Source: Halovenus carboxidivorans (lineage in GTDB: Archaea > Halobacteriota > Halobacteria > Halobacteriales > Haloarculaceae). From it: 64,000 nt of DNA. Positions 1-64,000 of this stretch are shown here, piece by piece (the stretch's first letter is position 1; every line of letters starts with the position of its first letter). The stretch lies in the NCBI RefSeq assembly GCF_009831575.1, contig NZ_WUUT01000001.1, positions 581,345 to 645,344 of the forward strand, in the 5' to 3' direction. A program made the position numbers and the translations under genes. The notes below the pieces were generated by a model. That model was not told the DNA's origin. It did not search any database and saw only the letters and a program-made list of their open reading frames with translations.

Positions 1-246
1 GCCGATGTCCAACGCGGTGTAGTACGACTCCGAGGCCGCGTTCCGGTTGACATCGACCCGCTCGTCGAGCACGTCGATCTCCTCCAGGGGCACCGAGATC
101 TTCGAGTCCGTGACGATCATCAACCGCTGGTTCGTCAGGACGATCCGGCAGTTTTCCCACTCGGCGTCGGTCAACTCCCGACCCCCCTTGATCGCGTGGA
201 GATACTTGCCCTGCGTGTCCTCGATTTTCTTTTCCGTGTTACTCAT
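1..246 (-). CDS. CheF-like taxis protein, C-terminal part cut off by the window edge
   Basis: Only the first 82 codons are present; the frame stays open to base 1 on the minus strand. The N-terminus (MSNTEKKIEDTQGKYLHAIK) closely matches that of the complete downstream protein (MSEGEQKLVDTQGDYLYAVK), and the later stretch 'WENCRIVLTNQRL' matches its 'WRSCRIVITSERL', so this is a paralogue of the neighbouring CheF. CheF proteins link the chemotaxis machinery (CheY, CheD, CheC2) to the archaellum motor in haloarchaea. The ATG at 246 is chosen because similarity between the two paralogues begins there. The next gene lies 85 nt downstream on its upstream side in the same direction, so the two are tandem copies. 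The family call rests on similarity to the second copy and on recalled family features. Confidence 0.8.
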   Translation of the reverse strand, partial: MSNTEKKIEDTQGKYLHAIKGGRELTDAEWENCRIVLTNQRLMIVTDSKISVPLEEIDVLDERVDVNRNAASESYYTALDIG

Positions 247-331
247 GACGGCAGTGCTGTTGTCGTGGGTACGGCACAGGGGCAATTATAGGTTATGTCC
301 GGTTATCAGGGATTTCGCGCACAGCGAGGCA

Positions 332-1201
332 TTACTGTTCGTTCATCGCCTCGCTCGCCAGGTTGCGGCCCTTCGCGTTCAGCGTCACCTCGGTCCGCTC
401 CCGGACCTTGTCGACCGCGCCGGCGTCGAGCAGTTTCTGGTAAATCTCCTCGACTTCCTCGACGTCGGTCCCGACGAAATCCGCCATCTCGAACGGCGAG
501 ACGCCGGAGTACAGCGCCATCAACACCTGATTCTCCAGGTCGTCGAGTTCGTATTCGTCCTGGCGGCGGTCGATCGTGTTCCGCAACAGCGTAGCGAGCG
601 CCCGCGGGTGCCACTCGACGCCCGAAAAGTGTGTCTCGACGCTGCGGTCGTTCTCGTCGGTGTGTTCCACCTTGACGACTTCCCGTTGTTCCCCGGCGAC
701 CTGCTCGGTCGCGGTTTCGACCGTCCCGACGTCGTCAATCGAGAACGTGACGGTCTCGTTGTCCGGAAGCCCGAGGACGATGTCGTCGTCGTTCAGCCGG
801 AACCGGGCTTTCGACCACGACGCCTCCTCCTGGACGACCCCGCCGACGATGGCGGGATACTTCACCAGGATCACCTCGTCGTGTAGCGCCGCTCGACAGT
901 ACTCGGACTCGAAGTCGTCCAGTTCCTGCGTGTCGACGAGAATGACGTTGTTGCCGATCCGGAGCGCGGTCGCACCGGGGGCGTCCATCCCGTCGGGGAT
1001 CAGATCCTCGTCTTCCTTGGGGACGAGAATCTTCGCGTGGGGAATCGCCTGCTTGTTGGCGTTCGTCGACAGCACGAGCCGTTCGCTCGTGATGACGATC
1101 CGACAGGACCGCCACTGGGCGTCCGGTAACGGTTCGCCGTCCTTGACGGCGTAGAGATAATCGCCCTGCGTGTCGACGAGTTTCTGTTCCCCTTCGCTCA
1201 T
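332..1201 (-). CDS. cheF: taxis protein CheF
   Basis: This 289-residue acidic protein is the complete member of a tandem pair with the gene cut by the left edge. CheF (DUF439 family) is specific to archaea. It binds CheY and CheC/CheD-type proteins and carries the taxis signal to the archaellar switch in the cytoplasm. Visible features are an N-terminal PH-like beta-rich region with the paired motifs 'CRIVITSERLVL' and 'WSKARFRLNDDDIVL', and a C-terminal segment (about residues 205-285) with helix-turn-helix character ('LMALYSGVSPFEMADFVG'). The ATG at 1201 is chosen over a frame start 33 nt upstream because it aligns with the start of the paralogue. Other che or arl genes are not inside the window; they may lie beyond the left edge. 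Confidence 0.85.
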   Translation of the reverse strand: MSEGEQKLVDTQGDYLYAVKDGEPLPDAQWRSCRIVITSERLVLSTNANKQAIPHAKILVPKEDEDLIPDGMDAPGATALRIGNNVILVDTQELDDFESEYCRAALHDEVILVKYPAIVGGVVQEEASWSKARFRLNDDDIVLGLPDNETVTFSIDDVGTVETATEQVAGEQREVVKVEHTDENDRSVETHFSGVEWHPRALATLLRNTIDRRQDEYELDDLENQVLMALYSGVSPFEMADFVGTDVEEVEEIYQKLLDAGAVDKVRERTEVTLNAKGRNLASEAMNEQ

Positions 1202-1368
1202 GCGGTGTCTTCTGACGATAGCTAACGCGTCCACCTACATAACTCTCAACATCTCACAAAGCCTGTCTCGGAGGATTCACTCCCCGCGGAGAGCTCCACC
1301 CTCTCTCGCTCTCTTACACGTGGTCCAAGCCAGTTGCATTTTTCTGAGTGCGTGACCTACGTTTACTT

Positions 1369-1376
1369 GAGGTGAT
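1369..1376 (+). promoter_or_regulatory. strong Shine-Dalgarno site of the 1380 gene
   Basis: GAGGTGAT is complementary to the 3' end of archaeal 16S rRNA (anti-SD CACCUCC) and sits three bases before the ATG at 1380. Most genes here lack such a site, so it fixes this start. Confidence 0.7.
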
Positions 1377-1379
1377 ACC

Positions 1380-1667
1380 ATGGTCACCAGCCCGTGGATG
1401 CTCGCCACCACGGTCGGATTGATCGCGGTCCATGGAGTTCTCGCCTACTACGTGTATCGGCTTCAAACGAGGCTCTCGCCGGATCGATTCGAGGGCACTG
1501 ATCCGGATGAGCTGGTCCAGCCGGACGAGGGAGTCGCCGTCTGCCCCGAGTGTGGGGCCGCCAACGAACTCGGATACCGCTTCTGCCGGTCCTGCGTGGG
1601 TCCCCTCCCGGGTGCAGTGACGTTCCAGCGCGACTCCAGCAACCCGCTCGGCCGCTTCACGCAGTGA
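1380..1667 (+). CDS. small membrane protein with zinc ribbon
   Basis: A 95-residue protein with one N-terminal membrane helix (about residues 5-26) and a short C-terminal zinc ribbon, CPEC near residue 56 followed by CRSC near residue 69. It belongs to the many single-helix haloarchaeal proteins with a cytoplasmic treble-clef or rubredoxin-like knuckle. No reaction can be assigned. The start is supported by a good Shine-Dalgarno site. The gene is followed 55 nt later by pus10 in the same direction, but pus10 appears to have its own start region, so joint transcription is uncertain. Confidence 0.75.
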   Translation: MVTSPWMLATTVGLIAVHGVLAYYVYRLQTRLSPDRFEGTDPDELVQPDEGVAVCPECGAANELGYRFCRSCVGPLPGAVTFQRDSSNPLGRFTQ

Positions 1668-1722
1668 CGCCGCTCCGGAGTGCTCCGAAACTGAGTTACG
1701 GACCGGGGCCAACCCTCGGGTA

Positions 1723-3003
1723 ATGGACGTTCTTTCGCTTGCACGCCGCGCGCTGGAGACGGGACCGCTCTGTGATCCCTGTCTCGGCCGGCTTGTCGCC
1801 GACCGGAGTTTCGGGCTGACGAACCGCCAGCGGGGCCGCGGGCTCCGCACCGCCGTCGCGCTGGCCGAGGACGACGATTTCGAGGCCGGCGAGGACTGCT
1901 GGGTCTGTGAAAACGAGTGCGAACGGTACGACTGGTGGGCCAGACAGGCCGCGAGCGCCGTCCGCGGCTACCGGTTCGAGAGCTACCAGATCGGCACCCG
2001 AGTGCCGCCGCTGCTCGAAGAGAACGACCGACTGCTCCGCGAGGACGTGGGTCTCGACCCCGAGGCCGGCGAACTGCTCAAAAGCGAGTTCAACCGCGAG
2101 GTCGGCAAACGCTTCGGCGACCAGACCGGGGCCGAGGTCGATTTCGGCCGGCCCGACGTGCTCGTCCTCTGTGATCTCGCCACCGAAGAGGTCGAGGTAC
2201 AGGTCAACTCCGCGTTCGTCTACGGCCGGTACCGCAAGCTCGAACGCGATATTCCCCAGACAGAGTGGCCCTGCCGGGAGTGCAACGGCACCGGTATCAA
2301 CCGCGACGAACAGTGCTCGGGCTGTGACGGGACCGGCTATCGCTACGACGAGAGCGTCGAACAGCTCACCGTCCCGCCCGTCGAGGACGCGATGAACGGC
2401 GAGGACGGCACCTTCCACGGCGCGGGCCGAGAAGACGTGGACGCGAAGATGCTCGGCACCGGCCGGCCGTTCGTGATCGAGATCGACGAACCCCGAAAGC
2501 GGGATGTCGACACCGACGCGCTGGAGGAACAGATCAACGAGTTCGCTGATGGCAAGGTCGAAGTCGAGGGGCTTCGGCTTGCGACCCACGGGATGGTCGA
2601 ACGGGTCAAGGAACACGACGCGAGCAAGACCTACCGGATGAACGTGGAGTTTGCCGCTCCGGTCGAGCAGGCGGAGTTCGAGAGCGCGCTGGAGGCGCTC
2701 GACGGCGCGACAATCGAGCAGGACACGCCACAGCGCGTCTCCCACCGCCGCGCCGCGAAGACCCGCGTCCGCGAGGTTTACGATATCTCCGGCGAACTCG
2801 ACAGCGAGACGACCGCCACCGTCGAGGTCCACGGCGAGGGCGGACTGTACGTGAAAGAACTCGTCAGCAGTGACGAGGGCCGTACCGAACCGAGCCTCGC
2901 GGGCGAACTCGGCGTCGACGCGGAGGTGACGGCGCTGGACGTGCTCCGGGTCGAGGGCGAGGAGGAATCGTTCGAACACCCCGAGTTCTTCCGCGAGGAG
3001 TAA
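1723..3003 (+). CDS. pus10: tRNA pseudouridine(54/55) synthase Pus10
   Basis: A 426-residue cytoplasmic enzyme that makes pseudouridine 54 and 55 in the T-arm of tRNA, the archaeal route to modifications made by TruB in bacteria. The N-terminal zinc-binding part has CDPCLGRL (about residue 18) and CWVCENEC (about residue 65), and a second cysteine set, CREC...CSGC, lies near residues 185-203. The middle is THUMP-like. The catalytic-Asp motif reads GREDVDAKMLGTGRPF near residue 236. The length fits the family. An ATG opens the frame, and the preceding gene ends 55 nt before. The following gene runs in the same direction but encodes a secreted protein of unrelated role. Confidence 0.95.
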   Translation: MDVLSLARRALETGPLCDPCLGRLVADRSFGLTNRQRGRGLRTAVALAEDDDFEAGEDCWVCENECERYDWWARQAASAVRGYRFESYQIGTRVPPLLEENDRLLREDVGLDPEAGELLKSEFNREVGKRFGDQTGAEVDFGRPDVLVLCDLATEEVEVQVNSAFVYGRYRKLERDIPQTEWPCRECNGTGINRDEQCSGCDGTGYRYDESVEQLTVPPVEDAMNGEDGTFHGAGREDVDAKMLGTGRPFVIEIDEPRKRDVDTDALEEQINEFADGKVEVEGLRLATHGMVERVKEHDASKTYRMNVEFAAPVEQAEFESALEALDGATIEQDTPQRVSHRRAAKTRVREVYDISGELDSETTATVEVHGEGGLYVKELVSSDEGRTEPSLAGELGVDAEVTALDVLRVEGEEESFEHPEFFREE

Positions 3004-3039
3004 CTCCCCGGCGGCCATTACACCTATCTTACTCGGTGT

Positions 3040-5124
3040 GTGAGTGTGGCTGTGCGCAGTCGAGTTCTCCACGGCGCCGTCGTCGTTTTCGCACTCGCCG
3101 GATTGCTGACAGTCGGCGTCGGCGGCGCGGCCGCCTCACACGGGGACGATATCGAGGAGACAGAGATTGTCGAGGTACAGACGGTTTCTGACGACCCCGA
3201 GCAGGGGGTCGTCCGCGTCGAACTGCAGTATCACATCGGCTCGGAGGTGCTGGGTCTGCGGACCGGACTCCGGAACTCGGAGTACGAGGTCACCGGCGTG
3301 GACGGGTTCGAGGCCATCGACGAGGGGAGATACGAGTGGGACGGACAGACGACCGACCCCACGATCGACGTTCGGGTCCCGATCAACGAGACCTCGTCTG
3401 GCGCCTACGACTACGTCGACGCAGGCGAGTGGCTGATCACCGACCGTCCGGTGCTGACCAGACTGGGCTGGCGTCCATCGCTGGAAGCCGAGGGCGAGAT
3501 CGAAGTCCGCCAACCCACGGCCGCGGGAGAGGAAGGAGTTGCGGCCGATGGGATGGTCTACCTCGGCGGGTACGAACGTTACAGTTTCAGCGCCGCCGGC
3601 GAACAGTTCGATCTCGTGATCTCCGAGGCGGCCGATCCGGCGTGGTCGCCCGCGGAGATCGGTGCTCGACTGGTCACCGCCTCCCGGCGGTTCGATGTCG
3701 GCGCCAGATCCGACCGACTGACGGTCTTCGCCGTGACCGATCCGCTCCGACGCGGCGGACTCGCAACCGGAACGAACGCCGCGGTCTGGGTCCACGAGGC
3801 GGGACTGACGGCCCCGCAGACGACGCTGTTTCACGAGTACGTCCACAGCAGACAGGCCTACAACCGCACCGACGCCGTCGAGTGGACAATCGAGGGTAGC
3901 GCCGACTACTTCGGTGCGCTGCTCGCCCTGAAGAACGGCAGTATCGAGTACCACCGCTTCTATCGCCTGCTCGACCGCGGCAACAGCTACGACGACGTGG
4001 TTCTCGCCGACGCCGACACCTGGGAGGGCACCGCCGCGCACTACGAACTCGGCTCGCTCGTTCTCGCCGCGATGGACGAGCGTCTCAGGGCGGCGGGCGC
4101 GAGTTACGCCGCCGTCCTCCGGGCGAAAAACGAGGCCGACGGCCAGATCACCGGCAACAGGTTCGCGTCGCTGGCCGCCGAGTTCGACAGCGGGATGGAC
4201 GCCTTCTTCGACCGCTACGTCCGGTCGAGGCCCCCGGAGATCTCCGTCCCCGACCCGACGGTCTACGACGGGCCGAACGACGGGGCGGCACTCGACGTTC
4301 GCGTTCCGGAGTTCGATCTCGACCCGGGCGAGAGGGAACCCGTGACAGTCACACTCGCGAACACCGGCACGGAGACCAGCCTCGCCCCGCAGATTTCAGT
4401 CAATACCTCCGGGAACGTCACCGTCGAACTCATCGACTCCGACGGCTCCGTCGTCACCGACACCGACGAGGGCTGGGTGTTCGACCACCTCCCGGCGGGT
4501 GAGGCCTACGATCTCACGTTCACCGTCGAGGCCAACCGCACCGATGGCGAACAGATCGCCGTCTCCGCGGGCGACCTGAGCAATCAGCGGGCGGCGACCA
4601 GCGTGACGCTGGACTCCAGCGACCCCCTCGGCGTGACACTCTCCCTCCCGGCCGAGGCGACCGCGGGCGAGCAGATCAACGCCACGGCGACGACGACGCC
4701 CGAGGAGGCGTCGATCACCCGCTACTCGTTCAGCGTCACCGGTCCCGGTACGCAGGTGACCGCCGACAGTTCCGGACAGGCGGCGACGTTCACTCCCGAG
4801 GAGGCCGGCACGTACACCGTCTCCGTCACGGCGACTGCCGCCGACGGCCGAACCGCAACGACCGAGGAGACCGTCGACGTGTCGCCGGTCCCGTCGGACG
4901 ATACCAGCGAGGAGACGGACGACACCGACGGGAGCGACGGCGATGGTACAGACGGAGACAGCACCGGGGAGGGCGAGACGACCGACGGCGACGATACCAG
5001 TTCGTCCGACGGAACCGACGCACCCGATCAGGGGGGGTCCGACGGCTTCGGTGACGGCTTCGGTCCGGCCGTCGGCGTCGGGGCTCTCCTCGCGTTGTCG
5101 CTTCTCGCTCGCCGCGCTCACTGA
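3040..5124 (+). CDS. secreted HExxH metallopeptidase-like protein with C-terminal membrane anchor
   Basis: A 694-residue exported protein. Residues 1-33 form a Sec-type signal peptide ending near AAASHG. Around residue 266 is HEYVHSRQ, an HExxH zinc motif, followed about 18 residues later by [10 protein letters not shown], the WxxEGxAxY pattern of gluzincin peptidases, whose Glu is the third zinc ligand. Residues 420-600 look like two beta-sandwich (CARDB- and PKD-like) domains. A Thr/Asp/Ser/Gly-rich linker (about 610-670) then leads to a hydrophobic helix and Arg-Arg tail. The tail resembles the haloarchaeal sorting signal cleaved by archaeosortase, but reads GFGPAVGV rather than PGF. The GTG at 3040 is the first start before the signal peptide; GTGs at 3046 and 3052 are also possible. 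The stop overlaps the convergent neighbour by 7 nt. Confidence 0.8.
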
Positions 5125-5558
5125 CTGACCTGCGTCTCGCCGTCCAGCGGTCCGTGTGCGTTCTCGACCGCGTCGAGCAACTCCGCTCTCGACGGCGCGA
5201 CGAACAGGTGGGTCTGACAGTCACAGTCCGAGCAACCGAATCCAGCCATCGCCGGTCTCTCAAGCGCCGCGGCGACGGCACACTCACCGTCGACACCGCT
5301 GGTTCGGACCACGCTGTCGAGACGGCTCCGTTCGTGGCCGAGCAGGTAGTCGATGTGCCAGTGTCGCGTCTCCCGGCGGCCGTCGGCGAGTTCGCGGTGG
5401 CGCTCGATCCGCGAGAAGCCGCCGCTACCGAGCGCGCTGCCGACGTAACCGTACCAGCCTGCCTCGAAGCCCTGGCGTCCGAGAGCACCGACCTCCACCT
5501 CGACCGGTTCGGTCAGTTCGATACAGAGCGTGTAGGTACCGCCAGCCTGGTCGCTCAT
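5118..5558 (-). CDS. DUF123 / GIY-YIG-like protein
   Basis: A 146-residue protein of the archaeal DUF123 family, related to the GIY-YIG nuclease fold. The N-terminal half carries the variant '[11 protein letters not shown]' in place of GIY...YIG, and '[10 protein letters not shown]' follows near residue 70. A cysteine cluster, GFGCSDCDC, near residue 110 is typical of the family. Members are thought to act in DNA repair, but activity is not established. The ATG at 5558 is preferred to a GTG one codon upstream. The gene is convergent with the secreted protease and shares 7 nt with its end, so the two mRNAs must overlap. Confidence 0.8.
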
Positions 5559-5606
5559 CACCGGCAGTTCCGGACAGACTCACTTAGCGCTGACGAGGGC
5601 GGCGAA

Positions 5607-6449
5607 TCAGCCGAACTTCCCGGTGATGTAATCCTCGACGCGCTGGTGTTCGGGGTTCTCGAAAATCTTCTGGGTGTGGTCGTACTCGACCAGTTCGCCG
5701 CCGGTCAGGAAGACGGCGGTCATGTCCGAGATTCGGGCGGCCTGCTGCATGTTGTGGGTGACGACGACGACGGTGTAATCCTTGGCGAGGTCTTCGATCA
5801 GATCCTCGATTTTCGAGGTGGCGACCGGATCGAGCGCCGAGGCCGGCTCGTCCATCAGGATCACCTCCGGGTCGGGGGCAATCGCGCGAGCGATACAGAG
5901 TCGCTGTTGCTGACCGCCCGACAGGTCAAGTCCGGAGGTGTGTAGCTGATCTTTGACCTCGTCCCACAGCGCCGCGCGCCGCAGGGCGTCTTCGACCTGC
6001 TCGTCGAGATTTTCGACCTTGTCCTGGACGCGCAGGCCGTACGCGACGTTGTCGTAGATGCTCTTCGGGAAGGGGTTGGGTTCCTGAAAGACCATCCCGA
6101 CTGTCCGCCGAAGCGCGACCGGGTCGACGTCCTCGTCGTAGAGGTTCTTGCCCCGGAAGTACAGATTACCCTCGACTCGCGCGCTGGTGATCAGGTCGTT
6201 CATCCGGTTGACACACCGCAGAAACGTCGATTTCCCACAGCCCGAGGGCCCGATCAGCGCGGTCACCTGCTGCTCGGGAATCGGGAGGTTGATGTCGTTA
6301 AGCGCCTGCTCGTCGCCGTAGAACACGTCCAGATTCTCCGCCTCGATGATCGTCTCGCCGAGCGACTCCACCCCGGTATCTTCCGGCACCGTCGTCTGTG
6401 GCTGTCTGATCGATTCGCCTGTCTCCGTGGTTTCGTTCTGGAAGCTCAT
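5607..6449 (-). CDS. pstB: phosphate ABC transporter ATP-binding protein PstB
   Basis: A 280-residue ABC ATPase that energises high-affinity phosphate import. Walker A is GPSGCGKST (about residue 67), the signature LSGGQQQRL (about 175), Walker B VILMDEP (about 195), and the H-loop Thr-His-Asn (about 232). The sequence '[12 protein letters not shown]' after Walker A is characteristic of PstB rather than other ABC ATPases. The N-terminus has a roughly 35-residue extension before the ABC core, common in haloarchaea. It is an orphan here: pstS, pstC, pstA and phoU are absent on both sides, and the upstream neighbour is an unrelated membrane protein. A 275-bp AT-rich gap precedes it, so it probably has its own regulated promoter. 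Confidence 0.93.
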
Positions 6450-6600
6450 AGTTCAGGGTTGCCCGTGCTCGACCGTGGTTCCCGACCGCTGTGGCGCCGA
6501 CGGTCTGGCCCCCGTGGCAGTCGTCGAACCACACAGCAGGTCGAAACGCCGGACCGGCCGCGAGCGGACGGTCGATGGCCGTGCAGAGCCACTGGCGTGG

Positions 6601-6720
6601 TATCTGCACGTGTTTCCATTATCACTCCCTACCAGTGAGTCACATAAATACCGTGCTATTAATCATATAGAGCACCCGGGAGGGGAATATAGACATATAT
6701 AGGAACTGTCGACGACCCGA
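6601..6720 (-). promoter_or_regulatory. AT-rich promoter region upstream of pstB
   Basis: This stretch is far more AT-rich than its surroundings. On the minus strand TATTTATG (6642-6649) is a good TATA-box candidate about 195 nt before the pstB start, giving a long leader. A dyad with perfect 5-bp ends, GTGCT (6653-6657) and AGCAC (6671-6675), lies just upstream of that box, a suitable place for a phosphate-responsive regulator. The function is inferred from position only. Confidence 0.4.
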
Positions 6721-6724
6721 CTGG

Positions 6725-7384
6725 TTAGCTTCCCGAGACCTCCTCGTCACCGCGGTTTCTGAGCTGTCGGGCCCCGGGGAGGCGAGCGACGATGCTGGTC
6801 ACCCAGCCGAGTTTGAACAGGCCGAACTGCGAGAGCACGCCGAGAGCGAACAGGCCGAGAAAGACCGGTGCCATCGGCTCGAAGATCAGCGGGTCGACCG
6901 TCAGTTCGCTCTGTGCCGTCCGCAGCCCGCTGATCGTGAGTTGTCGCGAGACCAACGCTGCGCCCATCGCGGAGGTGATGAAGACCATCATCGTCTTCGT
7001 CAGGAACGAGCCGAGCACCGCGGCGGCCAGTCCGACGCCGAGTGCCGTGCCGACGGCCGCGATGGTCCCCGTGTTTCCGAGCGCCGGTGCGATAGCGATC
7101 ATGCCGAAGTACGCACCGACGACGAAACTGATCGCGGCGACGGCCAGCGATAGGAGGAGATAGGTCACCAGCACCCCTCCGATTGCACCGACCGGAATCG
7201 CCACCAGCGACGCCAGCGCCCCTTCCAGACCGACGACACCGCCGATTGTCGGTGCGATCAGATAGCCGGCCCCCGCGCCGACTGCGGCGCCGAGCAGTCC
7301 GACACCGTACACCGAGAGTACGGCGCCGAAAAACAACAGTATGGCCCCGCCTACGACGAACGCGATGTCGAGTAGTTCTACCAT
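6725..7384 (-). CDS. DUF4203-like multi-pass membrane protein
   Basis: A 219-residue protein that is almost wholly hydrophobic, with about seven Gly/Ala-rich membrane helices between residues 8 and 190 and a short charged tail (RQLRNRGDEEVSGS). The pattern of small-residue helices resembles the TMEM198/DUF4203 family. Its role is unknown. It is transcribed towards pstB but is separated from it by 275 bp containing what looks like a separate promoter, so a shared function with phosphate import is not supported. The ATG at 7384 is the only sensible start before the first helix. Confidence 0.75.
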   Translation of the reverse strand: MVELLDIAFVVGGAILLFFGAVLSVYGVGLLGAAVGAGAGYLIAPTIGGVVGLEGALASLVAIPVGAIGGVLVTYLLLSLAVAAISFVVGAYFGMIAIAPALGNTGTIAAVGTALGVGLAAAVLGSFLTKTMMVFITSAMGAALVSRQLTISGLRTAQSELTVDPLIFEPMAPVFLGLFALGVLSQFGLFKLGWVTSIVARLPGARQLRNRGDEEVSGS

Positions 7385-7434
7385 ACTCCCTGTTCCAAAC
7401 GAGGCGGAAAAACCTTTGTGTCTCTCGGGGTCGC

Positions 7435-8343
7435 CTACAACTGTTCGGCGGCGTCGCGTTCGATCAACAGCGAGGCGTTGGTCTCGGGCAGTGTCACGAT
7501 GTCGTCCCGTTCGAGGTCGTAATCCCGCTCGTCCACGCCGACGAAGGTTCCGACGTCGTCGGTGATTCTGACCGTCTGTCGCTCGACGCTCGGCTGTGAC
7601 GTGTCGGCGGGGCCGGAAGCGGGTTCGCCGCTCTCCTCCACTGTCGGCTGTCCCCCGTCGTTTCTGAGCGCGTCTCCAGTCCGTGCGGGCGACGCCGGTT
7701 CGGGGCCGGAACTGTCCGGCTGACCGCCGCTCTGCGGGCCGCCGCTGTCGACCGTCCGTGGCTCCGTCGGTGGCTGGTCACCGCTGGTCGACGGGTGGTC
7801 TGGCTCCGGCCCGCTGCCGCTCGTCGACTGTGGCTCTGTCGGCCCCGAGACCCCCCCAGGACTCGGGTCGGCGTCCTCTCCGGCGCCCATCAGATCGGCG
7901 GCCGAGACGTCCGGCTCCGGCGCCGCTGTCTTCTCGGCTGTCTCGCTCGCCGGCTCCTCCCCGTCGAGCACCGCCAGCACGTGCTGCCGGTTCGATTTGA
8001 TGTCTTCGACCAGCGTCTCGAACAGCCGCTGTTCTTCTTTGGTCATCCCGTCGGCCTCGGCCGGCAGGTCCGCCGCCGCGAAGGAGGCGGCTTTGACGAT
8101 TTTCCCGACCCGTTTCTCGTAGATGGCCTCGACGGTCTGCTCCGCGGTCTTGATCTCGTCGGTGAGTTGGCTGACCTCGGGCGAGTCGAACGGGTCGTCG
8201 GCGCGCTCGGCCGCGCGGTCGCGCTCGGTCTGTAGCTGCTGGATGAACTCCCCGGCGTCCGCGTAGAAGCTCTCGCGTAGCTGTTGGAGCTTGTCGGTCT
8301 GGCGCTCGCGGTCGCGCGCGGCCTGTAGTTCCTCCAGGTTCAT
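7435..8343 (-). CDS. DNA replication complex GINS protein (Gins51 type)
   Basis: A 302-residue subunit of the GINS complex, which with Cdc45/RecJ and MCM forms the archaeal replicative helicase. The N-terminal helical A-domain (about 1-130, beginning MNLEELQAARDRERQTDKL) and the short C-terminal B-domain (about 245-302, 'TDDVGTFVGVDERDYDLE') are separated by a long disordered linker rich in Pro, Ser, Gly, Asp and Glu (about 135-240), as known for haloarchaeal GINS. The ATG at 8343 is chosen over an earlier in-frame codon because the family starts with this motif and because it leaves the priS stop 13 nt upstream. The priS-gins pair is a conserved haloarchaeal operon. Confidence 0.9.
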   Translation of the reverse strand: MNLEELQAARDRERQTDKLQQLRESFYADAGEFIQQLQTERDRAAERADDPFDSPEVSQLTDEIKTAEQTVEAIYEKRVGKIVKAASFAAADLPAEADGMTKEEQRLFETLVEDIKSNRQHVLAVLDGEEPASETAEKTAAPEPDVSAADLMGAGEDADPSPGGVSGPTEPQSTSGSGPEPDHPSTSGDQPPTEPRTVDSGGPQSGGQPDSSGPEPASPARTGDALRNDGGQPTVEESGEPASGPADTSQPSVERQTVRITDDVGTFVGVDERDYDLERDDIVTLPETNASLLIERDAAEQL

Positions 8344-8356
8344 GCCTGCCCTCGGT

Positions 8357-9529
8357 TCATTCTTCACCCTTCTCGGCGCGTCCCCGTGTCATCAGGAACA
8401 CGCCGACGTACTCCGGAACGGTATGCACTCCCTCCTCCAGTGTAAAACTATCGCCTCCCAACTCGACGGTCCCGCCGTCGGTCACCTCGACGGTGATCTC
8501 GTGGTTCGTGAACGTCTCCGGGACGGCGTCGACCAGGGGATCGAAGTCGTCGATCTCCTCGCGCGGGACGCGACGGACGGCGAGTCCGCTCCCGCCGTGG
8601 AGGCTGCCCGGCAGACGGATCAGCCGGTTCGTGTCCGTCGACACCGGCTCGTCGATCTGGGCGTTCTCCTCGGCGACGACTTCGGTGGCGAACTGTCTGG
8701 CGAGTTGTGCGAACACGGCGTGTGCCGAGAGGTTTCCGCGCTCGATCTCGACGAACCGCTCCTGTGTGAGATTGTACGCGGCCTGGGCACGCCCCTCCCC
8801 GATCCCGTCGTACTCCTGAAGCCGTTCGAGTGCCTCCTCCTCGGGGAGATCCCGGACCTCGGACAGCACCGAGACGAGTTTGTCGTGGATCCGTCCGCCC
8901 CAACCGCCCTCGGTGGGGAGATAGCGGTTCTCCGCCGGCGTCTTCCGGCCGAGTCCGGCGACGGTCTCCTCCTCGACGAGTTCGTCGAACTCCAGGCCGA
9001 TCCCGCGGACGTAATCGACGATTTCCCGGCGCGCGTCGCTGTCGAGACGCTGGATCCCTTCGTCCCGGACGTGAACGTGATACCCACGGCTCCCGGAGAA
9101 GACGATCTGCATCTCCTCGAAGCCGAAATCCCGCTCTAGAAAGTCGAGCAGACGGAACAGGGCGTCCTTACAGTCCGCGAGCATCTCCGCGTAGCTGTCT
9201 TCCGGCGTCGTCGAGGGGAGATGATCGGCGTCGAGATCGAAGATCAGACCCGAGCGCCGCCAGCCCTTCTCGTTCATCGTCGTCGCGCCGGGGTTGTCGT
9301 AGCGGCCGGCCGAGAAGTAGACGTGTTTCGGACGTTCGCGGGCCAGGAAGTCCTCGAGCGCGCCGAGGTCGATCATGGCGTTGTGCCGGCTGTAGGTCTC
9401 TCCCGGCCCCTCGGTCCAGGGGACGTACCCCCACTCGCGCTCGTTTGCCCCCGGCGGCGGATCGATCGACTGGTTGCGGTAGTGGTCTCCGAACCGGCCG
9501 CGGAGGTACGCCTGTGTCCGCTCGTGCAC
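8357..9529 (-). CDS. priS: DNA primase small subunit PriS
   Basis: The catalytic subunit of the archaeo-eukaryotic primase, about 390 residues. The catalytic carboxylates appear in 'LIFDLDADHL' near residue 98, and the nucleotide-binding motif SGSRGYHVHV lies near residue 145. A further RLPGSLHGGSGL motif near 305 matches the family. It makes RNA/DNA primers with PriL (not in the window). Three GTG codons (9538, 9535, 9529) could start the gene; 9529 is preferred because it gives the usual 'xxERTxAYLRGRFGDHYR' beginning. It is directly followed by gins, 13 nt away, so the two are co-transcribed. A TATA-like element lies near 9550-9558. Confidence 0.92.
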   Translation of the reverse strand: MHERTQAYLRGRFGDHYRNQSIDPPPGANEREWGYVPWTEGPGETYSRHNAMIDLGALEDFLARERPKHVYFSAGRYDNPGATTMNEKGWRRSGLIFDLDADHLPSTTPEDSYAEMLADCKDALFRLLDFLERDFGFEEMQIVFSGSRGYHVHVRDEGIQRLDSDARREIVDYVRGIGLEFDELVEEETVAGLGRKTPAENRYLPTEGGWGGRIHDKLVSVLSEVRDLPEEEALERLQEYDGIGEGRAQAAYNLTQERFVEIERGNLSAHAVFAQLARQFATEVVAEENAQIDEPVSTDTNRLIRLPGSLHGGSGLAVRRVPREEIDDFDPLVDAVPETFTNHEITVEVTDGGTVELGGDSFTLEEGVHTVPEYVGVFLMTRGRAEKGEE

Positions 9530-9576
9530 GCACACCACTTGCCCGAGTACTCAAATAGGCGTTGCGCTTGGCGCAG

Positions 9577-10059
9577 TCACCGCGACAGCAGGTTCGCTAG
9601 CCGCTCGCGGATTCCGTCCTCGTCGCCGAGTTTCAGGTAGAAGGCGTCCCCGCCGTCCTCGTAGTAGTTGTCGATCCGGCGCTTGACGCGGAAGCCGAGC
9701 GAGCGGTAGAAATCCAGCGCGTCTCGGTTCGTCGTGCGCGCGTGACAGGTAACCGTTCCGTACTCGTCGGCGACGTTCGCGACGAGTCGTTTCCCAAAGC
9801 CCTGTCCGCGATACTCCTCGGCGACCGCGAGAAAGAGAATGTAGCCGTCCCGCCGCACCGCCGCGAACCCGACCAGTCGGTCGTTCGCCCGGTCAACGTA
9901 CAGATAGACAGTCGAGCGCTGATAGGCGCTCTCGAAAAAATTTCGCCGCTGTCTCAGCACCCCTTCGTTTCTCCGAATCCGCTCTTTGAGTTGCCAGGCT
10001 GCGTCGACGTGATCGTCACTACCCGGCCCCACGACATGTCGCTGGACGTTGACGCTCAC
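9577..10059 (-). CDS. GNAT family N-acetyltransferase
   Basis: A 160-residue single-domain acetyltransferase. The acetyl-CoA loop is visible as RGQGFGKRLV near residue 90, and motif B follows as 'ARTTNRDALDFYRSLGF' near residues 108-124. The substrate cannot be told. It is the first gene upstream of priS on the same strand, 47 nt away, but priS seems to have its own TATA-like element. The start is a GTG at 10059, the best option in front of the first strand. Confidence 0.85.
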   Translation of the reverse strand: MSVNVQRHVVGPGSDDHVDAAWQLKERIRRNEGVLRQRRNFFESAYQRSTVYLYVDRANDRLVGFAAVRRDGYILFLAVAEEYRGQGFGKRLVANVADEYGTVTCHARTTNRDALDFYRSLGFRVKRRIDNYYEDGGDAFYLKLGDEDGIRERLANLLSR

Positions 10060-10227
10060 TACCGCGTACTATGTGGTGGGGGAATAATAATTCTGCTGAG
10101 TGGGAGGCCGACCGCAGGGAGGCCTCGACGACGCGAACGGGGAGGAACGACCCGCGAGTGGGTCAATCGAGCGAAAGACCTCTCCGAGTGCGTGAGCAGA
10201 GGACGACCCCACGCCGTAGTCAGCCTC

Positions 10228-10419
10228 TCACCCCGAGCGGAACAGCCAGAGCCGAGCGCCGAGATAGACGATCACCAGCCCCAGCGTCAACGCGGCAGCC
10301 GTCTGGCCGCTCCGTACCGCCACGGTCAGCGCGAGAAGGTTGAGTCCGATGCCGGCGACGTAGACCCACCGTAACAGCCCGTCCGACACCGGCAGCGATC
10401 CGCCCGTCTCCTCAGCCAT
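10228..10419 (-). CDS. small two-helix membrane protein
   Basis: A 63-residue protein with two predicted membrane helices (about residues 15-36 and 40-58), starting MAEETGGSLPVSDG. Codon use is typical of the genome, and the gene fits between its neighbours without overlap. The function is unknown. The roughly 170 bp between it and the downstream acetyltransferase hold no gene that I can see. Confidence 0.65.
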   Translation of the reverse strand: MAEETGGSLPVSDGLLRWVYVAGIGLNLLALTVAVRSGQTAAALTLGLVIVYLGARLWLFRSG

Positions 10420-10515
10420 AGATGGACCAGCTCATACCCTCCGTTCGACTCGGGTAGCAAAAGTCTCTCCGTTCAAACAGAACCCATTAGCCCGTCGGCG
10501 ACCGAACTCCGGGCG

Positions 10516-10926
10516 ATGGGATACGAGCTTCGCGCCCACACCGCCGATGTCGCCGTCGAGGCGACCGGCGAGAGCCTCGGCGCGGCCTTCGGCGCGACCG
10601 CCGACGGCATGGCCGCCGCGATGGCCGAGGAATGGCCCGACGGCGGAACCCGCTACGATCTGACCGTCCGCGCGGAGCGTCCCGAGGCGCTGCTGTTCGA
10701 TTACCTCGACGAACTGATCTACGAGCGGGACGTGCGCTCCGTGTTGCCGGTCGACAACCAGGGCCGGGTCACCAGTGACGGCGACGGGTGGCGGTTCGAG
10801 GGGAGCTATCGCGGCATCGACCTCGCGGACGTGACCGCCCGCGATCTGAAAGCGATCACCTACTCGGAGATGCAAATCGAGGAGCGGGCCGACGACTGGC
10901 GGATCTACGTCGTCTTCGACGTTTGA
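10516..10926 (+). CDS. archease
   Basis: A 136-residue protein of the archease family, which activates the RtcB RNA ligase during tRNA splicing by promoting guanylylation and multiple turnover. The family N-terminus (MGYELRAHTADVAVEATG) with its metal-binding His/Asp, the central 'LLFDYLDELIYERDV', and the C-terminal 'LKAITYSEMQIEERADDWRIYVVFDV'-type ending (split here as AITYSEMQI and IYVVFDV) are all present. The length is normal. RtcB is not in the window. It is preceded by a short AT-rich start region and is probably monocistronic. Confidence 0.95.
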   Translation: MGYELRAHTADVAVEATGESLGAAFGATADGMAAAMAEEWPDGGTRYDLTVRAERPEALLFDYLDELIYERDVRSVLPVDNQGRVTSDGDGWRFEGSYRGIDLADVTARDLKAITYSEMQIEERADDWRIYVVFDV

Positions 10927-11030
10927 ACACCACGTGCGCCCTGTCCTCCCGTGCCGTGGTCAGCCACGGGCACCTATCCGACCAGACGCAACCACGCGGC
11001 TTTTGTCCGTACCGACGGTAGGAGAGACCG

Positions 11031-11270
11031 ATGTCCCAGGGAATCCTGGACCTCCTCGGCTCGATGGCGACGCTCGTGTTCGCGATTCCGCTCGCACTCG
11101 CCGGCGCGGAACTACTCGTCCGCGGTGACCTTCCCGTCGGTGTCGGGCTGATTAGCGTCGCCGCCGCGATGTTAGTCGTCGACCGGTACGTCACGACGCC
11201 TGGCGACATCCCGGCCGCGGTCGCCTCCAAAGTCGCCGAAACGGTCGCAGAACCTCCCGAGGAAGAGTAA
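11031..11270 (+). CDS. small haloarchaeal membrane protein (DUF7533-like)
   Basis: A 79-residue protein with two hydrophobic segments (about residues 12-31 and 36-52) followed by a short cytoplasmic tail ending in EEE. The opening MSQGILDLLG with two close helices is a frequent haloarchaeal small-protein pattern. No function is known. A purine-rich stretch, GGAGAGACCG, just before the ATG may act as a weak ribosome site. Confidence 0.7.
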   Translation: MSQGILDLLGSMATLVFAIPLALAGAELLVRGDLPVGVGLISVAAAMLVVDRYVTTPGDIPAAVASKVAETVAEPPEEE

Positions 11271-11449
11271 CGCCGCCCTCGGAGCGCTCAGCCGGAGACC
11301 GGCGTGAGAACGCTTTGCCCCCCGTCTATCACTCACTCCGTTGGCCTACGTTGTGATACCTATGCCAACAGCCGCCACAACCACTCAATGGCACTCGTTG
11401 CCGACAAATGCCAACAACTCTTTATTCGTACGCCTGCAAGAGAGCGGTG

Positions 11450-11677
11450 ATGTCACTCATCCAGACCTGCCTTCCTGTCGGATCCGGTCGCGGGAAGCGA
11501 CCGCTCCGCCAGCGACGGAAGGCAGTGCTCACCTGTCCCCGCTGTGCCCACACGAGTCCCTCCGACGGTGACTGGATCAGGACCGACTGTCCGCGCGGAA
11601 CCGAGATCCGCTGTCCGGACTGCGAGTGCGTGCTCACGGTTCGACCGGCGTTCGACGACAGCGATACACCGAAGTAG
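11450..11677 (+). CDS. small zinc-ribbon protein (DUF8106-like)
   Basis: A 75-residue basic-to-neutral protein with two zinc knuckles: TCPRCAH near residue 28 and 'RCPDCEC' near residue 53. Between them lies 'SPSDGDW', a pattern recurring in a haloarchaeal family of small zinc ribbons. The ATG at 11450 is used because the frame upstream to 11408 has no family resemblance. Such proteins are often nucleic-acid or protein binders, but nothing specific can be said. It is followed 21 nt later by the DUF5788 gene in the same direction. Confidence 0.65.
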   Translation: MSLIQTCLPVGSGRGKRPLRQRRKAVLTCPRCAHTSPSDGDWIRTDCPRGTEIRCPDCECVLTVRPAFDDSDTPK

Positions 11678-11698
11678 ACCAGTCACGAACACTGTATC

Positions 11699-12238
11699 GT
11701 GAGCGAGGACCCACGACCCCGGGAACACGCTACCGACAGCGACGGCGTCGCTCTCACCGACGGCGGTGACCCCGACGGCGACCCGATCCGGGAGTTCGAG
11801 CGCAAACAACTGCTCGAACGGATCGAACGCGAGAGCGCCACCGTCGGCGCGTCGATTCCGGAGGAGATCACCGTTCAGGGCAACGAGATCGATCTCCAGG
11901 AGTTCGTCTTCGAGATCCGCCGTCGGGACACCATCCCGCAGGGCGAGCGCGAGCGGGTCGAACGAGCGAAGAAGAATCTGCGACGCGAGCGACTACAGCG
12001 CAAACAGCGCATCGAAGACGGCGAGATCACCTACGAGGAGGGCGACCGACTCGCCGAGGCGATTATCGGGATCGACCGCGCGCTGAACGAACTCGAATCG
12101 CTCGGCCCGGTCGACATCGAGGCCGAGGCCCAGGCCCAGGAGGCCGCCGACCGCAAGCGATGGATGAGTTTTCTCAGAAAGGCGCTCGGTCACGCCGACG
12201 ACGACAGCGGTCACGGGGTCTCCGGCCGCGGACGCTGA
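11699..12238 (+). CDS. DUF5788 family protein
   Basis: A 179-residue highly charged, mostly helical soluble protein with the haloarchaeal DUF5788 pattern: 'EFERKQLLERIERESATVGA', then 'EFVFEIRRRDTIP', 'ERAKKNLRRERLQRKQRI', and the tail 'ADRKRWMSFLRKALG'. The strongly alternating charges from about residue 85 to 130 suggest a coiled coil. The role is unknown. It starts with GTG at 11699. Its stop is 1 nt from the convergent hydrolase gene. Confidence 0.85.
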   Translation: MSEDPRPREHATDSDGVALTDGGDPDGDPIREFERKQLLERIERESATVGASIPEEITVQGNEIDLQEFVFEIRRRDTIPQGERERVERAKKNLRRERLQRKQRIEDGEITYEEGDRLAEAIIGIDRALNELESLGPVDIEAEAQAQEAADRKRWMSFLRKALGHADDDSGHGVSGRGR

Positions 12239-12239
12239 C

Positions 12240-12899
12240 TTACTCGACGAGAGACTCGACCATCCCGCCGACGTATTCGAGTTCGTCCCGGTTGACTCCG
12301 TGGCCCATCCCCTCGTAGATCCGGGTCTCGATGTCCCCGTTCAGGTTTTCGAGCACCGTCGCAGTCGTGTGGACGCGCTCCTCGGGGATGTGCGGGTCCA
12401 CGTCGCTACAGCCGAGAAAGCCCGGTGTCCCGTCGAGGTCACCCTCGTACTCGTCGGTATCGATCGTCTCGCCGATCAGCCCGCCGCTGAACCCGACCAC
12501 GCCGCCGTAGCGGGTCGGGTTCCGGGCGACGAACTCCGTCGCGAGACAGGCCCCCTGCGAGAACCCCAGGACGATGACCTGCTCCGTGTCGATCCCGGCC
12601 TCGTTGGCGCGGTCGATCGCCGCCTGGATGGCGTCGAGCCCGGAACTCCGTCCGGGTTCGTTGCGCTCGACCGGCGCCGTGAAGGGGTTCGGATACCAGG
12701 TGTTGCCGGCCGCCTGCGGGGCCAACAGCGCCAGCCCCTCCCGGTGAAACTCCAGTCCGGTCTGTGCGATGCTTCGGGCGGTCGCCCCCCGACCGTGCAG
12801 CAGAATCGCCGCCGCCGAGGCGTCGGCGAGATCCGTCCCCGCCGCGACGAGTTGCTGGTCGCCGTGTGGGTCGTCCTGATTGCGGTGTGGATTACGCAT
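12240..12899 (-). CDS. alpha/beta hydrolase (phospholipase/carboxylesterase type)
   Basis: A 219-residue cytoplasmic serine hydrolase. The oxyanion 'LLHGRGATA' lies near residue 34, the nucleophile elbow GFSQGACLA near residue 118, an Asp in 'CSDVDPHIP' near 168, and the catalytic His in 'MGHGVN' near 203, so the triad is complete. Families of this size hydrolyse short-chain esters or lysophospholipids; the true substrate is not predictable. The ATG at 12899 is chosen; upstream sequence in frame is unlike the family and would run into the preceding intergenic region. Confidence 0.85.
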   Translation of the reverse strand: MRNPHRNQDDPHGDQQLVAAGTDLADASAAAILLHGRGATARSIAQTGLEFHREGLALLAPQAAGNTWYPNPFTAPVERNEPGRSSGLDAIQAAIDRANEAGIDTEQVIVLGFSQGACLATEFVARNPTRYGGVVGFSGGLIGETIDTDEYEGDLDGTPGFLGCSDVDPHIPEERVHTTATVLENLNGDIETRIYEGMGHGVNRDELEYVGGMVESLVE

Positions 12900-12983
12900 T
12901 CGTTGCTTCAATACGGTCGCCGGCCGGATAAGTGCCGCCGCGACGGTCCCCCAACCAGGTAACCCTCCCGCCACCACGGCAGG

Positions 12984-13403
12984 TCAGGCCTTCCCGACCG
13001 CGGTCAGAAGCGAGAGAAAGAGCAGCATCGGGATCTGACAGAACAGCACGGCGACGAGCAGGAGATCGAACGACAGCCCCATCTCGAACCGAAAGACGAC
13101 CTCGGGAACGAGCCACCAGGCAGTCGCCGCGAGCAGAAACGACAGCGCGACGACCGCCGAGGGCACATCGGTCGGGGCGGTCAGAAACTGGTTGTACCGG
13201 TTGACGCCCTCCCGGGCGACGACCAACCCCGTGAGCACGACGAGGGCGACAGTACCCAGTACGGCGACGGCGACGACGTCGATCGGCGCGAGTCGCGCTC
13301 GGATCTCGGACAGCACACCCCGGTTGAACACCAGAAACGGCGGCAGCGAGAAGAACAGGTACAGTGTGGTGAACACCACGATATCTCCGTACTGTCGGTT
13401 CAT
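12984..13403 (-). CDS. membrane protein of unknown function
   Basis: A 139-residue protein with four predicted membrane helices (about 8-27, 42-66, 82-101 and 112-133). The first is preceded by MNRQYGDI. No family is recognised; no charged active-site motifs appear in the helices. The frame can be extended upstream beyond the ATG at 13403, but that part overlaps the divergent DUF1684 gene and reads as low-complexity noise, so the short form is kept. It lies divergent from DUF1684 with an 88-bp shared promoter region. Confidence 0.65.
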   Translation of the reverse strand: MNRQYGDIVVFTTLYLFFSLPPFLVFNRGVLSEIRARLAPIDVVAVAVLGTVALVVLTGLVVAREGVNRYNQFLTAPTDVPSAVVALSFLLAATAWWLVPEVVFRFEMGLSFDLLLVAVLFCQIPMLLFLSLLTAVGKA

Positions 13404-13491
13404 GCCACTCTTTGATGCGAACTGATGATGTATGTTTTGGCTGCCAATCTCGATCCACTGCACTGATACCGCCGAGACCCCTACGGTCGGT

Positions 13492-14046
13492 ATGACCGAC
13501 ACTCTGCCGACCGACGACTGGGCCGACCGTCTCCGGGAGAACCGCGAGGAGAAAGACCGGTTCTTCTCGGAGCACCCGCAGTCACCGATCCCCCCGGAGC
13601 GACGGGAGGGGTTCGACGGGCTGGCGTACTTCGATCCCGATCCCGAGTACCGCGTCGAGGCGACCGTCACCGTCTTCGAGGATCCCGACGAGATCGACTT
13701 CGAGACCTCCGACGGCCGGACGATCACCTACCGCCGACCGTTCCGCTTCAGTTTCGAGATCGACGGCGACAGCTACGAACTCAGCGGCTACCGCCAGGAA
13801 CCCAGCGACCCGATCTTCGTCCCGTTCCGGGACAAGACGACCGGCCAGCAGAGCTACAAGGACGGCCGGTACATGGAACTCGAACCCGAGGAGGAGCTAT
13901 CCGACGGGATGACTATCGAGATCGATTTCAACCTCGCGTACTCGCCGTTTTGCGCCTACAGCGAGACGTTCTCGTGTCCGCTCCCGCCCGAGGAAAACTG
14001 GCTCGACACCACCATCCCCGCGGGCGAGCGAACGCCCCCGCTGTGA
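13492..14046 (+). CDS. DUF1684 family protein
   Basis: A 184-residue soluble protein of the DUF1684 family. Typical motifs are 'ENREEKDRFFSEHPQSPI' near residue 18, 'GLAYFDPDPEYRV' near 43, 'FVPFRDKTTGQQSYKDGRYME' near 110 (split as FVPFRDKTTG and YKDGRY), and the end 'DFNLAYSPFCAY...CPLPPEENW'. The family is widespread in bacteria and haloarchaea and has no proven role. The ATG at 13492 is chosen over a frame start 60 nt upstream because the family homology begins with MTDTLPT. Confidence 0.88.
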   Translation: MTDTLPTDDWADRLRENREEKDRFFSEHPQSPIPPERREGFDGLAYFDPDPEYRVEATVTVFEDPDEIDFETSDGRTITYRRPFRFSFEIDGDSYELSGYRQEPSDPIFVPFRDKTTGQQSYKDGRYMELEPEEELSDGMTIEIDFNLAYSPFCAYSETFSCPLPPEENWLDTTIPAGERTPPL

Positions 14047-14101
14047 TCGCCCCGTGAGATGGGAACCGGTCGTGTCCAACGTGCTCGACGGGTGGACGTA
14101 G

Positions 14102-14587
14102 ATGGACGGAGTCCGACTCCGCTCGGCAGAACCCGCCGACGCTTCGACCGTCCTCGCTATCAAGCAGGCGGCGATCGACGGCATCGACAGCCCCGCCTAC
14201 ACCGACGCACAGATCGCGGCGTGGCGGCCGGACGACGACGTGACCGCCGACTTTCGCCGGGCGATCCGGAGCGACCGCTTCGAGACGCTGCTCGCCGAGA
14301 TCGACGGCGTCGCGGCCGGCTACGCCGTACTCAACGCCGAACGCGACCGGATCGATGCGGTGTTTGTCCGCCCCGAGTTCGCCGGAGGAGGGGTCGCCTC
14401 GTCGCTTGTCTCACAGCTCGAATCCCGAGCCCGCGTTCGGGGGGCCACGGCGCTCACACTCGTCTCCTCGCTCAATGCGGGGCCGTTCTACGAGTCGCTG
14501 CAGTACCGCGAGTCCGGCCGACAGACCCGATCCATCGACGGCACCGAGGTCGAGTTTGCGGTCATGCGGAAGAGCCTCGACGGCTGA
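14102..14587 (+). CDS. GNAT family N-acetyltransferase
   Basis: A 161-residue acetyltransferase. Motif A is somewhat unusual: 'VFVRPEFAGGGVASSLVSQLE' has FAGGGVA in place of the common R/QxxGxG/A (split here: FVRPEFAGGG, VASSLVSQ). 'SSLNAGPFYESLQY' near residue 125 is motif B. N-terminal 'VRLRSAEPADASTV' is typical. The substrate is unknown. The gene lies 61 nt upstream of a histidine kinase in the same direction. Confidence 0.82.
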   Translation: MDGVRLRSAEPADASTVLAIKQAAIDGIDSPAYTDAQIAAWRPDDDVTADFRRAIRSDRFETLLAEIDGVAAGYAVLNAERDRIDAVFVRPEFAGGGVASSLVSQLESRARVRGATALTLVSSLNAGPFYESLQYRESGRQTRSIDGTEVEFAVMRKSLDG

Positions 14588-14647
14588 GCCGTCCCGACGC
14601 TTCACCCAAAGATTCAGAAGCTCTCTCCCCGTTGTGCCTGTCATCCG

Positions 14648-16540
14648 ATGACCGACCGCTCCTTCGATCCGCTGTCCGTCCTGTACGTCGGGGGAGACGA
14701 ACGCGACGCCGAACGCCTGGCGAGGGGGCTCGAAGCGGCCGTCCCGGCGTTCGATGTCACGACCGTCCAATCCGGGGACGAGGCCGTCGAGTACGTCCGA
14801 ACCACCCACGTCAACTGTGTCGTCTCGCGCCAGCAGTTGCCGGGATCGGACGACGGGATCGCACTACAGCAGACGCTCACCGATCAGGGGATCTGGCTGC
14901 CGTTCGTACTCGTCCCGGACGAATCGGTCGATGTCGCCGCCCGCGCTGTCGAAGCCGGTGTCGACCGCTACTGCGTGTGGACGACCGTCGAGGAGACGGT
15001 CGACTCGCTCGCTTCTGTCATCGAGGACGCCGTGGCGGAGTCGCCACCCCAGGTCGATCTCCTCGACCGGATGAACGACGCCTTCGTCGCCGTCGACGAC
15101 CGCTGGCGGTTCACCTACCTCAACAGCCGGGGACACGAGATTCTCACCGAGGCACTGGAGGACGATCCGTCAATCTCGGAGATTCGGGGGCGCTCGCTCT
15201 GGGAGACCGCTCCCGGAATCGTCGGCACCTCCTTCGAGGAGCACTGCCGTGCAGCGATGGAGAGCCAGCGCCAGCGGTCGTTCGAGAGCTACTACGACCG
15301 GATCGACCGCTGGTTCGACGTGCGCCTGTTCCCCTCTCCGGCGGGTCTGTCGATCTACTTCTACGAGATCACCGACCGCCGCGAGTACGAACAGACCCTC
15401 GAACACCGCGAAGAGGTGTTGCGGCAGATCTACCGCATCATCGCGGATACAGACTGCACCTTCGAGGCGAAAGTCGAACGGCTTCTCGACCTCGGCCGCG
15501 CGGAACTGGGCATGGAATACGGCACCCTCTCGCGGGTCGAGGGGACGGAGTACACGCTGTCGGTTGTCGCCGGCCCGGACCACGACGTGATCGCCCCCGG
15601 CGGGACCGTCGACCTCGCGGAGACGAACTGCGAACGCGTCGTCGAGACCGAGTCACACCTCGCGCTACCCAGCGTCGCCGAGGACGCCCCGGAACTCACG
15701 GACAGACTCGTCTACGAACTCGGTGTCGAGAGCTATCTGGGCGCTCCGATCTTCGTGGACGAGGAGGTCGACGGCACCTTCTGTTTCTACGACTTCGAGC
15801 CGCGCTCGGAGCCGTTCTCGCAGTGGGAACTGACTCTCGTCGACCTCATGGGCAGTTGGGTCAGCTACGAGCGGGCGCGCGAACGACAGCGGGTCGCTCT
15901 CGAACGCGAGCGCGACCGCCTCGACGCCGTCGCCGGGACGCTCTCGCACGACCTCCGAAACCCGCTGACGACCGCGAACCTCCGGCTCGAACTCGTCGCC
16001 GAGGAGTGCAACAGCGAGCATCTGGCCGAACTCGAAACGGCGCTGGAACGGATCGACACCCTCGTCGACGACGTGCTCTCGATGGCGCGACTGGGGCCCG
16101 ACGCACTCGATCTGACGACGGTCCAACTCGACGTACTCGCGAACCGGGCCTGGGAGACCGCGGGCGCGCCTGAGGGCACGCTCCGGACCGCGGACGGACT
16201 CGGGACGGTCGTCGCCGACGAGGGGGCACTCCAACAACTGCTCGAAAACCTGTTCGCGAACGCGGTCGAACACGGCGCTCCCGAGGACGGTGATCTCCTC
16301 GTCCGGGTCGGCCCGCTGGACGAAGGGGCGGGGTTCTACGTCGCGGACAACGGTCCCGGTATCCCGGCGGACGAACGGGAGGAGATCTTCGAGCGGGGCT
16401 ACTCCACTCGGTCGGACGGAACCGGGTTCGGTCTCGCAATCGTCGGCCGGATCGTCGACGCCCACGACGCCGAAATATCCGTCACCGAGGCCGAAACCGG
16501 CGGCGCACGCTTCGAGATCAGCGGTCTCCCGAGCCGGTAG
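14648..16540 (+). CDS. sensor histidine kinase with pseudo-receiver, PAS and GAF domains
   Basis: A 630-residue soluble kinase with no membrane helices. Order: receiver-like domain (about 8-125), PAS (about 135-260), GAF (about 275-420), DHp helices with the phosphoacceptor His in SHDLRNPL (about 436), and HATPase with N-box ENLFANAVEH, G1 DNGPGIP and G2 GTGFGLAIV. The receiver has lost the phosphoacceptor: where 'CVVSDYDLPG' is usual, it reads CVVSRQQLPG, so it probably cannot be phosphorylated in the normal way. No response regulator gene is adjacent. It probably senses a cytoplasmic ligand or redox state. It ends 3 nt from the convergent tgtA. Confidence 0.93.
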   Translation: MTDRSFDPLSVLYVGGDERDAERLARGLEAAVPAFDVTTVQSGDEAVEYVRTTHVNCVVSRQQLPGSDDGIALQQTLTDQGIWLPFVLVPDESVDVAARAVEAGVDRYCVWTTVEETVDSLASVIEDAVAESPPQVDLLDRMNDAFVAVDDRWRFTYLNSRGHEILTEALEDDPSISEIRGRSLWETAPGIVGTSFEEHCRAAMESQRQRSFESYYDRIDRWFDVRLFPSPAGLSIYFYEITDRREYEQTLEHREEVLRQIYRIIADTDCTFEAKVERLLDLGRAELGMEYGTLSRVEGTEYTLSVVAGPDHDVIAPGGTVDLAETNCERVVETESHLALPSVAEDAPELTDRLVYELGVESYLGAPIFVDEEVDGTFCFYDFEPRSEPFSQWELTLVDLMGSWVSYERARERQRVALERERDRLDAVAGTLSHDLRNPLTTANLRLELVAEECNSEHLAELETALERIDTLVDDVLSMARLGPDALDLTTVQLDVLANRAWETAGAPEGTLRTADGLGTVVADEGALQQLLENLFANAVEHGAPEDGDLLVRVGPLDEGAGFYVADNGPGIPADEREEIFERGYSTRSDGTGFGLAIVGRIVDAHDAEISVTEAETGGARFEISGLPSR

Positions 16541-16543
16541 CGT

Positions 16544-18004
16544 TTACTCCCCACCGAGCAGGCGGATCGAAACGTCCCCCGGGAGGCTGGCTAACACGTC
16601 TTCGGGCCAGCCGTCGTGGACGACGGTGATCGCGGTATCGGGGTTGGCCGCCGCGAGTCGGTTGACGCCGCGAACGGCGGCCGCGTAGGCGGGCCGCTCC
16701 AGGCTGTCCGGCCGTGCTGCGGTGAGCGGATACACGTCCGACAGCGCCGGCGGCACCGGTCCGAACGGCGCGACGAGCCGCCAGCCGTCCTCGCCCGGCG
16801 ACCCGACGCTCAGCCGCAGTCGGTCGGGCGCATCGAGGCGGCCGAGGCGTTCGTGGTGGCGTCGCACCTCCGGGCGGCGGGCGCTCTCGCCGGAGACGTA
16901 GAAGAACGCGTCTTTCGCGACCGGGTCGGTCCGACGGAGCTGGTCGGCGTAGTGTAACAGCGTCCGGTAGCCGTCGAGCATCGCGGGGTGGCCGCGCGCC
17001 CGCGCGTCGACGAGTTCGAGCAGGTTGCCGCCGCGGATCGCCTGTCTGACCCGCCGTATCTCTCCGAAACTCACGGCGAGGTTGTGCTCGGCCAGCAGCC
17101 GGTGACGCTCCGTCTCCCCGGCCTGTCGCAGTTCCTCGGGCGTGTGCGACAGACAGACCGAACACTCGCAGGGGAAGTGTTCGAGTTCGTCGAGATGCTC
17201 CGTCCCGCGGACGGTGAGATAGCGCCCGTCGCGGGCGTACAGCGCGTAAGCGGCGGAGTCGAACAGATCACAGCCCATCGCGGCCGCGAGCGCGAACATC
17301 ATCGGGTGGCCCGCGCCGAACAGGTGGACCGGCGCGTCCTCGCCGAGGCCGCGCTTGGCCGCCGCGACGACGTGAACCAGGTCGTCGAAGCGGTACTCGT
17401 TCATCAGCGGCACCATCGCTCCGATGGGGAACAGATCGAGGTCGGTTCCGTACGCTTCCCGGGCGGCCCGCTGGCGGATATCGAGATGTGTCGACCCCTG
17501 GATCGGCGCGGTGACGAGCATCTCCCCGGTGTCGACGGTCTCGGCCAGTTCGATGCGTTCCTGTGTGGTTCGCTGCTCCTCGGCGGCCTGCTCGCGAGGG
17601 ACATCCGGCGGCGTCGGAATGTCGATCGGCGTGCCGATATCCGAGCCGATCTCGCGCTGGAACTCCAGGATCTCCTCGGTCGTCACGTCGATTTCGCCGT
17701 ACTCCGAGAGCTGAAAGGATCCGGAGTCGGTCATAATCGCCCCGGAGAAATCGAGCAGGTCGTGCAGTCCGCCCTCGAGGGCCGGTTCGCGGAGTTCGTC
17801 GCTGCCGTGCAGGACGTAGCTGTTCGTGATCAGGATCTCCGCGCCGAACTGCGATTCGAGTTCGGCCGGCGGCACCGTCTGCACGTGGGGGTTGACCACC
17901 GGCAACAGCGCCGGCGTCTGGATCGTCGTTCCCGCTCGCGGCACCTCCAGGCGGCCGAGCCGTCCCGCCGCGTCGTACTGCTCGACCTCGAATAGCTCGC
18001 TCAT
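16544..18004 (-). CDS. tgtA: archaeosine tRNA-guanine transglycosylase
   Basis: A 486-residue enzyme that swaps guanine 15 of archaeal tRNA for preQ0, the first step in archaeosine formation. The catalytic region has [16 protein letters not shown] (about residues 89-104), and '[15 protein letters not shown]' lies near 198. The zinc site is CECSVC near residue 285 with a later His. The C-terminal third is degenerate compared with longer archaeal homologues that carry a PUA domain. The ATG at 18004 is chosen; an upstream codon would overlap the preceding gene. It is the last gene of a run polX, Mut7-C, DUF5797, tgtA. The partner ArcS is not in the window. Confidence 0.93.
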
Positions 18005-18035
18005 CGATGCTCCCCGTCGCGTGTTCGCTCGCTCA

Positions 18036-18518
18036 TTAGTTCTCACCCGTTTCGATTACGATCCGTTCGCGTTCGATTGCCAGCCGGAACGTCGGGACCG
18101 TCTCGCGGACGCGCTCGACTAACCCCTTGTCCGTGAGTGTGTGCAGCGCAGATCGCACGTCGTCGACGCTCGGCTCTGCTCCGGTGGCTTCAACGTCGTG
18201 AAGCGTCGCGACGACACTCTGTGGCTCGTCGTCCGGTCCCGGGAGGACGCCGACGATACGGCGCTGTAGCTCCGTCCCGGCGACCGAGCGCTCCCCGGTC
18301 CCGCCGTCGCCGTCCCCGACCAGTTCCTCGGCCTCGGGCGTCGCACAGATCATCGAGTTCTCGTCGCGGTAGTAGTACTCCCCAAGTTCGGATTCGAGAT
18401 ACTGATGGACCTCGCTGCCGCCTGCGAGCCCCCACCGCTCCTGTAGCTCCGCGTTTTTGGTGGGCTGGAGTTCGACGATATCGGCGAGCCGCTCTCTTGC
18501 CTCCTCGGAGAGACTCAT
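18036..18518 (-). CDS. DUF5797 family winged-helix-like protein
   Basis: A 160-residue acidic haloarchaeal protein. It opens [20 protein letters not shown], followed by '[20 protein letters not shown]', which looks like a winged helix. A second helix-turn-helix-like segment near residues 115-140 ('[19 protein letters not shown]') matches the common wHTH pattern. It may therefore be a DNA- or protein-binding regulator, but no target is known. It sits between Mut7-C (32 nt upstream) and tgtA (31 nt downstream) on the same strand, consistent with an operon. Confidence 0.82.
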
Positions 18519-18550
18519 TACCCCCTATACTCGACAGTCTCTAAAGCCCG

Positions 18551-19009
18551 TTATGGATTCGAGTCGGCCGAGCCGACGACCTCGGTCACCCGATCCCAGT
18601 GGCTCCCCTTCCAGAAGTACTGCTCACAGTCCCGACACTGCCAGATCTCCTCGATTCCGTCCGGCGCGTGTCCGGGGCGGGACTCGTCCTCACCGAGCGC
18701 TCGTACTCGCCCGTTGCAGACACTACAGCGTTCCGGCTGGTCGGGCAGTTCGATTCGGAACCCCTGTTCGTGCAACTCCGCGAGTTGGTCCTCGATCTCG
18801 CGCGAACTGAGGAGGGCGGCACCGTCGGTCCGTTCGGCCAGTTCCTGGTCCCGGGTCACCAGCGTCCGGCCCTCCGATTCCGCGAGCGCGGCGAGCGCGT
18901 CGTCGGCCTCGATTCCCTCCTCCTGTGCGTACAGCGTGTCGTATCCACACATCCGCAGGTAGGTGGCGAGTTTGCCGAGCATCACGTCGAGCAGCAGTCG
19001 CCGGCTCAT
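18551..19009 (-). CDS. Mut7-C RNase domain protein
   Basis: A 152-residue protein of the Mut7-C family, a PIN-like nuclease fold plus zinc ribbon. The N-terminal 'LLLDVMLGKLATYLRMCGYDT' (split: LLLDVMLGKL, ATYLRMCGYDT) carries the first catalytic Asp, 'LVTRDQELAER' near residue 51 the next acidic residues, and the C-terminal zinc site is CSVC near 100 with CRDC near 130. The ATG overlaps the polX stop by one base (TGATG), so translation is probably coupled. Mut7-C proteins are thought to cleave RNA; no target is known in archaea. Confidence 0.88.
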   Translation of the reverse strand: MSRRLLLDVMLGKLATYLRMCGYDTLYAQEEGIEADDALAALAESEGRTLVTRDQELAERTDGAALLSSREIEDQLAELHEQGFRIELPDQPERCSVCNGRVRALGEDESRPGHAPDGIEEIWQCRDCEQYFWKGSHWDRVTEVVGSADSNP

Positions 19010-20748
19010 CACTGGACGAACGCCTGGATCTCCTCGGCTGGCCGGGTGTTGAGCACGTCCTCGGCTTCGGCCCAGCCGCGCCGGGCGGTGTGAGCGCCGT
19101 ATCTGATGTACTCGAAGCTCGACGGCTCGTGTGCGTCGGTGTCGATGACGACCGTCGCGCCGGCGTCGAGCGCCTGCTTCACCGCCCGTCCGGGGAGATC
19201 CAGCCGACCGGGGGTCGAGTTGATCTCCAGTGCCGTGCCGTGTTCGGCCGCGACCGCCGCCAGTCGCTCGACGTCCAGATCCAGCCCCGCGCGCTGGTTG
19301 AGCCGCCGGCCGGAGGGATGGCCGAGAACGTCGACCTCGGGGTGTCTGGCGGCCTCGGCGAGTCGTTCGGTTCCCTCTCCGTCGAGACCGCTGTGCGGCG
19401 AGGCGACGACGAGATCCAGCGCTTCGAGCACGTCGTCTCCGACCGAGATGCCGCCGTCGGCCTCGATATTCGCCTCGACACCCGCGAAGACCTCGATCTC
19501 CGCCTCCGCGGCGACCGCCTCGATCCGCTCGATCTGCTCGTAGAGTTCGTCGTCGTCCAGCCCGACGCCGCTCAGGATGCCCGGTCCGCTCGCGTGGTCG
19601 GTCACGGCGATGTACTCGTGGCCGAACTCCGCTGCGGCGTCGACCAGTTCCGTGATCGAGTTCCCGCCGTCGGACCACTCGCTGTGCATGTGGAGGTCGC
19701 CGCGTAGCTGTGACTGCTCCAGCAGATCGGGGAGATCGCCGGCGGCCGCTCGCTCGACCTCCCCGCGGTCCTCCCGGAGTTCCGGCGGGACCCACTCCAT
19801 CCCCAGTGCGTCGTACATCCCCTCCTCGTCGACTCCGGCGACTCGCTCGCCGACCCGCTGGCCGCTGTCCGGATCCGCTACCTCGGAGATGTCGAAGACC
19901 CCGTACTCGTTGACCTTCTGGTCGCGATCTAACGCCCGGTTGCGAACGGCGACGTTGTGCTGTTTGCTCCCGGTGAAGTACTGCAGCGCCGCGCCGAACT
20001 CCTCGTCGTCGACGACGCGCAGATCGACGCGTACGCCTTCCGTCCGCAGGCTCGCCTTCGAGGTTCCGGCCTCGATCACCGTGTCGGCGATGTCGAGGCT
20101 CTGAAACGCCTCGATGACCGCTTCCGGTTGGTCGCTGCCGACCAGCACGTCTACGTCGCCGACGGTCGGCTTCCACCGGCGGATCGAGCCCGCGAGTTCA
20201 CAGCGCTCGACGGCCTCGGTTTCGAGCAGCGCATCACGCACGCGCTCGCCGCGCGGCCGCGCCCGATCGAGCAACTGCCGCTCGTGAGCGGTCCGCGCGA
20301 AATCGATGCCGTCGAGAATGTTCTGTTCGGTCTTCGGGCCGAATCCCGGCACCTCTTGGATCTCGCCCGCCCGGGCCGCCGACTCCAGATCGTCCAGCGT
20401 CTGAACCCCAAGTTCCTCGTAGAGCGTGCCGACGGTCTTCGGCCCGACGCCCTCGACGCGGGTCAGCGCGTCCATCTCGACCGGCATCTCCGCCTGTAGC
20501 TCCGTCAACTCCTCGATCTCTCCGGTCTCGACGTACTCGACGATCTTCGCCGAGATTGCGTCCCCGACGCCGTCGATCTCGGCCACCGCCTCCTTCCCGT
20601 CCGCGGCGAGATCCGCGATGTCCTCCGGGTAGTCGCGGACGTTCTCCGCCGCGCGACGGTACGTCCGAGGTTTGTAGGACACGTCCTGGGCTTCGAGCAG
20701 ATCGGCGAAGGTTTCGAGGCGCCTGGCGACCTCGTCGTTACGGCTCAT
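19009..20748 (-). CDS. polX: DNA polymerase/3'-5' exonuclease PolX
   Basis: A 579-residue family X repair polymerase with a C-terminal PHP nuclease. Helix-hairpin-helix repeats lie near residues 45-130 ('EIDGVGDAISAKI', 'RVEGVGPKTVGTLY', 'EVPGFGPKTEQNIL'). The nucleotidyltransferase Asp pair is in 'VGDVDVLVGSD' near 195. The PHP domain starts at 'LRGDLHMHSEWSDG' near 338 and continues with 'VTDHA', 'GVEANI' and 'HPSGR' metal-binding motifs. It fills short gaps in base-excision repair. The ATG at 20748 is used rather than an upstream codon because it gives the family start MSRNDEVARRLE. Mut7-C overlaps its end. Confidence 0.95.
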   Translation of the reverse strand: MSRNDEVARRLETFADLLEAQDVSYKPRTYRRAAENVRDYPEDIADLAADGKEAVAEIDGVGDAISAKIVEYVETGEIEELTELQAEMPVEMDALTRVEGVGPKTVGTLYEELGVQTLDDLESAARAGEIQEVPGFGPKTEQNILDGIDFARTAHERQLLDRARPRGERVRDALLETEAVERCELAGSIRRWKPTVGDVDVLVGSDQPEAVIEAFQSLDIADTVIEAGTSKASLRTEGVRVDLRVVDDEEFGAALQYFTGSKQHNVAVRNRALDRDQKVNEYGVFDISEVADPDSGQRVGERVAGVDEEGMYDALGMEWVPPELREDRGEVERAAAGDLPDLLEQSQLRGDLHMHSEWSDGGNSITELVDAAAEFGHEYIAVTDHASGPGILSGVGLDDDELYEQIERIEAVAAEAEIEVFAGVEANIEADGGISVGDDVLEALDLVVASPHSGLDGEGTERLAEAARHPEVDVLGHPSGRRLNQRAGLDLDVERLAAVAAEHGTALEINSTPGRLDLPGRAVKQALDAGATVVIDTDAHEPSSFEYIRYGAHTARRGWAEAEDVLNTRPAEEIQAFVQ

Positions 20749-20831
20749 ACCCTCCTTCGGGTCGGCAGGAAAATAAAACGTCTCGCCTCGCAATCACAAC
20801 GGCCTTTTGCCCACCCGCGTTAGGTCCGAAC

Positions 20832-21020
20832 ATGGAACTGACAGTCACCGGTATGTCCTGTGACGGCTGTGAACAGAACGTCGAACAGGCTGTCTCCGAA
20901 CTCGACGGCGTCACCGCCGTCGAGGCGGACCATGAGGGCGACCGCGTCGTGATCGACGGCGAGGTCTCGGACGCCGACGTTCGGGCGGCTATCGAAGACG
21001 CCGGTTACGAACCCGCCTGA
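20832..21020 (+). CDS. heavy-metal-associated (HMA) domain protein, CopZ-like
   Basis: A 62-residue ferredoxin-like copper-chaperone domain, MELTVTGMSCDGCEQNV, with the CxxC metal site at residues 10 and 13. This is the size of stand-alone chaperones such as CopZ. No copper ATPase is adjacent, so it may serve a distant one. The ATG at 20832 gives exactly one HMA domain; a longer upstream frame is antisense to polX. Confidence 0.88.
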   Translation: MELTVTGMSCDGCEQNVEQAVSELDGVTAVEADHEGDRVVIDGEVSDADVRAAIEDAGYEPA

Positions 21021-21118
21021 CGCCCAGATCCTCCGAACCCTTCTTTTCGAGACCGGACGGGCCGCGCCGACTCCCCCGTCCCCATAGCTCTAAGGGCGTG
21101 TCCGTCGCAGTCGAGAAC

Positions 21119-21922
21119 ATGGACACCTCGACAGAGATGGACAACGGACTCGCTCGTATCGACCGCGACGGCTACCGCGGCGAGGTCGTGATCCAGCGTC
21201 CCGAGAAGCGAAACGCGATGAACGAGGACCTGCTTCGTGATCTCCTGCAGGCGTTTCGCACCCTCGACGAGGACGACGAGATCCGCGCGGTGATCCTCCG
21301 CGGCGAGGGACCAGTGCTGAGCGCGGGGATGGACCTGGAGATGATGCGGGGACTCGCCGGGGAGTCGACCGACGAGTCGGTCACCGACTCGCTGTTCCCG
21401 GACGTGCTCGCGGCCATCGAGGACTGTTCGGTGCCGACCATCGCGGCGATTCACGGCGCGGCACCCGCCGGAGCCTTCGAGTTGACCCTGCCCTTCGACT
21501 TTCGGATCATCGACAGCGAGGCCAACTACGGCGTCGTCGAAGTGAAACTCGGCACGTTCCCCCACGGCGGCGCGACCCAGCGACTCCCCCGGCTGGTCGG
21601 CCTGGCGAAAGCCAAAGAGATCGTTCTCACCGGCGAGTACGTCGACCCGGCGGAGGCGGCGGAGGCCGGCCTAGTTCGGGAAGTCGTCGACCCCGGCGAG
21701 GTCGTCGACACGGCCCGGGAACTGGCCGAGGATCTCGCCGCGAACGGTCCGATCGGGATGCGGATGGCCAAGCGGGCGCTCAACGCCGCCGCCGAGATGC
21801 CTCTGGAGGAAGGGCTGGCATTCGAGCGCGCGCTGGCGAAGGAGACCTACCGGACGGACGACTACCGCGAGGGCGTCGAAGCACGCTTAGAGGGCCGCGA
21901 ACCCGAGTTCCGAAACGAGTGA
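21119..21922 (+). CDS. enoyl-CoA hydratase/isomerase family protein
   Basis: A 267-residue crotonase-fold enzyme. 'RPEKRNAMNEDLL' near residue 26, the oxyanion-hole pair 'SAGMDLEMM' near 68 and 'IHGAAPAGAFELTLPFDF' (110-127), and 'GTFPHGGATQRLPRLVG' (147-163) fit the family. In the usual glutamate positions the sequence reads Phe-Glu-Leu and His-Gly-Gly, so hydratase activity may be altered and an isomerase or hydrolase role is possible. The ATG at 21119 is preferred to a GTG 21 nt upstream, since the upstream stretch resembles a promoter-proximal leader. Convergent with the next small gene at 1 nt. Confidence 0.85.
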   Translation: MDTSTEMDNGLARIDRDGYRGEVVIQRPEKRNAMNEDLLRDLLQAFRTLDEDDEIRAVILRGEGPVLSAGMDLEMMRGLAGESTDESVTDSLFPDVLAAIEDCSVPTIAAIHGAAPAGAFELTLPFDFRIIDSEANYGVVEVKLGTFPHGGATQRLPRLVGLAKAKEIVLTGEYVDPAEAAEAGLVREVVDPGEVVDTARELAEDLAANGPIGMRMAKRALNAAAEMPLEEGLAFERALAKETYRTDDYREGVEARLEGREPEFRNE

Positions 21923-21923
21923 T

Positions 21924-22145
21924 CTACGCTCTCGGAAGTCGATCATCGGCCGTGAGTGTCGGCTCCCGGGTACAGGCCTCATCGGTCGCTCGCAGGGCCG
22001 TCACGACCGCTTCGGCCCGCTCGTCTTCTGTTTCGAGATCCAGTTCCTCCAGGGCGGCCTCCAGCCGCGCGACCGCACACTGCAGTTGATACTCCGGTTC
22101 TGCCGGGGGCCGCTGTCGACTGTCCGGCGCTGGCTGCTCTGACAT
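21924..22145 (-). CDS. small acidic protein of unknown function
   Basis: A 73-residue soluble protein starting MSEQPAPDSRQRPPAEPEYQ and continuing as one long charged helix (about 22-58). No family recognised. Codon use is like the neighbours. The ATG at 22145 is used; longer frames start inside the dyad-rich promoter region upstream. That region is unusually elaborate for such a small gene. Confidence 0.6.
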   Translation of the reverse strand: MSEQPAPDSRQRPPAEPEYQLQCAVARLEAALEELDLETEDERAEAVVTALRATDEACTREPTLTADDRLPRA

Positions 22146-22154
22146 ACCCTCACA

Positions 22155-22280
22155 TTCGTACTTGATATCCGTTGTTATGTACTTGCTACTTGGTAGCGCG
22201 AGCCATCTCAGTTCCATCCAAACGGAGATGGACCCTTCTCGTTTGGTATCGCGATATGTGGTTTATTGCCCCACATAGCT
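22155..22280 (-). promoter_or_regulatory. dyad-rich regulatory region before the 73-residue gene
   Basis: The 177 bp between two minus-strand genes hold several ordered signals: direct repeats GTACTTG at 22158-22164 and 22179-22185 (21 bp, two helical turns apart); CCATCTC (22203-22209) with GAGATGG (22225-22231); CCAAAC (22218-22223) with GTTTGG (22241-22246); the 10-bp palindrome TATCGCGATA (22247-22256); and ATGTGG (22256-22261) with CCACAT (22271-22276). A regulated promoter is inferred from this concentration and position; the binding factors are unknown. Confidence 0.45.
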
Positions 22281-22322
22281 CCAAACCGTTACACGAGGCT
22301 CGTACAGCTCTTCTACCGGAAA

Positions 22323-22784
22323 TCAGGCCGAACAGACAGATTCGATGAACCGGAGCGCATCTGGGCCGTCGCGACGCTCGACGACGACGAGCATCGTCTC
22401 CGAACCGTAGCCGGCACCGAGCACTTCGATATCGGCCGTCTCGCACCGCCCGAGCACCCGCCGGAACAGCCCGATAGAGACCGATCCGGTGACGAGCACC
22501 GCCGTCAGCGATCCCTCGCCGGGGGCGAATCCCGTCTCCCCGACCGTCAGCAGTCCCTCATCGCCGCGGCCGAGGCCGGTCTCCATCGTGACCCGAACGT
22601 CGCCGTGTTCGTCGCCGCTGTCGAGTTCCTCCCCGTACCGCCGGAGCGCGGCCGCGACGGCCTCCTCCTCGCCCACGTCGAGAAATCGGGCCGCCGCCGA
22701 GTAGTTGAGCACGCCCGCCGCCAGCGCGTCGTGAACGAAGGGGTGGTCGCGTGCCGCTTCCCGGGCGCGTTCTGCGAGTGTCAT
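22323..22784 (-). CDS. haloarchaeal DUF7523-like protein
   Basis: A 153-residue soluble protein. It begins MTLAERAREAARDHPFVHDA and has 'LAAGVLNYSAAARFLDVGEEEAVAAALRRY' (split: LAAGVLNYSAAARFL, EEEAVAAALRRY), which recurs in a haloarchaeal family of unknown function. The C-terminal half is beta-rich with an ACT-like feel ('SLTAVLVTGSVSIGLFRRVL'). A regulatory role is possible but unproven. The ATG at 22784 is chosen on the family start. It is divergent from cbiX with 72 bp between. Confidence 0.75.
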   Translation of the reverse strand: MTLAERAREAARDHPFVHDALAAGVLNYSAAARFLDVGEEEAVAAALRRYGEELDSGDEHGDVRVTMETGLGRGDEGLLTVGETGFAPGEGSLTAVLVTGSVSIGLFRRVLGRCETADIEVLGAGYGSETMLVVVERRDGPDALRFIESVCSA

Positions 22785-22856
22785 GTCCGTGGCAACCGCC
22801 GCGAACGGCTTAACCCATTCGCAGGCCCTAAGCCGCTCTCGCCCCAACTGCTGTCT

Positions 22857-23750
22857 ATGTCAACCGCCCTCGTCATCGCGGCTCACGGCTCACACAAAAA
22901 TCCCGGCTCCAGCACGCCCGCCTTCGAGCACGCCGACCGCATCCGCGAAACGGGTGCCTTCGACGAAGTCCGAGAGACGTTCTGGAAGGAGGAACCCTCC
23001 TTTCGCGAGGTGTTGCGGACCGTCGACGCCGACGAGGTGTACGTCGTCCCGCTGTTCATCAGCGAGGGCTACTTCACCGAGGAGGTCATCCCACGAGAGC
23101 TTCGCCTGGAGGGCTGGAAACCGGAACTGTGGGACTCCGACGGAACGAGCGCCGATACTGCCGTGTTGACGGCAGCCGACACCGGCCAGACCGTCCATTA
23201 CTGTGGTCCCGTCGGGACTCACGACGCGATGAGCGACGTGATCATCCAGCGCGCGAAATCCGTCACGGACGACCCGTCCGTCGGCGAGGGGTTCGGGCTG
23301 GCCGTGGTCGGCCACGGCACCCGCCGAAACGAAAACTCCGCGAAGGCAATCGAGTACCACGCCGACCGCATCCGGGCGACCGACCGCTTCGACGAGGTGC
23401 AGGCGCTGTTCATGGACGAAGACCCCGAAATCGACGACGTGACCGAGTACGTCGAGACAGAGAATATCGTCGTCGTCCCGCTGTTCATCTCCGACGGCTT
23501 TCACACGCAGGAAGACATTCCGGAGGACATGGGATTGACCGACGACTACCGGACCGGCTACGACGTTCCCGAGACGGTCGACGGCCACGACATCTGGTAC
23601 TCCGGGGCCGTCGGCACCGAACCGCTGCTTGCCGACGTGGTCCTCGAACGCGCCGACGACGCCGGTGCCGAACTCGACGGAGCCCACGCGCAGATCCGCG
23701 AGCGCACCGAGACCACGGCGGACGAACCGCCGACTGCCGGTCTCCGCTGA
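22857..23750 (+). CDS. cbiX: CbiX-type sirohydrochlorin cobaltochelatase
   Basis: A 297-residue two-domain chelatase that inserts cobalt (or possibly iron or nickel) into sirohydrochlorin for cobalamin or related tetrapyrroles. Each half has the chelatase His motif: 'VIAAHGSHKNPGS' at the N-terminus and 'VVGHGTRRNENS' near residue 150. Each half also has a metal-site 'VVPLFIS' segment (about 62 and 205). The long form with two complete halves is common in haloarchaea. The downstream DR2241-like gene, 66 nt away, is a known partner. The ATG at 22857 is used; the upstream frame is antisense to the DUF7523 gene. Confidence 0.92.
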   Translation: MSTALVIAAHGSHKNPGSSTPAFEHADRIRETGAFDEVRETFWKEEPSFREVLRTVDADEVYVVPLFISEGYFTEEVIPRELRLEGWKPELWDSDGTSADTAVLTAADTGQTVHYCGPVGTHDAMSDVIIQRAKSVTDDPSVGEGFGLAVVGHGTRRNENSAKAIEYHADRIRATDRFDEVQALFMDEDPEIDDVTEYVETENIVVVPLFISDGFHTQEDIPEDMGLTDDYRTGYDVPETVDGHDIWYSGAVGTEPLLADVVLERADDAGAELDGAHAQIRERTETTADEPPTAGLR

Positions 23751-23816
23751 CCGGACAGCCCCGTACTGTTCACCGGAATCGGCCCCCTTTTCCGCGCTCA
23801 CACCCTCGATTCCTGT

Positions 23817-24878
23817 ATGACTGCATACGTCGACGCGCTCGTCGAGACCGCCCCAGACGGGGTCTCTTTCGACGGCCTCACCGTCGAGTTCGACGGCGCC
23901 TACACCTACCGTACCCCCGAGGTGGAGTTGACGGGGCTGTCCGAACCGGAACTCCGGGAACTCGCGACCGGATCGCCCCACGTCACGAACTGGTACTTCT
24001 GGCACGCCGTCGCCCCGCAGAAGGACGACCGGTGGGCGTTTCTCCGCTGGCTGGAAGGCGACGATCCGGTCCCCGAGCGGTACGACCGCCTCGAAGCCGG
24101 CCGCTCGACCGAGTGGGGACAGCTCCACATCACCGTTCGCCTCGACGGGGACGGAGACCGTCGCTACCGGCTCTCTCACGTCGACGACGCCGGAGCCGAC
24201 GCACTGGAGCGGTACGACGACCCGCTCGACGCCCGCGAGCTAGCGACGTACGCCGACGACGGGGACTACCGGCCGCTGAAGACCGCGCCGACGCTCCGCA
24301 CCGGCTGGGTGTTTCCGGATCTCGGCCCCGAGGAACTGATCGAGACGGTCGATTTCTTCTATCCGGCGACGATCACGAACTGGCACCAGGAGCGACGCGG
24401 CGAGTTGGACGTGAGCCACTGGCGGGAGACGATGGCGCGACAGACCGGCATGTACGGCGTCATCGAGACCTGGGACCGCGGCGAGGGACACGAACACGTC
24501 GAGTGGGTCGCAGAGAGCTGTTGTCGTGACTCGCAGTGTCTCAAACGCCGGGTCTGGCAGTACGACGACGAGACCGACCTGGGGACGCCCGGCGGCGACG
24601 GTCCGTTCCCCTGTCGCGAGCCCTGCTCGCTGGTCGTCACTGCGGCCCGGCGGTTCACCAAACTCGACGCCGAGCAGGCTCAGACCTACGAGTTCGAGTT
24701 GACGCCGAGCGAGAAAGAACAGCTAGAGGCGCTCGTCGACGCCGTCGCCGACGGCGAGGTCGACGGCGTCCGTGACGCGGATCTGAGCGACGGGGCCAAC
24801 CGCTTTCGCGCCCGCTTTCTCCGCGCCCGGCGGTTCGACGACGAGGGCAACCTCTCGGGTCAACCGACCGAGAAGTAG
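23817..24878 (+). CDS. CbiX-associated DR2241 family iron-sulfur protein
   Basis: A 353-residue protein with the DR2241 stabilising domain in its N-terminal two-thirds and a putative 4Fe-4S site: 'ESCCRDSQCLKRR' near residue 238 and 'FPCREPCSLVV' near 267 together supply five cysteines. The tail (about 290-353) is a charged helical extension. In haloarchaea and Deinococcus it is found with cbiX, and a role in chelatase activity or precorrin handling is inferred from that association. It follows cbiX after 66 nt on the same strand. Confidence 0.85.
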   Translation: MTAYVDALVETAPDGVSFDGLTVEFDGAYTYRTPEVELTGLSEPELRELATGSPHVTNWYFWHAVAPQKDDRWAFLRWLEGDDPVPERYDRLEAGRSTEWGQLHITVRLDGDGDRRYRLSHVDDAGADALERYDDPLDARELATYADDGDYRPLKTAPTLRTGWVFPDLGPEELIETVDFFYPATITNWHQERRGELDVSHWRETMARQTGMYGVIETWDRGEGHEHVEWVAESCCRDSQCLKRRVWQYDDETDLGTPGGDGPFPCREPCSLVVTAARRFTKLDAEQAQTYEFELTPSEKEQLEALVDAVADGEVDGVRDADLSDGANRFRARFLRARRFDDEGNLSGQPTEK

Positions 24879-24915
24879 GGCAAACGATTAACGGCCTCGG
24901 CGAGGCAGTAGAGGT

Positions 24916-26418
24916 ATGACAGAGGCCGCAGATCTCGTCTTGCGAAACGGTCGCGTCCGGACGCTGGCCGGCGACGCCGCCGAGGCCGTCGCCGCCAGGG
25001 ACGGACGGATCGTCAGCGTCGGCCGGACCAGCGAACTCGACTTTCTCGTCGGCGTCGAGACGACCGTCGTCGACCTCGACGGTCGGGTCGTGCTTCCCGG
25101 CTTCGTGGACGCTCACACGCACATGGACCTGCTCGGCAAACAGCAGGTCGAGGCCGACCTCTCCGGTGCCACCTCTCCCGACGAGTGCCTCGACAGGCTG
25201 GCCGACAGACGCGCGGAGACCGACGGCTGGGTCCTCGGATTCGGCTACGACGAGAGTCGCTGGGACGGCGGCTATCTGACCCGCGACCACCTCGACGACG
25301 TGAGCACCGACCGCCCCGTGGTCGCCTACCGGGAAGACCTTCATCTCGCCTCGGTCAACAGCGTCGTTCTCGACCGTCTCGGAGAGGAGTTCCCCGACGA
25401 GTACGTCGAGACGGAGTCAGGGACCGCGACTGGAGTGCTCCGCGAGGACGCCCTCTCGGTGCTGCGCGAGGCAATCGATCCCGGCCCCGAACGGATCCGC
25501 GAGTATCTCCTGACGGCCCAGGAGTACGCCCACCGGCACGGCGTCACGAGCGTCCACGATATCGTCCGCGACCCGGCGGTCGCACGCACGTACCGCGAAC
25601 TCGACCGGACGGGCGAGCTTACGGTTCGTGTCCGTCTCAACTACCTGGCCGAAAACCTCGACGCCGTCCGGGAGGCCGGGCTGGTCACCAACCACGGCAC
25701 CGAGCACCTCCGGACCGGTGCGATCAAGGCCTTCGCCGACGGGAGTTTCGGGAGCCGGACTGCCCGCCTCTCGGAGCCGTACGCCGACGGAGAGGGCCGC
25801 GGCGAGTGGACGACGCCGCCGGAGGAACTCGCGGCGCTGGTCGAGCGGGTCGACGACGCCGACATGCAGGCGATGATCCACGCCATCGGTGACGAGGCGG
25901 TCGATGCGGTCGTCGACGCCTACGCCGAGGCGGACAGGCGGCGCCACCGAATCGAACACGCCGAACTGCTCTCGGAGGAATCGATCCGGACCGCCGCCGA
26001 GGAGGGCGTCGTCGTCTCGGCACAGCCGAACTTCCTGAAGTGGGCCCGAGACGACGGCCTGTACGACAAGCGACTGGGCGAGCAGCGCCGACGCCGGAGC
26101 AACCCCTTCGGTCGACTCCGCGAGGCGGACGTGCCGCTGGCGTTCGGCAGCGACTGTATGCCGATGGACCCCCTGTTCGGCATCGCACAGGCCACGACCG
26201 CTCCCGAGAAGCGCCAGCGACTCGATACGACCGAGGCCGTCCGGGCGTACACGCTCGGCGGCGCATACGCCGGCTTCGCCGAGGATCGGCTCGGCAGTAT
26301 CGAACCCGAAAAGTACGCCGACTTCGTCGTCCTCGACGGCTCGCCTTGGGAGTACACCGATCCTGCCGAAATCGCCGTCGAGATGACTGTCGTCGGCGGT
26401 ACTATCGTCTCCGAATAG
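24916..26418 (+). CDS. amidohydrolase (YtcJ-like, amidohydrolase 3 family)
   Basis: A 500-residue TIM-barrel metal hydrolase. The metal site 'GFVDAHTHMD' is at about residue 64, 'HRIEHAELLSEESI' near 338, 'SAQPNFLKW' near 364, and the late Asp 'FGSDCMPMDPLFGI' near 410. The N-terminal 'LVLRNGRVRTLAGDAAEAVA' belongs to the composite beta-sandwich. Members act on amides or formamides in many pathways; the substrate here is not predictable. It follows the DR2241 gene by 37 nt and might be co-transcribed with it, though no common pathway is evident. Confidence 0.88.
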   Translation: MTEAADLVLRNGRVRTLAGDAAEAVAARDGRIVSVGRTSELDFLVGVETTVVDLDGRVVLPGFVDAHTHMDLLGKQQVEADLSGATSPDECLDRLADRRAETDGWVLGFGYDESRWDGGYLTRDHLDDVSTDRPVVAYREDLHLASVNSVVLDRLGEEFPDEYVETESGTATGVLREDALSVLREAIDPGPERIREYLLTAQEYAHRHGVTSVHDIVRDPAVARTYRELDRTGELTVRVRLNYLAENLDAVREAGLVTNHGTEHLRTGAIKAFADGSFGSRTARLSEPYADGEGRGEWTTPPEELAALVERVDDADMQAMIHAIGDEAVDAVVDAYAEADRRRHRIEHAELLSEESIRTAAEEGVVVSAQPNFLKWARDDGLYDKRLGEQRRRRSNPFGRLREADVPLAFGSDCMPMDPLFGIAQATTAPEKRQRLDTTEAVRAYTLGGAYAGFAEDRLGSIEPEKYADFVVLDGSPWEYTDPAEIAVEMTVVGGTIVSE

Positions 26419-26504
26419 CGCGGCGACTGCCGACTACCGACGGAATCAATCCTGATATCGATTGTCCGTGGTTTCTTGTATCATGAGGCGTACATTGTCC
26501 GTGT

Positions 26505-28661
26505 ATGCTCGAGCCGTTGGTCCTCGCGTACGTCGGTGACGGGAAACGCGGGCTCGACATCATCCGCGCCCTCGATCAGCGACTCCACCGTCCCGTCCAC
26601 CTCCTGACGACGATGCCGGAGGCGACAGACAGCGTCGTCGATAGCTCCTTTCTGGACGCGGTCGTCTGCGGACTGATCGAGAGCAGCGACCTCCAGCAGG
26701 TCGTCGACGCCGTCGCCGACGAGAACCCCGACATCCCGGTGTTCGATCTGAGCGGCTCGATCGCCGCCGTCCCCGAATCGGTCGACCTCCACCAGATCTA
26801 TCCGGGCGAGAGCCGCGCCGAAGCGGCCGACGAACTGGTCGGAGCGGTGCTGAGCGGTACCGGTCGGGACCGGAAGCGGGTCCCCCGAACGCTCGGCCAG
26901 TACGTCGCTCTCGACAACAGTTGGGTCGTGACCGACTGGGACCCGCGCCTCGAATCCTGGACCGGCCGTTCTCCCGACGACGCGGTCGGTGAGTCCCTCT
27001 GGGAGCTGTTTCCCGAGTGGGACGGCTCCGACCTCCACGAGGTCTGTCGGGCCGTCCGGGAGAACGGGGACCCGACGACCACGGAGATCTATCACGAACC
27101 GGCGGATGCGTGGCTCGATCTTCGGGTCGTCGCGCTCGAAAGCGGCGGCATCGAGTGTTTTCTCCGCGATATCTCCGATTACAAGCAGACCGAGCAGTTC
27201 GACGGCCCGACCGAGCGTTTCGAGGACACCCTCGAACGGATCACGGACGCGTTCTTCGCGCTGGACAACGAGGATCGCTTCGTGCTGTTGAACAGCCGTG
27301 CCGAGGAGGTGCTCGATGTCGAGGAGTCCGAGGTGACCGGCGTCCGGTTCTGGGACGCCTTCCCGGCGGCCATCTCCACGAGCTTTTACAGCAAGTTCAA
27401 CGAGGCGATGCAGAGCCAGGAGCCGACCAGTTTCGAGGAGTACTACCGGCCCCGCGACCGCTGGTTCGAGGTCAACGCCTACCCTTCCGACGACGGGCTG
27501 TCGGTGTTTCTCCGCGATGTCACCGAACAGGTCCAACTCCAGCAGAAACTGGAGTCGCTTCACGACGTGACCCGCGAACTCATCGTCGCGGAGTCAGACA
27601 CCGACATCGCGGAGGGAACCGTCGAGGCGACCGAGGAGATCCTGGACTTTCAGCTGGCGGCCGTCTGGCGGTACAACGACGCGACCGACAAGTTAGATCC
27701 GCTAGCGTGGTCCGAACAGATCGACGACCGCGTCGATGAGATGTCGCCGCTGGACCGCGACAGCGAGTTCATCTGGGAGGTCTACGAGACCGGCGAATCC
27801 CGACAGCTCGGGTTCGTCCCCGCGACGACCTCGACCTCACACCACCCCGGAAAGGTCACCTCCGAACTGCTCGTCCCCGTCGGCGAGTACGGCGTTATCG
27901 GCGCGTACTCCGACCAGCGCGACGCCTTCGACGAGACCGATGTCGAACTGTTTCGGCTCCTTTCGAGCACGGTCGAGTCCGCGTTCGCACGGACGCTGCG
28001 CGAACGCCAACTCGCACAGCGCAACGAGCGACTCAACGACTTCGCGAGCGTCGTCAGCCACGACCTGCGCAACCCGCTGAACATCGCCTCGGCACACGCG
28101 GAACTCGCGCGCGATGCCGAGGACCCCCAGCCACACATCGAGAAGATCGACACCTCACTCGGTCGGATGGAGGATCTGATCGAGGATCTGCTCGCTCGCG
28201 CCCGCGGAGATCAGGATCTCGACCGCGAACCGGTCTCGCTGTCGACCATCGCCGGGGAAGCCTGGGAGAGCGTCGACACGGCCGAGGCGACACTCGACAT
28301 CCGCGGGGACGGACAGTTCGACGCCGACCCGGATCGGCTCCGACAACTGTTCGAGAACCTGATCCGCAACAGCATCGATCACGGACGCGAAGACGTGACC
28401 GTCAGGATCGGCGTTACCGAGGACGGCTTTTTCGTCGCCGACGACGGGCCGGGCGTGCCACCCGACGACCGCGAGGAAATCTTCGAGCAGGGCGTGACTC
28501 GCTCCGAGGAGGGGACGGGCTACGGGCTCGCAATCGTCACGGATATTGTCGACGGCCACGGCTGGTCGATTTCCGTCGCGGATAGCTGGGCCAACGGCGC
28601 TCGGTTCGAGATCAGCGGGGTTCGCTCGCTGTCGGATGTCGCGGAAGCCCAGACGGGCTGA
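26505..28661 (+). CDS. sensor histidine kinase with pseudo-receiver, two PAS and GAF domains
   Basis: A 718-residue soluble kinase. Order: receiver-like fold (about 1-125), PAS (about 135-235, 'NSWVVTDWDPRLESWTGRS'), PAS (about 240-345, 'ITDAFFALDNEDRFVLLN'), GAF (about 355-500), DHp with 'VVSHDLRNPL' (about 520), HATPase with ENLIRNSIDHG, DDGPGVP and GTGYGLAIV. The N-terminal domain reads 'DAVVCGLIESSD' where the receiver phosphoacceptor Asp is expected, so it is a pseudo-receiver. No response regulator is adjacent. The ATG at 26505 is used. The domain plan closely resembles the kinase at 14648, suggesting a paralogue with one extra PAS. Confidence 0.92.
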   Translation: MLEPLVLAYVGDGKRGLDIIRALDQRLHRPVHLLTTMPEATDSVVDSSFLDAVVCGLIESSDLQQVVDAVADENPDIPVFDLSGSIAAVPESVDLHQIYPGESRAEAADELVGAVLSGTGRDRKRVPRTLGQYVALDNSWVVTDWDPRLESWTGRSPDDAVGESLWELFPEWDGSDLHEVCRAVRENGDPTTTEIYHEPADAWLDLRVVALESGGIECFLRDISDYKQTEQFDGPTERFEDTLERITDAFFALDNEDRFVLLNSRAEEVLDVEESEVTGVRFWDAFPAAISTSFYSKFNEAMQSQEPTSFEEYYRPRDRWFEVNAYPSDDGLSVFLRDVTEQVQLQQKLESLHDVTRELIVAESDTDIAEGTVEATEEILDFQLAAVWRYNDATDKLDPLAWSEQIDDRVDEMSPLDRDSEFIWEVYETGESRQLGFVPATTSTSHHPGKVTSELLVPVGEYGVIGAYSDQRDAFDETDVELFRLLSSTVESAFARTLRERQLAQRNERLNDFASVVSHDLRNPLNIASAHAELARDAEDPQPHIEKIDTSLGRMEDLIEDLLARARGDQDLDREPVSLSTIAGEAWESVDTAEATLDIRGDGQFDADPDRLRQLFENLIRNSIDHGREDVTVRIGVTEDGFFVADDGPGVPPDDREEIFEQGVTRSEEGTGYGLAIVTDIVDGHGWSISVADSWANGARFEISGVRSLSDVAEAQTG

Positions 28662-29108
28662 CCTGCCTTGCGCCGCTTGTCCCCTGCCCCCGGCTCGCTC
28701 TCGTTTAAGTAATAAACAGCTGAGCGATATATCGAATCGCCGCGTCCGGTCGCTACGGTACCCCACGGGGCTGACAGTCGCCGCCCGTCTCGACTGACAA
28801 CCGCTACCGTAGAACCCGGAGACAGCGTCGGGGACTCTTCGCGTACACACCTCGAACCATTCGATTTCTCACACCGTTCGACAACCGCGCGCGACCACCC
28901 AGCAGAATGTATCCGCCTCCGTCGATTCTCGTGCAACCGACTCGCCAGCCCTGCAACTCCAGCGTGCCCGGAGCGTCAACAGACAGGCCGCCCGTTTCGA
29001 TGTGGACTCACTCGCCCCTTCACCAGGCGTGCGTTCGAGCCGCGGGTGAATATTTTGATGGTGAGATCCACAAAAATCATGATCTTCAGGCGAGAACTGT
29101 AGTCAGAT
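28662..29108. other. 447-bp gap without a convincing gene
   Basis: No frame here has haloarchaeal codon preference or a recognisable motif. It contains the palindrome CGATATATCG (28725-28734) in an AT-rich patch, and an AT-rich promoter-like segment at 29045-29090 with 'GAATATTTT' that probably serves the gene starting at 29109. The middle (28760-29040) shows nothing clear. Confidence 0.6.
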
Positions 29109-29591
29109 GTGCAATCAGGCATCACAGTCGGCACCTTCACGAAAACCCTCCTCATCTTGACAGTGCTCACTGGGTCGGTGACCATCGTCGGCATCGAGGT
29201 CCTCCAGTGGAACGCGGATACGGTCGAGTACAGCATAGAGACGTTATCTCAGTCGTGTGACCCGCAGTCCGACTCCCGCTACGTACTGGAGTACAGCAAT
29301 CTCTCCGCAACAGACCAGGAGATATTCCGGTCGGCACTCCGGGCAGACGACGTGTACACGACACGAACCCCTCCCGACGATTTCCTCGTTCAGACCGACA
29401 CCACGGAGGACAATTACGTCCGGTACGACTCCGAGTGCTACCGATTGACAGCCCAATCTAGGCGTGAAAATCCCCTGTTCGAGGCGTTCCTTCTTCGAAC
29501 GGTTGGAGGGGTCCTCACTGGCGTATTTACAGTCGCCGCTGTGATCGGTCTCGCCTGGACGACGATACGACGACGTGGCGATGATCCGTAA
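29109..29591 (+). CDS. membrane protein with extracellular DUF7979-like domain
   Basis: A 160-residue protein with a membrane helix near each end (about 10-30 and 128-150) and an external central domain of about 90 residues. 'YVLEYSNLSATDQEIFRSALRADD' (split: YVLEYSNLSATDQE, IFRSALRADD) is a pattern met in haloarchaeal membrane proteins annotated DUF7979. Two cysteines, one on either side (CDPQ near 50, ECYR near 110), could form a disulfide. It starts with GTG at 29109. The role is unknown. Confidence 0.72.
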   Translation: MQSGITVGTFTKTLLILTVLTGSVTIVGIEVLQWNADTVEYSIETLSQSCDPQSDSRYVLEYSNLSATDQEIFRSALRADDVYTTRTPPDDFLVQTDTTEDNYVRYDSECYRLTAQSRRENPLFEAFLLRTVGGVLTGVFTVAAVIGLAWTTIRRRGDDP

Positions 29592-29691
29592 TAGCTCCCC
29601 GATCTCTCGTGATTGTGAACATCGTGCCGGCTTTGGTTGAGTCCCTTCGTCAGCGTGCCACAGCACAGTCCGTGACCTCACGTCTGCCGCG

Positions 29692-30447
29692 TCACTCGAT
29701 AGTGATCTCCTCGCCGTCTTCGGGGACCTGAACGTCCGGGACCGTCGACCGGAGTTCCTCGCGGGTGAGCAGACAGTGGTTGATCGCCTCCATGTGATCG
29801 ACGATGACGGTCGCGTCGGTGGCCTCCCGGACGGCAGCGATATCTTCGGTCCCCATCGTGATCGGTTCGTGGCCGACGAACTGCGCCGCGCCGCCGTTGA
29901 GAACGACCGTCTCCGGATCGAACTCGTCGAGAGTCTGTTCGACCGGGTCGTACCAGACTGTGTCGCCGGCGAGATACAGCGACTGCTCGCCCTCGAAGAC
30001 GAATCCGGAGACCGGTCCCATCATCTCACCCAACTCGCCGTGACCGTGCCGGCCCGGAGTCCGGTGGATGGTAATCCCCCCGAAGCTACGCTCGTCGTCG
30101 ACGGGCCGGACATCCGTAAAGCCCTCTTCGACGAACGCCTCCTCGTCGGCAGGCTGGCAAAACAGCGGTACGTCAGCGTCGAGTTGCTCTCTCGCCGGTT
30201 CGTCGAAGTGATCGTCGTGACGGTGTGTGACGAGTACCGCGTCGTGTGAGAGGTCGACGTCGGGCATCGGTACCATCGGATTCCGGCGGTCGTTTTCGAC
30301 TTCGAGGGCGTCCGGAACGCCGGGTTTGTCGCCTATCGACGGCGCACTCCCCTCCGCTGCGAACATCGGGTCGACGAGAAACGTCGTGTCGTCGATGGTG
30401 AGAACGAGGGTGGCGTTACGAACGAGTTGCAGGCTGTCGCGTGACAT
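29692..30447 (-). CDS. MBL-fold metallohydrolase (UlaG-like)
   Basis: A 251-residue metallo-beta-lactamase-fold hydrolase. The metal motif is 'THRHDDHFD' near residue 75 (HxHxDH), with later ligands in 'GRHGHGELG' (about 132), 'LAGDTVW' (about 159) and 'VDHMEAINH' (about 218). The pattern is closest to UlaG-like lactonases. The substrate is unknown. It is followed in the opposite-end direction by the RcnA-like gene 50 nt away on the same strand. Confidence 0.85.
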   Translation of the reverse strand: MSRDSLQLVRNATLVLTIDDTTFLVDPMFAAEGSAPSIGDKPGVPDALEVENDRRNPMVPMPDVDLSHDAVLVTHRHDDHFDEPAREQLDADVPLFCQPADEEAFVEEGFTDVRPVDDERSFGGITIHRTPGRHGHGELGEMMGPVSGFVFEGEQSLYLAGDTVWYDPVEQTLDEFDPETVVLNGGAAQFVGHEPITMGTEDIAAVREATDATVIVDHMEAINHCLLTREELRSTVPDVQVPEDGEEITIE

Positions 30448-30496
30448 ACCACATGATCGTGGGGGGCCATTGTGGAACTTACGCTCGCCGCCTGTC

Positions 30497-31324
30497 TCAG
30501 AGCAGTCCGGTAACGAATCCGACGCCCATGAGACAGAGCACCGCCGCGGAGAAGGCCGGCAGATAGGGGGTGTATCGCTCGATCCGTCGCTCGTACCGGC
30601 GGTAGCCAGCGATCAGGGCGACGGTCAGCCCGACGATTCCGACGATCACCGCGCCGGCGTAGGCGAGCATCAGACCGAGACAGTGTTCGGAGCCGGCACA
30701 CAGCGCGATGATCTCGAACTCCTCCTCGTGGGCGAACCCGAGTACGAAAGCGGCCCAGGTGAGTCCGAGTAGCCCCCGGTCGGCACCCTCGCTGAGCCGT
30801 CCGTGCGAGTGCTCGTCGTCTCGGTGAGGGTGGCTGTCCGCTCCGTTCGAGTGGTCTCCATGTCGACGTGAGCGACCGTCCGTTTCGTGTGAGTGCCCGT
30901 CGTCTCCGTGTGAACGTCCGCTCTCGCCGTGATCGTGGGTGTCGTTCTCGTGGGGGTGGTCGTGTCCTCCACCGTGGCTGTGTCCGTGGCGGTACTCCCG
31001 GACGCCGAGGGCGACGAGGAAGAGGCCTGCCACGATACTGACCGGCCCGCCGATCCTGACCGTGCCAGCCAGCGTGATCGGTTCGTTGATCGCCGTCAGT
31101 CCGGCGAACTCCTTCGCATAGAAGAACACGCCCACCATCGCGATGCTACTGATCAGATGGCCGATACCGATGATGAGACCCGCCGTGATCCCGTACAGCC
31201 ACTTGCGCTGCCGGTCGAGAGCGTAGGAGGCGGCAATCGGCCAGCCGTGTCCGGGTTCGATCCCGTGCACGCCGCCCAGGAGGACCGCACCGATTACCAC
31301 CCCTCCGGCGTCTGCGTGGAACAT
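30497..31324 (-). CDS. RcnA-like nickel/cobalt exporter with His-rich loop
   Basis: A 275-residue membrane protein with about six helices. The N-terminal helix carries 'GGVHGIEPGHGWP', the counterpart of the metal motif of NiCoT/RcnA transporters. A second motif, 'GFAHEEEFEIIALC', lies near residue 200. Between them, residues 108-178 form a cytoplasmic loop with about 25 His among Asp, Glu and Ser, a metal-chelating segment typical of RcnA. Export is favoured over uptake because of the loop and because the divergent neighbour is a NikR-type regulator. The ATG at 31324 starts the first helix; the open frame upstream is antisense to nikR. Confidence 0.85.
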   Translation of the reverse strand: MFHADAGGVVIGAVLLGGVHGIEPGHGWPIAASYALDRQRKWLYGITAGLIIGIGHLISSIAMVGVFFYAKEFAGLTAINEPITLAGTVRIGGPVSIVAGLFLVALGVREYRHGHSHGGGHDHPHENDTHDHGESGRSHGDDGHSHETDGRSRRHGDHSNGADSHPHRDDEHSHGRLSEGADRGLLGLTWAAFVLGFAHEEEFEIIALCAGSEHCLGLMLAYAGAVIVGIVGLTVALIAGYRRYERRIERYTPYLPAFSAAVLCLMGVGFVTGLL

Positions 31325-31349
31325 CTCTGTTTTCCAATCCTCGTTCGAG

Positions 31350-31370
31350 TGAATAACCGTTGTTAATACA
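31350..31370. promoter_or_regulatory. imperfect palindrome over the RcnA-like promoter, candidate NikR site
   Basis: TGAATAAC (31350-31357) and GTTAATACA (31362-31370; reverse complement TGTATTAAC) form an imperfect inverted repeat around CGTT. The minus-strand TATA-like GTTATTC inside it is about 28 nt from the ATG at 31324, so a bound regulator would block this promoter. Binding by the divergent NikR is an inference. Confidence 0.4.
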
Positions 31371-31459
31371 GGTACGGGGGAGTCGTCATACGAGGTCGTC
31401 GGGTCGCCCGGTTTATTTCGACACGCAGAGCTTTGTATCTCTGTACTCAAAGGCTGGTT

Positions 31460-31849
31460 ATGCGTACGAGCTTCAACATTCCGGACGAACTCGTCGCGGA
31501 GTTCGATCAGGTCTGGCAGGAGGAAGACCTCGCCAACCGATCCCGGGCCGTCCGTGAGGCGATGCAGGAGTACATCGAGACGCACTCCGAACTCGAATCG
31601 CTGACGGAGGACGTCACCGCCATCATCGCGTTCGATTACCGTCACCACGAGGTGATCGCCGACCTCCACGCCGTCCAGCACGAGTACCAGGACGTCATTC
31701 TCAGCACGAGCCACGCACACCAGGGCGAGTGGTGTCTCGAATCGGTGTTCTGCCAGGGCTCGGGCGAACGGGTCCGTGATCTGAGCTATCAGCTCCGGGA
31801 TTTCGACGGCGTCCACCGCGTCAAGAGCATGGTTATCCGCGACCAGTGA
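31460..31849 (+). CDS. nikR: NikR-type nickel-responsive regulator
   Basis: A 129-residue ribbon-helix-helix regulator. The N-terminal RHH part is 'MRTSFNIPDELVAEFD...NRSRAVREAM' (residues 1-37), and the C-terminal ACT-like domain has the nickel ligands in order: QHEYQD (His near 74), SHAHQGEWC (two His and a Cys near 87-94), CLE following, as in E. coli NikR. All four ligands appear conserved. It faces the RcnA-like exporter across 135 bp, which suggests that it controls that gene; repression of an exporter by nickel-bound NikR would be unusual, so de-repression or activation logic needs testing. The ATG at 31460 is chosen on the family start. Confidence 0.9.
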   Translation: MRTSFNIPDELVAEFDQVWQEEDLANRSRAVREAMQEYIETHSELESLTEDVTAIIAFDYRHHEVIADLHAVQHEYQDVILSTSHAHQGEWCLESVFCQGSGERVRDLSYQLRDFDGVHRVKSMVIRDQ

Positions 31850-31981
31850 CCAGCTGGCTGCCCCCTCTCTGTCTTGGATCGGTTAATTGAATTCTGATTA
31901 AATTCTAATTCTGTGGTACTCTCGTATGCAGGGACACGTGGGTTTACCCGGGGCCAGTGTGGGCGAAAATGCAAAACTATT

Positions 31982-32001
31982 AGTTGAACAATCTCTCAAC
32001 T
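31982..32001. promoter_or_regulatory. inverted repeat between TATA box and start of the 32015 gene
   Basis: AGTTGA (31982-31987) and TCAACT (31996-32001) are perfect 6-bp arms around ACAATCTC. They lie just after an AT-rich box (AAAACTATTA) and 14 bp before the ATG at 32015, a standard repressor position. The arms resemble those of the dyad at 32320. Confidence 0.45.
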
Positions 32002-32014
32002 TATTGTACGGACT

Positions 32015-32272
32015 ATGATTCGACCGCTTCAGGCCATCAGGGCTCTGTTCGAGGCTCTCGACGAGCACAGTTCGGACCGAACTGCCCGGACGGACATCTA
32101 CGCGGACACTCGGACGGACGGCGGCGTCTATTCGATTACCAGTACGCAGTCTAGCGAGACCACATATGGCGTGGGCGCAACGCCTGAGGGATCGACGCGA
32201 CCGGGAACCACGACTGTCGAGACGACAAACCCGAATGCGCCGCCTTACGATTCAACCCCGACAGACGACTGA
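32015..32272 (+). CDS. small hydrophilic protein of unknown function
   Basis: An 85-residue protein with a short N-terminal helix (MIRPLQAIRALFEALDEH) and a long Thr/Ser/Gly/Pro/Asp-rich, probably disordered tail. No motif, helix or cysteine suggests a function. It has a promoter-like AT-rich region and a palindrome directly in front, which supports a real gene. It lies between nikR and the ars operon and may be controlled like them. Codon choice is less biased than in its neighbours. A CTTGGATCCAAG palindrome (32277-32288) follows its stop and may mark the transcript end. Confidence 0.5.
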   Translation: MIRPLQAIRALFEALDEHSSDRTARTDIYADTRTDGGVYSITSTQSSETTYGVGATPEGSTRPGTTTVETTNPNAPPYDSTPTDD

Positions 32273-32319
32273 TCCCTTGGATCCAAGCGCCACAACCTGC
32301 GTGTACTTTTGATTTTTCT

Positions 32320-32335
32320 CAACTAACTGTAGTTG
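32320..32335. promoter_or_regulatory. inverted repeat upstream of the ars operon
   Basis: CAACTA (32320-32325) and TAGTTG (32330-32335) are perfect 6-bp arms around ACTG, 103 bp before the arsR start. The same half-site, in the other order, occurs at 31982. It may be a second operator or an activator site. Confidence 0.4.
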
Positions 32336-32408
32336 GCGCCACGCTGAATAGCTGTCTTAGCTGTTCAGAACGAGTTAGTCACGAATAGGGTAGCGCAGTC
32401 GAAGATTT

Positions 32409-32430
32409 TAATTGAAGTAGAATTCAATTA
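32409..32430. promoter_or_regulatory. ars operon operator/promoter palindrome
   Basis: TAATTGAA (32409-32416) and TTCAATTA (32423-32430) are perfect 8-bp arms around GTAGAA. The repeat overlaps the TATA-like TTTTAATTG (32406-32414), about 28 nt before the arsR ATG at 32438. The position, overlapping the box of an autoregulated arsR, makes this the best ArsR binding site. The half TAATTGAA recurs alone at 31884-31891. Confidence 0.65.
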
Positions 32431-32437
32431 TTGTCTG

Positions 32438-32833
32438 ATGGCACAAACAACGGAACGACTTCGACGCTATCTCGACGACGAACTCGATGACTGCCGCAGC
32501 GAGGATGTCAAACGCCGTCTCGACGAACTCGCAACGCTCGCAACGCTCACTGACGAACAGATCGAAACCGAACTCGGTGTGCTCTCCGCGCTGGCGAACG
32601 AGACCCGATACACGCTGGTCCGCGTGCTCGTCGCCGCCGGTGAGGAACTCTGTGTCTGCGAACTCAACGCCGTCGTCGACGTGACTGAGAGCGGCCTCAG
32701 CCACGCGCTCTCGGAGTTGGTCGACGCCGGACTGGTCGACGGGCGCAAGGACGGCCGCTGGAAGAAGTACCGCGCGACCAACCGTGCCGTGGCACTTCTC
32801 ACCGTCCTCGACGGGAGCGTGACCGATGAGTAA
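32438..32833 (+). CDS. arsR: ArsR family arsenic-responsive repressor
   Basis: A 131-residue winged-helix repressor. 'LSALANETRYTLVRVLVAAGEELCVCEL' (split: LSALANETRYTLVRVL, EELCVCEL) includes the ELCVCEL metalloid-binding pair of cysteines (about residues 72 and 74) in helix 3, and 'TESGLSHALSELVDAGLV' is the recognition helix. About 45 extra residues precede the core, more than in short bacterial ArsR. The first gene of the ars operon, its stop overlaps the acr3 start by 8 nt. A palindrome overlaps its promoter, so it is probably autoregulated. Confidence 0.93.
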   Translation: MAQTTERLRRYLDDELDDCRSEDVKRRLDELATLATLTDEQIETELGVLSALANETRYTLVRVLVAAGEELCVCELNAVVDVTESGLSHALSELVDAGLVDGRKDGRWKKYRATNRAVALLTVLDGSVTDE

Positions 32834-34016
32834 CGCACACGACCACGGCCCGAACTGCGAGTGTGAGAGCTGTGGCGATCCGCGGTCGATGGACGTTCTG
32901 GACAAGTATCTCACCGTCTGGATCTTCGCCGCGATGGCCCTCGGCGTCGGTCTCGGCTTCGCCGCCCCGTCGGTCACCGAACCGATTCAGGACTTCCATC
33001 TGGTCGAAATCGGGCTCGTGGCGATGATGTACCCGCCGCTGGCGAAGGCCGACTACTCGCGGCTGCCCACCGTCTTCAGCAACTGGCGGGTCCTCGGGCT
33101 GAGCCTCGTCCAGAACTGGCTGATCGGTCCGACGCTGATGTTCGGTCTCGCCGTCTTCTTCTTCAGCGGCCTCGTTCCCGGCCTCCCCGCCCGTCCCGAG
33201 TACTTCCTGGGGCTGGTGTTCATCGGGATGGCTCGGTGTATCGCGATGGTGCTGGTCTGGAACGAACTCGCGGAGGGATCGACGGAGTACGTCACCGGAC
33301 TCGTCGCCTTCAACAGCCTCTTCCAGATTCTCACCTACGGCGTCTACGTCTGGTTTTTCGCCCTGTTCCTCCCGCCGCTTCTGGGCATGGAGACGCTGGT
33401 CGCCGGCATCGAGACCTTCGACGTGGCGCCGGGACAGGTCCTCGAAGCGATCGCTATCTTCCTCGGGATCCCGTTCGCGGCGGGCGTCCTCTCGCGGTAC
33501 GTCCTCCCGTTCGTCGTGGGAATCTACTCGCAGTACGTGGGGACCGACAGGGACGGCGGCGAGTGGTACGAGGAGACGTTCCTGCCGGCGATCGATCCCC
33601 TGACGCTGGTCGCGCTGCTGTTCACGGTCGTCGTGATGTTCGCCACTCAGGGCGAGAACATCGTCGCCGCACCCGCCGACGTGCTGCTCATTGCCGTCCC
33701 GCTGACCGTCTACTTCGTCGTGATGTTCCTCGTCTCCTTCGGTATGGGCCGGAGCATCGGGGCGGACTACTCGACGACCACCGCGATCGGCTTCACCGCC
33801 GCCTCGAACAACTTCGAACTCGCAATCGCCGTCTCGGTGGCGGTCTTCGGCGTCGGCTCCGGCGTCGCGTTCGCGACCGTCGTCGGCCCGCTCATCGAGG
33901 TCCCCGTGTTGCTCGCGCTAGTCAACGTCGCGCTGTACTTCCAGCGCCGCTTCGACTGGGGCGGGTTCGACACCGGCAGCCTCACCTCCTCGGCCTCCGA
34001 ACCTACCGACGATTAA
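32826..34016 (+). CDS. acr3: arsenite efflux permease Acr3
   Basis: A 396-residue transporter of the ACR3/BART family with ten predicted helices, which exports arsenite driven by the membrane potential. The essential Cys of ACR3 is in 'IGMARCIAMVLVWN' near residue 138, and the second conserved region 'TTTAIGFTAASNNFELAIAV' (split: TTAIGFTAASNNFELA) near 318 has the conserved Asn-Asn-Phe-Glu. A hydrophilic N-terminus with CECESCGD before the first helix could be a small extra metalloid or metal site. It overlaps arsR by 8 nt and is followed 2 nt later by arsC. Confidence 0.95.
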   Translation: MSNAHDHGPNCECESCGDPRSMDVLDKYLTVWIFAAMALGVGLGFAAPSVTEPIQDFHLVEIGLVAMMYPPLAKADYSRLPTVFSNWRVLGLSLVQNWLIGPTLMFGLAVFFFSGLVPGLPARPEYFLGLVFIGMARCIAMVLVWNELAEGSTEYVTGLVAFNSLFQILTYGVYVWFFALFLPPLLGMETLVAGIETFDVAPGQVLEAIAIFLGIPFAAGVLSRYVLPFVVGIYSQYVGTDRDGGEWYEETFLPAIDPLTLVALLFTVVVMFATQGENIVAAPADVLLIAVPLTVYFVVMFLVSFGMGRSIGADYSTTTAIGFTAASNNFELAIAVSVAVFGVGSGVAFATVVGPLIEVPVLLALVNVALYFQRRFDWGGFDTGSLTSSASEPTDD

Positions 34017-34018
34017 CC

Positions 34019-34465
34019 ATGTCATCCACAACAGACTCGACAGACACGATTCGCATCGCCTTCATGTGCGTCCAGAACGCCGGTCGCTCGCAGATGTCGA
34101 CCGCCTTCGCGGAGCGCGAACGCGACCGACGCGGCCTCGGTGACAGCGTCGAAATTCTCACCGGCGGCACCGACCCGGCCGACAGCGTCCACGACGAGGT
34201 AGTGGCCGTGATGGACGAGATCGGAATCGACATCTCCGAACGCCAGCCCCGAGAGATCACGCTCGACGAACTGCGCTCCTGTGAGTACGTCGCGACCATG
34301 GGCTGTTCGACCCTCGATGTCGGGGACGTCGGTGACGACGTCGACGTTCGCGACTGGGCGCTGGACGATCCGGACGGACAGGACCTCGACCGGGTCCGCG
34401 AGATCCGCGACGAGATCGAGGCGCGTGTCACCGCACTGTTCGACGAACTCGCCGAGTCAGACTGA
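34019..34465 (+). CDS. arsC: arsenate reductase, low-molecular-weight phosphatase type
   Basis: A 148-residue protein of the low-molecular-weight tyrosine phosphatase family. The P-loop 'CVQNAGRSQM' (CX5R, Cys near residue 17) and the Asp in 'VRDWALDDPDGQDL' near 117 form the active site, and a further Cys pair (SCEY near 90, GCST near 98) is well placed for the thioredoxin- or mycothiol-type relay of such reductases. Together with ArsR and Acr3 it converts arsenate to exportable arsenite. It starts 2 nt after acr3 and is certainly in the operon; it ends 6 nt before convergent uvrC. Confidence 0.9.
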   Translation: MSSTTDSTDTIRIAFMCVQNAGRSQMSTAFAERERDRRGLGDSVEILTGGTDPADSVHDEVVAVMDEIGIDISERQPREITLDELRSCEYVATMGCSTLDVGDVGDDVDVRDWALDDPDGQDLDRVREIRDEIEARVTALFDELAESD

Positions 34466-34471
34466 CGCCGA

Positions 34472-36244
34472 CTACAGCTGTCGGCTGATTCGCTCTGCGG
34501 TCTGCTCGCCGATGCCGTCGATCTCCTGTAGTTCTGCGGCGGTCGCCGCTCGAACGCCGTCGACACTGCCGAACCGGCCGAGGAGCCGTTTCCGGGTCTC
34601 GGGGCCGACGCCGTCGATTTCGTCCAGGGCCGTCGATACCTCGTCCCGCAGCGTCTCGTGGTACTGCACGGCGAAGCGGTGGGCCTCGTCGCGCACCCGC
34701 TGGAGCAGTTTGAGTTTTTCGTCGCCGCTGTCCCAGTCGTACTCTCCCTCCGGAGTGACGACGATCTCTTCGGCTTTCGCGAGCGCGACCGCGGGCACGT
34801 CCCACCCGACGGCATCGAGCGCCTCGCGGGCCGCGTCGAGTTGTCCCTCACCGCCGTCGATCAACAGCAGGTCCGGATCCGGTCGGTCGTCTCGACCTTC
34901 GACCGCCCGCCTCGCGCGCCACTCGACCAGACGGCGGGTGTTCGCGTAGTCGTCGTTGGTCTCGGTCAGTTTCTTCCGGCGGTAGTCGCTCTTCTCGGCG
35001 GCGCCGTCGACGAAACAGACGTTGCTCCCGACGACGTCCCGGCCCCGGGCGTGGCTGACGTCGAACCCCTCGATTCGGTCGGCGCGGTCGAGACCGAGCG
35101 CCGCGGCCAGCCCCGTCGTCCCGTCGCGTTCGCGCTCGTCGCGGCGGGCGTTTTTCATCGCCAGATCGATCAGCGTCGCTTCCCGGCCCGCGCCCGGAAC
35201 GGACAACTCGACTCCGGCGTCGGCCAGCCAGGCGTCCAACCCGTCGCCGACGGGCTGTTCGGGACAGAGCAGTCGGTCCGGTAGCTCGGTACCGGCGTAG
35301 TACTGCGGGATGAAGGCACCGAGCACCGCTCCCGGATCGGAGGCGTCGGGTAACTCCACGGCGGACTCGGTGGGTTCGTCGCTATCGGGGACCGCCAGCG
35401 TGTGCTGTTCGCGGTCGACCAACTGCCCGTCTTCGGCCCGCAGCAGCGCGACGGTCGGCTCCCGGCCCGCCAGCGAGACGCCCAGCACGTCGGTCCGTCG
35501 GCGCTGGCTGTCGGCCTGTGTGACCGCTTCACCCCCGGTCTCCCGAAACTGCTCGACGGCATCGAGCATGTCTCGGAGATTCGCCGCCCGCTCGAAGCGC
35601 TCGTCCTGTGCCGCCCGTTCCATCTCCCGTCTGAGCGGCTCCGTCAACACCCCCGTCTCGCCGTTGAAAAACCGCTCGACCGACGCCACGTCGTCGAGAT
35701 ATCCCTCCCGGCTGATCTCGCCGGTACAGGGGGCCGAGCAGAGGCCGATGTCGTAATCCAGACAGGGCCGATCACGGTTCGCGAACTTGTGATCCGAGCA
35801 GCCCCGAAGCCCGTAGATGTCCCGGAGCGCCTTGCAGACGGTCTCGACGGTTCCCTTGTCGGTGAACGGGCCGAAGACAGTCGATCCGCCCTCCGGATCC
35901 CGGGTGATCCGCAGTCGGGGGTAGTCGTGGTCGGTCAGCGCGACCAGCGGGTAGGACTTGTCGTCTTTCAGCCGCACGTTGTACCGCGGCCGGTGACGCT
36001 TGATCAGGTTCGCCTCAAGCAGCAGCGCTTGGGATTCGGTGTCGGTGACGGCGATATCGATCTCCCCCGCCCGGGCGACCATCTGGCGGATCCGCTCGCT
36101 TCTCGGGTCGGCGTACGACCGGACGCGGTCCCGGAGTTCGACGGCCTTGCCGACGTACAGCACGCGGTCGCCGTCGAGAAACTGGTAGACGCCGGGCTCC
36201 GCCGGCAGCGCACTGGCGCGCTCGCGGAGGGTCGCTTCGTCCAT
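34472..36244 (-). CDS. uvrC: excinuclease ABC subunit UvrC
   Basis: A 590-residue nuclease that makes both cuts around bulky DNA lesions after UvrA/UvrB recognition. Order: GIY-YIG domain (about 15-95, 'GVYQFLDG...[14 protein letters not shown]'), cysteine region with RGCSDHKF and 'LGLCSAPC'-like 'IGLCSAPC' near 160, UvrB-binding '[11 protein letters not shown]' near 222, RNase H-like nuclease with '[19 protein letters not shown]' (about 395), '[14 protein letters not shown]' (about 460), and C-terminal helix-hairpin-helix repeats '[13 protein letters not shown]' and '[12 protein letters not shown]'. Start ATG at 36244 begins the family motif; upstream in-frame sequence is antisense-like. Confidence 0.95.
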
Positions 36245-36282
36245 CACCCGACGCTTGGGGCTCGGTGGCTTTTGATCCGTCG

Positions 36283-36909
36283 TTAGAAGATGTCCTCGGG
36301 TAGCATCGACGCGAGTCTGCCGGAGTCGCCCGCCTGCTCGTCGATGAGAATCGCCTCTTCGAGCGCCGTCACCGCGAGATCGGGGTCGTCCGGACGGGGG
36401 ACGTGCAGATCCTCGCCGTCGCCCGCGACGGAGATCACCAGCGTCGGCGTCCGCAGCAGCCAGTAGACCGCGAAGATGGCGACGGCGACGAGCAGTCCGA
36501 GCGCGCCGAAGGTCCGCATCAGTTCGTCGAGCTGTGAGAAGAGGTTCAACATCCCCTGTGCAGTGCCGGCGAGTCCGCTGGCACCCGTCCCCTGGAGCGA
36601 CTGCGCGTCGAATCTGATGCCGCCGATGAAGCTCCCGAAGTCGACGAACACGCCAGCCAGTACGAGGAGCGCGCTGTAGACCCCGTAGCGGATACTCTTC
36701 GCGGCGAGGCCCGTCGGCCCGATTGCGCTGGTCGTGACGCCGGTCACGTTCGGGCGCTCGACCTGCTCGAAGTTCTCGCCGTCCATCTCCGGCGTGAACG
36801 TCAGCACGCGGTGGCTCGTGACGACAACTCGCGCGTTGTCGATGTCGACGATCTCCTCGACCGACTCGCTCTCGTAGAGGAGATCCTCGACCTTCGATTG
36901 CCACCCCAT
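36283..36909 (-). CDS. membrane protein with N-terminal PH-like domain
   Basis: A 208-residue protein. Residues 1-65 are beta-rich and read like a bacterial-PH domain ('[17 protein letters not shown]'), then a membrane helix about 73-92, a Gly/Ser loop, and a second helix about 133-154 ('[17 protein letters not shown]'), followed by another short PH-like part with '[19 protein letters not shown]'. The split PH-like architecture around two helices is seen in haloarchaeal proteins of unknown function. It lies 38 nt upstream of uvrC on the same strand, so it may be co-transcribed, with no known link. Confidence 0.72.
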
Positions 36910-37041
36910 ACTGACTCGTACACGCCCCCCTGATATGAGTCCGACGGCCGATTATCGCTGCTGAGAAAGCCCCTCGGACACGTCAGTCATCGAGCCGACC
37001 GATCCCGGAGCATACAACACCGCCCGCGGCCAAGCGAGGGT

Positions 37042-37314
37042 ATGACCGACGACGAAGCGGTCCGCGTCTGGCTGGTCGAGCGCAGCTACGGCAGCGACGA
37101 GGATCTCGTCACGCTCGTCTTCGCGACGACCGACGGCCGGTACCAGCTCAAAAAACAGCTCTCTCACAACATGCTGTACGGCAAGACCATCACCGCGGCG
37201 CGGGAGGAACCGCCGGAGAACCTCGACGAGGTGAAAGACGCCGAGACTCGCGAGCGGTACGCGAGCGAGGCCTCCCGCATGGCCGAGGAACACGACCCGG
37301 ACGAGGCGGTCTGA
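37042..37314 (+). CDS. small acidic protein of unknown function
   Basis: A 90-residue soluble acidic protein. 'VRVWLVERSYGSDEDLVTLVFATTDGRY' (split: VRVWLVERSYGSDED, LVTLVFATTDGRY) predicts a small beta-sheet followed by a helical acidic tail. It looks like a conserved haloarchaeal protein, but no function is known to me. Its stop lies 1 nt from the convergent ligA stop. Confidence 0.7.
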   Translation: MTDDEAVRVWLVERSYGSDEDLVTLVFATTDGRYQLKKQLSHNMLYGKTITAAREEPPENLDEVKDAETRERYASEASRMAEEHDPDEAV

Positions 37315-37315
37315 G

Positions 37316-39729
<2,414 letters not shown>

Positions 39730-39809
39730 GGTTCAAGATAACATTGGTCTGTCTCTTCTTGAAAGTTTCGTTGGAAGGATAGATGTACTGGACGGCGTCA
39801 GTTGCGTGT

Positions 39810-40913
39810 TCAGAGGCCAGCGACGTCTTCGATGGCGTCGGTCAGTTCCTCGATGCTCTCGACGGTGTGCTCGCCCATGTGGCCGATCCGGAAGCTCTCC
39901 TCGCTAATCGACCCGTACCCGCTGGAGAAGACCATGTCGTACTCCTCGGAGACCTGCTCGACGGTTTCCGCGACGTCGATCTCTCGGGTGTTCTCGACAC
40001 AGGTGACCGTCTGTGACTCGTAGCCCTCCTCGGGGAACAGCCCGAAGTGCTCGCGTGCCCACTCACGGGTGTACTCGGCCATCTCCTGGTGGCGCTCGTG
40101 GCGGGCCTGATGGCCCTCTTCGAGCATGTGCTTCATCTGTTTGCGGTAGGCGAGCATGATCGGAATCGCGGGCGTCGAGTGGGTCTGGCCCTTGCGGTCG
40201 TAGTAGTCCAGACACCGCTGGAATCCGCCGTACCACGACGCCGAGTCCTTCTGTAGTTCCCGCTCGTAGGCATCGTCGCTGACGGTACAGACCGCGAGTC
40301 CCGGGGGCATCGCGAAGGCCTTCTGCGTCGAGGTGAAGATGGCGTCGATGTTGTGGCCTTCGATGTCGATGAAGTCGCCGCCGAGACAGGAGATGGCGTC
40401 GACGATGAAGTAGGTGTCCGGGTAATCGCCGAGCAGATCCCCGATCTCCTCGATCGGGTTGCGGACCCCGGTCGATGTCTCGTTCATCACCGCGCCGACG
40501 GCGTCGTAGTCGTTTTCTTCGAGCGCGTCGCGGATGTCCTCGGGTTTGACCGCCTCGCCCCAGTCGTACTCGATCCGGTCGACGGCCTTGCCGAGTCGCT
40601 CGGCGACGTTGGCCTGTCGCTCGCTGAACGCGCCGCTGGTCGGGACGAGCATCTTCTCTTCGACGAGGTTCAGCGTCGTCGCCTCCCAGAACTCCGTCCC
40701 GGACGCCGTGAGGATGATGACCTCCTGGTCGGTGTCCAGAAACTCCTTGGTGTCCTCGACGATGGTCGTGTAGAGGTCGGTCATCCGGTCCATCCGGTGG
40801 CCGAACATCGGTTCGGCCATCGCGTCGATCACGTCCTCGCGGACCTCGGTCGGCCCCGGCAGATACAGCGTCTTGTTCGGGTACTCGCCCGTATATTCCT
40901 GTTTTTTTGTCAC
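39810..40913 (-). CDS. PLP-dependent aminotransferase (alanine-glyoxylate / serine-pyruvate type)
   Basis: A 367-residue fold-type I, class V aminotransferase. The opening 'TLYLPGPTEVREDVIDAM' is the family N-terminus, the PLP Lys is in 'TSTQKAFAMPPGL' near residue 206, and 'FIVDAISCLGGDFID' with the PLP Asp is near 180. The substrate may be alanine/glyoxylate, serine/pyruvate or phosphonopyruvate; the sequence does not decide. The GTG at 40913 is preferred to another GTG three codons upstream because it gives the usual MTKKQEYTGEYP start. Confidence 0.9.
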   Translation of the reverse strand: MTKKQEYTGEYPNKTLYLPGPTEVREDVIDAMAEPMFGHRMDRMTDLYTTIVEDTKEFLDTDQEVIILTASGTEFWEATTLNLVEEKMLVPTSGAFSERQANVAERLGKAVDRIEYDWGEAVKPEDIRDALEENDYDAVGAVMNETSTGVRNPIEEIGDLLGDYPDTYFIVDAISCLGGDFIDIEGHNIDAIFTSTQKAFAMPPGLAVCTVSDDAYERELQKDSASWYGGFQRCLDYYDRKGQTHSTPAIPIMLAYRKQMKHMLEEGHQARHERHQEMAEYTREWAREHFGLFPEEGYESQTVTCVENTREIDVAETVEQVSEEYDMVFSSGYGSISEESFRIGHMGEHTVESIEELTDAIEDVAGL

Positions 40914-40980
40914 GGAAACCACCTGCTCGTGTGGGCTATGCTGGGAGGGCGGGGGGTATGGGAGTTTTGGTCCGCCAGCG

Positions 40981-42204
40981 TCACCGCGTCAGGTCCTGCC
41001 CGCGCAGGCCGGACGCCGGCAGATCGAGACCTAACAGGAACGGGACGGCGACGACGGCGATCACCACCTCCGCGAGTCCGACCGCGAGGAAGGCGGCCTC
41101 GAAACTCACCCGTCCCGCGACCGTCGCGCCGCCGACGATACCGGTCAGAAAGCCGAGGCTACCGAAGACGTTGAATCCCCCCATCGCGACGCCGCGCTCG
41201 TCTCCGCTCGCGAGGTCGGTGACGAGTGCCATCGTCGCCGGCGCGACCAGCGCGCCCGTCACGCCGACCAGCACCATCGCGACCCCGGCGGTCGGCACCG
41301 TCGGCGCGTAGAAGACGCCCACGATCGTGAGCCCGTAGGCGAGCGATCCCGCCGCGACGGGCAGGACGCGCCCGATTCGGTCGGAGAGTCGCCCGAAGGG
41401 GTACTGAAGCAGTGCGAACGGGACGAAAAACGCCCCGAGAAGGAGTCCGGTCCCCCCGGGGTCGAGACCGAGTTCGGACTGGAAGTAGACCGTCCCCACG
41501 AGCGCGAAAAAGCCGGCGGTGAGCCGGTCGACGAAGCCGAAGGCGAAGGGGACCGCGAGCGACCGGCGACGCCACAGCGTCTCGACGGCCGCGCGTAGCC
41601 GGCGACTCCGGCCGGACGTGCGGTCGGAGGCGACCGTCGCGAGTCCGCCCACAGCGAACAGGACCGCCGCGGCGACGTACAGCGGCACGAACGGCCCGAG
41701 TCCGTACAGTTGGCCGCCGACTGGCGACCCGACCGCGGTCCCGAGGCCGATTGCCAGTCCCGCGGCCCCCATATTCCGGCCGTGGCCGCCGTCGAGATCC
41801 ATCAGCGTCGTGATCGCCAGCGAGAACGCCCCGATGGTCGCCACGCCCTGGAGAAACCGGACGACGAGAACGACCTCGTACGGGACGGTGACGACCCGGG
41901 GAGCGACGGCGAGACTGAGGTAGCCGACGCCGCCGAGTATCGCTCCGGCAGCGACCAGCGGCGTCCGCCGTCCCGTCGCGTCGCTGAGTGCGCCCCACAG
42001 TCCGGCACAGAGGACGAACCCGGCGAACTCGGCGGTCAGAAACCACTTCCCGGCGCTCAGGATCGCCCCGACATCGCCGTTCCAGCCCGCGGGACTGGCG
42101 TCCAGCGCGACGACCAGATCCGGAATGCCGGGGTAGAGTAACACCTGTGCGAACAGGACCGCGAAAACGACTGCCCCGAGGACTGCCCGGTCAGTGTCGG
42201 ACAC
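40981..42204 (-). CDS. MFS transporter
   Basis: A 407-residue protein with twelve predicted helices. The MFS loop motif between helices 2 and 3 reads 'LWGALSDATGRRTPLVAA' near residue 65, with a second copy 'YPFGRLSDRIGRVLP' near 273 in the second half. The family is drug- or sugar-export-like, but the substrate cannot be predicted. It starts with a GTG at 42204 (MSDTDRAVLGA); upstream sequence in frame is unrelated and overlaps the RimI gene region. Confidence 0.88.
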   Translation of the reverse strand: MSDTDRAVLGAVVFAVLFAQVLLYPGIPDLVVALDASPAGWNGDVGAILSAGKWFLTAEFAGFVLCAGLWGALSDATGRRTPLVAAGAILGGVGYLSLAVAPRVVTVPYEVVLVVRFLQGVATIGAFSLAITTLMDLDGGHGRNMGAAGLAIGLGTAVGSPVGGQLYGLGPFVPLYVAAAVLFAVGGLATVASDRTSGRSRRLRAAVETLWRRRSLAVPFAFGFVDRLTAGFFALVGTVYFQSELGLDPGGTGLLLGAFFVPFALLQYPFGRLSDRIGRVLPVAAGSLAYGLTIVGVFYAPTVPTAGVAMVLVGVTGALVAPATMALVTDLASGDERGVAMGGFNVFGSLGFLTGIVGGATVAGRVSFEAAFLAVGLAEVVIAVVAVPFLLGLDLPASGLRGQDLTR

Positions 42205-42256
42205 GGTCGCGGCTACGGCCCACAGTATCAAGCACCTAACGGTCGATTCCCGTCGC

Positions 42257-42727
42257 TCAGCCGCAGGGCCGGACGAACAGCAGTCCGTCCTCGCCGTCGT
42301 TGTAGTAGCCCTCGATGGTACGGCGGTACTCGAAGCCGTGGGCGCGGTATAGCTCGATTGCCCGGTCGTTGCTCGCCCTGACTTCGAGTTTGATCGCGTG
42401 GACCTGCTCGGTTTCGAGGAGGTTGATCGCCCGCCTGAGGAGCGCCGTCCCGACCCCCTCCCCGCGGGCCTCCTGACGGACGGCGATATCCTTGACGTGT
42501 CCCAGCGGGATCCCCTGGTTCGAGACGGTGTCGGCGACGACGTAGCCGAGCACCGACTCTCCCGCCGCGACGAAAAAGCCGGGATTTCCCAGATACTGCT
42601 CGAAGGCGCTGAACGGCCACGGCTGGGCGAACGAGTCGGTCTCGATCCGGTACACTTCGAGGAGGTCGGCACGCGCGGCTGGTCGGACGTTGACTCCCGC
42701 TCGTCCCGGCGGTGATGCCGTCGTCAC
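42257..42727 (-). CDS. rimI: ribosomal-protein-alanine N-acetyltransferase RimI
   Basis: A 156-residue GNAT of the archaeal Ard1/RimI type, which acetylates protein N-termini. Motif A 'VKDIAVRQEARGEGVGTALL' (split: IAVRQEARGEGVG) lies near residue 86, and motif B is 'VRASNDRAIELYRAHGF' near 120. 'IETDSFAQPWPFSAFEQYL' near 28 is the substrate-side loop of RimI. The GTG at 42727 is preferred; a TATA-like GTATATGTGT centred near 42754 is about 27 nt upstream and fits leaderless transcription. A longer frame to 42817 is unlikely. Confidence 0.88.
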   Translation of the reverse strand: MTTASPPGRAGVNVRPAARADLLEVYRIETDSFAQPWPFSAFEQYLGNPGFFVAAGESVLGYVVADTVSNQGIPLGHVKDIAVRQEARGEGVGTALLRRAINLLETEQVHAIKLEVRASNDRAIELYRAHGFEYRRTIEGYYNDGEDGLLFVRPCG

Positions 42728-42819
42728 ACCGCTGTCTACGCTTTCCCACCGTATATGTGTGATGGCGGCCTCGCTTCTCGAACAGAAACTGTTTCGCACG
42801 CGGAGCCGTATCGTCACAC

Positions 42820-43239
42820 ATGGCCGAGTTCAACCTTCACGCTCGTCTGGACAGCGAAGCCGTCTCCGACCCGATGGAGGTCTACGGGCGATACACCGAC
42901 ACCGACGGCGTCGAGGTCGCCGAGACGGACGACATCGACGACGACTCCGACCCGGATGTGCTGACGCCGACGCAGTTTCTCGAAATCGAGGGCGTCGAGA
43001 CCTTCGCCGACATCTACACCGACCTCGCAGACGACCCCGCGGTCGTCAACCTCTCGCTGCGCGGCCCGACCGCGGAGAGATTTCCGATTCCCGTCCAACA
43101 CCACGCGCTCCAGCAGATCGGCGATCCGACGCTGTACGAGTTTCATGCCCTCGACGGCCAGATCACGCTCGTGATCGCCGAGAGCGAACTCGAACTGAAC
43201 CAGGTTCACAACCAGGTGCCGCCCGGTTCGCTCGGGTGA
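42820..43239 (+). CDS. acidic haloarchaeal protein of unknown function
   Basis: A 139-residue soluble protein, very acidic, beginning MAEFNLHARLDSEAVSDP. A 'DDIDDDSDPDVLTPTQFLEI' stretch near residue 45 is followed by a compact alpha/beta C-terminal half ('LTLVIAESELELN'-like 'ITLVIAESELELN'). No known family motif. Its promoter is shared with the divergent rimI region. Conserved length and codon use favour a real gene. Confidence 0.68.
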   Translation: MAEFNLHARLDSEAVSDPMEVYGRYTDTDGVEVAETDDIDDDSDPDVLTPTQFLEIEGVETFADIYTDLADDPAVVNLSLRGPTAERFPIPVQHHALQQIGDPTLYEFHALDGQITLVIAESELELNQVHNQVPPGSLG

Positions 43240-43291
43240 TCCCCGCCCGATCCGGCCAAAGGTAATTGTGTCGTCTCCTGTAACTGCCTGT

Positions 43292-46267
43292 ATGTCCGCG
43301 GAGTCAGGGGGAATCTCCGTTCTCTGCGTCGAGTCCGAACCGGACCGAGCGGACCGGACCGTTCGACTGCTCGAAGCCGCCGACGACCGACTGACAGTTA
43401 CCGCCGTCTGCTCGGCCCAGAGCGCGCTCGAATATCTCGACGCCGACGGGATCGACTGCGTTCTGAGCGCGTACGCCCTCCCTGAGATCGACGGTCTGCA
43501 GTTTCTTCAGACCGTCCGTGCGGAGTATCCGAACCTGCCTTTCATTCTGTACACGACCGCCGCCTCGGAGGACATCGTCAGCGCCGCCGTGTCCGCAGAT
43601 GTCTCCGATCACCTCGACCGACCGCAGCAACCCGACGGCTACCAGAACCTCGCGGCCCGGATCAGGGCGGTCGTCGAGCGCGAACGTGTCCGGCGCGGCG
43701 CGGCCTCCGATCACGAACAGGCAAAGCGCGTCCTCGAAGCCTCTCCCGACGGCATTCTGGTCAGCGTCGAGCGCGAACTCGTCTACGCCAACCCGGCCGC
43801 CGCCGACCTGTTCGGCGCCGCCGAGTCCGACCTGCTCGGCGCCGACCCCGTCTCGCTGACCGACACCGACCCCGTGATCTGGGAGCCGAAACGGGCCCAG
43901 GCCGACGACGAGTTGCTGACCCGTCACCGGAGTTCGTTCCCGACGCTCGACGGCGGTCGCGTCGACACCGAACTGACGACGAACACCATCGAGTGGCAGT
44001 CCGGGACGGGGATCGTTGCCGTCCTGCGTGACGTAACCGAATCGGCCGATACCGAGCGAAACGTCGACCAAACTCGCACCTACCTGGAGGGGATCGTCAA
44101 CAGCGTCTCCGCGCTCATCTCGCTGAAAGATACCGAGGGGCGGTACCTCCTGATGAACCGCCGCTGTCGCGAACTGCTCGGTATCGACGAGTCGACGAAC
44201 GTCGTGGGCATGACCGACGACCAACTGTTCGACGAGCAACTCGCCGACAAACTCTCCGTCGACGAGAGCGATCTGTTCGAGACCGGCGAAACGAGCGAGT
44301 CCGAAGTGACGGTCCCGACGACGGAGGGCGAGCGGACGTTGCTGATCCGCAAGACCCCGCTGTTCGACGACGGCGATCCGTACGCCATCTGTGCCGTCGC
44401 GACGGATATCACGACCCAGAAGAACCGACAGCACGCGCTCACCGAGCGGGTCAAGGAACTGTCGGCGGTCCACCGCGTCGTCGACATGTTCAACGCCGAA
44501 CGCGAGAGGAACGAGGATCTGCTGTCGGAGTTCATCACCGGTCTCCCCGAGTCCTTCCAGTACCCGTCCCGGACCGACGCCCGGATCACGTACGGCGACC
44601 GGACTGTAACGACCGGAGAGTTCGACCCCGACTGCCCGGTGATCGACGCCGTCGGCCGAACCCAGAAGGGCCCGGATCTTTACCTCGAAGTTGCCTGTCG
44701 GCCGCCGGACGGCGAATCCGACCCGTTCCTCGCCGAGGAGCGCAGCCTCCTCGATACGCTGGCGAGCGTCATCGCCGGCTATCTCGAACGGCGGTCGTAC
44801 ATCGAAGAACTCCAGCGGTACGAGACGACGCTTCGCGCACTCGGTGATCCGGTCTACGCGCTCGACGCGGACGGCCGATTTACCTTCGTCAACGACGCCC
44901 TGCTCGACCGGACCGGCTACGACAAGTCGGAGATCCTCGGTGAGCACGCGTCGCTTTTGCTCACGGAGGAGGGCGTCGAGCGGGGCAGCGCGGTAATCCG
45001 GGACCTGCTGGACTCCCCGGAGGAGACACAGACCGCGAAGTGGGAGATGGAGCTGAAAACGGCCGACGGAGAACGGATCCCAGCAGAGAACCACGTCGCT
45101 TTGCTCCCGTTCGGTGAGGACGGCTTCCGCGGGACTGCCGGCGTCATCCGCGATATCACCGACCGGACCGAACGCGAGCGAGAGCTCCGGCGTCGAAAGG
45201 ATCTGCTCGTCCGCACCGAACGGATGGCCGACGTCGGCGGGTGGGAGCTCGATCTCGAAGCCGGACAGATCTACTGGACGGAGGGCGCGCGGCTGATCCA
45301 CGACGTCTCCGAGGAGTTCGAGCCGACGCCCGACAAGGCAATCGAGTTCTTCCACCCCGAGGACCGAGAGCGCATCAACCGGGCGGTCGCCCGGTGTCGG
45401 GAGACCGGTGAACCGTTCGACGCCGAGGTCCGCCTGATCACCGCCGAGGGCCGAGAACGGCTGATTCACATCCGCGGCGAGGCCGTCAGCGAGAACGGAA
45501 CCGAGACCGTCCGGGGGACGCTGCAGGACATCACCGAACTCCGGGAGAACGAACAGCAACTCACCGTCCTCAACCGCGTTCTCCGGCACAACCTGCGCAA
45601 CAGCCTCAACGTCGTGACCGCGAACGCCGAACTGCTCGTCGACCAGCTCCAGCAGTTCCGCTCCGCCGTCGACGAGCCGAACGAACCGACCGAGGCGGCG
45701 CTACGAGAGGCGGTCTCTGCGTTCCCATTCGCGGAAGCGCTCGACAACCTCGAACAGATCGAGACGAAGGCGTGGGAACTGCTCGCAATCGCCGACAAGT
45801 CCCGCGAACTCGGCGAGGTCATCGGACAGATCGACCACACGGGGCGGCTCGACATCGGGGACCTGCTGTCCTCGCTCGTCCAGGAGTACCGCCAGCAGTA
45901 CCCGGAGGCGACGATCAACCTCGACGCCGCCTCGGTGTCGGTCGAGGCCAGCGCGGAGTCGGTCTCGCTGGCGCTGGAAGAACTGCTCGAAAACGCCCTG
46001 AAACACGCCGGCTCGGCTCCGGTCGTCGACATCGCCGTCCGCCAACCCTCCGAGAGTCGCGTCGAGATCACGATCAAAGACGACGGGCCGGGTATCCCCG
46101 ACATCGAACGGCAGGCCCTCGAAGAGGGTGAGGAGACGGCGCTGAAACACTCCAGCGGATTCGGCCTGTGGACGGTCAACTGGCTGCTCGGTCGCCTCGG
46201 TGGGGCCGTCGCACTCGACGAGACCGAGCCGGGGACGCTCGTCCGGGTCGAACTCCCGGCCGCCTGA
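43292..46267 (+). CDS. large multi-PAS sensor histidine kinase with pseudo-receiver
   Basis: A 991-residue soluble kinase. Order: receiver-like (about 8-125), PAS (145-255), PAS (265-380, 'IVNSVSALISLKDTEGRY'), GAF-like (385-510, 'VKELSAVHRVVDMF'), PAS (515-640, 'LGDPVYALDADGRFTFVN'), PAS_3 fold (645-765, 'GGWELDLEAGQIYWT'), DHp with 'RVLRHNLRNSLNVV' (about 775) and HATPase with ELLENALKHAG, DDGPGIP and SGFGLWTVNW. The receiver reads 'DCVLSAYALPEIDG' where 'DCVLSDYxLP' is usual, so the phosphoacceptor Asp is Ala. The ATG at 43292 is preferred over a GTG at 43268. Confidence 0.92.
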   Translation: MSAESGGISVLCVESEPDRADRTVRLLEAADDRLTVTAVCSAQSALEYLDADGIDCVLSAYALPEIDGLQFLQTVRAEYPNLPFILYTTAASEDIVSAAVSADVSDHLDRPQQPDGYQNLAARIRAVVERERVRRGAASDHEQAKRVLEASPDGILVSVERELVYANPAAADLFGAAESDLLGADPVSLTDTDPVIWEPKRAQADDELLTRHRSSFPTLDGGRVDTELTTNTIEWQSGTGIVAVLRDVTESADTERNVDQTRTYLEGIVNSVSALISLKDTEGRYLLMNRRCRELLGIDESTNVVGMTDDQLFDEQLADKLSVDESDLFETGETSESEVTVPTTEGERTLLIRKTPLFDDGDPYAICAVATDITTQKNRQHALTERVKELSAVHRVVDMFNAERERNEDLLSEFITGLPESFQYPSRTDARITYGDRTVTTGEFDPDCPVIDAVGRTQKGPDLYLEVACRPPDGESDPFLAEERSLLDTLASVIAGYLERRSYIEELQRYETTLRALGDPVYALDADGRFTFVNDALLDRTGYDKSEILGEHASLLLTEEGVERGSAVIRDLLDSPEETQTAKWEMELKTADGERIPAENHVALLPFGEDGFRGTAGVIRDITDRTERERELRRRKDLLVRTERMADVGGWELDLEAGQIYWTEGARLIHDVSEEFEPTPDKAIEFFHPEDRERINRAVARCRETGEPFDAEVRLITAEGRERLIHIRGEAVSENGTETVRGTLQDITELRENEQQLTVLNRVLRHNLRNSLNVVTANAELLVDQLQQFRSAVDEPNEPTEAALREAVSAFPFAEALDNLEQIETKAWELLAIADKSRELGEVIGQIDHTGRLDIGDLLSSLVQEYRQQYPEATINLDAASVSVEASAESVSLALEELLENALKHAGSAPVVDIAVRQPSESRVEITIKDDGPGIPDIERQALEEGEETALKHSSGFGLWTVNWLLGRLGGAVALDETEPGTLVRVELPAA

Positions 46268-46312
46268 GACCGAACCCGACATTCATAAACCGCGCGGCGG
46301 AGTAGCGGAGGT

Positions 46313-48079
46313 ATGTTCCTTGCGATGCGTGCAGAGGTCGAGGAGGCGCTCACTGCGGCCCTCGACCGACTCGGATACCCCACCGACGATCTCGGTATCG
46401 AGGAGCCGCCGGAGGATCTCGACGCCGTTCTCGCTTCGAGCGTCGCCTTCCGGCTGGCGAGCGAGGCCGCCACTCCACCCCCGGCGGTCGCCGACGAACT
46501 GGCCGACGCGATCGACGCAGGCCCACAGGAGTACATCGGCCGGGTCGAAACCCGCGGCCCCTATCTCAACTTCTGGCCCAGCGAGCGGTACTTCGCGGAG
46601 ACGCTCGCGGAGGCACAGAGCGGGGAGTTCGGTACGCTCCCGGACCGCGAGACGAGCGTCGTCGTCGAGCACACGAGTGCGAACCCGACGGGGCCGGTCC
46701 ACGTCGGCCGCGCCCGCAACCCGATCATCGGTGACGCGCTCGCCCGGGTGCTCGAGTACGCCGGCTACGACGTGGAACGCCACTACTACGTCAACGACGC
46801 CGGCCGACAGATCGCCGTCTTCACGTGGGCGTACGACTTCTTCGACGAGGCAGATCTGCCCGAGCCCGAACGCGAGTCTCCGGAGTACGAGATGGTGCGG
46901 TACTACCGCGCGGCCAACACCTACCTCGAAGAGGAAGCCGACGAGGAGTCGGTCGAGGCCGCCGAAGCCGAGATCCAGTCGATCATGCAGGGGCTGGAGG
47001 AAGGCGACGAGTCGGCATACGACCGCGTCGGCGAGGTGGTCGATACTGTCCTCGGCGGGATGCGGGACACGCTCGAACGCCTCCCCGCCGAGTTCGACGA
47101 GTTCGTCAAGGAGACGCGGTTCATGCGCGACGGCTCGACCGACGAGATCATCGACCGCCTGAAGAACACGGAGTACGCCGTCTACGAGGACGACGCCTGG
47201 CAACTCGATCTGCCGGAGATCGACAAGAACCTCGTCTTCGTCCGGGAAGACGGTACCTCGCTCTACACGACGCGGGACCTGGCCCACCACGAGTGGAAGT
47301 TCGACAACTTCGACGAGGCCGTGACGGTGCTCGGCGAGGACCACGAACTGCAGGCCCGACAGCTCCGCTCTGCGCTGGAGATTCTCGGTAACGACACCGA
47401 CCGCCTGGGGACTGTCCACTACTCGTGGGTCACGCTGCCCGAGGGCGGGATGAGCACCCGCGAGGGAACCGGGATCGATCTGGACGACCTGCTGGACGAG
47501 GCCATCGACCGCGCCCGCCAGGAGGTCGAGGACCGCCTCGAAGACCGCATCCGCGACGACGACCTCTCCGAGGAGGACATCGACCGTATCGCACACCAGG
47601 TCGGCATCGGCGCGGTCCGCTACGACATCGTCTCGAAACAGCCGACGAAAGGCATCACCTTCGAGTGGGAGCGGGCCCTCGATTTCGAGGCCCAGAGCGC
47701 CCCCTACGTCCAGTACGTCCACGCTCGTGCGTCGGGAATCATCGCCGAGGCTCATGACGAAAACGCGGTCGATCCCGACGGACTCGACATCGACGTCGAC
47801 GCGAGCGACCTCGACACCGACGCCGAACGGACGCTCCTCCGAGAGATCGCCCGTTTCCCCGCGGTGATCGAGGAGGCGGCGGAGGATCTCCAACCACACG
47901 TCGTCGCCACCTACACGCGGGATCTGGCCGAAGCGTTCAACACCTTCTACCGGGAGTGTCCGGTGCTCGATGCCGACGACGAAACGCGAGACGCTCGCCT
48001 CGCGCTGGTCGTCGCCGCCCGTCACGCCGTCGGGAACGCGTTGGACGCCGTCGGCGTACAGGCACCCGATTCCATGTAA
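46313..48079 (+). CDS. argS: arginyl-tRNA synthetase
   Basis: A 588-residue class I synthetase that charges tRNA-Arg. The HIGH motif is '[13 protein letters not shown]' (about residue 124-136), the KMSKS counterpart '[11 protein letters not shown]' near 380, and the C-terminal DALR anticodon domain ends with '[19 protein letters not shown]' (split: [18 protein letters not shown]). The N-terminal Add1 domain (about 1-100) is present. Length is normal for archaea. The ATG at 46313 gives [13 protein letters not shown]; a second Met four codons later is possible. The TAA at 48077-48079 lies at the very edge of the 65-bp structured element. Confidence 0.95.
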
Positions 48080-48144
48080 CCCATCTTTTTCCCGCTCGGG
48101 TCGCCGAAGGCGACCGCTCGCGGCAAAAACATGGGTGAAAAAGG
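48080..48144 (+). repeat. structured ~65-bp element, left copy (inverted partner at 49021-49084)
   Basis: Starts immediately after the argS stop. It reads CCCATCTTTTT, then a hairpin GGTCGCC-GAA-GGCGACC (48099-48115), then GCAAAAACATGGGTGAAAAAGG-like sequence ending at 48144 (split: GCAAAAACATGGG, TGAAAAAGG). Its ends are themselves mutually complementary (CCCATxTTTTT with AAAAAxATGGG), so the whole element can fold as one long hairpin. The reverse complement of 49021-49084 matches it over nearly the whole length. T-runs on both strands suggest a bidirectional terminator. Confidence 0.75.
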
Positions 48145-48338
48145 CTCGACCTCGACCTGCGGTCTCGGTCGAGGGAACCGCGCTCGCTGCGCTCGCGCGG
48201 AGAGGAAAGATAAGGCGAGTCAGTCACTAACAAAGACCACGGACGATAGGTACCTCACTGCACCCGTTCATTGAGTGTCGAGGCGAAGACGGCTGGGAGT
48301 ATATTGAGTCAGATATCACGCATCCCGGTGGCTATGCA

Positions 48339-48833
48339 ATGATGGCCTGCCTCTTCGGCTGGCGGAACTACTGCAATTACGAACCAATCGCTGGGGAACG
48401 GGGGCTACCGAAGGATATTAGCGACGAACTCAGCCAGCTACTGGGAGATCCGCCCACCTGCAGTTGGATCGGACTCTGGGAGATCGAGCGAATCGACTGG
48501 GGTGAAACGGCAAACGAAATAGACTCCCGAACGAGTTTTTACGATTCCGACGGTAACTACGTGAAGAAAGCCGCCGGATTTTCGCTACCCGTGAGCAACG
48601 AAGACGAGGGTTATATGAACCGTGTCCGCGGTGGCGACGAAGTGACGGTGACATTAACTGATGACTACTTTGGATTCGAAGCCGGTGATGAGGTAACGTT
48701 AGTGAGAGAACTGCGGGACCGCGAATATGCGAGGTCTGATGGATGGAGACGGATTTTCAACGAGATGAGAGAATTGGCTGACGAGTACGGTGGAGAGGGG
48801 AATGTTCGGTTGGTTGCAGTGGCTATGGGGTAA
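48339..48833 (+). CDS. phage-like hypothetical protein in an AT-richer insert, start codon possibly lost
   Basis: A 164-residue protein from the first ATG. Sequence such as 'FGWRNYCNY', 'GERGLPKDISDELSQLLG' and 'WEIERIDW' recalls a family in phages and actinobacteria ('ADVRN', 'SEPRGLPxDMS', 'LEELLAYDW'). The same frame stays open upstream to 48228 and reads IGTSLHPFIECRGEDGWEY, where that family starts MG..xHPFIE. The expected start ATG is ATA at 48246-48248, so the gene either uses a non-standard start, starts at 48339 as a truncated protein, or is decaying. Base composition is clearly more AT-rich than its neighbours, a sign of transfer. Function unknown. Similarity is from memory. Confidence 0.6.
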   Translation: MMACLFGWRNYCNYEPIAGERGLPKDISDELSQLLGDPPTCSWIGLWEIERIDWGETANEIDSRTSFYDSDGNYVKKAAGFSLPVSNEDEGYMNRVRGGDEVTVTLTDDYFGFEAGDEVTLVRELRDREYARSDGWRRIFNEMRELADEYGGEGNVRLVAVAMG

Positions 48834-48995
48834 CCAGTTGTCACTGGCTGTCTGTCTGTTGAATGCACGATCCAACTCTTGCGTCGCGGCTGGTGACAAG
48901 CGGTGTACCGACGGTTATTTCACCAAGTCGGGCAGGACCAATGAGGTCAGAAACTCGCTCTAGTCGGCATTCGCCGAGCGAAGCGAGGCGATTCT

Positions 48996-49027
48996 CCGGA
49001 CGCGCCGACGGCGCGTCCGGCCTTTTT
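48996..49027 (+). terminator. hairpin followed by T-run, downstream of the insert gene
   Basis: Perfect 11-bp arms CCGGACGCGCC (48996-49006) and GGCGCGTCCGG (49010-49020) around GAC, followed by CCTTTTT (49021-49027). This has the form of an intrinsic terminator for plus-strand transcripts from the 48339 gene, and overlaps the right structured element. Confidence 0.6.
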
Positions 49028-49084
49028 CACCCATGTTTTTGCGTCGAGCGGTGCGCTTTGCGCACCCGAGACGGAAAAAGATGG
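49021..49084 (-). repeat. structured ~65-bp element, right copy (inverted partner at 48080-48144)
   Basis: On the minus strand it starts directly after the minD stop as CCATCTTTTTCC, continues with CTCGGG and the hairpin GGTGCGC-AAA-GCGCACC (49049-49065), and ends GCAAAAACATGGGTG-AAAAAGG. Compared with the left copy, the stem bases differ on both arms together (GGTCGCC/GGCGACC against GGTGCGC/GCGCACC), so pairing is kept while the flanks are nearly identical. Confidence 0.75.
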
Positions 49085-49891
49085 TTAGCCGAAGATCCCG
49101 CCGAAGACGCCGCCGTCCTCCTCCTCTTCGTCCTCGTCCTCGTCGTCGAGAAACCACTGGCTGTCGAAGACGCGTTCGAGGTCCGCCGCGGTCGCGCCCT
49201 CGAAAAAGACCTGTTCGAGCGAGCCCGCGAGTTGGCGGTAGGCGTCTGCCGGATCGCTGTCGGGGGCGTTTTCAAGAAGGGGTTCCTCCTTCGTGGCGTC
49301 GATGTCGTCGGGGATCACGCCGAGCAGCGGCACGTCGAACTCGTCTGCGATCTCCTGGACGTAGGTGTCGCGGTTGACCCGGGTGATGATCGCGCCGATC
49401 ACTTCGCCGTCGACGCGTTCGGTGAGGTCCGCGGTCTTGATGGTGTCGTTGACCGCGACGTCGTCCGGCGTCGTCACCAGCAACACCCCGTCGGCGAGGC
49501 CGAGCGGGACGGTCGTCTCGTGGCTCAGCCCCGCACCCGTATCGACCAGCACCACGTCGAAGGTGTTTTTCAGCGTGTTGATCACTTTCCGGAGTTTCGC
49601 CGGGTCGGCCTCAGCGAAGGCTTCGAGGCTCTGCTCGCCCGGCACGACAGTCATCCCCATCTGCGCGTCGGTCAGCGCCGCGCTGACGGTCTCTTCGCTC
49701 GCGAGCACCTCGTGGATACTCGTCTCGTACTCGAGGCCGAGCATGTTGCCGAGGTTCGCCATCCCCAGATCAGCGTCGACGACGACGGTGTCGTAGCCGT
49801 TCTCCTCGAGTGCTGCCGCGATGTTGATCGCTGTGGTGGTCTTCCCGACGCCTCCCTTCCCACCGGCGACCGTGCAGACGTACCCCGCCAT
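49085..49891 (-). CDS. minD: MinD/ParA-type ATPase
   Basis: A 268-residue deviant-Walker ATPase. Walker A is GGKGGVGKTTTAIN (residues 10-23), switch I 'VVVDADLGMANLGNMLG' (about 37) and Walker B-like 'VVLVDTGAGL' (about 113). The C-terminus is unusual: 'FLDDEDEDEEEEDGGVFGGIFG' (split: DDEDEDEEEE, GGVFGGIFG), a strongly acidic tail ending in a short hydrophobic tip that may replace the amphipathic membrane helix. Haloarchaea have several MinD paralogues that position taxis arrays and archaella rather than the division ring. The ATG at 49891 is preceded by a TATA box (49921-49927). Confidence 0.88.
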   Translation of the reverse strand: MAGYVCTVAGGKGGVGKTTTAINIAAALEENGYDTVVVDADLGMANLGNMLGLEYETSIHEVLASEETVSAALTDAQMGMTVVPGEQSLEAFAEADPAKLRKVINTLKNTFDVVLVDTGAGLSHETTVPLGLADGVLLVTTPDDVAVNDTIKTADLTERVDGEVIGAIITRVNRDTYVQEIADEFDVPLLGVIPDDIDATKEEPLLENAPDSDPADAYRQLAGSLEQVFFEGATAADLERVFDSQWFLDDEDEDEEEEDGGVFGGIFG

Positions 49892-50033
49892 TCTTGATAT
49901 GTAGCATCTGTACTCGCCACGATATAAAGCCATTCGTCTCTCCTGAGAGGTTCGACGGGCGGCGCGAGCGTCCGGTCCGGAGCCGACGTGGCAGGTCAAC
50001 AGGTACTTACAGCAGACCGGCCAAATACAGCCA

Positions 50034-51281
50034 ATGAGCGAGTCCGAGCACGAGCAGACGGACAAACAAAAATACGAGTTCCAGAAGGTAATCGAGGAAC
50101 TCAAGGATTATCGCGGCTCCGGGACGCAACTCGTCACGATTTACGTTCCGGAGGAACGGCAGATCAGCGACGTCGTCGCCCACGTTACCCAGGAACACTC
50201 CGAGGCGAGCAACATCAAGTCCAAGGAGACCCGAACGAACGTCCAGGACGCTCTCAAAAGCATCAAAGACCGGCTGAAATACTACGGCAACACCCCGCCG
50301 GAAAACGGGATGGTGCTGTTCTCCGGGGCCGTCGACTCCGGCGGCGGACAGACCGAGATGATCACCCGCGTACTGGAGAGTCCGCCCCAGCCAATCGAAT
50401 CCTTCCGGTATCACTGCGACGCGGAGTTTCTGACCGAACCGTTAGAGGAGATGATGGGCGACAAGGGCCTGTTCGGACTGATCGTCCTGGACCGCCGCGA
50501 GGCGAACGTCGGCTGGCTCCGCGGTAAACGCGTCGAACCGGTCAAATCCGCCACCTCACTCGTCCCGGGCAAGCAGCGCAAAGGTGGTCAGTCCGCCCAG
50601 CGATTCGCCCGCCTCCGTCTCGAAGCCATCGACAACTTCTATCAGGAAGTCGCCGGCATGGCGAACGACCTGTTCGTCGACCAGCGCCACGAGATGGACG
50701 GCGTCCTCGTCGGCGGTCCCTCACCGACCAAAGACGAGTTCCTCGACGGCGACTATCTCCACCACGAACTCCAGGATATGGTCCTCGGGAAGTTCGACGT
50801 GGCCTACACCGACGAGTCGGGGCTGTACGACCTCGTCGACGCCGCAGACGAGGTGCTCGCAGAACACGAGGTCCTGGAGGACAAGCAGACGATGGAGGAG
50901 TTCTTCGAGCAACTCCACGACGGCAACAAGGCGACCTACGGGTTCGGGCCGACCCGTGAGAACCTGATGATGGGTGCCGTCGAGACGCTGCTGATCAGCG
51001 AGGACCTCCGGAAGGATGTCGTCGCATACGAGTGTCCCAACGGTCACGACGAGTACGAGTTCATCGACCGGACCGAGGAGACGCCGACCCACGAGTGTTC
51101 CCGCTGTGGCGAGACCGTCGAGGAGGGCGAACGCGAGGACGCCATCGACCACCTGATGGAGTTGGCCGACCAGCGCGGCAGCGAGACGATGTTCATCTCG
51201 ACGGACTTCGAGAAGGGCGAACAGCTACTGACCGCCTTCGGCGGCGTCGCGGGACTGCTGCGGTACTCGACGGGCGTCTGA
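50034..51281 (+). CDS. prf1: peptide chain release factor aRF1
   Basis: A 415-residue archaeal release factor that reads all three stop codons and hydrolyses peptidyl-tRNA at the ribosome. The stop-decoding NIKS motif is in 'SEASNIKSKETRTNV' near residue 61, and the catalytic GGQ is in 'KQRKGGQSAQRF' near 182. The C-terminal domain with the zinc-like CPNG...CSRCGE (about 335-365) and 'DHLMELADQRGSETMFISTD' (split: DHLMELADQRG, SETMFISTD) is complete. It is divergent from minD across 142 bp. Confidence 0.96.
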   Translation: MSESEHEQTDKQKYEFQKVIEELKDYRGSGTQLVTIYVPEERQISDVVAHVTQEHSEASNIKSKETRTNVQDALKSIKDRLKYYGNTPPENGMVLFSGAVDSGGGQTEMITRVLESPPQPIESFRYHCDAEFLTEPLEEMMGDKGLFGLIVLDRREANVGWLRGKRVEPVKSATSLVPGKQRKGGQSAQRFARLRLEAIDNFYQEVAGMANDLFVDQRHEMDGVLVGGPSPTKDEFLDGDYLHHELQDMVLGKFDVAYTDESGLYDLVDAADEVLAEHEVLEDKQTMEEFFEQLHDGNKATYGFGPTRENLMMGAVETLLISEDLRKDVVAYECPNGHDEYEFIDRTEETPTHECSRCGETVEEGEREDAIDHLMELADQRGSETMFISTDFEKGEQLLTAFGGVAGLLRYSTGV

Positions 51282-51348
51282 TCGGCGCGACTTCTCTCGT
51301 AGAAACGCGGGACGTATTTTCAAGCCGGATGCTCGTGTAGTCTCTCCT

Positions 51349-52020
51349 ATGAGGCTAACAACCCGCTCCAGGTTCGGGCTGGCAGCCGGATTCCTCGCCC
51401 TCGGCGCACTCGCAGGCCTGGCCGCCGCGCCGGAGCTCCCCGCGGAGATGGTCACACACTGGGACGGAGCCGGCAATCCGAACGGTACGATGTCGAAACC
51501 CGCGGCGCTGGCGTTCGTCCCCGCACTCGGTTCGGGCCTGCTGGCGCTGTTCGCCGTCCTTCCGCGAATCGACCCGCTCGGCGAGAATATCGAGTCGTTC
51601 CGTCGGCACTACGACTGGTTCGTCGTCGTGCTCTCGGCGTATCTGTCCGCTCTCCACGCCGGTATCGTCGCCTTCAATCTCGGCTACGAGTTCGATTTCG
51701 TCCTGCTCGTCCTCGCCGGAATCGCCGCGCTGTACTATTACATCGGCATTTTGCTCGGCCGCGCCGAGCGCAACTGGTTCGTCGGCATCCGGACGCCGTG
51801 GACGCTGAGCAGCGACGAGGTCTGGGAACGGACACACGACCTCGGCGGGACGCTGTTCAAACTCACCGCCCTCGCCACCCTCGCGGGGTTGGCTCTCGGT
51901 GACGTGGCGATCTACGTCATGATCGGAGCGACGGTGCTCACGAGCGCGACGACGCTCGTCTACTCGTATTACTGTTACCGACGGCTCGACGCCAACGGGG
52001 ACGTCGCCGCCGGGACGTAG
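51349..52020 (+). CDS. SdpI family membrane protein with DUF1648-like start
   Basis: A 223-residue protein with six predicted helices. 'APELPAEMVTHWDGAGNPNGTMSK' (split: LPAEMVTHWDGAGNPNG, TMSK) near residue 28 is the DUF1648 loop, and 'NWFVGIRTPWTLSSDEVWERTHDLGGTLF' (split: NWFVGIRTPWTLSSDEVW, ERTHDLGGTLF) near 142 is the SdpI signature. In Bacillus, SdpI gives immunity to the killing factor SdpC and acts as signal receptor. In haloarchaea such proteins are common without a known toxin, and none is evident here. Confidence 0.85.
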   Translation: MRLTTRSRFGLAAGFLALGALAGLAAAPELPAEMVTHWDGAGNPNGTMSKPAALAFVPALGSGLLALFAVLPRIDPLGENIESFRRHYDWFVVVLSAYLSALHAGIVAFNLGYEFDFVLLVLAGIAALYYYIGILLGRAERNWFVGIRTPWTLSSDEVWERTHDLGGTLFKLTALATLAGLALGDVAIYVMIGATVLTSATTLVYSYYCYRRLDANGDVAAGT

Positions 52021-52410
52021 CTACAGCAACTGCTCGAGTTGTCGTCGCCGCCCCGACAGGTCGAGATCGGTGTCGATGTCTGGATCGCGTGCCAGCCGAT
52101 CCAGCGCGAGCAGCGGATCGGTTCCCGCCCGCTCGACCGCATCGAGGAGTTCTGTAATCTCCGTTCGGTACAGCGCCAGGTTCTCCAGCAGACCGAGCAA
52201 CAGCGCCAGCGGAACGGCCGCCTCGGGGCTGGAGGGGAAGGCGTCGCTCACGCGCCCGAAATCGGGCTCGCCCGTCGCCGTCGTCGCCGGCTGAATCGCC
52301 AGACAGCGCGTACACAGCGCCACGACCGATTCCTCGCCGGGCAGATAGGCGTCGTACTCCGTGGGGACCGCAAACTGAACAGTGCCCGCCGAACACTCCT
52401 GACACTCCAT
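52021..52410 (-). CDS. DUF6276 family zinc-ribbon protein
   Basis: A 129-residue haloarchaeal protein. The N-terminal half contains two cysteine pairs, MECQECSAG (residues 1-9) and 'LCTRCLAIQP' (about 33-42), which make a zinc ribbon. The rest is helical ('PLALLLGLLENLALYRTEITELLDAV', split as PLALLLGLLENLALY and RTEITELLDAV). Its role is unknown. The ATG at 52410 is the family start. The gene is convergent with the SdpI gene; the two stops abut. Confidence 0.82.
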   Translation of the reverse strand: MECQECSAGTVQFAVPTEYDAYLPGEESVVALCTRCLAIQPATTATGEPDFGRVSDAFPSSPEAAVPLALLLGLLENLALYRTEITELLDAVERAGTDPLLALDRLARDPDIDTDLDLSGRRRQLEQLL

Positions 52411-52514
52411 ACCGCAGGTTCGGCGGGCGTGTACAAAGTCCCGGTGGTCCCCCGGCTCAAACACGTATTTGACTCTCCGGCGGCTGTTTATATACAGGCG
52501 AAGAATTCCGAAAT

Positions 52515-53435
52515 ATGCGACAACTCACACGACGACGGGCGATCCTCGGTGCCGTCGGCACCGGGGCCGTCGCGCTCGCGGGCTGTGTCAGCGGCGACGG
52601 CGACGGTCCCGAGAACAACTCGACCGACCAGAACGGCGATCGAGCCTCCCCCGCGGCGGATCTGGAGGCGTCGATCACGCGTGTCGACAGCAACTGCGCC
52701 GGCATGGGTCCCGGCGAGACGACGGTCTTTCTGGACGGCCAGACGTACGTCGTGCAGGGAACGATTCCCTCTCCGGACCCGTGCCACGAGCCAGTGCTCG
52801 ATGCGCACAGTTTCGAGGCGGGGACGCTCTCGCTGACGGTCGATGTCGAACCGACAGACGACGGTCCCTGCGCGGACTGTGCTGGGGAGGTCGTCTACGA
52901 GGCGACTGCTTCCGGCGTCGATCCGGAGCAGGTCGAGACCGTCTCCGTCACGCACTCGGGCGGCAAGACACACGATACCTCGGCGGCGGAGATTCCCGAG
53001 GGCCCGCCCGAACTGATCGAGGCGAAGATCACCGAGACGGACGCCCGGACGCGCGGGGGCGAGGAGGACGGTTCCGCCGAGATCAGCGAGTTCGACGACA
53101 GCGGCGAGACGGGTACCCTCACGATCACCGGTACGATTCCGACGGAGCATCCCCACCACGAGGCGGTGCTCAAGACGGCCAGCGTTCAGGCTGGAACGCT
53201 CAACGTGGCCGTCGGCGTCAAATCGACCCTCGGTGACGACCGGATGGGAACCATGCCGCTCGGTGTCGTCGAGTACACCGCCGTCGCCGAGATCGCCAGC
53301 CCTGACGGCATCGACAGCGTCCAGATCAGCCACCCGAACGCGAGCTACGGTGTCGGCTGGGCGAGCGACAGCGGTTCAGCGAGTTCGGGACGTGGCGGCG
53401 GAGCGAGCGACGGCGGATCGGACGACTCTCAGTAG
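52515..53435 (+). CDS. Tat-exported lipoprotein with duplicated domain
   Basis: A 306-residue secreted lipoprotein. 'TRRRAILGAVGTGAVALAGC' is a twin-arginine signal with a lipobox Cys at about residue 24. After a disordered linker come two related ~100-residue beta domains: the first (about 48-150) has 'QGTIPSPDPCHEPVLDAHSFEAGTL' and the second (about 165-275) 'TGTIPTEHPHHEAVLKTASVQAGTL' (shared core GTIP, then H-E-(P/A)-V-L, then AGTL). The first domain also has CADCAG, the second no Cys. A Gly/Ser/Asp tail closes the protein. The family is not recognised. It has its own promoter region. Confidence 0.78.
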   Translation: MRQLTRRRAILGAVGTGAVALAGCVSGDGDGPENNSTDQNGDRASPAADLEASITRVDSNCAGMGPGETTVFLDGQTYVVQGTIPSPDPCHEPVLDAHSFEAGTLSLTVDVEPTDDGPCADCAGEVVYEATASGVDPEQVETVSVTHSGGKTHDTSAAEIPEGPPELIEAKITETDARTRGGEEDGSAEISEFDDSGETGTLTITGTIPTEHPHHEAVLKTASVQAGTLNVAVGVKSTLGDDRMGTMPLGVVEYTAVAEIASPDGIDSVQISHPNASYGVGWASDSGSASSGRGGGASDGGSDDSQ

Positions 53436-53448
53436 CGTCGCCGACTGC

Positions 53449-54081
53449 TCAGCGCTGATCGAGATACTCTCTGACGATCACGTCCCCGCTCGACGCGCCG
53501 ATGCGCTCGGCTCCGGCGTCGAACAACTCCGAGGCGAACGCCCACGATCCGACGCCGCCGCTGGCTTTGACCGGTGCGAACTCGGCCAGCAGTTCCACGT
53601 CAGCGACCGTCGCCCCACCGTCCGCGAACCCGGTTGCGGTCTTGAGAAAATCGACATCGGCCGCTGCGGCCTCCCTGGCCAGTGTTTCGAGCGTTTCCTC
53701 GTCGAACAGCGACGTTTCGAGGATGACCTTCACCGGAATCGGAACCGCGGCGACGATTTCGGCGACCTCGTCGTGAAATCTCTCTGTGTCCCCGCTGGCG
53801 TGGCCGAGGTTCGGAACGATGTCGATCTCACCCGCCCCGGCCTGCCAGGCCTCTGTCGCCTCGGTACACTTCGTCGAGACCGTGTGCTGGCCGTGTGGAA
53901 AGCCGATCACGGTTGCGACCTCGGTCTCGGGGGCGTACTCCGTCGCCTCCTCGACGTAACACGGCGGCACGCAGGCGCGCATTCCGTACTCCTCGGCCGT
54001 ATCGAGAACGTTTCGGACGTCCTCCCACGTCGTTTCCGGGCCGAGTACGGTGTGTTCGATCCGCGATGGGATATCGTCCAT
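53449..54081 (-). CDS. deoC: deoxyribose-phosphate aldolase
   Basis: A 210-residue TIM-barrel aldolase that splits 2-deoxyribose-5-phosphate into glyceraldehyde-3-phosphate and acetaldehyde. The Schiff-base Lys is in 'DFLKTATGFADGG' near residue 147, the other active-site Lys in 'PVKASGGVGSW' near 173, and the Asp in 'EIDIVPNLGHASG' near 89. Length is typical of the short archaeal form. It may belong to nucleoside salvage, with no partner gene nearby. It is convergent with the lipoprotein gene, 13 nt apart. Confidence 0.95.
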   Translation of the reverse strand: MDDIPSRIEHTVLGPETTWEDVRNVLDTAEEYGMRACVPPCYVEEATEYAPETEVATVIGFPHGQHTVSTKCTEATEAWQAGAGEIDIVPNLGHASGDTERFHDEVAEIVAAVPIPVKVILETSLFDEETLETLAREAAAADVDFLKTATGFADGGATVADVELLAEFAPVKASGGVGSWAFASELFDAGAERIGASSGDVIVREYLDQR

Positions 54082-54163
54082 ACGCCAGTTCGACGGGCTC
54101 AGCGGTTAAAAATACCGCACGTTACCGGAACTGTTTTGAGTGCAGGGGTATCACTGCTCCGAC

Positions 54164-55018
54164 ATGGCAGCGCCATTCAGCGAGTTCGTCGTCCCCGGAC
54201 CGATCCAGTCGGCGGCGCTGGTGATCGGTGCGGGTACGATCGTCGTGCTGTTGTACGCGCTTCGGCCACCGCTCACGCAGCGAACCGTCCTCTCGTTTAT
54301 CCCCTGGATGATCAGCGGGAGTATCCTGCACGTCTTCTGGCAACTGGGCTACATGCTCCAGCGCCAACTGTATCCCGAACCGGTCGCACCGCTGTTCTCC
54401 GCGCCCGCGGTCTACCTGACCACCTTCATCGCCCTCGGTGCGGTCTGGGTGGTCTCGGCGACTATCGTCCCCAGTTACGACCGAAGCGACAGGATCGCGA
54501 CCTACATCTTCACTATCGGAGTCGGCGTGTTGCTCCCGCTTCTCGGCCTCGTCCTCTGGCAGGGGCTGGACGAACGGCTCGCACCGATGGACCCGATCTG
54601 GCCGGTGCTCGGGTTGGTCCTCTCTCTCGTCTTGACCGTCCTCATCTACATCGCAATCGGCGCGTGGCGAACCTACGTCATCGCACAGACGAAGTACGTC
54701 GGCGCGTTCGTGCTGTTCGCACACGTCTTCGACGGCGTGACGACGGCAATCGGTGTCGACGTGCTCGGGGCGGGCGAGCGTTCGGCCGTTCCGGCCGCTA
54801 TTCTCGAGTTCGCGGCGGGACTGCCGGTCGCCGATACGCTCGGAACCGGGTGGCTGTTCGTGCTGGTGAAGATCACGCTGGCGTCGGCCATCGTCGTCAC
54901 ATTCGCGGACTACGTCGAGGACGAGCCCTCACAGGCGAATCTCCTGCTCACGATCATCGCCATCGTCGGGATGGGGCCGGCGGTCAACAACTTCTTCCTG
55001 TTTCTGCTCTCGCCGTAA
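54164..55018 (+). CDS. DUF63 family membrane protein
   Basis: A 284-residue integral membrane protein with about eight helices, of the archaea-specific DUF63 family. 'MISGSILHVFWQLGYM' near residue 48 and 'YVGAFVLFAHVFDGVTTAIGVDVLG' (split: FVLFAHVFDGVTTAIG) near 185 contain the conserved Asp-Gly and aromatic residues of that family. The function is unknown; roles in lipid or isoprenoid handling have been suggested only from context. The ATG at 54164 is chosen; eight extra codons upstream are not conserved. It ends 20 nt from the convergent dehydrogenase. Confidence 0.88.
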   Translation: MAAPFSEFVVPGPIQSAALVIGAGTIVVLLYALRPPLTQRTVLSFIPWMISGSILHVFWQLGYMLQRQLYPEPVAPLFSAPAVYLTTFIALGAVWVVSATIVPSYDRSDRIATYIFTIGVGVLLPLLGLVLWQGLDERLAPMDPIWPVLGLVLSLVLTVLIYIAIGAWRTYVIAQTKYVGAFVLFAHVFDGVTTAIGVDVLGAGERSAVPAAILEFAAGLPVADTLGTGWLFVLVKITLASAIVVTFADYVEDEPSQANLLLTIIAIVGMGPAVNNFFLFLLSP

Positions 55019-55038
55019 CCGGCGGGTTCGAGCCTGTC

Positions 55039-56253
55039 TCACGCCGGGTGTACCCGAACGAGCGGCGCGTCCTGGCTGTCGACGACCACGTACAGATGAC
55101 CGGTGTCCGGCGCGACGGCCACGTCGCGAATCCGCCAGCCGTTGCCATCGAGCATCGGTTCGCGCTCTCTGAGTGTCGGGCTGTCAGCGGCGGGATTCTC
55201 GATAGTGAGGTGGCCGAGATACTGCCCGGCGAGGTTGCCGACGAACAGGTCACCCTGCCATTCGGGGAAGGCATCGCCGTCGTAGATGGCCATTCCGGCC
55301 GGCGGAAACCGGGCCACGCCGCAGGCCCAGGTGTACGCCGGCGGTGTCGTCCCGTCGCCCGGCTGGGGGTCGGGTGCGACGGGCTCTTCGGTGCCGTATT
55401 TACAGCCCGCGTCGACGATCGGCCAGCCGTAGTTGTTGCCCCCCCGGAGGCGGTTGATCTCGTCGCCGGCGTTCTCGCCGTGTTCGCTCAGCCACAGCTC
55501 CCCGGTTTCAGGGTGGCGATCCAGTCCCTGCGGGTTGCGGTGGCCGTAGGTGAAAATCGAGTCCACCGCGTCGTCTCGTTCGACGAAGGGGTTGTCCGCG
55601 GGGACGGAGCCGTCCGGTTCGAGCCGCAACGTCGCCCCGAGTTCGTTCGTCAGATCCTGTGCGACGTGGTCCGGGCCGAAGTTTTTGAACTGCCGGTCGC
55701 CGACGGTCACGTAGACCTTCCCGTCGGAGCCGAACGTGACTCGGGACCCGTAGTGTGCCTGCGAGTCGACGTACGGCCTGGCCACGTGGATCTGCTCGAA
55801 CTCCCCGAACGACGGCCCGTCGAGGTCGAGTCGGCCCCTGCCCAGGTGGGTGGCAGTGTCGCCCTCGTCGTTCGTGTCAGCGTAGGTCAGATAGACCCAC
55901 GGCTCCGCCGGGAACTCGGGGTGGACGGCCACGTCGAGCAGTCCGCCCTGGCCGGCCGCCAGCACGTCCGGGGTGCCTCCCAGTTCCGTCGTCGTTCCTG
56001 CTCCGCGGTCGACGAGTAACAGTCGCCCGGGGAGTTCGGTGACCAGCAGCTGCTCGGTATCGGGGACGAACGCGAGCCCCCAGGGGGCGTCGAGCCCGGA
56101 AACGACCGCGGAGACCTCGAACGCCCCGTCGGGGTCGACCTCGTCGACTGGTGCCGGCCCGTCGTCGCCGCTACAGCCGGCCACCGCGAGCGCGCCCGCG
56201 GCCGCGACCGTCTGCAACAGCGAGCGTCGGTCGAGCGTCGGCGTCGGTGTCAC
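55039..56253 (-). CDS. PQQ-dependent sugar dehydrogenase-like lipoprotein
   Basis: A 404-residue secreted beta-propeller of the glucose/sorbosone dehydrogenase family. It has a Tat-type signal 'LDRRSLLQTVAAAGALAVAGC' (split: LDRRSLLQTV, ALAVAGC) with lipobox Cys near 28. The propeller motifs include 'LDAPWGLAFVPD', 'GQGGLLDVAVHPEF', 'FTYGHRNPQGLDRHPETGELW' (split: TYGHRNPQGL, HPETGELW), 'EHGENAGDEINRLRGGNNYGWP' (split: EHGENAGDEINRL, NNYGWP). The His and Arg residues that bind PQQ and calcium appear present. It probably oxidises an aldose outside the cell if PQQ is available. It starts with GTG at 56253. Confidence 0.88.
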   Translation of the reverse strand: MTPTPTLDRRSLLQTVAAAGALAVAGCSGDDGPAPVDEVDPDGAFEVSAVVSGLDAPWGLAFVPDTEQLLVTELPGRLLLVDRGAGTTTELGGTPDVLAAGQGGLLDVAVHPEFPAEPWVYLTYADTNDEGDTATHLGRGRLDLDGPSFGEFEQIHVARPYVDSQAHYGSRVTFGSDGKVYVTVGDRQFKNFGPDHVAQDLTNELGATLRLEPDGSVPADNPFVERDDAVDSIFTYGHRNPQGLDRHPETGELWLSEHGENAGDEINRLRGGNNYGWPIVDAGCKYGTEEPVAPDPQPGDGTTPPAYTWACGVARFPPAGMAIYDGDAFPEWQGDLFVGNLAGQYLGHLTIENPAADSPTLREREPMLDGNGWRIRDVAVAPDTGHLYVVVDSQDAPLVRVHPA

Positions 56254-56329
56254 GCCTCCCGATAGGGACTGGCGGCGCAAGACCGTTGCGGGGCTGTCTT
56301 TATTCCGTTCGGACCGATAGGTCCAGGCG

Positions 56330-57064
56330 ATGCCCTCAGTTCGGCGCCTCGGCGGGCTGGTCGTGGTCGCGTTCTTCGTCGCGATGACGGCGCTGCGCCC
56401 CGTGTTCCGCAACCCCGCTATCGCCAACACGAGCCTCGGCGAACTGTTCCAGTGGCCGCAGGTTCTTCTGTATCTCCCGCTGCTCGCGCTGGGGGCGGTT
56501 CTGTTCGTGCTCGCCGCGCTGTCGGTTCTCCGCGGCGACGGGCTTCCCACCGGCTCCCGCGAGACGTTCGATCCGGATTCCGCGGGCGACCCCGCCGATC
56601 AGCCGGACGACGAACAGGGGTTCTGGGCGGCCGAACGCGAGAAAGAGAGCGTCTGGGAGGAGACGACCACAGAGTCGGCGGCCCGACAGGAAGGGCCGTC
56701 CGAGCGGTATCGGGACCACCCGGCGGTCCCGAACGACCGATCCGGAGCGGACGAGCAACCCCTTCGGGGGATCGAAGCGGAGGAACCCGACGCGCGACTG
56801 AGCGAGCACCTCGACCACCTCAAAACCGAACTGGCCGACGACGATACCGTGCGCGAGGCCCTCGATACGCTCGAAACCGTCGTCGAGGAGACCGAGGCCG
56901 GCCACGAGATCCCGCCGCGGTGCCCCCGGGAGGGCTGTGGTGCCGTCTGGTCGGGACGGACGGTACTCGGCTTCGGGACAGACCGCTACGAGGTGCTCGA
57001 CGACGGCGAGGAGATCGTCTGTCTCGACTGCGAGTCCGTCTACAGGCCGCAGTCGGAGGACTAG
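56330..57064 (+). CDS. membrane protein with C-terminal zinc ribbon
   Basis: A 244-residue protein with two N-terminal membrane helices (about 7-26 and 47-68), a long acidic Glu/Asp/Pro-rich cytoplasmic linker (about 75-190), and a C-terminal zinc ribbon: 'RCPREGCGAVW' near 203 and 'VCLDCESVY' near 232. A coiled stretch 'HLDHLKTELADDDTVREALDTL' (split: HLDHLKTELAD, TVREALDTL) is also visible. Family not recognised. Its last 4 nt overlap the end of the convergent GTPase gene. Confidence 0.75.
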   Translation: MPSVRRLGGLVVVAFFVAMTALRPVFRNPAIANTSLGELFQWPQVLLYLPLLALGAVLFVLAALSVLRGDGLPTGSRETFDPDSAGDPADQPDDEQGFWAAEREKESVWEETTTESAARQEGPSERYRDHPAVPNDRSGADEQPLRGIEAEEPDARLSEHLDHLKTELADDDTVREALDTLETVVEETEAGHEIPPRCPREGCGAVWSGRTVLGFGTDRYEVLDDGEEIVCLDCESVYRPQSED

Positions 57065-58173
57065 TTCGTCGTCAGAATCCGGAGTACGTCCTCGTCGGCG
57101 AGTTCGTGATCCAGGCCGACCTGCTGTTCGTCGTGTTTGGCGCTGGGACCGCTGACGCGGGCGAAGCGGAACCGGTTCTCGAACTCCCCGCCCAGTTTCT
57201 CACAGGCGTCCTCGACGGTCGCGCCCTCGAACAGGATGAGCGGCTCCTCGTAGTCGACGCCGCGGCCCGGCTTGTCCATGTAGATTCGGATCAACCCGAG
57301 CTCTGACCAGAGCCGTTCGCGCAGCGCGTCGAGGCCTTTCTCCTTCTCGGCGCTGATGAAGACGGCGTCGTCGGGGTCGATATCGCGCTCGCGGAGTTCT
57401 TCGTTGACCGTCTCGGCGTAGGAGGGCTCGATCAGATCGACCTTGTTGACGGTCACCAGCGAGGGGAGATAGACGCGGTTGTCACGGATGCCGTCGATCA
57501 GCCGATCCAGATCGACCTGCTCGCCGATGGTCACGTCGGCGTTGGTGTAGCCGTGCTCGCGGAGGATGTCCGAAATCGTGCGCTCGTCGAGGTCGAGATC
57601 CACGCTCGCGTTGATCGAGATGCCGTCTTTGGCCTTCTTGCGGACGGTCACGCGGGGTGGCTCCTCATCGAGCCGAATCCCGTTTTTGTACAGTTCCTCG
57701 CTGAGGCGGTCGTACTGCTGGATCTCGAACGCCGAGAGCACGAAGACGACCAGATCCGCGGTCCGAACGACAGAGAGCACCTCTTGCCCGTCGCCGCGGC
57801 CGCTGGCGGCCCCCTCGATCAGCCCCGGCACGTCGAGCATCTGGATATTAGCCCCGCGGTACTGCAACATCCCGGGGTTGACATCGAGCGTGGTGAACTC
57901 GTAGGAGCCGGTTTCGCTGTCGGCGTTAGTCAGGGCGTTGAGGAGGGTCGATTTGCCGACGCTGGGAAACCCGACCAGCGCGACGGTCGCGTCGCCGTGT
58001 TTCTCGACCGCGTAGCCGGGGCCGCCGCCGGAGGAGGACTGCTGGCGCTCGAGCTTTTCCTTTTTCTCCGCGAGTTTGGCCTTCAGTCGCCCGATGTGTG
58101 CCTCGGTCGACTTGTTGTACGGCGTCTCGCGGATCTCCTGCTCGATCTCCTCGATCTCCTCTTCGAGCCCCAT
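57061..58173 (-). CDS. DRG-type Obg GTPase
   Basis: A 370-residue translational GTPase of the DRG family. It has an N-terminal helical hairpin 'LEEEIEEIEQEIRETPYNKST', a G1 'GFPSVGKST' near residue 69, G3 'DVPGLIEGAASGRG' near 113, G4 'NKVD' near 243 and G5 'ISAEKEKGL' near 274, and a C-terminal TGS domain (about 290-368). In archaea and eukaryotes DRG proteins act on stalled ribosomes. All nucleotide motifs look intact. It is convergent with, and 4 nt overlapping, the zinc-ribbon membrane protein. Confidence 0.95.
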   Translation of the reverse strand: MGLEEEIEEIEQEIRETPYNKSTEAHIGRLKAKLAEKKEKLERQQSSSGGGPGYAVEKHGDATVALVGFPSVGKSTLLNALTNADSETGSYEFTTLDVNPGMLQYRGANIQMLDVPGLIEGAASGRGDGQEVLSVVRTADLVVFVLSAFEIQQYDRLSEELYKNGIRLDEEPPRVTVRKKAKDGISINASVDLDLDERTISDILREHGYTNADVTIGEQVDLDRLIDGIRDNRVYLPSLVTVNKVDLIEPSYAETVNEELRERDIDPDDAVFISAEKEKGLDALRERLWSELGLIRIYMDKPGRGVDYEEPLILFEGATVEDACEKLGGEFENRFRFARVSGPSAKHDEQQVGLDHELADEDVLRILTTN

Positions 58174-58223
58174 TATCCCTGTGTCTGCCGTCGATACGCA
58201 AAAGCGCTTTCGTCCGCACCGAC

Positions 58224-58832
58224 CTACCGGTTGCGGGCGTTCAGAAACGGCACCGAGACCTCCTTGCCCGTCACGTGGGCGTTGAGTTTCGCCGCCGCCG
58301 GGGACTCCCGAATCCCCGTCTCGTCGTAGACCGTCTCGAACTGTTCGAGCAGCGCCGCGTGGCTCCGGAGGGTGTACTTCTGGTGGTACCCCTCCGCGGG
58401 GTAGAACTGATCGAGCGGTTCAATCCGCGTCTCGACGCGCTCGCGAGGGTGGTCGCTCCCCTCGATGTGCTCGATCACGGCCCCGCGCTGGTCGTCGCCC
58501 TCGGTGAGCACGAGGTTCTGGTACTGGCGTTTCGCGGTCTGACGGCGCGGATCGTGTTCCCGGAAGGCGACTTCGAGCAGGTCCCGATAGCTCGTCTGCT
58601 CGGGGTCGAACTCGATCTGCACGACCTCGGTGTGGTCGCCGAGGGCGCGGTAGGTCGGGTCGGCTCTGCTCCCGCCCGCGTATCCGACCCGGGTTCGGAC
58701 GACGCCGTCGCGCGCACCGAAGGTCGCGTCGGGACCCCAGAAACAGCCCAGTCCGAACGTCGCCGTCTCCGTCTCGTTCGGGTCGGGCGCCGAGCGGTCG
58801 TACTCCCGGAGGACAGTCGGTGTCACCGTCAT
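58224..58832 (-). CDS. msrA: peptide methionine sulfoxide reductase MsrA
   Basis: A 202-residue enzyme that reduces methionine-S-sulfoxide in proteins. The catalytic Cys is in 'FGLGCFWGPDATFG' near residue 30 and 'VGYAGGSRADPTYRALGDHTE' (split: VGYAGG, PTYRALGDHTE) follows. The C-terminal 'YHQKYTLRSH' near 150 belongs to the substrate side. No obvious resolving Cys is present, so a thioredoxin-independent or single-Cys mechanism is possible. The ATG overlaps the stop of the upstream kinase by 4 nt (ATGA), so translation is likely coupled. Confidence 0.93.
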   Translation of the reverse strand: MTVTPTVLREYDRSAPDPNETETATFGLGCFWGPDATFGARDGVVRTRVGYAGGSRADPTYRALGDHTEVVQIEFDPEQTSYRDLLEVAFREHDPRRQTAKRQYQNLVLTEGDDQRGAVIEHIEGSDHPRERVETRIEPLDQFYPAEGYHQKYTLRSHAALLEQFETVYDETGIRESPAAAKLNAHVTGKEVSVPFLNARNR

Positions 58833-60298
58833 TGTACCACCAGCAGATGTTGTCCCGACCCGACGCCCGTCCGCAGAACGTATTCGAGAGCTGTCCCGTC
58901 CCGTTCGATCCGGCCGTTGCCGTCGGAGAGTTGCCGGCGGCCGAGCGGGCCGGTCGCCGACCCGACGACGGCGGTGATCGGCCGACCGGCGAACTCCTCG
59001 ACCGGACAGTCCAACAGCGTCTCGGCGCGGTCGTTCGCTTCGAGGATCTGTCCGTCCGCCGCGAGCATGACCAAGCCGACCGGCGCGGCGTCGAAGATGG
59101 TCTCGTAGCGGTCCCCCGCCCGCGGGACCTGCGGTTCGTCGGGGTCGTCGTCGCTCGACTCCCCCTGCGGGAGCGTCAGCGTCACCCGCGTTCCGCCGTC
59201 CGTCTCGATATCCAGGTCGCCGCGGTGGCTCATCGCGACCCAGTAGACCGACCACAGTCCCAGACCGCTGCCGTGGACGAGTTGCGTCTCAGTCCCGGTC
59301 TGGAGCACGTCGCGCTCGGCGTCCGGAAGCCCCGGACCGTCGTCGGCTATCGTTATCACGGCGGATTCACCTCGCTCCCGCAGTGTGATCTCCGCGGTCG
59401 GGCTCTCACCGGCGTACTCCCCGACGTTCTCGACGAGTTCCCAGAGTGCGGTCTCGACGCTCGGATACGCCGGGACGACGAGTCGATCCGGCGCGTCGAC
59501 CGTAACCGAGAGGTCGGGGTAGTTCTCCCCGGCCTGCTCGACGATATCACCGACGACGGCGACCAGATCCGTCGGCCGGCGGTCGTACTCGGTGTTGATG
59601 CTCTTGCCCAGTTGGCGGGCCGTTTCGCTCATCCCGATCAGTTCGTCGGCGGACTCGACGATCCGCTCACACTCGGTGCAGTCGTCGTGTTGCTCGGCGT
59701 GCAGCCGGGCGTTCGCCCGGATCACCGTCAGTTCGTTTCGGATGTTGTGCCGCAGGACTCTGTCGAGGACGTTGACCAGGCTGGTCTGTCGGGCGAGTTG
59801 TTCGCGCTGGTGTTCGTGTTCGAGTTCGTGTTCGAGCAGTCGACTGACCAGTTCGGCAAACATCGTCTCGGCGTCCGAGAACGGATCGTTCCGGGCGTCG
59901 GCCGCGACGAAACAGACCGTCCCGTACGCCTCGTCGTTGACCGTCAGCGTCGTCCCGTGATAGCAGTCGAACTTGTCGGCCTCGACGCCGGTTTGCTGGT
60001 TTGGAATATCGTGCAGCGCCAGCGGTGACCCCCGCTCTAGGGTGTGCCGGCAGTAGGTGCCGCTGAGATTCGCCTTCATGCCGGCGGGGGCGAGCCCGTC
60101 GGCGTCGTCCGTGCTGACGACTGTCTCCCAGTGATCTGTCTCGGCGTCGATCCGCGTGAGAAACCCGCTGTCGACATCGAGATAGGACTTCCCCAGTTCC
60201 AGGGCGTCTTTCGCCTTGTCCTCGAACGGCGCGTCGCGCTTCATGATCTCGTAGAGGCGGTGGCGCGCTTCGTCCGCGCTCCGGATGGCCTGACTCAC
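58829..60298 (-). CDS. GAF sensor histidine kinase with C-terminal PAS, overlapping msrA
   Basis: A 489-residue soluble kinase of odd layout: GAF (about 20-155), DHp with 'RVLRHNIRNELTVI' (H184), HATPase (about 265-375; ELVENVGEY, DDGPGLP, GSGLGLWSVYW), and then a PAS domain at the end (about 390-489, 'IFDAAPVGLVMLAADGQILEAN'). PAS after the ATPase domain is rare. Cys occur at 83, 112 and 129 in the GAF and at 207 and 210 (CTEC) in the dimerisation helices. The start is GTG at 60298. It overlaps msrA by 4 nt, and no response regulator is adjacent. Confidence 0.9.
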   Translation of the reverse strand: MSQAIRSADEARHRLYEIMKRDAPFEDKAKDALELGKSYLDVDSGFLTRIDAETDHWETVVSTDDADGLAPAGMKANLSGTYCRHTLERGSPLALHDIPNQQTGVEADKFDCYHGTTLTVNDEAYGTVCFVAADARNDPFSDAETMFAELVSRLLEHELEHEHQREQLARQTSLVNVLDRVLRHNIRNELTVIRANARLHAEQHDDCTECERIVESADELIGMSETARQLGKSINTEYDRRPTDLVAVVGDIVEQAGENYPDLSVTVDAPDRLVVPAYPSVETALWELVENVGEYAGESPTAEITLRERGESAVITIADDGPGLPDAERDVLQTGTETQLVHGSGLGLWSVYWVAMSHRGDLDIETDGGTRVTLTLPQGESSDDDPDEPQVPRAGDRYETIFDAAPVGLVMLAADGQILEANDRAETLLDCPVEEFAGRPITAVVGSATGPLGRRQLSDGNGRIERDGTALEYVLRTGVGSGQHLLVVQ

Positions 60299-60507
60299 CG
60301 TCGATCACCTCCGGTAGTAGCAGAGTACCGCTCCGACGTAGCAGGGTTTCTCTTACCGACCCGCACTCGCGGGTGAACCCGAGGTACGTAATCCATCGGT
60401 CCCAGTTGGACGGCCCCGCCATTGGCTCTTTTGATCGGTGTGAGTCCGCCGACAGCTCTGGGTGGGACGGCCGTAACGGTCATACTCGCTCGAAATCACG
60501 TCACCGT

Positions 60508-61500
60508 ATGCGCCGCCGCATTCTCGTCGTCTCGCTGGCAGGAGCGCTCGTTATCGCGGGCTGTGCCGCGCCGGCGACGACCGCACCCGACCCGCCACCC
60601 GGCGACCTCGAAATCCACCATATCGACGTCGGCCAGGGCGACGCGACCCTGCTAATCGGGCCAGAGGGCGAGACGATGCTGATCGACACCGGTCGGTACG
60701 GCGACAACGGTACCACCGTCCTCGACTATCTCGACGAGCAGAACGTCGACCCGATCGATCATCTCGTCACGACACACCCTCACGCCGATCACATCGGGGG
60801 TCACGAGGCGGTCATCGGGACGTACGAATCCCGCCGGGAGGGCATCGGTGTCGCATACGGTCCCGGTACGACACACACGACAAACACCTACAAAGAGTAT
60901 CGCACCGCAATCGAGCGCCACGACGTGCAACACCGTACAGTCCGCGACGGCGATTCGATCCCGTTCGGTTCGGGCGTCACCGTCACGGTGTTGCACCCTC
61001 CCGACGAAGGGGTCTCCGCGAGCCTGAACGACGCCAGCCTCACGCTTCTGATCGAGTTCGGCGAGACGGAGTATCTGACGACCGGAGACGGGGAGGAAGC
61101 CGCAGAATCCCGGCTCGTCCGGAGCCACGGCGACACGCTGGAGGCCGATGTCTACCAGGCCGGTCACCACGGCTCCTACACCTCGTCGAGCGAGGCGCTC
61201 GTCGACCAGATCGACCCCGAGGTTGCGGTCGTTTCGAGCGCCGGAGCCAGCCCGCACGGTCACCCCCACGACAGCACGCTCAGGCGGTTCGATGAGTACG
61301 GGATCGAAACCTACTGGACGGGCGCACACGGCGATACCGTCATCACGACCGACGGTCGCGAGGCGAGCGTGACCGTCGAGCGCGACGGACCGACCGATCC
61401 GGTCGAACTGCTCGCGCGGAAACCCATCGGCGGCAGCGCGAAACAGATCGGTCCGACGGTCGGAGGTGCCGCCCCCAATCCGGACTCCGTCGTTCCGTGA
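60508..61500 (+). CDS. secreted MBL-fold lipoprotein (ComEC C-terminal domain-like)
   Basis: A 330-residue lipoprotein. 'RRILVVSLAGALVIAGCAAP' is a Sec/lipobox signal with Cys near residue 18. The mature part is a metallo-beta-lactamase of the ComEC/Rec2 hydrolase group: 'HHIDVGQGDATLLIGPEGE' (split: HIDVGQGDATLLI), 'THPHADHIGGHEAV' (HxHxDH) near 93, 'LTTGDGEEAAE' near 190, 'VYQAGHHGSYTSSS' near 218. Such stand-alone secreted forms may degrade extracellular DNA or nucleotides. The ATG at 60508 is preferred; longer upstream frames lack a signal peptide. Confidence 0.87.
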   Translation: MRRRILVVSLAGALVIAGCAAPATTAPDPPPGDLEIHHIDVGQGDATLLIGPEGETMLIDTGRYGDNGTTVLDYLDEQNVDPIDHLVTTHPHADHIGGHEAVIGTYESRREGIGVAYGPGTTHTTNTYKEYRTAIERHDVQHRTVRDGDSIPFGSGVTVTVLHPPDEGVSASLNDASLTLLIEFGETEYLTTGDGEEAAESRLVRSHGDTLEADVYQAGHHGSYTSSSEALVDQIDPEVAVVSSAGASPHGHPHDSTLRRFDEYGIETYWTGAHGDTVITTDGREASVTVERDGPTDPVELLARKPIGGSAKQIGPTVGGAAPNPDSVVP

Positions 61501-61638
61501 CGGTCACTCCGTCAGTTCGCCGCTCCGAACACGTCTGGTGGATTCCGGCAGACATCGGCGGATGTCCAGTCGTCGGCTCCAAAAACACGGTCGTCCGCTC
61601 GAAAGCGACCACGAGACTCGCCGTCTACTGCTGTCCAG

Positions 61639-61899
61639 CTATCGGGACTGCGGGCGGCGGTCTGTGCCCGAATCGACTCGTGGGGTCTGGCGTCGCTCAG
61701 CTACGAGTGCCCGGCCGACGAAATAGGCCTTCCTGAGTACGACCGCAGATACGCCGCCGAGGACGTACACGGCGACCAGCCGAGAGGCGAGAACTGACAG
61801 CGTGATCAGCAGAAAGATCCCGACGAACGCGATCGACCCCCCGACCGTCCGTCTCGTGGTGTGTGAATGCTTCGTGAGTTCCGGCGTTGGCTGTCTCAT
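61639..61899 (-). CDS. small membrane protein
   Basis: An 86-residue basic protein with two closely spaced helices (about 19-42 and 42-60) and a positively charged C-terminal tail (RPQSR). It starts MRQPTPELTKHSHTTRR. Unknown function. Its transcript runs convergently towards the MBL-fold gene; 138 bp between them show no other gene. Confidence 0.6.
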   Translation of the reverse strand: MRQPTPELTKHSHTTRRTVGGSIAFVGIFLLITLSVLASRLVAVYVLGGVSAVVLRKAYFVGRALVAERRQTPRVDSGTDRRPQSR

Positions 61900-62037
61900 T
61901 GTATCTGTACAGAGGAGTCGGACCCACTAAAGGGTAATCTGAATGATATTTCTGTAAGATTTCTTTCCGAAGCGATCTTCTGTATCTGTATTGAGAGATT
62001 CGGAGCTTTAGGTGCCCCCAGGCGCATAGGTAGGTGT

Positions 62038-62976
62038 ATGTCAGACGACGCTGACGGAGACGAGATTCTGACGCCCGACGAGGCGTTCGCTCGACTCGGC
62101 AACGAGACGCGGGTCGAGATACTCCGGTGTCTCGGGGAGGCGGGGCGACCGCTGCAGTTCTCGGAACTGCACGCCAGGACGGACGTACAGGATTCGGGAC
62201 AGTTCAACTACCACCTCAGGAAACTCGTCGGACAGTTCGTGCACAAGACCGAGGAGGGGTACATGCTCAGTCGGATGGGCCGGCGGGTCGTCGAGGCGGT
62301 GCTGTCGGGCGCGGTGACCGACACGCCGTCGCTCGAACGAACTCAGGTGGACGAGCCCTGCGAGTACTGCGGCGCGCCGATCGAGGTGACGTGGACCGAA
62401 GGGAGCGTGCGGATGTTCTGCACGGAGTGTCCGGGTCAGTTCGGCCGCGCCTTCGACGGGGGGACGGGGACCGACGCCGAGGTGGGCTATCTGGGTCGGC
62501 TTCCGCTCCCGGCGGCGGGCGTCCAGGATCGAACCCCGGCCGAACTTCTCCACGCGGCCCGAATCGCCGGCACTCTCGAAGTCTACGCCCTCTCGGCGGG
62601 GGTCTGTCCGCGCTGCTCCGGCACCGTCGAGCGGGATATCTCGGTCTGTAAGGATCACGATGTCGACGGTGGCCTCTGTGAGAACTGTCAGAGCCGTCAC
62701 GCCGTCGGGGTCAGTTTCCAGTGCACGAACTGTATCTACAAGGCCGGCGGCGGCCCCGGACTCGGCGTGATCACCGACACGGCGCTGCTGGCCTTCCTGA
62801 TCGATCACGGCTACAACCCGATCGCCGGCGAGTCGATGACCGAGGTCAACCGGGTCCACCAGAAATACGACGAGGAGATCATCTCACTCGATCCGCTCCG
62901 GGTCGAACTCACGTTCCACCTCGACGACGACTCGCTTTCGCTCACACTCGACGAGCAGTTGCGCGTACTCGAGTGA
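62038..62976 (+). CDS. ArsR-type winged-helix regulator with zinc ribbons (DUF7351-like)
   Basis: A 312-residue transcription regulator. The N-terminal winged helix (about 12-90) has 'FARLGNETRVEILRCLGEAG' and 'LQFSELHARTDVQDSGQFNYHLRKL' (split: FSELHARTDV, SGQFNYHLRKL). The rest contains two zinc ribbons: CEYCGAP and 'FCTECPGQF' (about 103-130), then CPRC, 'CENCQSRH' and CTNC (about 200-245). No inducer-binding motif of ArsR is seen in the helix. This layout is widespread in haloarchaea (DUF7351); the regulated genes are not known. The ATG at 62038 is chosen. An AT-rich promoter region lies at 61900-62030. Confidence 0.88.
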   Translation: MSDDADGDEILTPDEAFARLGNETRVEILRCLGEAGRPLQFSELHARTDVQDSGQFNYHLRKLVGQFVHKTEEGYMLSRMGRRVVEAVLSGAVTDTPSLERTQVDEPCEYCGAPIEVTWTEGSVRMFCTECPGQFGRAFDGGTGTDAEVGYLGRLPLPAAGVQDRTPAELLHAARIAGTLEVYALSAGVCPRCSGTVERDISVCKDHDVDGGLCENCQSRHAVGVSFQCTNCIYKAGGGPGLGVITDTALLAFLIDHGYNPIAGESMTEVNRVHQKYDEEIISLDPLRVELTFHLDDDSLSLTLDEQLRVLE

Positions 62977-63056
62977 CCGCGCACCGTGAGGAAGCACTGT
63001 CCGGTGGCGGTGGACGCTTCGCTACGCTTACCAGTCTCGGCCGTCTGTTCGTAGCT

Positions 63057-63842
63057 ATGAGCGACAAGGACATGTACTACAACAAGGCCAAACAGCAGGG
63101 CTATCGCGCCCGCTCGGCCTACAAACTCCAGCAACTCGACGAGACGGCCGGCCTGCTCGGTGACGGTGACACCGTCGTCGACCTCGGGGCCGCACCCGGC
63201 GGCTGGATGCAGGTCGCCGCCGAGCGCGTCGGCCCGACCGGAACCGTCGTCGGTGTCGACCGCCAGAATATCTCCGATCTCGACGACCCGGAGGCGACCG
63301 TCGAGTACGTCCGCGGGGACATCACCGAAGACTGGACGCGCGAGGAGATCCGCTCCGTCGTCGGCGCGGACGACGACCGACCGGTCGATGTCGTCGTCTC
63401 CGACATGGCGCCGAACATGAGCGGGGAGTACGATCTGGACCACGCGCGGTCGGTCCACCTCGCCCGGCAGGCGTTCGACGTGGCTACCGAACTGCTCGGT
63501 CCCGGCGGCGACCTCGCCGTGAAGGTCTTCGACGGCCGCGATCTGGCCGACCTCGAAGCCGACATCGACGAGGAGTTCGAGTACGTCCGCCAGATCCGCC
63601 CCGACGCGTCCCGGGACTCCTCCTCCGAGCTGTATCTCGTCGCGAAGAACTTCCTCACCGCCCCGGTTCGGCCGGGTGACACGCTGGAGGTCGAGATCAC
63701 CGATACCGGCGAGGAAGGCGACGGAATCGCCCGCGTCGACGGCTTTACGCTGTTCGTCCCCGACGCCGAGGAAGGGCAGTCCTACCGTGTTACGGTCGAC
63801 GACGTGAAACCGCGCTTCGGCTTCGCCGAAATTGTCGAGTGA
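63057..63842 (+). CDS. rlmE: 23S rRNA 2'-O-ribose methyltransferase RlmE with TRAM domain
   Basis: A 261-residue SAM-dependent methyltransferase that methylates U2552-equivalent ribose in 23S rRNA. Start 'YYNKAKQQGYRARSAYKLQQL' (split: YYNKAKQQGYR, ARSAYKLQQL) carries the first catalytic Lys, 'VVDLGAAPGGWMQVAAE' the SAM site near residue 42, 'VVVSDMAPNMSGEYDLDHARS' (split: VVSDMAPNMSG) the Asp near 119, and 'LAVKVFDG' the second Lys near 157. The C-terminal TRAM domain (about 200-261, 'TAPVRPGDTLEVEITDTGEEGDGIARVDG', split: VRPGDTLEVEI, GDGIARVDG) is characteristic of haloarchaea. It is complete within the window; the remaining 158 bp show no gene. Confidence 0.95.
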   Translation: MSDKDMYYNKAKQQGYRARSAYKLQQLDETAGLLGDGDTVVDLGAAPGGWMQVAAERVGPTGTVVGVDRQNISDLDDPEATVEYVRGDITEDWTREEIRSVVGADDDRPVDVVVSDMAPNMSGEYDLDHARSVHLARQAFDVATELLGPGGDLAVKVFDGRDLADLEADIDEEFEYVRQIRPDASRDSSSELYLVAKNFLTAPVRPGDTLEVEITDTGEEGDGIARVDGFTLFVPDAEEGQSYRVTVDDVKPRFGFAEIVE

Positions 63843-64000
63843 CGCGGGCCCCGCGGACGCCGAGCGTTCTGTTCTCCGTATCTCGCCGCCCGAATGGGGA
63901 GGGGGTCCTCCGTCCTGAGACGAGACGGAATCGCCTCATTGATTGGCGGCGACGAGAATGTCCAGTTAGCACGTGAAATACAGAAACGCAGTCCTGTTCG

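Follow-up and report, generated by a model that had tools for sequence, protein, structure and literature searches.

In the 64,000-nucleotide stretch of Halovenus carboxidivorans DNA analyzed here (the window), a foreign gene appears to have arrived between argS and minD and to have lost its ATG start codon later, and, by comparison with related sequences, the gene is probably a start-loss pseudogene of very young age. According to this reconstruction, a gene of a phage- or plasmid-linked family would have come between the two chromosomal genes, flanked by two inverted palindromic elements; the ATG would afterward have mutated to ATA, the change being shown by homology and its timing inferred; and the full-length protein would probably be made no more, because leaderless transcripts, which are common in haloarchaea, need AUG. 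Purifying selection would have acted before the start was lost, which would be the reason why the remainder of the frame is still intact. The gene would thereby represent a clean, ordinary case of a recent acquisition at its apparent first inactivating step, as well as a natural test of haloarchaeal initiation at AUA. Alone, the start-lost gene is a modest finding; the palindromes that bracket it are the more interesting part.

Table 1. Features of the argS-minD region (window coordinates).
Feature	Position	Strand	Remarks
argS	46313–48079	+	Left neighbor
Left inverted arm	48081–48150	+	Palindromic hairpin element directly after the argS stop
Inter-arm DNA	48151–49014		GC 0.559, below surroundings
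Start-lost cargo gene	48246–48833	+	195 codons plus stop; ATA versus ATG of relatives; phrog_10141 family
Ancestral start position (by homologue comparison)	48246–48248	+	Codon ATA
Longest ATG-started ORF of the cargo-gene frame	48339–48833	+	164 aa; starts at internal Met32
Right inverted arm	49015–49084	−	Identical element type directly after the minD stop
MinD/ParA-type ATPase gene (minD)	49085–49900	−	Right neighbor; start codon putative

Reading frame and start codon of the cargo gene

An earlier sequence-only reading of this region had claimed that a coding-like frame remains open upstream of position 48339 and that ATA stands where Met is expected. Both claims were borne out. After a TAA at 48228–48230, the frame is open from 48231 up to its closing TAA at 48831–48833, and 48339 is the earliest in-frame ATG. 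The five codons that separate the upstream stop from the ATA (CAA, AGA, CCA, CGG, and ACG) include no ATG, GTG, TTG, or CTG. Readthrough from the ORF that ends at 48230 was ruled out; that ORF overlaps argS, in a different frame. When codons 2 to 31 were compared with those of the Halorientalis marina copy, which begins with ATG, 14 codons differed, 11 synonymously and 3 nonsynonymously, and protein identity over this segment was 90%. Among the 12 codons with a single-base difference, 1 was nonsynonymous, against a random expectation of 77% (P = 9e-7). Because codons 2 to 31 show such clear coding constraint, the ATG at 48339 is not the original start.

A homology search with the extended frame yielded clear matches to the upstream extension, and the starts of the homologues proved equivalent to the position of the ATA and not to 48339. 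The column of the window ATA is occupied by ATG in 10 of the 10 open-frame homologues read (L023, L051, L024, L003, L004, L025, L029, L058, L059, and L060, the last with a C-terminal end divergent from the other homologues). Close homologues span all 195 residues, from the ATA codon to the C terminus. Identity to the window protein is 79% for the H. marina plasmid copy, 73 to 74% for the Natronoglomus mannanivorans copies, and 55 to 56% for the copy on the Natrialba magadii plasmid pNMAG02; matches were found in 35 plasmid records, 4 of which were read. The pNMAG02 gene (L024, 6001–6591) is annotated as starting at codon 20 despite an ATG at codon 1. Two broken copies were also seen. The one from Streptomyces (L026, 3001–3612) has kept the Met codon and carries a stop at codon 12. 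The one from Natronolimnohabitans (L052, near 5960–6147; tblastn match limited to residues 13 to 61) is frameshifted and truncated and, in an alignment made by eye, has ATA at the start position. It is the sole other ATA copy seen, and no intact relative among those read keeps a nonstandard start.

Possible decay of the gene and alternative readings of its start

No stops or frameshifts occur across the 195 codons, and the start codon is the sole lesion. In a four-taxon codon model (a custom script) with synonymous sites near saturation, omega was 0.083 on the window branch versus 0.049 elsewhere (P = 0.42), and an omega of 1 on the window branch was only modestly rejected (P = 0.016). Lineage-specific changes at sites where the other three sequences agree numbered 5 in the window gene, 5 in Halorientalis, and 10 in Natronoglomus. 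Selection thus acted over most of the window branch; therefore, the loss of the start, if it silenced the gene, is recent. The earlier suggestion that the gene is decaying stood in part: the ATG is lost, but the frame has no stops or frameshifts and its omega is no different from that of the relatives, so that the sign of decay is the start codon itself. With every other part of the gene intact, a very young start-loss pseudogene is the probable reading. The gene resembles known start-codon-loss pseudogenes in that ATG is replaced by a codon that is not a start in the relatives read, and it differs from them in having no second lesion so far.

A shorter protein could be made from the ATG at 48339 or at 48342, perhaps through a new leaderless transcript. 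These in-frame ATGs are present, and AT-rich motifs (TATATT and AGATATC) lie ~22 to 39 bases upstream of 48339; judged from the sequence, however, such a product seems rather unlikely. The starts of the relatives lie earlier, and the predicted structure (mean pLDDT, 86.8) has strands at residues 4 to 13 and 16 to 20, both of which would be missing, together with the invariant Glu10, from a product begun at Met32.

Full-length translation might persist from the nonstandard codon ATA or from the adjoining ACG at 48243, as would be consistent with the wholly intact frame and the low omega. The haloarchaeal start rule is not absolute, because Halobacterium salinarum is cited as having a GUC start (PMC4574771), and AUG, GUG, and UUG are all functional on SD-less leadered transcripts (PMC3986360). 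However, in a Haloferax reporter, UUG had no detectable activity and GUG was weak, AUG being 5 to 37 times more efficient (PMC4574771), while leaderless initiation is described as strictly requiring AUG (PMC3986360). For 61,358 ancestral AUG starts, the switches listed in the available part of another study comprise 363 to GUG, 113 to UUG, 2 to CUG, 1 to AUU, and 0 to AUA (PMC5622118). The presence of ATG in every open-frame homologue read also argues against initiation at ATA or ACG, as does the lack of a clear TATA-like box upstream, according to a crude hexamer score that is not decisive for the relatives either. We consider translation from these codons distinctly unlikely; the cited start-codon papers together favor a fresh pseudogene over AUA initiation. 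Disrupted genes are reportedly present in most genomes, and start calls are often wrong where GC is high (PMC4500146).

The ATA could also be a base error of the assembly, as it concerns a single base in a single genome of the species. The assembly consists of 10 contigs and is 98% complete, and the remaining frame is open, which makes an error here improbable. Finally, the view that the frame upstream of 48339 is open by chance and that the gene begins at 48339, the first ATG/GTG/TTG start given by the ORF list, has almost no chance of being correct, being already contradicted by the constraint on codons 2 to 31 and by their identity to the ATG-started Halorientalis copy.

Protein family and proposed arrival at the argS-minD site

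In a profile search, the window protein matched phrog_10141 (E = 4.9e-7, residues 19 to 190), with a weak second match to phrog_17909 (E = 4.6e-4); neither family is annotated with a function. All 5 relatives scanned matched phrog_10141, and 3 of them also matched phrog_17909. Among predicted viral protein structures, the top match to the model came from Pseudomonas phage PA7 (E = 7.2e-6; TM-score, 0.53/0.45). Partial matches in the phage collection were obtained with the distant homologues L004 and L025, to 4 Paenibacillus phage records for one and to 1 Mycobacterium phage record for the other; L004 (genome G044) adjoins genes that look phage-like by eye. The assignment of the cargo gene to a phage-associated family, made in the sequence-only reading, was thus upheld by the profile match but has to be qualified: a search of the phage collection with the window protein found nothing, some of the nearest copies are plasmid genes, and the gene is flanked by argS and minD. 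With phrog_10141 and the MGTSLH/MGCDIH-type proteins it shares core residues and a profile match over most of its length; it differs in lacking an ATG start and in lying between chromosomal housekeeping genes and not in a phage genome.

Other searches were largely negative. Pfam gave nothing for the cargo gene and no more than weak rows for four relatives; in NCBIfam, the gene had a single weak row and three relatives had no row; and PADLOC had no match to the gene or to three relatives. The PDB returned one row by sequence (E = 0.82) and nothing by fold at E of 0.001 or better; FKBP-like fold rows were set aside as weak (Z up to 3.4, residues 91 to 156). Relatives were not found in viral contigs with three queries, and no paper was found in a literature search for the string MGCDIH.

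The proposal that the gene was recently captured is supported by its absence from all 17 further genomes of the genus, of which 13 are less than 90% complete, and by its low GC3 (0.59 versus 0.87 for argS and minD). Across the family, 4 of 146 genomes, including the window genome, matched the gene at E of 0.001 or better. The insert is, as had been claimed, more AT-rich than its surroundings, with a GC content of 0.534 for the gene versus 0.658 to 0.665 for the 600 bases outside each arm. The gap between argS and minD is 1,005 bases in the window, while in two relatives (G097 and G107) the two genes are convergent and lie a few tens of bases apart. Since argS and minD are nearly adjacent in these two relatives, the two genomes from which the near-empty site is known, the gene would have arrived in the lineage of the window genome. 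For 9 further genomes of the genus, 1,500 bases beyond argS were read and contained no minD match; 4 genomes gave 520 bases or fewer to read beyond argS, and argS had no match at E of 1e-100 in G111 or G104. Gene order around argS varies within the genus.

Palindromic elements and inward-facing pairs

The two arms that flank the cargo gene are 70 nt each and 81% complementary. The same element follows minD in the closest relative by minD (G111), whose contig stops 135 bases beyond this gene. A covariance model was built on four element copies, of which the window genome supplied three; in that genome it gave 14 hits at E of 1 or better, the top four of which form two inward-facing pairs. At E of 1e-5, the ~68-bp element was detected in 132 of 146 family genomes and in all 22 genera, at most 35 candidates being scored per genome. 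Counts at this threshold in matching genomes were at least 1 to 44 copies. An alignment of 43 distinct copies shows two-sided changes in 9 of the 16 base pairs, with 99.1% of cells paired, and a covariation score that 0 of 500 shuffles reached; having been fitted to the model, this alignment is biased toward the model structure. Rfam had no match in 46000–50200, and the element pattern had no exact match in viral contigs. Among the titles listed by our literature searches, we recognized none as describing the element, although an earlier description may exist. Like palindrome-associated transposable elements (PATEs) and REP/BIME-type palindromes, the elements are dispersed palindromes without coding capacity, and PATEs, in the available part of their description, likewise have palindromes close to their termini. 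The Haloarculaceae element differs from both in its length of ~68 bp and in that some copies are paired inward around foreign-looking DNA.

To describe pairing, we counted element neighbors less than 3 kb apart. In a set of 154 elements from 9 genomes (145 plus 9 of the 14 window-genome hits, the five weakest being left out), 4 such neighbors were convergent and 11 tandem, with none divergent. A second set (150 listed of 167 elements, 6 genomes) contained 3 convergent, 1 divergent, and 16 tandem neighbors; the lone divergent pair is 2,978 bases apart and holds ordinary-looking genes (GC 0.644). One further convergent pair was L088/L117. AT-rich DNA is enclosed by 6 of the 8 convergent pairs, or 5 of 7 without the window pair, with an inner GC of 0.514 to 0.559 versus 0.622 to 0.693 outside. 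The two convergent pairs without an AT-rich interior are those of G077 (GC 0.658) and G063 (GC 0.61, 300 bases). Inside the G080 pair, none of the ORFs listed exceeds 70 aa. By eye, no transposase-like ORF was seen among the inner ORFs listed, three of which were covered by a Pfam scan.

Two of the pairs, in G081 and G078 (L118 and L117), share one site. It lies between two genes, one encoding a product with RHVFLA at its C terminus and the other a product that begins with MSVIRLVWATATG. Identity in the flanks is 88% over 1,589 bases and 90% over 1,276 bases, while the inner stretches, of 549 and 1,471 bases, match only as short element-tail pieces. The G081 cargo comprises a NikR-type regulator (PF08753, E = 4.8e-19) and a NicO-like transporter (PF03824, E = 1.1e-5, under the curated cutoff), and that of G078 a 136-aa ORF that is lipoprotein-like by eye. 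From these alignments, the site looks like one of cargo replacement. At the argS-minD site, the states seen are insert versus near-empty, the latter in two genomes; unrelated interiors were seen at the G078/G081 site. The second inward-facing pair of the window genome (L075, 2536–2602 on the plus strand and 3256–3322 on the minus strand; G000 C1:911035-911821) lies between genes that resemble cdc48 and purH by eye. Its interior has a GC of 0.531 and holds a coding-looking relic with in-frame stops. The G144 pair likewise follows a gene taken by eye for a cdc48-type ATPase.

We tentatively propose that inward-facing palindromic pairs in Haloarculaceae mark borders within which foreign DNA enters and is replaced while the flanks are conserved, the cargo gene being a passenger. 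Under this proposal, cargo would often be unselected and would therefore decay, as is suggested by the start-lost gene and the stop-ridden L075 relic. The pattern is a lead and not a proven mechanism: the palindromes may drive exchange or merely mark gene ends that tolerate insertion. Most of the copies listed lack an inverted partner nearby, and single copies show no AT-rich side, both of which count against palindromes as drivers. In Haloquadratum walsbyi, deletion-coupled insertions have been described for which, in the available part of the report, no conserved targeting sequence was seen and the mechanism was left open (PMC3119063). The G078/G081 site resembles these in having unrelated DNA between near-identical flanks; in contrast to them, it has palindromic elements at both borders. 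With foreign-looking DNA bracketed by palindrome pairs at more than one site, such pairs could account for the way in which haloarchaea exchange DNA at fixed positions, a question left open there. If the proposal is true, deletion-coupled insertions would gain a recognizable boundary and a testable mechanism, recombination at palindromes.

The single copies were also considered. AT-rich DNA on the 3′ side of single elements was unsupported (34 elements; Wilcoxon P = 0.31), in a set that counted L082, which has no 3′ sequence, as GC 0 and that includes the pair member L088; without L082, mean GC is about 0.648 on the 3′ side versus 0.657 on the 5′ side. Flanking direct duplications were present in two of five single copies tested, L078 and L079 (36 nt at 97% and 66 nt at 98%). 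In G141 (C1:2703787-2705397), at least 10 element copies are arranged in tandem with a spacing of 171 bp.

Follow-up and report, generated by a model that had tools for sequence, protein, structure and literature searches.

A probably ordinary sensor histidine kinase whose gene overlaps a one-cysteine msrA in one Halovenus lineage

Does a histidine kinase whose gene overlaps a gene for methionine sulfoxide repair sense oxidants? Only a few of the many archaeal histidine kinases have a known signal, and a real operon of a kinase and a repair enzyme would be a test case. For a 64,000-nucleotide stretch of Halovenus carboxidivorans DNA (the window, on contig C1 of the 3.2 Mb source genome), a first-pass annotation had proposed an oxidant sensor made together with MsrA. 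While the gene overlap behind this proposal is kept in three Halovenus genomes, its redox part did not hold, as the cysteines of the GAF domain are family-wide and a CxxC motif is uncoupled from msrA. We consider that the kinase is probably an ordinary orphan, a cytosolic multi-sensor histidine kinase co-expressed with a one-cysteine msrA in one lineage. In the literature, we found nothing joining Halovenus with histidine kinases or archaeal GAF kinases with Msr. The kinase gene and its parts lie as follows:

58829..60298, minus strand: sensor histidine kinase, GTG start, 489 aa, with the layout GAF-HisKA-like-HATPase-PAS
60303..60312, minus strand: strong Shine-Dalgarno sequence GGAGGTGATC, 4 nt ahead of the kinase GTG, read directly in the sequence
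59825..60211, minus strand: GAF domain, residues 30-158, with Cys83, Cys112 and Cys129 (Pfam, family alignment)
59588..59875, minus strand: dimerisation hairpin, residues 142-237 (alignment and AlphaFold)
59747-59749, minus strand: phosphoacceptor His184, in RVLRHNIRN
59669..59680, minus strand: C207-T-E-C210 at the hairpin tip (alignment and AlphaFold)
59165..59458, minus strand: HATPase_c, residues 281-378 (Pfam)
58832..59110, minus strand: C-terminal PAS, residues 397-489, stopping at its last strand (Pfam and AlphaFold)

The product of 58829-60298 has the H-box phosphoacceptor histidine and the N/G-box ATPase that define a histidine kinase, and no transmembrane part was apparent in its sequence. 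HATPase_c (E = 1.2e-15) and PAS (397-444) scored above the curated Pfam cut-offs; HisKA scored under its cut-off, and H184 was invariant in the family. The GAF match was just under the Pfam cut-off (21.6 v 22.4 bits), and residues 30-158 were recognised as GAF by both profile and fold, with GAF matched in 17/17 family members scanned (best E 6.4e-14) and the secondary structure of the model in agreement. The cysteines of the kinase are at 83, 112, 129, 207, 210 and 431, leaving none from 211 to 430. When the model was used for a fold search, ordinary kinases (ZraS, CpxA) and phytochromes/LOV kinases were returned, and the search was uninformative. Considering that 48 stretches of the source genome matched the kinase, kinases are abundant there, and a scan of the eight flanking genes detected no receiver protein. 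In archaea, receivers commonly occur as stand-alone proteins (PMC5847659), and a signal bound by GAF and/or PAS would alter autophosphorylation of His184, from which the phosphoryl group may pass to an unlinked receiver protein. Haloarchaeal PAS/GAF histidine kinases in the published census (PMC5847659) are likewise cytosolic, with GAF and PAS domains, the H-box RHN.RN, HATPase and no linked response regulator, whereas in the Halovenus kinase the PAS follows the ATPase and msrA overlaps the gene.

The position of the PAS (397-489, after the ATPase domain at 281-378), described correctly in the first pass, was compared across the kinase family. With a threshold of E <= 1e-90, family members were present in 17 genomes among 195 relatives and in 32 among 392 from the order, two samples that overlap; the same-genus Halovenus genomes were matched with an alignment query, a single-protein query having given no match. 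Among the 34 family sequences aligned, the open reading frame extended past HATPase in 29, as judged by its length, and PAS was matched in 16/17 members scanned, so that a PAS after the ATPase is the normal layout of the family. As such, the C-terminal PAS was rejected as an unusual trait. The LOV motif GxNCRF[LM]Q was present in 7/34 members, five open reading frames being cut off, and most relatives carried a further PAS, LOV or second kinase in the same frame after the first PAS. Judged by its sequence, the kinase is a member of a patchily distributed haloarchaeal family with an N-terminal GAF, a kinase core and usually C-terminal PAS/LOV modules.

Cysteines 83, 112 and 129 were indeed found in the GAF domain. 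In the alignment, Cys83 was present in 34/34, Cys112 in 30/34 and Cys129 in 33/34 family members, whatever the neighbouring genes. Outside the family, Cys83 and Cys129 occurred in every one of 13 other haloarchaeal GAF domains, and in the GAF stretches of the source genome (n=7, the kinase included) in 7/7 and 6/7, respectively. Since nearly all other haloarchaeal GAF domains sampled carry them, Cys83 and Cys129 are ordinary GAF residues, just as the first-pass annotation had cautioned for the TYCR and CY.G cysteines, and the GAF cysteines were rejected as a redox signature. Against the reading of an ordinary kinase, the wide distribution of the GAF cysteines does not prove them inert, as redox activity could itself be common in such a widespread domain.

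The neighbouring repair gene and its junction with the kinase gene, where the shared ATGA was confirmed, are:

58224..58832, minus strand: msrA, peptide methionine sulfoxide reductase A, 202 aa, with a single Cys (Cys30, in GCFWGPDA), Pfam PMSR
58829..58832, minus strand: ATGA, kinase TGA stop and msrA ATG start, read in the sequence

The msrA product matched PMSR in Pfam (E = 3.8e-35) with the catalytic Cys in GCFW, as required of an MsrA, and was just below the cut-off of TIGR00401 (105.1 v 108.1 bits). These two traits are shared with haloarchaeal MsrA (PMC5587910, PMC6211008), from which it differs in its single Cys, usual among MsrA relatives of the same subgroup, and in the overlap with a kinase gene. 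Because of this single Cys, it should need an external thiol according to the single-CysA scheme (PMC6211008), and would act as a one-Cys repair enzyme using that thiol. Nothing tying MsrA biochemically to the kinase was found.

Linkage between the kinase and msrA was detected in just three Halovenus genomes (the source genome G000, G005 and G013), at kinase identities of 57-70% and always with an overlap of 1-4 nt, the sequence being ATGA in G000 and G005 and TAATG in G013. This corresponds to 3/34 family loci and, among the msrA loci examined, to two relatives and the window. No other family kinase outside the Halovenus trio had msrA beside it, and ten further Halovenus genomes with a readable msrA upstream region had no family kinase before msrA. 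The msrA near four Haloarcula/Halomicroarcula family kinases was also rejected; it belongs to a different kinase, whose end lies ~0.95 kb away with a gene between in the loci surveyed. The pair is thus a trait of the Halovenus lineage, and the CxxC occurs in three Halovenus orthologues only. The first-pass annotation had asked for conservation of the pair and of CTEC across Halobacteria and had named missing linkage in relatives as evidence against itself; with the pair restricted to one lineage, that evidence has largely been found.

The CTEC motif was placed at 207/210 as described, with one refinement of its setting in the dimerisation helices: in the AlphaFold model it sits at the hairpin turn that joins helix 1 (142-203) to helix 2 (208-237) rather than deep within either helix. 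This model is a monomer with a mean pLDDT of 75, lower around the H-box and moderate to low in the CTEC region. A CxxC at this position was found only in G000, G005 (CNEC) and G012 (CTEC), that is, in 3/127 distinct haloarchaeal H-box segments. The four orthologues form a clade with support of 100/100, in which G013 branches first, then G012, then G000 with G005 (midpoint root). Since 3/4 orthologues keep the motif and all other haloarchaeal kinases sampled lack it, it may be functional. One candidate is a thiol switch, in which an intra- or inter-subunit C207/C210 disulfide formed under oxidants alters activity and MsrA is the co-made repair arm. The clade-specific position at the predicted hairpin tip, the retention among orthologues and the neighbouring oxidative-damage gene speak for it. 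However, the CxxC does not track msrA: G013, which has GESG there, is linked to msrA, and G012, which has the CxxC, carries its msrA on another contig behind other genes. Neither set of candidate redox cysteines thus co-occurs with the linkage, the CxxC being uncoupled and the GAF cysteines everywhere. The redox Cys of RegB lies about 40 residues after its His, while the CxxC here is at +23/+26 and is followed by the cysteine-free stretch to 430. On this evidence, a thiol switch is unlikely.

The comparison with RegB/PrrB/ActS (PMC8191878) extends to a Cys downstream of the H-box, whereas no membrane part is apparent here, the GGXXNPF quinone motif of those kinases is absent and the CxxC spacing differs. 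The NCBIfam RegB/PrrB model gave 18.8 v 350 bits, over the generic ATPase part only. The kinase does not classify as a RegB-type redox kinase, for which a membrane domain carrying GGXXNPF and a redox-box Cys beyond the H-box are diagnostic. RdmS/MsmS of Methanosarcina acetivorans (PMC6944256, PMC11784639) are, like the Halovenus kinase, archaeal multi-sensor PAS and GAF kinases, and were proposed as redox sensors; they are without an H-box, which the Halovenus kinase has. The group that had reported redox-dependent autophosphorylation of RdmS has since reinterpreted it as unspecific and cysteine-dependent, occurring also in non-kinase proteins (PMC11784639), and an oxidant autophosphorylation assay on the Halovenus kinase therefore needs strict controls.

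Alternatively, the hairpin tip could be a metal site, with the paired CxxC of a dimer coordinating zinc or iron-sulfur in a structural or sensory role. Two CxxC per homodimer would gather four thiols at the tip of the bundle, a geometry that we infer, while the AlphaFold model is monomeric with modest confidence in the hairpin region, the CxxC is absent in G013 and no literature was found on a CxxC in the DHp hairpin that could serve as precedent. Such a metal site is highly improbable. Overall, a redox or metal switch at the CxxC is possible but unlikely, and the full proposal, in which the switch within the phosphotransfer domain sets kinase activity in G000 and G005 with msrA co-made as the repair arm, is very unlikely. 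If it were true, the hairpin-tip CxxC would be a sensor site directly within the phosphotransfer domain.

In G012, the 505-aa CTEC kinase is ATGA-coupled to a 361-aa LOV histidine kinase (L075:3302-4387), whose best solved match is a blue-light receptor/FixL kinase chimera (E = 1.3e-47). Since its partner is a LOV kinase instead of msrA, the downstream partner of the kinase is exchangeable, and from this comparison the overlapping separate gene corresponds to the fused PAS/LOV module of relatives. The G012 CTEC kinase and LOV histidine kinase (L075:1788-4387) are a possible blue-light pair, LOV being fused to the same kinase in relatives.

The exchange of partners also favours a functionless adjacency, in which msrA came to lie behind a random kinase, one of ~48 in the genome. 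Of 73 msrA loci from other genomes, only those of G005, G013 and G002 had a kinase directly upstream, the last an unrelated 7TM-type; elsewhere msrA is on its own or lies behind other genes. Given 48 kinases, ~3300 genes (an assumed number) and half of the neighbours on the same strand, two independent kinase-msrA adjacencies compare with ~0.5 expected (P about 0.1). Kinases being so numerous, two such adjacencies are unremarkable, and adjacency alone is no evidence of function. On the other hand, the overlap is kept in three divergent genomes, which is modest evidence for co-expression, and the survival of the junction down to 57% kinase identity suggests some selection for joint expression. 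Furthermore, a CTTATCG box lies upstream of several unlinked Halovenus msrA copies, while before the linked copies neither this nor another TATA-like box was found; a sigma-70 promoter scan is not meaningful in an archaeal host. A functionless adjacency is therefore quite unlikely.

In the favoured reading of an ordinary kinase co-expressed with msrA, the C-terminal array ends after the first PAS in one Halovenus group, with the msrA start inside or at the kinase stop. Both genes would be transcribed together, msrA coming second in the operon, and termination-reinitiation probably couples msrA translation to that of the kinase, so that MsrA output would follow kinase output. Taken all together, comparison with relatives removes the argument for redox sensing, and what is left is an operon specific to one lineage. 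The case is of value mainly as a warning that neither cysteines in a GAF domain nor a single adjacency identifies a redox sensor.

Several neighbourhoods showed other arrangements. In G002 (L077:3421-5769), a gap of 46 nt containing a CTTATCG promoter-like box separates the end of the 7TM-type histidine kinase from msrA. In a genome of genus g6, which is Haloarcula-like (L243:2033-2545), a kinase ends ~0.95 kb upstream of msrA and an opposite-strand receiver-domain gene lies between. In G006 and G007 (L082:1720-2859, L083:4787-5782), msrA directly adjoins (TGA|ATG) the gene of a zinc-ribbon protein that, as judged by eye, is transcription factor S-like. By eye only, msrA seems to be immediately preceded by the 3' end of an msrB (RYCIN.. 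tail) in L205, L227, L230 and L232, and by that of a second msrA in L200, L202, L212 and L217. G005 and G013 likewise retain the divergent metallo-beta-lactamase-fold gene that lies beside the kinase (window:60505-61500) and has a lipoprotein-like start. Further along, window:61867-62976 encodes a protein with DUF7347 and DUF7351, several Cys pairs and an N-terminal start that is HTH regulator-like.
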